NCBI GenBank assembly: GCA_903914415.1
Contig: CAIWOY010000111.1
Span: 1-33,372 of the forward strand
Length of the DNA stretch: 33,372 nucleotides
DNA from: an uncultured Phycisphaerales bacterium
GTDB taxonomy: Bacteria; Planctomycetota; Phycisphaerae; UBA1845; Fen-1342
Reading direction: 5' to 3'
Position 1 is the first letter of the stretch, and every line of letters begins with the position of its first letter. Made by a program: the position numbers and the translations under genes. The notes under the pieces were generated by a model that was not told the DNA's origin, did not search any database, and worked only from the letters and a program-made list of their open reading frames with translations. Positions 1 to 33,372 of this stretch are shown in pieces.

Positions 1-60
1 ATGTACCCCCGGGCGCGCGGCTGAGCAACCGAGCCGGACGACCAACAGGCGCGTCCGCCG

Positions 61-2721
61 CTATGGCTTAGGCGGCGGCTCGGCCTGGACCTTGTGATCT
101 TCCAGCGGCTGGCCGTCGGGGTCGCGGACGGCGCACGAGACGGCCCACGGGCCGTCGGCCTCCACCACCTTCACCAGCAGCGTGTTCCAACCCGCGTCCA
201 GCTTGATCGGCGTCTTGTCGCGCAGGGTCTCGTGCGCCCGGCGGCCGTTGAACTCATAGACCAGGCGGCCGTTGAGCCAGACCTTGGCGCCGTCGTCGCT
301 GCCGAGCTCGAGGCGCGCGTCACGCGCCTCCGCGGACCACACCGCCGCCCGCAAGTAGACGCAGCGGTCCTGCCCGTCGTCGGTCTTCGTCAGGTCGAAG
401 ACCCACGGCGCCCCATCGTTCGTGATTGGCAGAGGTTTCCACTCCACGCCGGCGGCCCCGGGCACCTCCGGCGGGAACGCGTGGTCCTGAACATAGGTCC
501 AGTCCTGGCCGGCCTCGAAATACGGTCCCGCGCTCTGCCAGGTCGCGATTTTCCCGTTCGCGTCGCGAATCTGATCGAGGGTCTTCCGGGCGTCGTCGCG
601 CGTCTTGTCGTTCTGCGTCTTGTCCGCGAGGCTGCGCAAGGCGGCGTTCGCCTCCTCGCGGTGCCAGGGCGCCAAACGCCCGGCCGCCGTGATCACGCCG
701 GACTCCGCTTCCGCCCGCAGGGCGTCGTCGTCCAGGTACTGCTCGAGGAACGGCAGGACGCTGAGATCGCGGACCTTCGCCACGCCGCCGAGGACCTGCT
801 TCTTCTCTTCCGGGCGCTGGGCGAGCGACATGGCGGTTTGATACAGCTGCGCGGTGGCGGCGGCGGGCCGGTCGCTGGGGACATCGAGCAGGCGAATGTA
901 GCCCTGGAGCGCCAGCACGCGGTGCGTCTTGTTCTCGCTGTGTTGGGCGATGTCCAGGAGGTCGTCGAGCGCCTCGGCGCCGGGCCACCGGGCCAGGGCG
1001 CGGACGGCGGCGTCGACGATGTCCGCGTCATCCGCGTGCCGCGCGTCCCGGATCTTCGCCAGCGCCGCCGTGCCGCCGACGCGCCCGAGCACGTGGAGCA
1101 GCGCGACGCGTACGGACGGGGTGGCCTCGTCCCAGGCGGCGAGCGCGGCCGGCGCCCGCTGCTGGGCGTCCGCAATCCGCTGGCAGACGGCGACGACCGC
1201 ATTTTCGGCCGCGTCGCGCACGCTGTCGGGCTCGGCGGTCAGCAGCAGCTTCACGAGCGCCGGGGCGTCGTCGTCGCGGCCGAGTTGGCCGAGCGCCTCG
1301 AAAGCGGCGAGGCGGACGGACTCGTCTTCGTGGTGCGCCTGGGCGAGCAACACGGGCAGGGCGTCCGTACACCGGCGGGCCGCGAGCGCCCGAATCAGCT
1401 CGACGCGCAGCTTGGGCTCGGCTTTCGCCAGCGACATCAGCAACAGCTTGTCGGTCCCGCCGGCATGCAAGCGGGCCAGAGCCCGGCGGGCTGCATCGCG
1501 TTCCGCACCCTCGGTCGCGGCCGCGGTTTGCACGAGCAGCAAAGCCGACCGTTCATCCCCGAGTTCCTGCAGCGCTTGCAGAGCCGCCAGGCGAACGGGC
1601 GCATCCTTGCAGAGCAGCGCTGCTTCGGCCACCGCGACACGCAGCGGTCCGCCGCCGGCCGGCGCGGGCTGCGCCAGGACCCGCAGGATGAGGACCTGGG
1701 ACGCGCTCGACACGTCGGGGAAGGTGTTCGCCAGAATGTCCGTCAGCGGCTCGCTCGGGAGCGCGGCGAGGTGGTCGGCCGCCGCGGCCCGCAACGCACG
1801 GTCGCCGGTGTCATCCGCCATGATGCCGATGAGCATCGGCACCGTCTCCTCGCCGTGCGCCGCGACCAGGCCGTGCAGGGCGGCGATGCGCACCGGGGGA
1901 ACTTCGGCCGACATGAACACGTCCGTGTAGATGGTCGCGGCGCCCTCGATGTCGCCGCGCTGCAAGAGACGGTCGGCCGCCCGCAGCAGCGCTTCGGCCA
2001 CGGGCACACGCACCTCGGCGGGCGCATCGCTCCAGCAGCGCGGCAACGTCGTCAGCGCCGTCGGGCCCCCGATGTCGCCCAGTGCCGCGACGGCGGCCCG
2101 CACGACCGCCGGGTCCTTGGCCTGGATGAAGGCGGCGAGCTGCGGGGCGCTGGCGTCATCGCCGCGGGCCGCGAGGGCGTTGATCAGGGCGACTTGCCAG
2201 GGCGGGTCTTTCGCTTTTTCCAGGGCGTCGCGGAGCGCGGCGGCCGCGGCGAGGCTGGGGTTGTTCTGCAGCGCACGCCGGGCGAGGTCGCGGATTTCGC
2301 CGTCCTCGTCGGCCAGCAGCGGAGCGAGGGCCGCGACGGACTCCGGCCCCGACAGGCGTTCGAGCTGGCGCAGCAGCCAGACGCGGGCGGGCTTGGCGGT
2401 CTGCGAGCCGAGGCGCCCCGCGACGGCCTCACACAAGGTCCGCCGCTCCACGTCCGCACCCGGCCGGCCGACGTAGAAGCAGATCTTCTCGAAGCTCTGC
2501 TGCGGCGCCTCGCGGTCGGGCAGCGCCTCCGCCCCCATCCCCGGCAGCAAGGCATCCAGCGCGCGCGCGTAGTCGGCGGCGAACTGCTCGGGCGTACGCG
2601 GCGGCGCGGCGCTCTGGCCACTGAGTTGCTTGATGAGGTCAGCGACGTCGGCGGCGGGTCGGCTCTGGCCGGCCACGAGGCCGAGCAGGACGATCAGCGG
2701 AAGTGATTGGTACGGTCGCAC
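61..2721 (-). CDS. secreted HEAT-repeat protein with C-terminal sugar-binding-like domain
   Basis: About 886 aa. The GTG start at 2721 is chosen because AAAGGGAG lies 7 nt upstream; the frame stays open further upstream into the next gene, but that extension is antisense-quality sequence. Residues 1-19 form a hydrophobic signal peptide (LPLIVLLGLVAG). Roughly residues 110-750 are repeating pairs of Ala/Leu-rich helices with 'D-x-VR-x-AA-x-AL' spacing, typical of HEAT/PBS-lyase repeats (for example VRAAVAALGDIG and VRLAAFEALGQLG). The last ~110 residues are beta-rich (LELGSDDGAKVWLNGRLV, then AGWNTLLVKV), like the PA14/galactose-binding-type modules that end many planctomycete secreted proteins. 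HEAT arrays are protein-interaction scaffolds; no catalytic motif is seen. It lies 53 bp downstream of the exported oxidoreductase on the same strand, so the two may be co-transcribed. The ligand or partner is unknown. Confidence 0.85.
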   Translation of the reverse strand: MRPYQSLPLIVLLGLVAGQSRPAADVADLIKQLSGQSAAPPRTPEQFAADYARALDALLPGMGAEALPDREAPQQSFEKICFYVGRPGADVERRTLCEAVAGRLGSQTAKPARVWLLRQLERLSGPESVAALAPLLADEDGEIRDLARRALQNNPSLAAAAALRDALEKAKDPPWQVALINALAARGDDASAPQLAAFIQAKDPAVVRAAVAALGDIGGPTALTTLPRCWSDAPAEVRVPVAEALLRAADRLLQRGDIEGAATIYTDVFMSAEVPPVRIAALHGLVAAHGEETVPMLIGIMADDTGDRALRAAAADHLAALPSEPLTDILANTFPDVSSASQVLILRVLAQPAPAGGGPLRVAVAEAALLCKDAPVRLAALQALQELGDERSALLLVQTAAATEGAERDAARRALARLHAGGTDKLLLMSLAKAEPKLRVELIRALAARRCTDALPVLLAQAHHEDESVRLAAFEALGQLGRDDDAPALVKLLLTAEPDSVRDAAENAVVAVCQRIADAQQRAPAALAAWDEATPSVRVALLHVLGRVGGTAALAKIRDARHADDADIVDAAVRALARWPGAEALDDLLDIAQHSENKTHRVLALQGYIRLLDVPSDRPAAATAQLYQTAMSLAQRPEEKKQVLGGVAKVRDLSVLPFLEQYLDDDALRAEAESGVITAAGRLAPWHREEANAALRSLADKTQNDKTRDDARKTLDQIRDANGKIATWQSAGPYFEAGQDWTYVQDHAFPPEVPGAAGVEWKPLPITNDGAPWVFDLTKTDDGQDRCVYLRAAVWSAEARDARLELGSDDGAKVWLNGRLVYEFNGRRAHETLRDKTPIKLDAGWNTLLVKVVEADGPWAVSCAVRDPDGQPLEDHKVQAEPPPKP

Positions 2722-2774
2722 GAGAATGCTCCCTTTGAGCACACGGGCGGATCGTGCCCGCCCGCATCTTCTTC

Positions 2775-4046
2775 CTACAGTCGCCACGGGGCGCGCTTCG
2801 GGCGGTCCAGCCACCGGGCGGCGACCTCGTCGCCGACGATCTGCTGCTTGGCCGGATCCCACTTGATCGCTCGGCCGAGCCACCAGGCAATGTTGCCGAG
2901 ATGACAGACGGTGACTGAGCTGGCACCGATGCCCACGTCGCAAATCGGCCGCTGCCGCGAACGGATGCAGTTGAACCAGTCCTGGTGGTGCCCGGGGCTC
3001 TCGTACAGGTGCACGTCGTTGGGGCCGAGCGGCTCCTGGCCGATGCTGTCCGGCCAGGTCTTGAAGTACCCGCGATTCACCTCGATTTTGCCGTCGGTGC
3101 CGGTGAACAGCACGCCGTTCGCGCCGCCGTGATACATCACGACCCCGCTCGCGTACTTGTAGGTGAGCGTGCGGGCCTCGGCGATGTCGGGCGGGATGAC
3201 CTCGGCCGGCCCCCACCCGTCCATTCCCATGCCCCACTGGGCGATGTCGAAGTGATGGGCGCCCCAGTCGGTCATCATGCCGCCGGAGTACTCGCGAATC
3301 AGCCGCCAGCCGCCGCTGTAGCTGCCGCTGCAGCGCTCGCCGTTGTAGGGGTACCACGGGCTCGGGCCGAGCCAGCGGTCCCAGTCCATGCCGTCTGGAA
3401 CCGGCTCCTCGGGCAGGTACTTCTCGCTCGACGGGCCGGCGATGCCGACGTGCACGGTTTGCAGCTTGCCGATGCGTCCGCTGCGGACCAGCTCGCACGC
3501 GAGGCGGAAGTTGCCGTCCGAGCGCTGCTGGCTGCCCGTTTGGAACACCCGGCCGTATTGACGGGCCGCCGCCGCCATCGCCCACGCCTCGCGGATGGTC
3601 AGCGACAGCGGCTTCTCGCAGTACACGTCCTTGCCCGCGCGGCACGCGGCGATGGCCACCAGGGCGTGCCAGTGATCGGGGACGGCGATCAGCACGGCGT
3701 CGACGTCGTCGCGGGCCAGCACAGCCTCGTACTCGTTGTACGTGTCGCAGCCCTTGTATGTGCCGTCGGTCTTCTCGGCGGCATACGCCTCCTCGACCTT
3801 TTTCTGGGCTTCCTCGCGCTTGTCGCGCCGGACGTCGCAGACGGCGAGAATCTGGACCTCGCGGTCATTGACGAGGTTGTTCAGGTGGCCGCCACCCATG
3901 TTGCCGATGCCGATCATACCGAGCGTGATCCGCTCGCTGGCCGCCATGCGGCCCCAGGCCCGGGCCGAGAGCAGGTAGGGGGCCGCCGCGACCGCCGCCG
4001 CCCCGGTGAGGAACCGCCGACGCGAAACGCGCGTGGGTGTGGTCAT
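2775..4046 (-). CDS. Tat-exported Gfo/Idh/MocA family oxidoreductase
   Basis: 423 aa. The start is supported by AGGGA 7 nt upstream of ATG. A twin-arginine signal (SRRRFL, residues 8-13, followed by an Ala-rich hydrophobic stretch) implies export of the folded protein. The Rossmann nucleotide-binding motif GIGNMG is at residues 46-51 and the family's CEKPL motif at 143-147, with the usual DHWHA block before it. The C-terminal half matches the dehydrogenase-type domain seen in planctomycete paralogues (GSQQRSDGNFRLACELVRSG, WDRWLGPSPWYPYN, DWGAHHFDIAQWGMG). Members oxidise or reduce sugars and cyclitols with NAD(P), and exported ones are greatly expanded in Planctomycetota. The exact substrate cannot be read from sequence. 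It is probably the first gene of a two-gene unit with the HEAT protein. Confidence 0.95.
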   Translation of the reverse strand: MTTPTRVSRRRFLTGAAAVAAAPYLLSARAWGRMAASERITLGMIGIGNMGGGHLNNLVNDREVQILAVCDVRRDKREEAQKKVEEAYAAEKTDGTYKGCDTYNEYEAVLARDDVDAVLIAVPDHWHALVAIAACRAGKDVYCEKPLSLTIREAWAMAAAARQYGRVFQTGSQQRSDGNFRLACELVRSGRIGKLQTVHVGIAGPSSEKYLPEEPVPDGMDWDRWLGPSPWYPYNGERCSGSYSGGWRLIREYSGGMMTDWGAHHFDIAQWGMGMDGWGPAEVIPPDIAEARTLTYKYASGVVMYHGGANGVLFTGTDGKIEVNRGYFKTWPDSIGQEPLGPNDVHLYESPGHHQDWFNCIRSRQRPICDVGIGASSVTVCHLGNIAWWLGRAIKWDPAKQQIVGDEVAARWLDRPKRAPWRL

Positions 4047-4071
4047 CTTCGAGTCCCTTGCGTAATCCTAC

Positions 4072-4100
4072 GGTAGTGCGAAGTTAAACTTCGCACTACC
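4072..4100. repeat. perfect 14-bp-arm palindrome
   Basis: GGTAGTGCGAAGTT, one A, then its exact reverse complement. It sits 26 bp upstream of the oxidoreductase start and 135 bp downstream of the DUF255 gene stop. Both flanking genes read leftward, so it could be a terminator of the upstream gene, an operator, or a mobile palindromic unit. The central AAGTTAAACTT is AT-rich compared with its surroundings. A second weaker hairpin (CGCCCGG...CCGGGCG, 4110-4131) follows. Nothing else is recognised in 4101-4234. Confidence 0.8.
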
Positions 4101-4234
4101 TTCACGCCGCGCCCGGTTGATTCGCCGGGCGGCATGCGCGCGTGAGCTTACCGCGCGAGGGCGCGGGCTGAAAGCGTGGCGTTCGGCGCACCCGGTTCAC
4201 CCTGGCTCAAGCGCGCCCCCGAACATGATTACCG

Positions 4235-6355
<2,121 letters not shown>

Positions 6356-6482
6356 CGTCTGCCTCGCCTCCCGCGTGAGGGCGCTCGTGGTCGCGGCCAC
6401 AAGCGCCGGCAACACCTGGGCGCAGAGCGGAGTCTCTCCGGTCGCCGTCTCCTCGCGCAGCGGCCGGCCCTGTCGCCTCTAT

Positions 6483-6531
6483 GGATTCTTCCCGCCACCC
6501 GTGCGAAGTCAACCGCGGCCGGCGTGAATCG
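6483..6531. repeat. dispersed repeat copy (GGATTC...GTCAACCGCGG unit)
   Basis: The 28 nt at 6504-6531 (starting CGAAGTCAACCGCGG) match 8816-8843 at 27 of 28 positions. The similarity continues upstream as GGATTC(T/A)TCCCGCC, so about 46-49 bp are shared. A diverged relative (16 of 20 bases) may lie near 16059-16078, upstream of the potassium-channel gene. The copies are intergenic and do not encode a conserved product. Confidence 0.75.
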
Positions 6532-6612
6532 GGACGGAGGGGTGGGTGCGGGGATCGGCGGCGAACGGCACGGTCTGGCGAAGCGTGACGCAGCCAGGTA
6601 GTGGCGGCCACA

Positions 6613-6679
6613 GCACGGCCCAGCGTCGCGGCGGCCACCTTGGCACCGCACAACGACGCTCGGCGACGCTGGACCGTGC
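6613..6679. repeat. long imperfect inverted repeat
   Basis: The left arm 6613-6629 (GCACGGCCCAGCGTCGC) pairs with 6663-6679 at 16 of 17 positions, and GGCGGC extends the pairing outward after a few mismatches. The loop is 33 bp. There is no T-run on either side, so a classical terminator is unlikely. It lies mid-way between divergent genes. It may be a structured 5' leader or a mobile palindromic element. Confidence 0.6.
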
Positions 6680-6959
6680 CACCGCCGCCCAAAGCGCAGG
6701 GCGTCCGCGGGAAGCGGGAGCGCTGGTTATCGGGCAACAGATCGCGCGGTTGGGCGGGAACGGCGTGACGGGTGACCGGCGCGCAGCGCGGTGACCGCGA
6801 CAGACAATACGGCAGAAATGCCTACGTCGTCGTGCGAGCACGGGGGTCAACTCCGGTGCTGCGTGGACGATAAGGCGCATAGTACCAGTCGCAGCCCCGG
6901 TCCGTACCCGGCGTGCGGCGTGCCGCTCGGGTCTGGTGTCCAAGCATAAGGAACCTCGA

Positions 6960-8585
6960 ATGTCAGGCTTTTTCAACTACGCACCCGTGCTCGTGCTGTG
7001 CCTCCTGATCACCGCCTGCTCGACCGTGCCGCCGGAACTCGGCGTGCCCGACGGCAGCACAACCGGTAACAGCACGAACGCGAGCACCGGCAATCCGGGC
7101 GGCGCGCACACGCTCAGCGGCACGATCCAGCCCGGGCAGGCCGCCAAGGCCCACGCGCGCATGGCCGACGAAACCTATCCCTACACGGTCGTGGTCCAGA
7201 GCGATCAGAGCGGCAAGCTCTACCGCGCGGAAACCGATCCCAACGGCGCCTTCAACCTGGCGCTGCCGGAGAGCGAGACCGGGAACACGATCACCACCAC
7301 GCTGCTCGGCCCGGACGGACGCGTCGTCGGGCCGGTCGTGCTCGGACAGAGCGGCGGCAACGGGATCATGGGCGCCGCCCTGGATCATGACGCGAGCCTC
7401 GGGACAATCGAGCTGCCGGACGATCCAACCAAGACCGCGATCGTGCCCGGCAGCGACGCCAATGTCACCGACATACTCGACCCGACCGTGACGGCGCGGC
7501 TCAGCAGCGACGGCGCGCCGGTCGGGCTGGCTTCGCACGGCAAGGGCAGCGCGGCGGAGACCCCCACCGAGCGCCCGGGGGCCAAGGCGGATGCCGACGG
7601 GGACGGGCTGATCGACGTCTTCGATGCGGACGACAACGGCAACGGCGTGGTCGACGACTTCGACCCGGCGACCCTGTCCCTGATCGCCGCCGCGCCGGAC
7701 TACCACGTCAACTTCTTCATGAACCTGAAGATCGGGACCGACTACGCCGCGACGTACTACACGGGCACGACCGCGGAGGTCGCCAGCCGGCTCAGCACGG
7801 ACACGGTGATCACGTTCGAGGTCATGACCGAGCCGGCCGCGACGCGCTCGATCACGGCCGCCCGCCTGCTCGAGACGCCGGGGCCGGCGTACCTGCCACT
7901 GACGACCAAGCTGGCAACCGGCGGCGGGACGCCGGCGTTGTGGAGGGACAGCGACTACGCATTCGGTCCGGAGACCGACCGCTACGACGCGTTCGTCGTG
8001 CCGAACGCGGCGATGGAGGCGGGCGACACGTTTACCCTGGAGGTCACGTTCAGCGACGGGACGACCGAGGACATCTCGCGCATGATCAATTACGTCTTCA
8101 AGAACATCCCGATGCTGACAAGGTACGGGTCGCCCGCAAGCCTGGCCGATTTCGACATGGGCAGCACGACCGTCAACGGCACGCAGCAACATCCGATTCT
8201 GTTTGACGGCACGCAGGACCTGGTGCTCGTTTTCCGGCCGCCGCCGGACGAGACCGGCGCCCAGATCACGGGCATGGACTACGGGTTCGCGGTGTTCTAC
8301 AACGGGGCCGGCGGACAGCTTAACGGGCAAATCGACGAGGCGGCGACGTGGCCAACGCGCGTGGCGGGCACCGGGACGCAGGGCACGACGTACACGGTGC
8401 TGGCGGCCGAGCTCGGCACGCTGTCGGCCGACGGCACATACACGGCGACACTGCCGAGGGGGCTGTTCGTGGACACGGTGTACCTGACCGGCGGCGGCAC
8501 GTCCGCGGTGGCGGATTACAAGATCGATGTCACGGCGTACTGCTCGAGCGGGAACGCGGCGATCATGCTGTCATACTCGAAATAG
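6960..8585 (+). CDS. lipoprotein with Asp-rich calcium-binding-like loops
   Basis: 541 aa. The ATG at 6960 has AAGGA 7 nt upstream; an in-frame ATG at 6936 lacks this support. The N-terminus is a lipoprotein signal with lipobox ITAC (Cys20), so the mature protein is probably membrane-anchored outside the cytoplasm. A Thr/Ser/Asn-rich linker follows. Residues 45-95 resemble a carboxypeptidase-regulatory-like beta fold (VVVQSDQSGKLYRAETDPNG). Around 211-235 are two consecutive Asp-rich loops (DADGDGLIDVFD, DADDNGNGVVDDFD) typical of thrombospondin type-3/EF-hand-like calcium sites. The remaining ~300 residues are beta-strand-rich with no family I recognise. It stands alone between repeat-rich spacers. 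Function is unknown; an extracellular structural or adhesion role is only a guess. Confidence 0.88.
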   Translation: MSGFFNYAPVLVLCLLITACSTVPPELGVPDGSTTGNSTNASTGNPGGAHTLSGTIQPGQAAKAHARMADETYPYTVVVQSDQSGKLYRAETDPNGAFNLALPESETGNTITTTLLGPDGRVVGPVVLGQSGGNGIMGAALDHDASLGTIELPDDPTKTAIVPGSDANVTDILDPTVTARLSSDGAPVGLASHGKGSAAETPTERPGAKADADGDGLIDVFDADDNGNGVVDDFDPATLSLIAAAPDYHVNFFMNLKIGTDYAATYYTGTTAEVASRLSTDTVITFEVMTEPAATRSITAARLLETPGPAYLPLTTKLATGGGTPALWRDSDYAFGPETDRYDAFVVPNAAMEAGDTFTLEVTFSDGTTEDISRMINYVFKNIPMLTRYGSPASLADFDMGSTTVNGTQQHPILFDGTQDLVLVFRPPPDETGAQITGMDYGFAVFYNGAGGQLNGQIDEAATWPTRVAGTGTQGTTYTVLAAELGTLSADGTYTATLPRGLFVDTVYLTGGGTSAVADYKIDVTAYCSSGNAAIMLSYSK

Positions 8586-8708
8586 CGGGCACGAGCGCGG
8601 CTCGCGCGCACTGCGCGTTCGGGTTCGGATCGGCCGCCGCGCTTCGCCAAGTACCGTCTCATCCTGGGCGGCGGCCGGGCCTGACACCGCTGCACTACAA
8701 GCAGTCGT

Positions 8709-8843
8709 GATCTTTGCGCGCCGCGCAGATTCCCCGGCAGTCTACGGCCGACACGGGGTCGGCCGCTACATTGGGTTGCGGACACAACCCGCGCTGGGGA
8801 TTCATCCCGCCCCCCCGAAGTCAACCGCGGTCGGCGTGAATCG
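8709..8843. repeat. composite cluster of dispersed repeat modules
   Basis: Four modules stand end to end. (1) 8709-8738, starting GATCTTTGCGCGCCGCGCAG, is 28/30 identical to 26625-26654. (2) 8744-8771, the GGCCGACAC-GGGGTCGGCCGCTAC unit, recurs at 26660-26686, 26693-26721 and 12585-12613. (3) 8771-8796, GGGTTGCGGACACAACCC plus GCGCTG, is related to 26721-26746. (4) 8798-8843 matches 6483-6531. Modules 2 and 3 are themselves palindromic. The cluster fills most of the 288-bp spacer after the lipoprotein gene, and no gene is seen there. Confidence 0.8.
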
Positions 8844-8873
8844 AGGTGCGCGGGGCGCACGCCCGCCCACCGT

Positions 8874-9425
8874 TCATGCTTTCGTTTGCTTGCACCCGCC
8901 CATCCACGGACAGCTTTCCTTCTGCGGGCACTTCGCGCAGCCGTAGAGGCGCGATACCAGCGGCAGGATCACGAACGAGTTGACCGCGAACGCGAGCAGG
9001 AGCGCGAGTAGCGGCCACGATAGGTGGCGGGCCAGCCCAATGCCCGCCGCAATGGGCGGCGCGAACCACAACGGGACGATGACCGGGATGTGCCGGCGGA
9101 ATTGTTGCCGGAAGCGGTCGCCGTCCTGTTTTGTGCGGAGCTTCGGCGCGATTTGTCCGTAGCCGCAGGGACACAGCCGCGTGTCGAAGAAATGGCAGTA
9201 CGGGCAGACGAAGGCGATGATCCACAGCGCCCCGCCGACGCCGTAGGCGGCGTAGAGCGCGGCCGTCAACGCGCCCCAGGTGCCACCGCCAAGCGCGGTC
9301 CAGAAGAGACCCGCCCCCAGCACGAGCATGGCGACGTAGGGCAGGTTGTCGAGCAGGGCCTGCGCTTGCGTCACGCGCGGCAGCGGGCAGGCTTCCGGCG
9401 TCTGCGGTTCCGGGATGGGGTCCAA
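8874..9425 (-). CDS. Cys-rich four-helix membrane protein
   Basis: 183 aa if it starts at TTG 9425, which has GAGAGG 6 nt upstream and lies 26 bp past the preceding stop. An ATG at 9500 would overlap the upstream gene by 49 bp. Four hydrophobic helices are visible (about 29-47, 50-73, 112-131, 135-157). Cysteines cluster in two soluble patches: C74-x2-C77 with C85-x-C87 (VCPYCHFFDTRLCPCG), and near the C-terminus C163-x2-C166-x5-C172 and C178 (CAKCPQKESCPW). Eight cysteines in two sets of four suggest two metal sites, iron-sulfur or zinc, but this is inference. I do not recognise the family. The tight pairing with the C_GCAxxG_C_C gene suggests a shared redox or electron-transfer job at the membrane. 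Confidence 0.82.
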   Translation of the reverse strand: MDPIPEPQTPEACPLPRVTQAQALLDNLPYVAMLVLGAGLFWTALGGGTWGALTAALYAAYGVGGALWIIAFVCPYCHFFDTRLCPCGYGQIAPKLRTKQDGDRFRQQFRRHIPVIVPLWFAPPIAAGIGLARHLSWPLLALLLAFAVNSFVILPLVSRLYGCAKCPQKESCPWMGGCKQTKA

Positions 9426-9451
9426 GCTGAGCCTCTCGTCCTGCGTCCCGG

Positions 9452-9907
9452 CTACATCGCGTCCAAGATCTCCGCCGCGTCGCGGACGAACTTCGGGCAC
9501 ACGGTCTGGTGCACCTTGCGGTCCTGGGCCTGTTGCCAGCCCTCCGGCGTGCTGAGGTCACAGCCGAGGAGGTCGCGACAGATGATCGACGCGTTGCGGA
9601 CCTTGAAACGCGCCACGAAGTCGCGGACGCGTTCGTAGAGGGCTGCCTTCGCCTGTGGGTCCGCCGTGGTCGCACCGCCATAGCGGAGACCGAGGACCAT
9701 GATCGCCCCCGTGACCGCGCCGCAGGTTTCACCCAGCCGCCCGATCCCGCCGCCGAACGGGGCCGCGAGCATCAGGCAGCGCGCCTCGTCGAGCCCCTCA
9801 TCGGGACCGTAAGCGGCCAGGACGGCCTGGGTACAGTTGAATTGTCGGGCGAAGAGGTCCAAAGCGTGTTCAGGCTTGGTCATCGGGCACCTTTCAGACA
9901 ACGGCAT
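9452..9907 (-). CDS. C_GCAxxG_C_C family protein
   Basis: 151 aa from ATG 9907, which has a strong AGGAG 7 nt upstream. An internal ATG at 9883 with AAAGG also fits and gives 143 aa starting MTKPEHALD. The family signature is clear: FNCTQAVLAAYG near the N-terminus, then the glycine-rich core FGGGIGRLGETCGAVTGAI, and conserved cysteines toward the end (IICRDLLGCDLSTPEG, then VCPKFV). The family is defined by these invariant cysteines. It is usually annotated as a putative redox protein and often sits beside electron-transfer genes; its reaction is unproven. It is the first gene of a pair with the Cys-rich membrane protein 26 bp downstream. Confidence 0.93.
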   Translation of the reverse strand: MPLSERCPMTKPEHALDLFARQFNCTQAVLAAYGPDEGLDEARCLMLAAPFGGGIGRLGETCGAVTGAIMVLGLRYGGATTADPQAKAALYERVRDFVARFKVRNASIICRDLLGCDLSTPEGWQQAQDRKVHQTVCPKFVRDAAEILDAM

Positions 9908-10050
9908 GAACGCTCTCCTACGTGTGCGGCGTAGACCACGCAGTCACGCGCCGGGCGAGTCGTCCGTAGTGTAACAGCGCTCTGTGCAGCTCTACCACGC
10001 ACCGGCAGCGGCCGGGACCGCGTTTTCGGGGGCGGCAGACAACGGTGATC

Positions 10051-10088
10051 AAGGTGATCGTCGTGTGTGCCCCCTATTCGATCACCTT
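10051..10088. terminator. possible stem-loop spanning the SIR2-like gene stop
   Basis: AAGGTGATCG (10051-10060) pairs perfectly with CGATCACCTT (10079-10088) around an 18-nt loop. The SIR2-like stop codon (10074-10076) lies inside the loop. No clear T-run follows on the minus strand, so termination is only one option. Confidence 0.4.
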
Positions 10089-11411
10089 TGGATGGCGCTG
10101 CGTGGGCGTGTCTGCTGTCGGGCTGCCGGTCGCGCGGTCGACGTCAGTGCGTTCGACGGCCGCCAGGTAATCGGAGATCTTGTCAAACGTCACGATCCCC
10201 GCGTCAGGCGCACTGAGGGCGTTCTGGACCCACGGGGAGAGACATTCTCTCAATCTGCCCGCGACCTTTCCATCCGGGTTGACGACGCAGATCTGCCCCG
10301 GAGGCGCCATCTCCGTGCCTATCCAGTCCTCAGAGGCGGCGCGTAACAGCGAGCGCAGGTGCATATCGGTCGGGGCGAGCGATACGCCAATGAAGACCCA
10401 GCGGTTCGCAAGCCGAAGCGAGTGATAGGCCTGCAGCCACATGAGCCTGAGCTTGGGAAACCGGTCAAACGGCTTCGTCGCGACTGGTGGGATTACCACC
10501 GTGTCCGGAGTGTTTCCGCACAAACCACAATGCAGTTGCTCCGCGCCATCCAGATTGTCGCTGCGCCGCCGGTCGGTGGACTCGATGTACCGGTGATTGG
10601 GGCATGCCGGTTCCGAGCACGCCCGCCAGTTCACAGAGCCGTGGAGCTTCGCCAAGAACCCGCCGCGGCGCGGTTGGAAGCGTCCGAACATGGTCCCCCC
10701 ACCGCCGGAATACGATGCCCCCGAAGAGCCTATGTATAGATCCAGATTCTCGAGGCGCTTGTCGCGGTCTCCAGGTCCGCGTTCCCGGTAGGTAAGGTGA
10801 CGCTCGATAATGGTGTCATAGTTGAGCGTTATGATCGAATCCCGCCGGCGCACGGTGTGCAGCAAGCGGCGCACCATGGGGCATTCAGCGGGGCATTCAG
10901 CGGGGCATTCAGCGCCCGGCACCTCCACTATGCGCAAGCGGAGACAGATGTACAGAAGCAGGAGTTCGTAGTCGCGCCGCAAGTCCGCACCCTGCGGCAG
11001 CGGGGGCAAAGGGATGTCGTCCGCGGCGGCCTGGATAGACGGATCGGCGGGCAGAAGCAGTCGATCGACGGTCGCGACGTCACGGTCGCTCCATGCCCGG
11101 CCGACGCCTGCGGTGCGCTCGAATAGATCGCTCATCACCGATTCGAGGTTCAGCGAGCCCAGGTCGCCGTACCGTTCCTCCAGCCGCGAGAGGAGCTGCG
11201 GCAGCTCTGGATGGTCAGCAACAGCGATCGTCCCTTTCCTGTTGGTTACGTCCTGGCAGTAAATGCGCGCTTCGCGCGACAAAAACCCCGTGGCGACCGG
11301 AAGCTTGTAGGCGCTCTCATTGCTGAATCCAGCGCCCAGGACGTAGCAGATTTGTTCGTTGCCCGATTGCTCCGCGATACGCTTCAGGTCGCTTGGTTTG
11401 GACATCGGCAT
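10074..11411 (-). CDS. SIR2-like NAD-binding protein, defence type
   Basis: 445 aa. The ATG at 11411 has GGAGG 6 nt upstream, which beats the GTG at 11432. SIR2-fold motifs appear in order: GAGFS (residues 26-30, NAD loop), ITLNYD (194-199), LHGSVNW (256-262), and WVFIGVSLAPTDMHLRSLLR in the C-terminal part. The TLNYD and LHGS pattern is that of the SIR2_2-type proteins found in bacterial antiphage systems, where NAD depletion causes abortive infection. Residues C265, C270, C295 and C298 form a probable zinc ribbon. A triple AECP repeat (167-178) lies between domains. No partner such as an Argonaute, HerA or DSR gene is adjacent, so it would be a stand-alone SIR2 protein. Codon use looks less GC-saturated than its neighbours, which suggests transfer. 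Whether it is an NADase or a deacylase cannot be decided here. Confidence 0.87.
   Translation of the reverse strand: MPMSKPSDLKRIAEQSGNEQICYVLGAGFSNESAYKLPVATGFLSREARIYCQDVTNRKGTIAVADHPELPQLLSRLEERYGDLGSLNLESVMSDLFERTAGVGRAWSDRDVATVDRLLLPADPSIQAAADDIPLPPLPQGADLRRDYELLLLYICLRLRIVEVPGAECPAECPAECPMVRRLLHTVRRRDSIITLNYDTIIERHLTYRERGPGDRDKRLENLDLYIGSSGASYSGGGGTMFGRFQPRRGGFLAKLHGSVNWRACSEPACPNHRYIESTDRRRSDNLDGAEQLHCGLCGNTPDTVVIPPVATKPFDRFPKLRLMWLQAYHSLRLANRWVFIGVSLAPTDMHLRSLLRAASEDWIGTEMAPPGQICVVNPDGKVAGRLRECLSPWVQNALSAPDAGIVTFDKISDYLAAVERTDVDRATGSPTADTPTQRHPKVIE
10878..10913. repeat. three tandem 12-bp repeats in the SIR2-like gene
   Basis: GGGGCATTCAGC-type units repeat three times in frame and encode AECPAECPAECP on the minus strand. 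The length is a multiple of three, so expansion or contraction keeps the frame. The repeat falls in a loop between the NAD-loop half and the TLNYD motif. Confidence 0.85.
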
Positions 11412-11565
11412 CGTCGGCCTCCAGGCAGGCACCGTTCTTTGGCGGCGTCATCATATCGCTGATGCGCCTCGGAATCCCGCCCGATGGCCGCCGACTAAGG
11501 TCGGGAATTCACGCGCGGCTTCAGGCGTGCGCCCCGTCGGGGCGTCGGCCGGCGCGAGTTGAAAG

Positions 11566-11583
11566 CACTGCTCAAGAGCAGTG
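11566..11583. repeat. short palindrome next to the glnS-tail copy
   Basis: CACTGCTC, AA, GAGCAGTG: perfect 8-bp arms with a 2-nt loop. It lies 5 bp beyond the stop codon of the 11589-11655 glnS-tail duplicate. It may be a terminator remnant or another dispersed palindrome. Confidence 0.55.
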
Positions 11584-11588
11584 GCACG

Positions 11589-11655
11589 CTACTGCTTCTT
11601 CTCGATCTTCGCCCAGGTGTCTTTCGGCGTTACCGTGCGGTTGAAGACCAGCCCA
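11589..11655 (-). pseudogene. duplicated glnS 3' end (remnant 1)
   Basis: On the minus strand this reads [21 protein letters not shown]-stop, the end of GlnRS. Comparing 11595-11651 with glnS 12507-12563 gives 52 identical bases of 57, with the reading frame and a stop codon kept. Upstream of LVF the similarity to GlnRS is lost and diverged repeat DNA takes over, so only the tail is present. It cannot make a functional synthetase. Confidence 0.85.
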
Positions 11656-11803
11656 GGATCGCCCGGTTTACGGCCGATCCCGGCGCGCCGGGAGGGATCG
11701 GTTGCTACGGTGGAACCAGACGCTCCCTTCCGGCCGCGGTTCGGGTCGGCGGCCACCGAGGCACCGGCCGCTACGCGTAGGACACGGAGGTCCGATGCTG
11801 CGC

Positions 11804-11860
11804 CTTTCTCTCAATCTTCGCCCACGTGTCCTTTCGCGTCCCCATGCGGCCGAAGCTCGA
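11804..11860 (-). pseudogene. duplicated glnS 3' end (remnant 2, diverged)
   Basis: About 43 of 57 bases match the glnS tail, concentrated in a core around TCTTCGCCCACGTGTCCTT. One minus-strand frame reads [12 protein letters not shown], but the zinc-ribbon membrane protein uses a different frame here and takes its last ~16 codons (HGDAKGHVGED-stop) from this segment. It is in the same orientation as glnS and remnant 1. Confidence 0.65.
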
Positions 11861-12392
11861 CGGCCGCCTGGGCCGCCAGCAGGCCGTCGAGCGTGTACTG
11901 GGTACCGCATTCCGGGCAGCGCGCTTCGTGCAGTCCGCGTAGGTCGTAGCCGCAACGGGGGCACGGCAGCCTGGCGATATGCCGCGTCGGCCCGCCAGGC
12001 CACAGGTACGCCGTCGCACCGATCCACACGGCCGCCGCACAATCGCCGCCGAGGTCCCGGGGATGCACCGAGTGAATGTCGCCGCCGAGCAAGGCGTCGT
12101 TGCCCAGCACCACCAGCCAGGCTGCGGCCATGGCGCCGGCCGCCGCCAGAATCGTCAGACCGACGCGGGCCGCGGTCCAGTGCACGGACGTCCGCCACAC
12201 AGCCCACCAGCCGATCATCAGCACGCCGGCCGCCAGGGCGTTGGACAGCAGGAAGGGTGTGCCGGTTTCGTCCTCGTATTGCCACAGTGGGCGTTCCTGG
12301 AGCAGGATGTAGGCCTGATCGCGTACAAACCACGCGGTCAGTACGACCGCCAGCGCCAGGAAAACACGCGAAAGTTGAGTGGACATCGCCAT
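11811..12392 (-). CDS. membrane protein with C-terminal CGYDLRG zinc ribbon
   Basis: 193 aa from ATG 12392 (a second ATG two codons later is equally possible; the ribosome site is weak). Three to four hydrophobic segments are visible (about 8-24, 48-66, 76-97, 117-132). They are followed by a cytoplasmic-type zinc ribbon with C144, C147, C159 and C162 (CPRCGYDLRG...RCPECG). This ribbon recurs in many planctomycete membrane proteins of unknown function, including another in this window (31746-32582), where it is N-terminal. The last codons lie in DNA that also matches the glnS 3' end, so the C-terminus may have been replaced by recombination. Function is unknown. Confidence 0.8.
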   Translation of the reverse strand: MAMSTQLSRVFLALAVVLTAWFVRDQAYILLQERPLWQYEDETGTPFLLSNALAAGVLMIGWWAVWRTSVHWTAARVGLTILAAAGAMAAAWLVVLGNDALLGGDIHSVHPRDLGGDCAAAVWIGATAYLWPGGPTRHIARLPCPRCGYDLRGLHEARCPECGTQYTLDGLLAAQAAVELRPHGDAKGHVGED

Positions 12393-12497
12393 CCCACGCC
12401 AGTTTGGTCAACACGGTTGCCGGCCCTACGTTACGTCTTCCCCTCGATCATCATCCACGCGGGCATCCGCGTTCCTTCGCTCCGCCGCGCCCCGCCG

Positions 12498-14507
<2,010 letters not shown>

Positions 14508-14702
14508 AGGTCAACACCTGTAACCGAGCCCGCTCCCCGGGCCGTCTATCGGCCGGGGGCTCGGGGACCGCGTATGTTATCCAAGCCGGCCGGCCGGGAC
14601 AATTCCGCGGCGCAGCCGGCCAAGGGCGCAGAGGCGGGGTTCCCCGCAGGCGTCAGGGCTCGAAGAACCCGCTCATTGCGGTCCGTCGAGCCCTGTTTGG
14701 AA

Positions 14703-14789
14703 CGGAGAGGGAGGGATTCGAACCCCCGGTCAAGTTACCCTGACACCGGTTTTCGAAACCGGCCGCATCAGCCACTCGCGCACCTCTCC
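14703..14789 (-). tRNA. tRNA-Ser (anticodon CGA)
   Basis: 87 nt on the minus strand. The acceptor stem GGAGAGG pairs with CCTCTCC, with discriminator G. The anticodon stem CCGGT/ACCGG encloses loop TTCGAAA, giving anticodon CGA (serine codon UCG). A long class II variable arm (GTCA...TGAC) and the T arm GGGGGTTCGAATCCCTC confirm tRNA-Ser. The 3' CCA is not encoded and must be added after transcription. It lies between glnS and the potassium-channel gene. Confidence 0.97.
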
Positions 14790-14880
14790 AGCGGGCTTCC
14801 AAGGCTCTTCCGGCGCTCGCGCGTGCGTGCGTCGGACCTCGCCCGCTCACTTACTGGTCGGCATCGCCCAGGCGATGTGA

Positions 14881-14947
14881 CGCGGGGCGTGACCATATCA
14901 TGCCCCGCGCCACATGTCCACTTTCGCCCCCTGCGCCGCAGGGGGCG
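14881..14947. terminator. two adjacent GC-rich hairpins after the channel gene
   Basis: CGCGGGGC...GCCCCGCG (14881-14909, 13-nt loop) and CGCCCCCTGC-GCC-GCAGGGGGCG (14925-14947, perfect 10-bp arms). They lie 50-120 bp past the stop of the leftward channel gene and before the leftward tRNA gene, so transcription termination is plausible. Only a short A/T run is present. Nothing else is seen in 14790-14999. Confidence 0.4.
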
Positions 14948-14999
14948 ATGCGATGGCTCTCAAGCGGAAAATGAAGTCCGCGCCGCGAGCCGCACGCGC

Positions 15000-16040
15000 C
15001 TACTCCCCCGTGGCCGGCGTCGTGTGCCCCACGTGCCGCTCCAACGCCGCCCGGTCGTGCGGCGTCGTCATCACGACCAGCCGGCTGCCGGGATCGAGCA
15101 CGTGGTTCGGCGGCGGGTTGTAGATCCAGGACGACGCGGTCCGTACCGCCAGCAACAGCGTCTCGGGAAACTCGTGCAGGTGCAGGTCCGCGATCTTGTG
15201 GCCCGGGTGGGCGACCTCGACCTCCTCGACCCGCAGATTCCGGTCCTTGTCACGGAGCATGATGTCCAGGAACGACACGACCGTCGGGCGGATCATCTCC
15301 GACGCCATCCGCATTCCGCCGATGTGCGCGGGCGAGACGACGTGATCCGCACCGGCGGCCCGCAGCTTGTCGGCGTTGCGCAGGTCGCGGCAGCGCGCGA
15401 CGACGGTGATGCGCGGGTTAAGCTGCTTCGCGGTGAGGCAGATGACCAGGTTGTCGTTGTCGTCGTTGATGACGGCGAAGAGCCCGCGCGCCTTGTGGAT
15501 GCCCGCGGCCAACAGCACGTCGTTGTCGGTCGCGTCGCCGTCCAGGCCGATGAGGTCGCGCAGCGATTCGGCGGCCGACTTGAGCTGGTCGCGGTCGAGG
15601 TCGACCACCACGCACGGTCGCTTGGTGGCGTAGAGCTCCTGGACGACCTCCAGGCCGACCCGCCCCAGGCCGCAGACGATGTAATGGTCCTTCAGGTTGC
15701 GGGCCTTGTTCTCCATCACGTTTCTCCGGAACGTCTCGCTCAACTCCGCTTCGATGATGAAGGCCGTGAAGTTCGACAGCAGGTAGGCCATCGTGGCGAT
15801 GCCCGTCACCGCGATCGACATGGTCAGCAGCCGGCCGCCGGGGAGCGCGGCCACATCGACCACCTCGGCAAAGCCGATCGTGGTGATGGTGATGAACGCC
15901 ATGTACACGCAGTCGAACAGCGGGTACCGCTGGCCGCTCAAGAGCCAGTAGCCCAGCGCGCCGAGCAGGACGATGATGCACAACCCGGCGGCGGCCACGA
16001 TGAATCGCCGCAACGCCTTGTATTGGGGCTTTCGCGCCAT
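15000..16040 (-). CDS. TrkA-N (RCK) domain potassium channel
   Basis: 346 aa. Two membrane helices (about 12-33 and 70-95) flank a pore loop with selectivity-filter-like TTIGF (residues 53-57, in FITITTIGFAEV), as in two-helix bacterial potassium channels. A regulatory RCK N-domain follows with the nucleotide-binding motif GLGRVG (124-129) and VDLDRDQ, then a TrkA-C-like domain (about 265-335, ending SRLVVMTTPHD). The layout matches MthK-like channels gated by ions or nucleotides. Asp or tyrosine is more usual after the filter glycine than the Phe seen here, though GF variants occur. A TTGACG box (complement of 16073-16078) lies about 35 bp upstream but has only a weak -10. It stands alone, with the KAP gene diverging upstream. 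Confidence 0.93.
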   Translation of the reverse strand: MARKPQYKALRRFIVAAAGLCIIVLLGALGYWLLSGQRYPLFDCVYMAFITITTIGFAEVVDVAALPGGRLLTMSIAVTGIATMAYLLSNFTAFIIEAELSETFRRNVMENKARNLKDHYIVCGLGRVGLEVVQELYATKRPCVVVDLDRDQLKSAAESLRDLIGLDGDATDNDVLLAAGIHKARGLFAVINDDNDNLVICLTAKQLNPRITVVARCRDLRNADKLRAAGADHVVSPAHIGGMRMASEMIRPTVVSFLDIMLRDKDRNLRVEEVEVAHPGHKIADLHLHEFPETLLLAVRTASSWIYNPPPNHVLDPGSRLVVMTTPHDRAALERHVGHTTPATGE

Positions 16041-16191
16041 GAAGTGTGGGAGTTAAACCGAACTGCGGCGGGCGTCAACCGCGCGGCCCACTCCGTCCAC
16101 GCCCCACGCTGTACGCCGTGGGTCGATGGGCGCAGCGCGTCGTGACGGGCCTTGAGCCGCATCTCTGGCCCGCACAACGGACCCCAAGCTC

Positions 16192-16219
16192 TTGATCCGC
16201 CCACCCCGCGGATTATCCT
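16192..16219 (+). promoter_or_regulatory. candidate promoter for the KAP NTPase gene
   Basis: TTGATC, 16-bp spacer, TATCCT. The predicted start of transcription falls ~36 bp before the ATG at 16264, which supports that ATG over the upstream in-frame ATT/GTG-type extensions. Confidence 0.45.
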
Positions 16220-16263
16220 GCCCCTGGCGACAGGCTACGCCACGACCACAGATTGGAAAACCG

Positions 16264-17670
16264 ATGCTTCGACGCGCCGAACCGATTACGATCGACGACA
16301 AGAACCCATTCAAGAACGATAAGCTCGGCCGATCCGAGAGCGCAGCAAATCTCACGCAGCTCATCGAGACCCTGACACAGCCATTCGTGCTGAGCGTGGC
16401 CGGCCCGTGGGGGTGCGGAAAGACGACGTTTGTGAAGATGTGGATGCGATCGCTCCGCAACGGCGGGCACCCCTGCCTCTACTTCAACGCGTGGGAGCAC
16501 GACTTCGCCACCGACCCACTCGTTGCCCTCATTGGCGAGATGCAAGCGTCGATAGACCAGCACTCCATTGACCTCACGGATCATCCTGCGGCCGCGGAGT
16601 GGTGGCGAAAGGTCAAGCACATCGGCGCGGGGGCGCTCCGGCGGGCGCTGCCCGTAGCGGTGCGTGTCGCCACACAGGGCCTGCTCGACGTAAAACAGGT
16701 ACAGGACGCCCTCGGTAGCTTTGGTGAATCTGGGGCAATCGCGTCCTTCGCCGAGGATTTGGTGAAGGGCTACACAGTCGAGAAGGACGCAATCGGAAAA
16801 TTCAGGCAAGCGCTAGGCTCCCTAGCGGAGGAAGTTGCAAAGGGCGGGAAGGCCAAGCCCCCGATGGTCTTCTTCATCGATGAGCTCGACCGCTGCCGCC
16901 CCACCTTCGCCGTGGAGCTACTCGAACGGGTGAAGCACCTTTTCAGCGTACCCGGCATCGTGTTCGTGTTGTCGATCGACCGGCGGCAAATCGAAAGCTC
17001 CCTCTCTGCGCTGTACGGCGCCGGCATGGACACCGACGGGTACCTCAGACGGTTCATTGACCTTGAGTACCGCCTGCCGACGTTGCCGATGCGAGATTTC
17101 TGCTCTCATCTGTATGAACACTTCCATTTGGACGAGCGCGTAACGCGACCTGATGACAGAGAGGAGCTGCTGCAGCTAGTCTCGGCTTTCGCGGACCTCT
17201 ACGAATTCAGCCTCCGCGTTGCCGAGCAGTACTTCACGCGACTGAACGTCGTGCTGCGAACGAGGTCCCGGGCCGACTGGCCTTCGACGGCCCTTCTGCT
17301 CTGCCTGCTCGCGCTCAGGGTCGGACGCCCTCCGCTTTATGAAAGCTATCGTCGTGGTACGATTGGGGCCGAAGATGTCCTCAGCGACATTCGGGGGCGC
17401 CCAGGGGGCGCGGAATTCCTGGACGGCAGGCGGGGCACACCCGTGGAGGGGTGTCTGCTGAGTTGCTCACGGAGCGGCGACGAACCGGAGCGCGCCCGAA
17501 AAGCGTGGATGCAAATCTGCAACGATGCGCAGGCGCCGATGGAGAGAAGGGACCGTGCCAACCAGCTCTTGCAAGCTTGTCCTGCCCACGGTCCCTACGC
17601 CGGTACTCGCCTACTCGATTATACGGTGGCGGAGATCGAGTTTAGCGAGCGGTTTGCGGCGCCGCGGTGA
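16264..17670 (+). CDS. KAP family P-loop NTPase
   Basis: 468 aa from ATG 16264; the frame is open back to 16192, but the promoter-like boxes lie there. Walker A GPWGCGKT is at residues 47-54, the family's YFNAWEHD block at 73-80, and Walker B FFIDELDRC at 203-211, followed by RPTFAVELLERVKHLFSVPG and FVLSIDRRQIESS (sensor region), all typical of KAP/DUF-type STAND-like ATPases. Unlike many KAP proteins it has no obvious membrane helices inserted in the ATPase core; residues ~120-145 are only mildly hydrophobic. KAP ATPases in bacteria often occur as accessory or antiphage genes. Codon use is less GC-biased than in neighbouring housekeeping genes, which suits recent acquisition. It converges on the helicase gene with a 10-bp gap. 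Its role is not established. Confidence 0.9.
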   Translation: MLRRAEPITIDDKNPFKNDKLGRSESAANLTQLIETLTQPFVLSVAGPWGCGKTTFVKMWMRSLRNGGHPCLYFNAWEHDFATDPLVALIGEMQASIDQHSIDLTDHPAAAEWWRKVKHIGAGALRRALPVAVRVATQGLLDVKQVQDALGSFGESGAIASFAEDLVKGYTVEKDAIGKFRQALGSLAEEVAKGGKAKPPMVFFIDELDRCRPTFAVELLERVKHLFSVPGIVFVLSIDRRQIESSLSALYGAGMDTDGYLRRFIDLEYRLPTLPMRDFCSHLYEHFHLDERVTRPDDREELLQLVSAFADLYEFSLRVAEQYFTRLNVVLRTRSRADWPSTALLLCLLALRVGRPPLYESYRRGTIGAEDVLSDIRGRPGGAEFLDGRRGTPVEGCLLSCSRSGDEPERARKAWMQICNDAQAPMERRDRANQLLQACPAHGPYAGTRLLDYTVAEIEFSERFAAPR

Positions 17671-17680
17671 GCCAAAGACA

Positions 17681-19885
17681 TCACACACGTATCGCTGCCT
17701 GCATCGCCTGCGCCTCCGCCAGGAAGCGGTTGGTGTACTTCTCGTCCACGCGCTGGCAGGTCTTCGTCGCCAGCTCGCCGAGGCGCTGATACTCGGGGTC
17801 CGTGGTCCGCACGTAGAACTCGCCGGCCAGGATGACGAGCCGCAGCAGGTGCCGCAGGATCAGCCCCTCCTGCTTCATCAGGTTCAGCGCCTTGACGCAC
17901 TTGAAGAACTCGCACTCGTGGCGGAACGCGTCGCCGGCGATCCACTTCGCCTGCACGAACGCCGGCTCGGGGGCCGCGAGCTTCGCCTCGAACGCGATCT
18001 TGAGCATCTCCGGGAATGAGGGCGGGTGCTCCTCCTCTTCCTTCTCCCACGGGTCGATCCACCGCCGCGGCGACGGCTCCTCCTCTTCATCCCCCGGTCC
18101 GTGCGTCTTGGCGAGCGTCACGCCCATCTGAATCAGCAGCGGCTCGAGCACCTGCTCTTGCAGCGGTCCCTTTGGCAGATCCTCCGGAATTCGCACGCTC
18201 CGCAGGATGGCCGGCGGCACCTGCAGCACGGCCTCGAGCGCGAGCACCTTCTCGTCGAAGTTGCTCTGCGCGAGCTGCGCCGCGAGGTAGTCGCCGAAGA
18301 GCGGATCGACGCTGCGGTAGTTCAACAGGCGGTGGATCGTCTCGTCCAGCGTGACGTGGTCGCCGTCCTCCGAACGCTTCAGGTAGCCGAGGGCCTGGAG
18401 GTTATCGAGCATGAACTCGAGCTGCTTGGCGAACTTGTCGAGGTACTCCTGACCGGCGAAACGCTTGGACATGAAGTCACGGACCTCGTGCAGCGTGCCC
18501 GTCCGCGTCAGCAGAAAGATCAGCACCGAGTACGGGATCATCCCGCGGCTGTAGAGCCGCGCCGGCCCCGCCTTGATAAGGTCCTTGAACTGCCCCTCGC
18601 TCCAGTATTGCTCGGTCGAGCGGCGCGTCGGGCGCTTGCGCTCCAGGTCCTTCCGCATCCGCATGATGCCGGGGTCCTTCGAGCCGGCCGGAATCTGCTC
18701 GTACTTCTTCCGCCACTTGTTGATCTTGACGTCGTCCTCGTGGGCGACGGCGTAGACGTGGCCCTTCGTGTCGAACTGCGGCCGGCCGGCCCGGCCGAAC
18801 ATCTGGTGGGCCGCCGATGGCGGAATCAGCTTCATCTCGCCGTGCTTGCCCTTGAGCAGCGTCGTGAGCACGATCGAGCGGGCCGGGAGGTTGATGCCGG
18901 CCGCGAGCGTCTCCGTGCAGCACACGTACGGCACGAGCTTCCGGCCGAACAGGTCCTCGACGATCTCCTTGTGCCGCGGCAGCACGCCGGCGTGATGCAC
19001 GCCGATGCCGCGCTGCAGCATCTGGGCAAGCTTCGGCCCGATGCCCTCGGCGAAATCCGCCTTCCGCTCGGCGAGCAGGGCGTCGAGTTCCTGCTTCTGC
19101 TGCTTGGTGACGAGCGGCAGCCCTTTGAGCTTCTCGGCCAGCTCCCAGCACTCGTCGCGGTTGAACGCGAACACCAGGGCCGGCGCGCGGCACTCCTCGC
19201 CGTCGCCCGCGACCATCTGCACGAGCTGCTCGGTCATCAGCTTGTCGTCCACCCAGTGATATTCGAGCGGCACCCGGCGTTCGACGGACGTGACGACCTG
19301 CACGCGCCGGCCGTGCTTGTTCTTCAGCCAGTCGGCGAAGTCGTACGGGTTGCCGACCGTCGCCGACAGCAGCATGACGCGAACCGCCGGCGGCAGCATC
19401 GTGAGCGTCAATTCCCACACGACGCCGCGCTCCAGGTCGTTGAAGCTGTGGAACTCGTCCATGACGACGCAGGCGGTGTCGCTCGGGAAAAGCGGCGCTG
19501 CGACCGTGCCGCTGGCGAGCAGATGGTTGAGCAGAATCTCGGCGACCACGACGCGGATCAGCGCGTCCGGATTCTCGCGGCGATTGCCGGTGATGAAGCC
19601 CACGTCGCCGCGCGAGAAGCCCCACCGCTCGACCAGGTTCTGAAACTCGCGGAACTTCTGCTCGGTCAGCGCGATCAGCGGCGTCGTGTAGTACAGCGTC
19701 TGCCGCGTGTGCAGCGCCTCGAAGATCGCGGCCTCGGCGATGAGGGTCTTGCCCATCCCGGTCGGCGCGCAGATCAGTATGCCGCCCTCCGACTCGAACC
19801 AGGCGAGCAGCGCCTCTTCCTGGAACGGGTAGAGCTGGTAGGGGACGGACTCGATGAACTTCGAGCAGATCTCGTCGCGGGTCAT
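17681..19885 (-). CDS. Ski2-like DEAD/DEAH-box helicase
   Basis: 734 aa from ATG 19885 (an in-frame ATG at 19942 is possible; neither has a good ribosome site). Superfamily 2 motifs: I, APTGMGKT (40-47); II, DEFH (143-146); III, SAT (174-176) in LLSATVGNPYDFADWL; a glycine-helix region HHAGVLPRHKEIVEDLF (~297-313); V-like CTETLAAGINLPAR (323-336); VI, QMFGRAGRP (361-369). The DEFH box and the long spacer with HAGVLP place it with Ski2/Mtr4/Hel308-type helicases, which unwind RNA or branched DNA. The C-terminal ~330 residues are helical and partly acidic (GDEEEEPSPRR), with no recognised domain. It diverges from the pyruvate dehydrogenase cluster. Substrate (RNA versus DNA) is unresolved. Confidence 0.9.
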   Translation of the reverse strand: MTRDEICSKFIESVPYQLYPFQEEALLAWFESEGGILICAPTGMGKTLIAEAAIFEALHTRQTLYYTTPLIALTEQKFREFQNLVERWGFSRGDVGFITGNRRENPDALIRVVVAEILLNHLLASGTVAAPLFPSDTACVVMDEFHSFNDLERGVVWELTLTMLPPAVRVMLLSATVGNPYDFADWLKNKHGRRVQVVTSVERRVPLEYHWVDDKLMTEQLVQMVAGDGEECRAPALVFAFNRDECWELAEKLKGLPLVTKQQKQELDALLAERKADFAEGIGPKLAQMLQRGIGVHHAGVLPRHKEIVEDLFGRKLVPYVCCTETLAAGINLPARSIVLTTLLKGKHGEMKLIPPSAAHQMFGRAGRPQFDTKGHVYAVAHEDDVKINKWRKKYEQIPAGSKDPGIMRMRKDLERKRPTRRSTEQYWSEGQFKDLIKAGPARLYSRGMIPYSVLIFLLTRTGTLHEVRDFMSKRFAGQEYLDKFAKQLEFMLDNLQALGYLKRSEDGDHVTLDETIHRLLNYRSVDPLFGDYLAAQLAQSNFDEKVLALEAVLQVPPAILRSVRIPEDLPKGPLQEQVLEPLLIQMGVTLAKTHGPGDEEEEPSPRRWIDPWEKEEEEHPPSFPEMLKIAFEAKLAAPEPAFVQAKWIAGDAFRHECEFFKCVKALNLMKQEGLILRHLLRLVILAGEFYVRTTDPEYQRLGELATKTCQRVDEKYTNRFLAEAQAMQAAIRV

Positions 19886-19959
19886 GCGGGACAGGATAAC
19901 CGACGCCGACGGGACGTGGCACCGGCGACCTCGCATGGGCAACCCGGCCCCCCGCGTCG

Positions 19960-19988
19960 TTGGCGTCCGCGTGCCCGGGCGCTACAAT
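19960..19988 (+). promoter_or_regulatory. sigma-70-type promoter of the pyruvate dehydrogenase cluster
   Basis: TTGGCG, exactly 17 bp, TACAAT. Each box matches the consensus well, in the divergent spacer between the helicase and E1 alpha. The start of transcription would fall near 19995, about 55 bp before the GTG start. Confidence 0.7.
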
Positions 19989-20050
19989 ACCGCGTCGATT
20001 GCGTCCTGCGTGTTTCGGCCGTCTCATCTTCTCCGCCTTGAGGTGTCGTG

Positions 20051-21154
20051 GTGCCGCGCGAGCCGATCAAGCTGCCCCAGCGCGTCGAGTCGCTGTCCGT
20101 CCTGGCCGCGGACGGGCGAATCGACGCGGACCTCGAGCCCGCGCTCGACCCCGCGGACCTGCGCCGCCTTTACCGGACGATGCTGGCCTCGCGGCGGCTC
20201 GACGAACGCGCCCTGGCGCTCCAACGCCAAGGGCGCCTGGGCACGTACGGACCGAGCCGGGGGCAGGAGGCGGCGTCGCTTGGCGTCGCGTACGCGCTCG
20301 GAAAGGACGACTGGCTGGTGCCGACGTTCCGCGAGACGGCGGGCCTGCTCTGGCGCGGCTGGCCGATGCAGACGTGGCTGCTGTACTGGGGCGGGTTCGA
20401 GGCCGGCAACGTGCCGCCCGCGGGCGTCCACGACCTGCCGATCGCCGTGCCCATCGCCTCGCAGTGCCAGTACGGCATGGGCGTCGCGTGGGGCTGCAAG
20501 CTCCGCGGCGAGGGCCGGGTGTGTGCGACGTTCTGCGGCGACGGCGGGACGTCGGAGGGCGATTTTCACGAAGCCCTGAATTTCGCGGGCGTGTACAACC
20601 TGCCGCTGGTGACGGTCATCCAGAACAACCACTGGGCGATCTCGATTCCGCGGAGCCGCCAGACCGCGTCGCAGACGCTCGCCCAGAAGGCGCTCGCGTA
20701 CGGCATGGACGGCGTGCAGGTGGACGGCAACGACATTCTGGCGATGATCGTCGCGACGCGCGAGGCGGTCGAGAAAGCCCGCACCGGCGGCGGCCCGACG
20801 TTGATCGAGGCGGTCACCTACCGCATGAGCATGCACACGACCGCCGACGATCCCAAGAAGTACCGCACGGAGGACGAGGTCAAGGCCTGGGAGCCGCGCG
20901 ACCCGCTGCTGCGTTTCCGCGCGTACCTGCACAAGAAGGGGCTGCTCGACGAGAGCACCGCAGGGGCGCTCGACGCGGAGATCGCGGCCGAGATCGACCA
21001 AGCCGTCCGCCAGTACGAGCAATACCGGCAGGACCCGGCCGAGTTCCTGCGGCACATGTACGCGGAACTGACGCCGGAGCTGCAAGCACAGCAAGCCGAG
21101 TTGCAGGCGTACCTCGAGCGCAAACACGCGCCGACGCCGGCGCCAGTCCCGTGA
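20051..21154 (+). CDS. pdhA: pyruvate dehydrogenase E1 component alpha subunit
   Basis: 367 aa from GTG 20051, which has GAGG 7 nt upstream; the GTG immediately before it (20048) is the other option. The thiamine diphosphate motif GDGGTSEGDFHEALNF...QNN is at about residues 163-193 (GDG to NN), with conserved YGPSRGQEAASLGVAYAL and the phosphorylation-loop-like YRMSMHTTADDPKKYR region. With E1 beta it forms the heterotetramer that decarboxylates pyruvate and passes the acetyl group to lipoyl-E2. Length and motifs match alpha subunits of the alpha2beta2 type. Branched-chain E1 alpha is a close relative, but no branched-chain genes are nearby. First gene of the cluster, directly behind a strong promoter. 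Confidence 0.92.
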   Translation: MPREPIKLPQRVESLSVLAADGRIDADLEPALDPADLRRLYRTMLASRRLDERALALQRQGRLGTYGPSRGQEAASLGVAYALGKDDWLVPTFRETAGLLWRGWPMQTWLLYWGGFEAGNVPPAGVHDLPIAVPIASQCQYGMGVAWGCKLRGEGRVCATFCGDGGTSEGDFHEALNFAGVYNLPLVTVIQNNHWAISIPRSRQTASQTLAQKALAYGMDGVQVDGNDILAMIVATREAVEKARTGGGPTLIEAVTYRMSMHTTADDPKKYRTEDEVKAWEPRDPLLRFRAYLHKKGLLDESTAGALDAEIAAEIDQAVRQYEQYRQDPAEFLRHMYAELTPELQAQQAELQAYLERKHAPTPAPVP

Positions 21155-21180
21155 AGTTACCGCGGCGAAGAGCATGAGCG

Positions 21181-21255
21181 CACCACGAAGGACACGAAGA
21201 ACACGAATAAAGGAGACTGGATTCGACCTTCATGTCCTTCGTGTCCTTCGTGGTG
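21181..21255. repeat. inverted repeat (CACCACGAAGGACACGAAG) between E1 genes
   Basis: Arms 21181-21205 and 21231-21255 are 25 nt and match at about 22-23 positions, including a perfect 19-bp outer stem, with a 25-nt loop. The repeat fills most of the 138-bp gap between E1 alpha and E1 beta. If transcribed through, the mRNA would form a long hairpin that could stabilise or attenuate the downstream message. From memory, similar CACCACGAAGGACACGAAG palindromes are scattered in planctomycete and verrucomicrobial genomes. Confidence 0.8.
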
Positions 21256-21292
21256 AATCCCACGCCCCGCGCCGCGCGACGGAGAATGAAGC

Positions 21293-22273
21293 GTGGCGCA
21301 GTTGACGATGGTTAAGGCTTTGAACCTCGCGTTGGCCGAGGCCATGCGCGAGAACCCCAACGTGCTCGTGCTCGGCCAGGACGTCGGCCAGGACGAGGGC
21401 GTCTTTCGCGTCACCGAGGGCCTCTTGCAGGAGTTCGGCCCCAACCGCTGCATCGACACGCCGCTGGCCGAGGCCGCGATCGTCGGCGGCGGGGTCGGCC
21501 TGGCGTTCACGGGCTTTCTGCCCGTGTGCGAGCTGCAATTCGACGGCTTCTCGTTCCAGGCCTTTCACCAGGTCGAGAACCACGTCCGCCGGTTTCGTAA
21601 CCGCACGCGCGGCCGCTACACCTGTCCGCTGGTCATCCGGATGCCGTACGGCGGGGGCATTCGCGCCGTCGAGCATCACAGCGAGGCCCCCGAGGCAACG
21701 TACGCACACCTGGCAGGGCTGAAAGTCGTGATCCCGTCCGGGCCGCGGAACGCGCGGGCCCTGCTGCGGGCCGCGATCTATGACCCCGATCCGGTCATCT
21801 TCTTCGAGCCGAAAGCCGTGTACCGCGCCTTCCGCGAGGAAGTGCCGGACGAGCCGGAGACGATGCCGATCGGCAAGGGCGTCGTCGCGCGACCGGGCAA
21901 AGACGTGACGCTGATCACGTACGGCGCGATGCTGCGCGTGGCGCTCGACGCGGCGGAGGAGCTGGCGGATGACCACAACGTAGACGCCGAGGTGCTCGAC
22001 CTGCTCTCCGTGTCCCCGCTGGACGGCGAGTTGATTAACGAATCGGTCCGCCGGACCGGCCGCGCCGTGGTCGTGCACGAAGCCCCGCGCCACTGCGGCG
22101 TGGGGGCGGAAATCGTCGCACGGATCGTGGAGGGGAGCCTGCTCTACCTCGAAGCCCCCGTAAAACGCGTCACCGGCTACGACACGATCATTCCCTACTT
22201 CCAGAACGAGTTGACGTACCTCCCGGACCCCGCCCGCGTCGTCGCGGCGGCGCTGGAGACGGTGCGGTTCTGA
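21293..22273 (+). CDS. pdhB: pyruvate dehydrogenase E1 component beta subunit
   Basis: 326 aa. GTG start with GGAG 8 nt upstream. The transketolase-like pyrimidine-binding half has VLVLGQDVGQDEGVFRVTEGL and the conserved DTPLAEAAIVGGGVGLA and RMPYGGG blocks; the C-terminal half has VTLITYGAMLRVALDAAEEL and the regulatory end IVARIVEGSLLYLEAPVKRVTG. It pairs with the alpha subunit to complete the thiamine diphosphate active site. Full length for the family (~325 aa). It is separated from E1 alpha by a palindromic repeat and followed by another before an antisense gene, so the E2 gene is not directly adjacent as in most pdh operons. Confidence 0.94.
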   Translation: MAQLTMVKALNLALAEAMRENPNVLVLGQDVGQDEGVFRVTEGLLQEFGPNRCIDTPLAEAAIVGGGVGLAFTGFLPVCELQFDGFSFQAFHQVENHVRRFRNRTRGRYTCPLVIRMPYGGGIRAVEHHSEAPEATYAHLAGLKVVIPSGPRNARALLRAAIYDPDPVIFFEPKAVYRAFREEVPDEPETMPIGKGVVARPGKDVTLITYGAMLRVALDAAEELADDHNVDAEVLDLLSVSPLDGELINESVRRTGRAVVVHEAPRHCGVGAEIVARIVEGSLLYLEAPVKRVTGYDTIIPYFQNELTYLPDPARVVAAALETVRF

Positions 22274-22295
22274 ACGACCACGCGGGGTTCCGCGA

Positions 22296-22375
22296 TCAGA
22301 GCCCCGAGCGCAAGCGACGGGTTGCCGGCAGATCCCGCGCTACTGGAAACCCCTCGCTCGCGCTCGGGGCTCTGA
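22296..22375. repeat. inverted pair of a 28-bp dispersed repeat (convergent spacer)
   Basis: TCAGAGCCCCGAGCGCAAGC... (22296-22323) faces its reverse complement at 22348-22375, 26 of 28 positions matching, with a 24-bp loop. A single copy lies at 30210-30237 (26 of 28). It sits in the spacer between the convergent E1 beta and DAHP synthase genes, where a hairpin could end transcription in both directions. From memory, translated forms such as NPSLALGALIA are frequent spurious strings in planctomycete annotations, which implies a widespread element. Confidence 0.82.
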
Positions 22376-22471
22376 CATCGGCGCTCTTCGCACACGCGTC
22401 CTCGACCGGCCACGAAGACACGGTGGAATGCAGCACTTCGCGACGAACCCAGGGCAACGGACGGACGGCCA

Positions 22472-23629
22472 TCACACGCCTGCCAGCGCCGCGTGCGCCG
22501 CGCGCAGCAGCGTTTCCGTTTCCTCCCACCCCACGCACTCGTCCGTGACCGACACGCCGTAGCGGAGCTGGGCGGGGTCGTCGCCGAGCGGCTGGTTGCC
22601 TTGGAACAGGTTGCTTTCGAGCATCAGGCCGATGAGGTTCGTGTTTCCGGCGACGCGCTGGGCGACCACGCTGTGCCAGACCGCGGCCTGGTTCTGGAAC
22701 TTCTTGTCGGCATTCGCGTGGCTGCAATCGACCAGCAGCCCGGTCGGAAGGCCCCGCGCCGCCAGCGCGCGGATCGCCTCCGCGATCGTCGCCGGGTCGT
22801 AGTTCGGCCCGCTGCGTCCGCCGCGCAGGATGACATGGCCCCACGGATTGCCGCGCGTCTCGATGAGCGCGGTCAGCCCGTCGTTGTCGATGCCCAGGAA
22901 CGTGTGCGCGTGCCGCGCGGCCGCGAGGGCGTCGAGCGCGGCCGACAGGCTGCCGTCGGTGCCGTTCTTGAACCCAACCGGCATCGACAGGCCGCTGGCC
23001 ATCTGGCGGTGCGTCTGCGACTCGGTGGTCCGCGCCCCGATCGCCGCCCACGTCACGAGGTCGGCGATGTACTGCGGCGTGATCGGGTCGAGCATCTCGG
23101 TGCCGGCCGGCAGCCCAAACTCGGTGATGCGCAGCAGAAGCCGGCGGCCCGTACGAATGCCGGCCTCGATGTCGAACGAGCCGTCCAGATGGGGATCGTA
23201 CAGCAGCCCCTTCCAGCCGACGATCGTGCGCGGCTTCTCGAAATAGACCCGCATGACGAGGCACAGCCGGTCCGCCAACTCGCCGGCCAGTGCGTGCAGC
23301 CGCTGTGCGTACTCCCAGGCTGCCGCCTCGTCGTGGATCGAGCACGGCCCGACAATGGCCAGCAGCCGGCGATCCTCGCCGCTGAGTATCTGCTGCACGG
23401 CCGCGCGGCTCGCGACGACCGTGCGGTTGGCCGCCAAGGTCATGGGGAGTTCGCGTTTGACCTGCCGCGGGTAGACCAGGGCCCGCGTACGGACGACGTT
23501 GAGGTCCTGCGTCACCTGCGGTACCGCCCGGTCCGCCGGCGTCCGCGGCCCCCGCGACGGCGGATGGGCACGGCCCGCGCCGCCGGGGCGGCGGCGTGCA
23601 GCGCGTCTCTTGTCGTGCTCGCCTGACAT
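22472..23629 (-). CDS. aroG: 3-deoxy-7-phosphoheptulonate synthase (class I, AroF/G/H type)
   Basis: 385 aa from ATG 23629 (AGGAG 11 nt upstream, a little far; a later start near VTQDLNVV would remove an Arg-rich 38-residue leader). First step of the shikimate pathway: condenses phosphoenolpyruvate and erythrose 4-phosphate to DAHP. Family blocks are all present: VGPCSIHD (93-100), MRVYFEKPRT, GFKNGTDGS, the LVDCSHANADKKFQNQ metal-binding block, and LIGLMLESNLFQGNQPL. Length otherwise equals the usual ~350 aa. It is antisense to, and splits, the pyruvate dehydrogenase cluster, converging on E1 beta and diverging from E2. Which aromatic amino acid inhibits it cannot be told. Confidence 0.95.
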   Translation of the reverse strand: MSGEHDKRRAARRRPGGAGRAHPPSRGPRTPADRAVPQVTQDLNVVRTRALVYPRQVKRELPMTLAANRTVVASRAAVQQILSGEDRRLLAIVGPCSIHDEAAAWEYAQRLHALAGELADRLCLVMRVYFEKPRTIVGWKGLLYDPHLDGSFDIEAGIRTGRRLLLRITEFGLPAGTEMLDPITPQYIADLVTWAAIGARTTESQTHRQMASGLSMPVGFKNGTDGSLSAALDALAAARHAHTFLGIDNDGLTALIETRGNPWGHVILRGGRSGPNYDPATIAEAIRALAARGLPTGLLVDCSHANADKKFQNQAAVWHSVVAQRVAGNTNLIGLMLESNLFQGNQPLGDDPAQLRYGVSVTDECVGWEETETLLRAAHAALAGV

Positions 23630-23857
23630 GTCGGCCGGGACTCCTGTGGATCGCAACGCTTCAAACACGTCCGCCACTGCAAATGGTACGCAGCGACGGG
23701 CGGGCGACAAAGCAGTTTTCGGCCACCGCCGCGGGGACCGACCCGGCGGCGGCCCGCGGGGCACGTCCGGTAGCCAAATCGCCCCCACCGCTCTATCCTT
23801 AGTTTTCATCGTGGCCGGTGGCCCGGCGTGCGGGCGACGCTGGAAGGAATGCACGAC

Positions 23858-25168
23858 ATGTTCGACTTCAAGCTGCCCGATCTGGGCGAGGGCGTCCACG
23901 AAGGACAGATCGTACACGTGCTGGTCAAGGAGGGCGACGCGCTCGCCGAGTACCAGCCGATGCTCGAGATCGAGACCGATAAGGCGGCGGTCGAGATTCC
24001 GTCGCCGAAGGCGGGGACCGTCGCCAAGATTCACGTGCAGGCCGGGCAGACGGTCAAGGTCGGGCACGTACTCATCACGATCGACGATTCTGCGGTCGGG
24101 GTCGGACCACCCCCGAAAGCCGCGGTGCAGCCTGCCGCCGCACCGACGGCGGCGCCTGCCAGGCCCGCCGCGACCGTCCTCACGAGCAGTGCGGTTGCCC
24201 CGCCGCCGGTCCGCGCAGCAGCGCCGCCTGTACCGCCCAGCGCGCCGCCTGCGAAAGACGGCCCCGTGCCCGCGGCACCCGCGGTGCGCAAGCTCGCCCG
24301 CGAGCGCGGCGTGGACATCAGCGCCGTACCAGGCAGCGGTCCCGGCGGGCGAATCCTGCGGGAAGATGTCGAACGTTTCTCGGCCGGCGAGCAGGTTGCG
24401 CGGACGGCGACCGCGGGGCCGGTGTTGCCGCCCGCGGGCGGCGAGCTGCCGGATTTCAGCCAGTACGGCCCGGTCCGCCGCGAGCCGGTTCCGCAAATCC
24501 GCAAGACCATCGCCCGCCAGATGACGCGGGCGTGGCTCAACGTACCGCGGGTCACGCACGGCGACGTGGCGGACGTGACCGACCTGGAGCGGAACCGGCA
24601 GAACTTCAACGCGGCCCTGGAGCCGGGGCAGGCCAAGCTGACGATAACCGCCATCGTGACCAAGGCGGTCGCCGTCGCCCTGCGCGACTTTCCGGTGCTC
24701 AATTGCAGCTTCGACGCCGCGACGGAGGAGGTCGTCTACAAGGACTACGTGCACCTGGGCATCGCGGTGGACACGCCGCGCGGCCTGGTCGTGCCGGTGC
24801 TGCGCGATGCGGACAAGAAGTCGCTGCCGCAGATTGCGGCGGACCTGCACGCGATCGCGGAGAAGGCCCGGACGGTGAAGTTCGAGATCGCGGACCTGCG
24901 TGGGGCGACGTTCAGCATCACGAACGTGGGCGCGCTGGGCGGCAAGTTCTTCACGCCGATGGTCAATTTCCCGGAGGTCGGCATCCTCGGGTTGGGCCGG
25001 GCGAAGCTGGAGCCGGCGGTCTACGAGGGACACGTTGTGCCGCGAATGATGCTGCCGCTGGCGTTATCGTTTGACCACCGGGTCGTGGACGGCGCCGTCG
25101 CGGCGCGGTTCGTGAGTGCGGTGATTCGGTCGCTGGAGAATCCGCTGCGGCTAATCTCGTTGGCATGA
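23858..25168 (+). CDS. pdhC: dihydrolipoamide acetyltransferase, E2 of pyruvate dehydrogenase
   Basis: 436 aa from ATG 23858 (AAGGA 9 nt upstream; GTG 23828 and ATG 23849 are in frame too). One lipoyl domain with the lipoylated Lys42 in EIETDKAAVEIPSP; an Ala/Pro-rich swinging linker (~80-140); a peripheral-subunit-binding domain (~141-175, VRKLARERGVDISAVPGSGPGGRILREDV); and the catalytic acetyltransferase domain ending in SFDHRVVDGA, with the active-site His and Asp near 407-411. It transfers acetyl groups from lipoyl-lysine to CoA and forms the core of the complex. One lipoyl domain is the minimal arrangement. It lies 19 bp upstream of the E3 gene and has its own spacer (23630-23857) for a promoter, although no good box pair was found there. 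Confidence 0.94.
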   Translation: MFDFKLPDLGEGVHEGQIVHVLVKEGDALAEYQPMLEIETDKAAVEIPSPKAGTVAKIHVQAGQTVKVGHVLITIDDSAVGVGPPPKAAVQPAAAPTAAPARPAATVLTSSAVAPPPVRAAAPPVPPSAPPAKDGPVPAAPAVRKLARERGVDISAVPGSGPGGRILREDVERFSAGEQVARTATAGPVLPPAGGELPDFSQYGPVRREPVPQIRKTIARQMTRAWLNVPRVTHGDVADVTDLERNRQNFNAALEPGQAKLTITAIVTKAVAVALRDFPVLNCSFDAATEEVVYKDYVHLGIAVDTPRGLVVPVLRDADKKSLPQIAADLHAIAEKARTVKFEIADLRGATFSITNVGALGGKFFTPMVNFPEVGILGLGRAKLEPAVYEGHVVPRMMLPLALSFDHRVVDGAVAARFVSAVIRSLENPLRLISLA

Positions 25169-25187
25169 CTGCATTCGGGAGAAGCGT

Positions 25188-26603
25188 ATGGTCGTCGGCG
25201 AGCTCACGGAACAAGCCGACTTGCTGGTCATCGGCGGCGGGCCGGGCGGGTATGTCGCCGCGTTCCGGGCGGCCGACCTGGGCCTGGCGACCACGCTGGT
25301 CGATGAGAACGCCACGCTCGGCGGCGTGTGTCTGCGCGTCGGCTGCATCCCCTCCAAAGCGCTGCTGCACGTCGCGCACGTGATCGGGCTCGCGGCCGAC
25401 GCCAAGGACTTCGGCGTCACATTCGGCCCGCCCGCGCTCGACGTGGATAAGCTCCGCACCTGGAAGCAGTCCGTGGTGGACCGGCTCTGCAACGGCATCG
25501 ACCTGCTCGCCAAGAAACGCGGCATCCGCGTGCTGCACGGCCGGGCGCGGTTCGAGGACGCGCGCACCGTCCGCGTCGAGGGCGACGGCGTCACTCGCCT
25601 CAAATTCAAGCACGCGCTCGTCGCCACCGGCTCGCGGCCCAAGCGGCTGCCCGACAAGCTCATGCTGCCGGAGTGCTGCATCGACTCGACCGGTGCGCTC
25701 GCGCTGGCGAGCGTGCCGAAGACGCTGCTGGTCGTCGGCGGCGGGTACATCGGCCTCGAGCTCGGGCAGGTTTACGCCGCCCTCGGTAGCCAGGTTACGG
25801 TGATCGAGGCGCTCGATCGGATTCTGACCGGCCCCGACGACGACTTGGCACGCCCGCTCATCGCGCGCCTGAAGAAGCAGTTCGCGGCGATCCACACCGG
25901 CGTCGCACTCGAAACCGCAAAGAAGGTCGGCACCGGCGTCGAGGTCGCGTACACCAAGGACGGCCGGCGCGAGACGGCGACCTTCGAGCGCGTCCTCGTC
26001 TCCGTCGGCCGCCAACCCAATATCGACAACCTCGGCCTCGAAAACACAAAGGTCGTCGTCAATAAGCAGGGCTTCATCGAGGTGGACGCCGCTCGTCGCA
26101 CGGCTGACAAACACATCTGGGCCATCGGCGACGTGACGGGCAATCCGTTGCTCGCCCACAAAGCCAGCCGCGAGGGTATCGTGGCCGCCGAGGCGATCGC
26201 GGGCCAGCCGAGCGCGTTCGACGCGCGGGCGATCCCGGCGGTGGTCTACACCAGCCCCGAGCTGGCGTGGTGCGGGCTGACCGAAGCCGAGGCGAAGGAG
26301 CGAAACATCGAAATCAAGGTCGGTAAGTTCATGTGGGGCGCTTCGGGCCGTGCGATCGCGATGGGACGTCCGGAGGGGCTCACCAAGATCATCGCCGACG
26401 CGAAGACGAAACGCGTGCTCGGCGTCGGGATCGTCGGCGAGCACGCCGGCGAGCTGATCGGCGAGGCCACGCTGGCCATCGAGATGGGCGCGGAAGCGGA
26501 GGACATCGCCCTGACGATCCACGCCCACCCGTCGATTTCGGAGACTCTGATGGAGGCCGCGGAAAGTGTGCTCGGCACGGCGATTCATGCGCTGCGGAAG
26601 TAG
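25188..26603 (+). CDS. lpdA: dihydrolipoamide dehydrogenase (E3)
   Basis: 471 aa. ATG 25188 with GGGAG 6 nt upstream. FAD-binding GGGPGG (16-21); redox-active disulfide C48/C53 in GGVCLRVGCIPSKALL; NAD-binding GGGYIGLELG (about residue 184 on); second FAD motif AIGDVTGNPLLAHKA; and the dimer-interface catalytic pair in HPSISE (His ~447, Glu ~452). It reoxidises dihydrolipoyl-E2 and yields NADH. Full length for the family. Together with the three upstream genes it completes the pyruvate dehydrogenase set. The reverse strand is also open for over 600 codons, but that frame is a composition artefact. Confidence 0.96.
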   Translation: MVVGELTEQADLLVIGGGPGGYVAAFRAADLGLATTLVDENATLGGVCLRVGCIPSKALLHVAHVIGLAADAKDFGVTFGPPALDVDKLRTWKQSVVDRLCNGIDLLAKKRGIRVLHGRARFEDARTVRVEGDGVTRLKFKHALVATGSRPKRLPDKLMLPECCIDSTGALALASVPKTLLVVGGGYIGLELGQVYAALGSQVTVIEALDRILTGPDDDLARPLIARLKKQFAAIHTGVALETAKKVGTGVEVAYTKDGRRETATFERVLVSVGRQPNIDNLGLENTKVVVNKQGFIEVDAARRTADKHIWAIGDVTGNPLLAHKASREGIVAAEAIAGQPSAFDARAIPAVVYTSPELAWCGLTEAEAKERNIEIKVGKFMWGASGRAIAMGRPEGLTKIIADAKTKRVLGVGIVGEHAGELIGEATLAIEMGAEAEDIALTIHAHPSISETLMEAAESVLGTAIHALRK

Positions 26604-26624
26604 CTCCGTGCTACCATCAACCGG

Positions 26625-26746
26625 GATCTTCGCGCGCCGCGCAGATTCTCCGGCGCTCGACGGCCGACACGGGGGTCGGCCGCTACGGTTCGACGGCCGA
26701 CACGGGGGTCGGCCGCTACATTCGCTTGCGGGCGCAGCCCGCGCTG
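26625..26746. repeat. second composite cluster of dispersed repeat modules
   Basis: Order: module 1 (26625-26654), module 2 twice in tandem with 33-bp period (26660-26686 and 26693-26721, cores identical), then module 3 (26721-26746, GCTTGCGGGCGCAGCCCGCG). The order and orientation are the same as at 8709-8796, only with module 2 duplicated. It fills the spacer between the E3 gene and the next lipoprotein gene and ends at that gene's GTG start codon. Confidence 0.85.
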
Positions 26747-28524
26747 TGCGCCGGGTGCTGATCTGCGCGCTCAGCGTGTTGACGCTCGGCTGCGAGGCGT
26801 TCCAGCCGCAGACCGGGAGCAATCAGGCCAAGGGTCTCGCGCCGGTGCTCGCGCGGATGCGGCAGACCTATCCGGACCTCGAAGCGGGCCGGTTCATCAG
26901 CCTCGCGGACTTCGAGTCGCCGGGACAAGTGGGGCTGTTTCGCACGGTCGGCGCCGACGGCAGCGAGGGCAATCGCCCGCAGCCGACGCTCAGCATCCTG
27001 CGGGCCCGCAACGAGACCGGGGCCGCCAGCCTCAAGGTCCGGCTGGAGGGGCCCACCGACCGCCTGCTCTGCGACGGCCTGCACGCCCCGCAACTCGCCC
27101 TGATCCGCGACTGGCGCGCCTACGGCCTGCTTCTGATGAGCATCTTCGGCCCGCCCGACGGCGTCACGCTCGAGTTCGGCGTGCGCAGCGGCGCGCCCGC
27201 GGCACTCACCTGGTCGCGGACGCTGCACGCCCACCCGGGCTGGAATCTCTACCGCCTCGACGTCGACACCATCGGCGACGCCGTGGACCTGGCCGACGTG
27301 CGAGAGCTCTGGTGGCGTGCGTCCGAGATCGCCGCGCCCGTGGACGTTTATATCGACGACCTGATCCTCGCCGACAACACGCGCGAGATCATGGGCGACC
27401 GCCCCGTCCCCGAGGAGCTGCACGTGTTCACGCGCGGCCAGCGCATCCACGTCGCCGCGCGGGACCGTTTCGAGTTGGCGTTCATGGACGGGGCGCTCGT
27501 CCGGTGGTGCGACCCGCAGGGCGTGAACCTGGCCGACACCGGCGGCCTGGGGCCGTGGCCCGTGCCGCTGCCGCCCGATTGGGCCACGAGCGCGGGCGCC
27601 GTCATCGCCTATGACGATCCGCAGCTTTTCGCCGGTTGGGGCACGGCGGTCGCCGTCACGCAGCGGCTGGTCGAGGCGACGCTCTACCGGGTGGTCATCG
27701 AGGGCAGTTGGCGCTTCCCCGCGCCGACGACGCCTGTCCCGACCACGGCGCCGGCACCGGGGGAGCTGCCCGGCCACACCTGGCGGTACGTGATCTACCC
27801 GTCGGGGCGGCTGCACGTACTGTCGACTTCGCGCGCGGGCCCGGCCGGCTGGAAGGAGCCGCGGGTCGGCTATGTCCTCGGACTGGACGGCCGCCAGGGC
27901 TTCCGCTGCCCCAGCACGCCGGCCACGAACCCCCAGGGCCGGCCGACTTCGTTCGTGCTCGCGGCGCGTGCCGGCGACAAGCGCGCCGACCTGCTCTGGA
28001 CCTGGCCCGCCGCCACGCCGCTGGGGCACCCGCGCGAGCTGCTCAGCGCCGACGAACGCCGGCTCGCCATCGTCGTTGGCGAAGTCCCGGCGGCGCCCGT
28101 GGTGACGACCGCGCACATGCTGCGCATCTGGCCGGCGGACATCGACAACCCGCCGGAGGGCCTCAGCTTCGCGGCCGACTATCAGAATCCGGCGGCGTTG
28201 GCGCTGACGGCGGGCGAGCTGGTCACCGACGCGGAGGGGGATGTTAATCACGACGGCTACAATGAAGCAGACGGCTGCTACGAATTGGAGCTGGCCGGCG
28301 GCGTGCTGCGCTTCGACTTCAATCCCGGGCCGTACCTGCGCTTCGACCCCGTGTTCCGCGTGCAGGGGACCGAAAACCGGCGCTGCTGGGTGTACGCGCG
28401 GGGCCGCGTCGTGAGCACCGTCGGGCGCGATGCCGATAATCGCCTGCTGTTTCACCTGCCGCGCATCACCAGCGCCCCGGTCGCGATCGAAGTCCACACC
28501 GCCGCGGAAGACGGCGGCCCGTGA
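26746..28524 (+). CDS. lipoprotein of unknown function, beta-sandwich-rich
   Basis: 592 aa if it starts at GTG 26746 (GTG 26755 is also possible). This start yields a clean lipoprotein signal, MRRVLICALSVLTLGC with lipobox LTLGC (Cys16); the frame upstream runs through repeat DNA and should be ignored. Residues ~50-215 look like a carbohydrate-binding-type jelly roll (ISLADFESPGQ, LKVRLEGPTDRL, WNLYRLDVDTIG, VDVYIDDLILADN). The rest is beta-rich with Trp-rich strands (LHVLSTSRAGPAGWKEPRVGY, RCWVYARGRVVSTVGRD). No catalytic motif is recognised. It may be a surface protein handling polysaccharide, but this is a guess. No ribosome site is obvious, because the leader is repeat sequence. Confidence 0.82.
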   Translation: MRRVLICALSVLTLGCEAFQPQTGSNQAKGLAPVLARMRQTYPDLEAGRFISLADFESPGQVGLFRTVGADGSEGNRPQPTLSILRARNETGAASLKVRLEGPTDRLLCDGLHAPQLALIRDWRAYGLLLMSIFGPPDGVTLEFGVRSGAPAALTWSRTLHAHPGWNLYRLDVDTIGDAVDLADVRELWWRASEIAAPVDVYIDDLILADNTREIMGDRPVPEELHVFTRGQRIHVAARDRFELAFMDGALVRWCDPQGVNLADTGGLGPWPVPLPPDWATSAGAVIAYDDPQLFAGWGTAVAVTQRLVEATLYRVVIEGSWRFPAPTTPVPTTAPAPGELPGHTWRYVIYPSGRLHVLSTSRAGPAGWKEPRVGYVLGLDGRQGFRCPSTPATNPQGRPTSFVLAARAGDKRADLLWTWPAATPLGHPRELLSADERRLAIVVGEVPAAPVVTTAHMLRIWPADIDNPPEGLSFAADYQNPAALALTAGELVTDAEGDVNHDGYNEADGCYELELAGGVLRFDFNPGPYLRFDPVFRVQGTENRRCWVYARGRVVSTVGRDADNRLLFHLPRITSAPVAIEVHTAAEDGGP

Positions 28525-28565
28525 AGCGCGGCGTGCCGGCGGCGGCGTGCGGGCGCGGGCGTCAC

Positions 28566-28594
28566 TTGACGCGACGGGGGCGAAAATCTACCAT
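28566..28594 (+). promoter_or_regulatory. sigma-70-type promoter of mcsA-mcsB
   Basis: TTGACG, exactly 17 bp, TACCAT. The two boxes lie in the 106-bp spacer between the lipoprotein stop and the mcsA ATG, giving a leader of about 30 nt. No CtsR-like operator (a heptad direct repeat) is seen beside it. Confidence 0.7.
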
Positions 28595-28630
28595 CGAAGC
28601 TGGCAAGATGGTCCCGCTGGAGTGGCCACG

Positions 28631-29128
28631 ATGGGACTGTGTGAGCGTTGTAAGAAAGCGCAGGCGACCTTTCACCTGACCAACATCGACCGGTCGGGCA
28701 ACAAGGCCGAACGCCACCTGTGCGACCGCTGCGCCGGCGAAGAGGGGCTCGTGCAGTCGGGAAAACCCGCCGTGGACGTGGACGAGATCCTCCAGAACTT
28801 CATTTCCGCCAGCAAGTCGGGCGGCGCGGAGCTAAGCAACCTCGTCTGCGACCAGTGCGGGATCAGCTACGTCGAGTTCCGCAACCAGGGCCTGCTCGGC
28901 TGCCCCAACGATTACGACGCCTTCAAGGAGCCGCTCACGCGCCTGCTCGAGCGCACGCACGGCGCCACGCACCACGAGGGCAAGACCCCCAAGTCGCTCG
29001 GCCTGCCGCGCAAGCCGCAACAGGACCTGCGCCGGCTCAAACGGCAACTCGACGAGGCGGTGGCGGGCGAGGATTACGAGCGCGCGGCCCAATTGCGGGA
29101 TCGCATCCGCGAGGTGGAGAACGCATGA
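28631..29128 (+). CDS. mcsA: McsA-like zinc-finger protein, activator of protein arginine kinase
   Basis: 165 aa. ATG 28631 with GGAG 8 nt upstream. N-terminal CxxC pairs bind zinc in the family: C4/C7 (CERC), C31/C34 (CDRC), C73/C76 (CDQC); the fourth pair is incomplete, with C91 followed by Asp where a second Cys normally stands (GLLGCPNDYDAF). The C-terminus is a UVR helical hairpin (about 130-165, LKRQLDEAVAGEDYERAAQLRDRIREVE), as in McsA and UvrB/UvrC. In Firmicutes McsA activates McsB to phosphorylate arginines and mark proteins for ClpCP. Its stop overlaps the mcsB start (ATGA), so the two are translationally coupled. It has its own promoter. Confidence 0.93.
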   Translation: MGLCERCKKAQATFHLTNIDRSGNKAERHLCDRCAGEEGLVQSGKPAVDVDEILQNFISASKSGGAELSNLVCDQCGISYVEFRNQGLLGCPNDYDAFKEPLTRLLERTHGATHHEGKTPKSLGLPRKPQQDLRRLKRQLDEAVAGEDYERAAQLRDRIREVENA

Positions 29129-30186
29129 GCGGACCGCTCGATCAAGTGGCCCGGCAGGCCAGCGAATGGCTACGCGGCACCGGGCCGCTGCACGAGATCG
29201 TCATCTCCACCCGCATCCGCCTGGCGCGGAACATCCGCGGCTTCCCCTTCCTGCCCCGCGCCGACACCGAGGTCCGGCGCGAGATCGCGGCGGCCATGCA
29301 CGGGGCGGTGCGGCGGACCCCGCTGCTCAAGGACTACGTGCAGATGGACGTCGAGCAGCTCGACGAGCTGGACCGCACGCTGCTGGTCGAGCGGCACCTG
29401 ATCAGCCGCCAGCACGCCGACGGCAGCGGCGCCCGGGCCGTGCTCTTCGAGCCAAACGAGGCGTCGGCGATCATGATCAACGAGGAGGACCACCTGCGCA
29501 TCCAGACTATGCGCAGCGGGCTCCAGATCGACGCCGCCTGGGAGCAGATCAACGCCATCGACGACGCCCTCGAGGCGAACCTCGACTATGCGTTCCATCC
29601 GCAGTACGGCTATCTCACCGCCTGCCCGACCAACGTCGGCACCGGCATCCGCGTGTCCGTCATGCTGCACCTGCCGGCGTTACGCCTGACGAACGAGCTG
29701 GAGAAGGTCGCCCAGGCCGCCCGCGACCTGAAGCTCGCGGTGCGCGGCCTGCACGGCGAGGGCACCGAGGCGCTCGGCGACTTCTTCCAGATTTCCAACC
29801 AGATCACGCTGGGGCGCAGCGAAGAGGAGATCATCGACGACTTCCGCAGCGTCGTGATCCCGAAGATCGTCGAGTACGAGCGGGCCACGCGCGAAGCCCT
29901 GCTCAAGAACCGCCCGCAGGCCCTGGACGACAAGATCTGGCGGGCCATCGGGCTGCTCAAGAACGCCCGGCTGATCAGCTCGCACGAGGCGATGCAGTAC
30001 CTTTCGCACGTGCGCATGGGCCTCCACGTCGGGCGGCTCGACAACGTGGACCTCTCCACCCTCAATGAGCTGTTCCTCCAAATCCAGCCCGCCCACCTGC
30101 AGAAGCTCCACGGCGAACGCCTCACCGGCGAGCAACGCAGCATCGAACGCGCCGCGTTCATCCGCGCCCGCTTGCACACGAACTAA
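29125..30186 (+). CDS. mcsB: protein arginine kinase McsB
   Basis: 353 aa, full length for the family. Phosphagen-kinase catalytic blocks: STRIRLARNIRGFPF (28-42), HLISRQHADG (91-100), INEEDHLRIQ (118-127), and the catalytic-cysteine region YLTACPTNVGTGIRVSVMLH with Cys167. It phosphorylates arginine residues in proteins, tagging misfolded or regulatory proteins for Clp proteolysis. It starts inside the mcsA stop (4-nt overlap). No ctsR or clpC lies in the window; the partners would have to be elsewhere. Cytoplasmic. Confidence is high because every active-site block is present. Confidence 0.96.
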   Translation: MSGPLDQVARQASEWLRGTGPLHEIVISTRIRLARNIRGFPFLPRADTEVRREIAAAMHGAVRRTPLLKDYVQMDVEQLDELDRTLLVERHLISRQHADGSGARAVLFEPNEASAIMINEEDHLRIQTMRSGLQIDAAWEQINAIDDALEANLDYAFHPQYGYLTACPTNVGTGIRVSVMLHLPALRLTNELEKVAQAARDLKLAVRGLHGEGTEALGDFFQISNQITLGRSEEEIIDDFRSVVIPKIVEYERATREALLKNRPQALDDKIWRAIGLLKNARLISSHEAMQYLSHVRMGLHVGRLDNVDLSTLNELFLQIQPAHLQKLHGERLTGEQRSIERAAFIRARLHTN

Positions 30187-30209
30187 CTGCGCGCTCGCAC
30201 CCCTCGCAA

Positions 30210-30237
30210 TCAGAGCCCGGAGCGCGAGCGACGGGTT
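30210..30237. repeat. single copy of the 28-bp dispersed repeat
   Basis: TCAGAGCCCGGAGCGCGAGC... matches 22296-22323 at 26 of 28 positions. It lies between mcsB and the next gene, 12 bp before a TACAAT box (30249-30254). No good -35 is visible, so if that -10 is used the repeat supplies the -35 region. Confidence 0.75.
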
Positions 30238-30275
30238 CGCGTCACGCGTACAATACCCAACCTCGGAGACGGTCT

Positions 30276-31808
30276 GTGCCCGAAGGCGCCCCGACAAACA
30301 CACCCATCCCCCCGCGCTACCGGTGGCTGAAGCGCCTCGGCGCTGCGGCCGCATTGTTCGTGCTGGCGCTGGTCGCGGTGCGCATCTGGTGGGGCCACGT
30401 CGCCGAATGCCGCTTGCAGGCCAAGATCGCCGAATACCGGGCGGCCGGTCAGCCCGTGCTCATCGAGGACTTCGCCACCGCGCCGGTCCCGGACGAGGAG
30501 AACGGCGCGTATTTCCTGCGGCAGGCCGCGTCCCTGGCACAGCCAAAGGAGGACATGACAGACATAGCATACGATGCACGCCGTCGCGCCGAGCACGCCG
30601 ATGAGCTGCGGCAGTACGTCGCCGCGAACGAACCGGCCCTCAAGCTCGTCCGCGCGGCCCGTTCGAAAACCAGGACGTGCTGGGATCAGAAGCTCACCTC
30701 GCCGGCATTCGGGATGGTGGTGCCCAGCTTGTCTCCCCAGCGAATGCTCGCCAAGCTTGCGTGCACCGCCGCCTTGCAACAACACGAGGTGGGCAACGAC
30801 GCCGAGGCGATCGAGACGCTGCGCGACATCCTCGCCCAGGCCGTGCACGTGGACCGCACCGCGCCGATCCTGATAACCCATCTTGTCGCCATCGCGATAG
30901 ATAGCCTGGGGTCGAGTGCGGTCGAGAGCGTGTCGCACGATCTGCGCATCGCCCCGGACAGCGCCGCCGCGCGCGATGATGCTCAGCCCGCCACACGCGC
31001 GCAGGTCCAGGACCTGATTCGCGATCTCCTCGAAGCGCAGAGCCTGGATGACGCCTGGCGCCGCAATCTCTACGGCGAGCGCATGGGCCAGGTTGACGCC
31101 ATGCTCGGGCTCATCCGCAGCAGCCCGACGTCCCTGCTGGGCAGCGCATCGCTCGTCGCGGACTCGTTCCTCACACCGGCCTGGAAGCTGGACACGGTCG
31201 CCATGATGGAGCGTGCCACAACCATCCTCGAAGCCGGTCTCGCACCCAATTGGCCTGCCGCCCACCAGGCCGCTTTGCAGGGCGCGTATCCACAACCGCG
31301 CTGCAGCGCGGACAAGTTTGCACACTTGTTCGGCTCCATCCAGACCGGGTCCGACGATGGCGCTGTGCCGCTACGTTTTCGGTTGCTCGCGGACAGGCGC
31401 ATGGCCGCGCTCGCCTTGGCCATCCGCCTGTACGAACTCGACCATGGCCGCCGCCCCGCAGCACTCTCGGAGCTCGCGCCCGATTACCTGCCGGCCGTCC
31501 CCCGTGACCCGTTCGACGCGGACAACCGCCCGATCCGCTACCGGCCCGACGCGCCCTCTCCCCTCCTGTACAGCGTCGGCCTCAACGGTCTCGACGAAGA
31601 CGGGGCCTTCCAGCTAAACAAGGAGGGCGGCGTGGACTGGCGGGCCAAGGACATCCCGTTCTTCCTCGACGGCGATCGCCCGCGTCCGTCGCCGAAGCGC
31701 GACGCGACGCGCCAACCGAGCCCCCGCCCCGCCGCACCGCCCGCCTCAACGCAGGCTGTAGTAGATGACCAGCAGCCAGAAGACGCAGACCGGAAGCAGC
31801 GCGAATAA
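30276..31808 (+). CDS. single-pass membrane protein of unknown function
   Basis: 510 aa. GTG 30276 with GGAG 7 nt upstream. One N-terminal hydrophobic helix (about 20-38) follows basic residues, so the bulk is probably outside the cytoplasmic membrane. The middle is helical. Near residues 365-420 it has LALAIRLYELDHGRRPAAL followed by DYLPAVPRDPFDADNRPIRYR, a block common in planctomycete membrane-anchored proteins and reminiscent of the pseudopilin C-terminal region. The last ~40 residues (after KRDATRQPSPRP) are Pro/Ala/Gln-rich and lie over the end of the opposing gene. No family function is known to me. Confidence 0.83.
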   Translation: MPEGAPTNTPIPPRYRWLKRLGAAAALFVLALVAVRIWWGHVAECRLQAKIAEYRAAGQPVLIEDFATAPVPDEENGAYFLRQAASLAQPKEDMTDIAYDARRRAEHADELRQYVAANEPALKLVRAARSKTRTCWDQKLTSPAFGMVVPSLSPQRMLAKLACTAALQQHEVGNDAEAIETLRDILAQAVHVDRTAPILITHLVAIAIDSLGSSAVESVSHDLRIAPDSAAARDDAQPATRAQVQDLIRDLLEAQSLDDAWRRNLYGERMGQVDAMLGLIRSSPTSLLGSASLVADSFLTPAWKLDTVAMMERATTILEAGLAPNWPAAHQAALQGAYPQPRCSADKFAHLFGSIQTGSDDGAVPLRFRLLADRRMAALALAIRLYELDHGRRPAALSELAPDYLPAVPRDPFDADNRPIRYRPDAPSPLLYSVGLNGLDEDGAFQLNKEGGVDWRAKDIPFFLDGDRPRPSPKRDATRQPSPRPAAPPASTQAVVDDQQPEDADRKQRE

Positions 31809-32582
31809 CGCCGCGAGTCCCACCGACAGCAGCCCCAGCACCGCCATCCGCAGGAAGCGCCTTCCTGGCGACTGCGGCAGCATGTGTTTCGCGAACGTTC
31901 CGAGCCGGCCAAAGCTGAACACGAGGGCCAAGTAATATGTCACGCCGGCCAGCACCCACAGCACGTCGGTGTAGGCTGTACCGAACGGCCGCCAGAGGCA
32001 CACGGCCGCAATGAAGGGCACGAGCGCGGCCGGCGTGATCGCCAGCGGCGCCCACGCGTAGTAGCTCAGCGCGATGGCGCGGTTCTGCTGCTCCACCGAG
32101 AGCCGCCGTGGCTGAAAGAAGTAGCTCGCGAAGCCCGGCAGCCCGGCGAGCACCAGTAGCGACCATACCAGGAGCCCGCCGAGCACCCACCACATCACCT
32201 CGCCGCCGCCGAGCCCGCGCAGGTGATCGGCTAGGCCCCAGATCGCCGCCGCGATGAAAACCGGCGGGTACGCATGGAGCACAGTCAACCACCGGAAGCT
32301 CTGCGAACCGCGGTAGCTCACCGGGCGAGCGATCTCCGAGCAAAAACGCTTCGGCCAGCGCGTGACCAGCCAGACGGTCTTCCAGTAGGCCCGGAACCGC
32401 CCCATCTCGCGCCGGTGCGACCACGGAATCTGCGACTCGCCGGTGCGCAGCAGCTCCAGCGCGAAGCCGCATTCGGGGCAGCGCGCGCTCGTCGAGCCGC
32501 GCAGGTCGTAGCCGCAATCGAGACAGTACATGCCGTCCGGCAGCGGCGGCAGCTCGATGTTCGCACTGGTCTCAGGTACCAC
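31746..32582 (-). CDS. membrane protein with N-terminal CGYDLRG zinc ribbon
   Basis: 278 aa from GTG 32582 (GAGG 5 nt upstream), which begins 29 bp after the preceding gene's stop; longer starts would overlap that gene. A zinc ribbon comes first, C20, C23, C35, C38 (YCLDCGYDLRG...RCPECG), then four to five hydrophobic helices (about 115-135, 145-165, 195-220, 230-250, 255-276). It contains a Yip1-like span (AYPPVFIAAAIWGLADHLRG) of uncertain meaning. Function unknown. Its 3' end overlaps the convergent gene by 63 bp. Likely co-transcribed with the upstream helical-repeat gene. Confidence 0.85.
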   Translation of the reverse strand: MVPETSANIELPPLPDGMYCLDCGYDLRGSTSARCPECGFALELLRTGESQIPWSHRREMGRFRAYWKTVWLVTRWPKRFCSEIARPVSYRGSQSFRWLTVLHAYPPVFIAAAIWGLADHLRGLGGGEVMWWVLGGLLVWSLLVLAGLPGFASYFFQPRRLSVEQQNRAIALSYYAWAPLAITPAALVPFIAAVCLWRPFGTAYTDVLWVLAGVTYYLALVFSFGRLGTFAKHMLPQSPGRRFLRMAVLGLLSVGLAALFALLPVCVFWLLVIYYSLR

Positions 32583-32611
32583 GCTGTCCTCGCTCCGCAG
32601 CGCGCAGCCTC

Positions 32612-33372
32612 TCAGTCCCCTCCGCCCGACGGGTGCGACGCCGGTTCGCTCGCGGCATGGCTCGTCGGCGCACAGAAGCTCGGGAATTGCGGGCACAACG
32701 CCCGCGCGACCTGCTCGACACGCTCCGCGGAGACGCCGTCCGCGGCGTCGTCCTGCAGCAGCTTGTGCAGCGCCTGCTCCACGATCTCCGGCTCACCGCC
32801 GTGCTCGCCCAGCGCCAGCCGCGCGGTCGCCAGCGCCTCGGGAATCTCGCCGCCCGCGAGCAGGTACCGCGCCAGCGCGAAGCGGAACGGTCCCACCATC
32901 TCGTCGTATTGCTGCGTCTGAATCTTCGGCAACGCATCAATCGCCGTGCGCAGAAGGGTGATCGCCGGACCGGCGTCCTCCGGCGTGCCGCGAAACGCGT
33001 ATTCCGCCTGTTCCGCCAGGGCCACGGAGTACAGCTTTGGAAACCGCGGGCGCATCGGCCAGTACAGCTCGGCCGCCCGCGCCGCATACGCCGCCGCCGT
33101 GCCGAACTGCCCTTGCAGTGCCGCCCACGCCGCCGCCAGCCGGTAGGTCTCGGGTGCCAGCGACGCAATCAGCGCGTCGAGGTCGGTCTCGGGCGTGATC
33201 GGCCCGGCCGCCGCGACGAACTCCGCGAGCACGTGCTCGAACGCGCGGGCGCGGCCTAGCTCGGCGAGCGATTGCAGCCATAACCCCTGCGCGTCGGCAA
33301 ACCGCAACGCGTCGCGGAGCAACGCGAGGTGCGTCGTCAGCAGCCCGGGGTAGTGGCGCAACGAGAGCAGCG
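32612..33372 (-). CDS. alpha-helical repeat protein, partial (5' end outside window)
   Basis: At least 249 residues, open to the window edge, so the true start lies beyond 33372; a TTG at 33361 is the first in-window option but has no ribosome site in view. The sequence is a run of amphipathic helix pairs of TPR-like spacing (AAAWAALQGQFGTAAAYAARAAELY, FALARYLLAGGEIPEALATARLAL). It ends in a Ser/Pro/Gly tail. Such repeats mediate protein contacts, or act as the tail of a larger multi-domain protein. The identity of the missing N-terminus is unknown. Confidence 0.8.
   Translation of the reverse strand, partial: LLSLRHYPGLLTTHLALLRDALRFADAQGLWLQSLAELGRARAFEHVLAEFVAAAGPITPETDLDALIASLAPETYRLAAAWAALQGQFGTAAAYAARAAELYWPMRPRFPKLYSVALAEQAEYAFRGTPEDAGPAITLLRTAIDALPKIQTQQYDEMVGPFRFALARYLLAGGEIPEALATARLALGEHGGEPEIVEQALHKLLQDDAADGVSAERVEQVARALCPQFPSFCAPTSHAASEPASHPSGGGD

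Follow-up and report, generated by a model that had tools for sequence, protein, structure and literature searches.

In the available text of one source, PF09719 (C_GCAxxG_C_C) proteins are described only as 'putative redox-active' (PMC13188914), and the available text of a second places one of them in the iron-dependent stimulon of Bacteroides thetaiotaomicron, together with an Nramp transporter (PMC10434189). For the PF09719/TIGR01909 family, no membrane partner of the kind reported here is named in those parts of the literature that were accessible. A presumed kinship with split-Soret cytochrome c found no confirmation and was left out of the argument. Among membrane-bound systems, NapGH/NosR-type membrane ferredoxins are similar to the gene cluster associated with the Cys-rich membrane protein of this study, since in that cluster a Tat ferredoxin is joined by a NapH-like protein (TIGR02163, below cut-off). 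In contrast to these systems, the cluster also encodes NuoEF, a flavoprotein of GltD type and PQQ-like propellers, and the Cys-rich membrane protein has no match to a Fer4 or NapH model. In two phyla, NADH-linked flavoprotein modules of the NuoEF/GltD-like type occur beside the membrane gene. Here, NuoEF is fused and carries an extra ferredoxin domain, a [2Fe-2S]/GltD-like protein is present, and the membrane family is added in 2 of the 13 clusters read, several others being cut by contig ends.

The analysed DNA, referred to as the window, comprises 33,372 nucleotides of the 4.7-Mb genome of an uncultured Phycisphaerales bacterium (G000). Its nearest named relative is the Phycisphaerales MAG L010, with a membrane protein of 93% identity. 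The PF09719 gene (9452..9883, minus strand) encodes 143 amino acids, or 151 with the alternative in-frame ATG upstream at 9907. Downstream on the same strand follows the gene of a four-helix Cys-rich membrane protein with 183 amino acids (8874..9425, minus). The distance of 26 bp given in the preliminary description was confirmed, provided that the membrane gene starts with the TTG at 9425. This inferred start is preceded by a purine-rich stretch within the gap (9426..9451, minus), which differs from the congener L010 at 2 of 26 positions; the other in-frame start, a GTG at 9500, would overlap the PF09719 gene. Both genes look coding, because the codons changed with respect to L010 are mostly silent (27/40 and 26/39 in the two genes) and third codon positions change most in both. 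The alignable block of window and L010 (8798-9899) takes in both genes, with non-aligning stretches on either side. In the window's genus the two genes are probably co-transcribed.

The flanks of the pair were also inspected. On the upstream side of the PF09719 gene, a SIR2-like protein (10074-11432, minus) is encoded in the window; its SIR2_2 match is weak (20.7 bits, below the cut-off). The corresponding slot of the congener (L003 35-742) holds a different protein, SIR2-like by eye; PADLOC gave weak SIR2 matches for the window's protein and none for the congener's. Further upstream, a small protein (11811-12392, minus) is hydrophobic in its N-terminal half and carries a double zinc-ribbon-like CxxC pair towards the C-terminus; none of its Pfam matches reaches the cut-off. 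The stretch 6527-8798, not alignable to the congener, holds a large lipoprotein-like gene (6936-8585, plus) and separates the gene pair from a thioredoxin-like gene of the DUF255/DsbH type (4235-6415).

The assignment of the soluble protein to the C_GCAxxG_C_C type was recovered with 114.3 bits for PF09719 (cut-off 27) and 80.4 bits for TIGR01909 (cut-off 47.4). Judged by its sequence, it is an ordinary family member. C17, C54, C102 and C129 are invariant in 17/17 aligned sequences, and the central hexapeptide reads CGAVTG. No related solved structure was found by sequence, nor did a fold search give a usable match. A PF09719 profile search of solved structures returned mostly TALE-type repeats through summed weak repeats, which were taken as chance. 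PADLOC matched neither this protein nor the membrane protein. One PF09719 relative was seen on viral contigs (IMG/VR; L102 2609-3423, plus), beside a regulator of ArsR type by eye.

For the membrane protein, the preliminary description knew of no named family, and this still holds: the window protein has no Pfam or NCBIfam match, no match is common to the 15 members, and no characterised family that would contradict the claim was found. The scan of genome contigs yielded 15 loci from at least five named phylum-level groups, with titles of Phycisphaerales, other Planctomycetota, Verrucomicrobiota, Thermoplasmata, KSB1 and Sumerlaeota, and two without phylum name. A frameshifted copy (L024) was excluded from the alignments; its genome (G408) is counted in the sets of 20 and 15 genomes given below. 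The family is rare. It was detected in 3/101 genomes around the window, in 2/294 across the window's phylum (own genome included), in 5/40 of the phylum of the Sumerlaeota genome G406 and in 8/82 (5 strong) of the phylum of G398. Neither viral contigs nor plasmids gave a relative, and no description of the family or of the electron-transfer cluster was found in the open-access literature searched. As far as the searched libraries go, this is an undescribed membrane family.

The window protein contains cysteines at positions 74, 77, 85, 87, 163, 166, 172 and 178, and a ninth at 13. In the alignment of this protein with 14 others (A4, 15 rows), C74, C77, C85, C87, C163, C166 and C172 are invariant (15/15), in the contexts CPxC...CPCGYG and CxxCPQ...CPWM. 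The first cluster, CPYC-x7-CPC-GYG (residues 74-87; 9165..9206, minus), lies at the end of helix 2 and the second, CxxCPQKxxCPW (residues 163-172; 8910..8939, minus), at the end of helix 4. C178 (8892-8894, minus) occurs in 4/15 members and is not conserved. Hence, the two sets of four cysteines described before are present in the window protein, but for the family the sets are 4+3; apart from this eighth cysteine, the features described earlier are in the main borne out. A search of two further phyla added relatives, among them a distinct branch (L053, L054, L059) and the remote proteins L061 and L062. In these last two, the most distant relatives, C87 is lost; six cysteines, with C163, C166 and C172 among them, are invariant over 18 rows. 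His112 was considered as eighth ligand, being present in 15/15 rows of A4, but was dropped, as it is N in L053, L054 and L059 and non-His in L061 and L062. In L061 (956-2106, minus) the gene of the remote relative is followed, after about 60 bp, by a DUF3795 gene, which again encodes a Cys-rich soluble protein.

Four hydrophobic helices, as previously noted, were found again in the predicted model (mean pLDDT 82; helices 28-44, 49-76, 102-133 and 137-165). In most members, net positive charge is found in the loop that joins helix 2 to helix 3 and at the C-terminus; the two remaining loops have a near-neutral charge. Both Cys clusters probably face the cytoplasm, because the cluster-bearing loop and the C-terminus are the positively charged parts (positive-inside rule). 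In the search of solved structures, the best Foldseek match (E=1.1) and the best Z of 5.5 (rmsd 6.8, 153 aligned) are values that common helical arrangements also give, and no structure or profile match indicated what the cysteines bind. No VKOR profile matched the window protein; one relative reached E=0.76 (Pfam) and one E=0.013 (NCBIfam). With a further family profile the window protein gave no match up to E=10 and 1/15 relatives a match at E=0.0026. Fer4 and NapH/MauN profiles were not among the families matched by any of the 15 members, and no FeoB gene was recognised beside the window's membrane gene. A known small membrane protein shares the position of a Cys cluster directly after a transmembrane helix. 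It differs in that there is no model match and that four helices and two clusters are present here.

The preliminary description had proposed a pair of partners, against which the lack of a conserved neighbourhood would speak; taken literally, this lack was found. Adjacency of both genes was restricted to the window and the congener L010, hence to one genus; outside this genus conserved adjacency was sought and none was found, and the neighbours differ at the other loci. In the 15 genomes with the membrane gene, PF09719 was present in nine and without match in six, and apart from L010 no PF09719 locus overlaps the fetched flanks of the membrane gene. The two genes are about 9 kb apart on one contig in G461, and on separate contigs in G011, a member of the window's family. 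A weak PF09719 match (L036) has only a short stretch in common with L019, on both strands. Clustering of neighbours within about 10 kb revealed no family common to distant loci except the membrane protein and reading-frame shadows. One oxidoreductase-like family is common to four membrane-gene loci, at varying distances.

At the level of genomes, the two families do occur together, as could be shown by the comparison suggested earlier. PF09719 was detected in 10/13 genomes with the membrane protein vs 23/210 without it, pooled over three groups (stratified exact p=2e-7, kinship of genomes uncorrected). The single groups gave 3/3 vs 8/98 around the window, 5/5 with a strong membrane match vs 12/77 in the phylum of G398 and 2/5 vs 3/35 in the phylum of G406. 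In the phylum of G398, the weak membrane matches G498 (with stops), G505 and G476 were counted as absent. With weak matches as present the same test gave p=7e-7, and without the congener G001 p=1.6e-6. A threshold of at least 100 bits for 'canonical' PF09719 (8/13, p=2e-9) was set after the scores had been seen, and no conclusion rests on it. As a control in the phylum of G398, the general anaerobe marker [FeFe] hydrogenase showed no such link (4/5 vs 42/77, p=0.27). The counts are not independent, because the genomes are MAGs, many of them of related species, and bins may be mixed.

Recurrent neighbours of the membrane gene were identified in two phyla. The gene belongs to the same series in L020 (Planctomycetota, same sequence as G308) and in L080 and L063 (G454, phylum of G398). 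The first part of the series consists of a PQQ-like propeller, an NHL propeller, a Tat-signal 4Fe-4S protein, a NapH-like protein and a membrane-anchored propeller. In the second part, fused NuoEF with ferredoxin domain and a [2Fe-2S]/GltD-like flavoprotein are followed, in G454 after a glycosyltransferase, by the membrane protein, directly before an ATPase of LolD type in both series; in L020 an FtsX-like permease comes next. Homologues of the two clusters are 28 to 59% identical. Another locus, L093, has the order NuoEF, GltD-like, propeller, glycosyltransferase and LolD, with the membrane gene elsewhere in that genome. The cluster around the membrane protein appears to combine known electron-transfer parts in a new way.

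A search with the single NapH-like protein gave a match in 18/20 genomes with the membrane gene and at least 236 bits in 16/20, including the window's own (contig C267). The surroundings of this gene were read in 11 of these genomes: 10 showed the Tat ferredoxin and 10 showed all or part of NuoEF, and in the others contig ends interrupt the stretch. In the window's genome PQQ-like, Tat ferredoxin, NapH-like, NuoEF and GltD-like genes are located outside the window on C267 (L091, 1-10897). Relatives of this cluster occur in MAGs of several phyla, and its NapH-like protein scores too low for the cut-off of any named family. Mixing of MAG bins is the main risk. The main cluster was seen in G000, G001 and G011, three separate genomes from the window's family, which speaks for genuine carriage by Planctomycetota.

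Furthermore, the membrane protein and PF09719 form a three-way association with the NapH-like protein. In the phylum of G398, 15/82 genomes have a NapH-like protein of at least 437 bits, including 5/5 with a strong membrane match (p=1.1e-4), and PF09719 is present in 10/15 genomes with the NapH-like gene vs 7/67 without it (p=1.7e-5). Counting the three weak membrane matches as present gave p=7.6e-4 for PF09719 and 4.4e-3 for NapH-like. The PF09719 gene was not found inside any fetched cluster. Within the 15 NapH-like-positive genomes, PF09719 was detected in 5/5 with the membrane protein vs 5/10 without it, which is not significant (p=0.08). Given this weak residual link, the co-occurrence of membrane protein and PF09719 may be due in part to lifestyle or to the cluster.

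Two explanations concern the pair itself. Both proteins could form a dedicated two-protein redox module, for which the 26-bp gap, the common strand, the alignable block over both genes in two congeners and the co-occurrence in genomes can be cited. This reading is weakened by the missing synteny, as the adjacency is limited to one genus and the genes of G011 are on separate contigs. Moreover, PF09719 is without a match in six of the 15 genomes that have the membrane gene, and we judge such a module to be quite improbable. The same missing neighbourhood, with variable insertions on both sides of the pair, would be expected if unrelated genes of anaerobes had come together by chance in one genus and co-occurred through a common lifestyle; the hydrogenase control, which showed no comparable link, speaks against this explanation, and it appears unlikely. 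With regard to function, the cysteine clusters could hold zinc or iron in a role in structure, in sensing or in the insertion of metal (Fe-S assembly or metal trafficking), and the protein would then carry no electrons. CPxC and CPCG resemble zinc knuckles, and two of the 15 members weakly match the zinc-finger model TIGR04104 (best E=0.002). However, these matches are absent from the window's own protein, and the recurrent neighbours are redox proteins of the NADH/Fe-S type, not metal transporters. A role in metal binding alone is regarded as somewhat unlikely.

The surest statement is that the membrane protein presumably presents cysteine ligands at the cytoplasmic surface. Beyond this, we prefer to see it as a membrane protein that carries Fe-S or metal on its cytoplasmic side and is accessory to an NADH-linked Fe-S route, with the PF09719 protein as a possible helper; this tentative reading has a probability of roughly 0.4. 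The unnamed four-helix protein would have both ends in the cytoplasm, and its clusters CPxC-x7-CPC (after helix 2) and CxxC-x5-C (after helix 4) would bind an Fe-S cluster or another metal at the cytoplasmic face. It may serve as accessory electron-transfer or Fe-S/metal-handling part of a route made up of fused NuoEF, [2Fe-2S]/GltD-like flavoprotein, NapH-like membrane ferredoxin, Tat-signal ferredoxin and PQQ-like propellers. In this route the NADH-oxidising flavoprotein set would act with Fe-S proteins that span the membrane and end in the periplasm, with electrons presumably flowing in this direction. The PF09719 protein may hand thiols, metal or electrons to the membrane protein, if the two are in contact. 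A direct pair is possible, but we do not favour it over a role of both proteins in one pathway.

The position of the membrane gene in an NADH/Fe-S gene cluster was unexpected and lends weight to the redox reading. Of the membrane electron-transfer or metal module proposed in the preliminary description, the electron-transfer part thus gains from the cluster in two phyla, but the likely partners are others than the PF09719 protein, whose gene adjoins the membrane gene in one genus only. A more far-reaching version, which we consider rather improbable, is that the membrane protein is the Fe-S membrane part, facing the cytoplasm, of an undescribed NADH-to-periplasm route in anaerobic Planctomycetota, KSB1, Sumerlaeota, Verrucomicrobiota and others, that the PF09719 protein is its soluble helper, and that both genes were split from the main cluster into an operon of their own in the window's genus. 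In general, the results add a well-conserved, unnamed membrane family with cysteine clusters. They tie this family and the widespread, poorly understood PF09719 proteins to a concrete NADH/Fe-S cluster in uncultured bacteria, and the 'putative redox protein' becomes a testable question with named partners.
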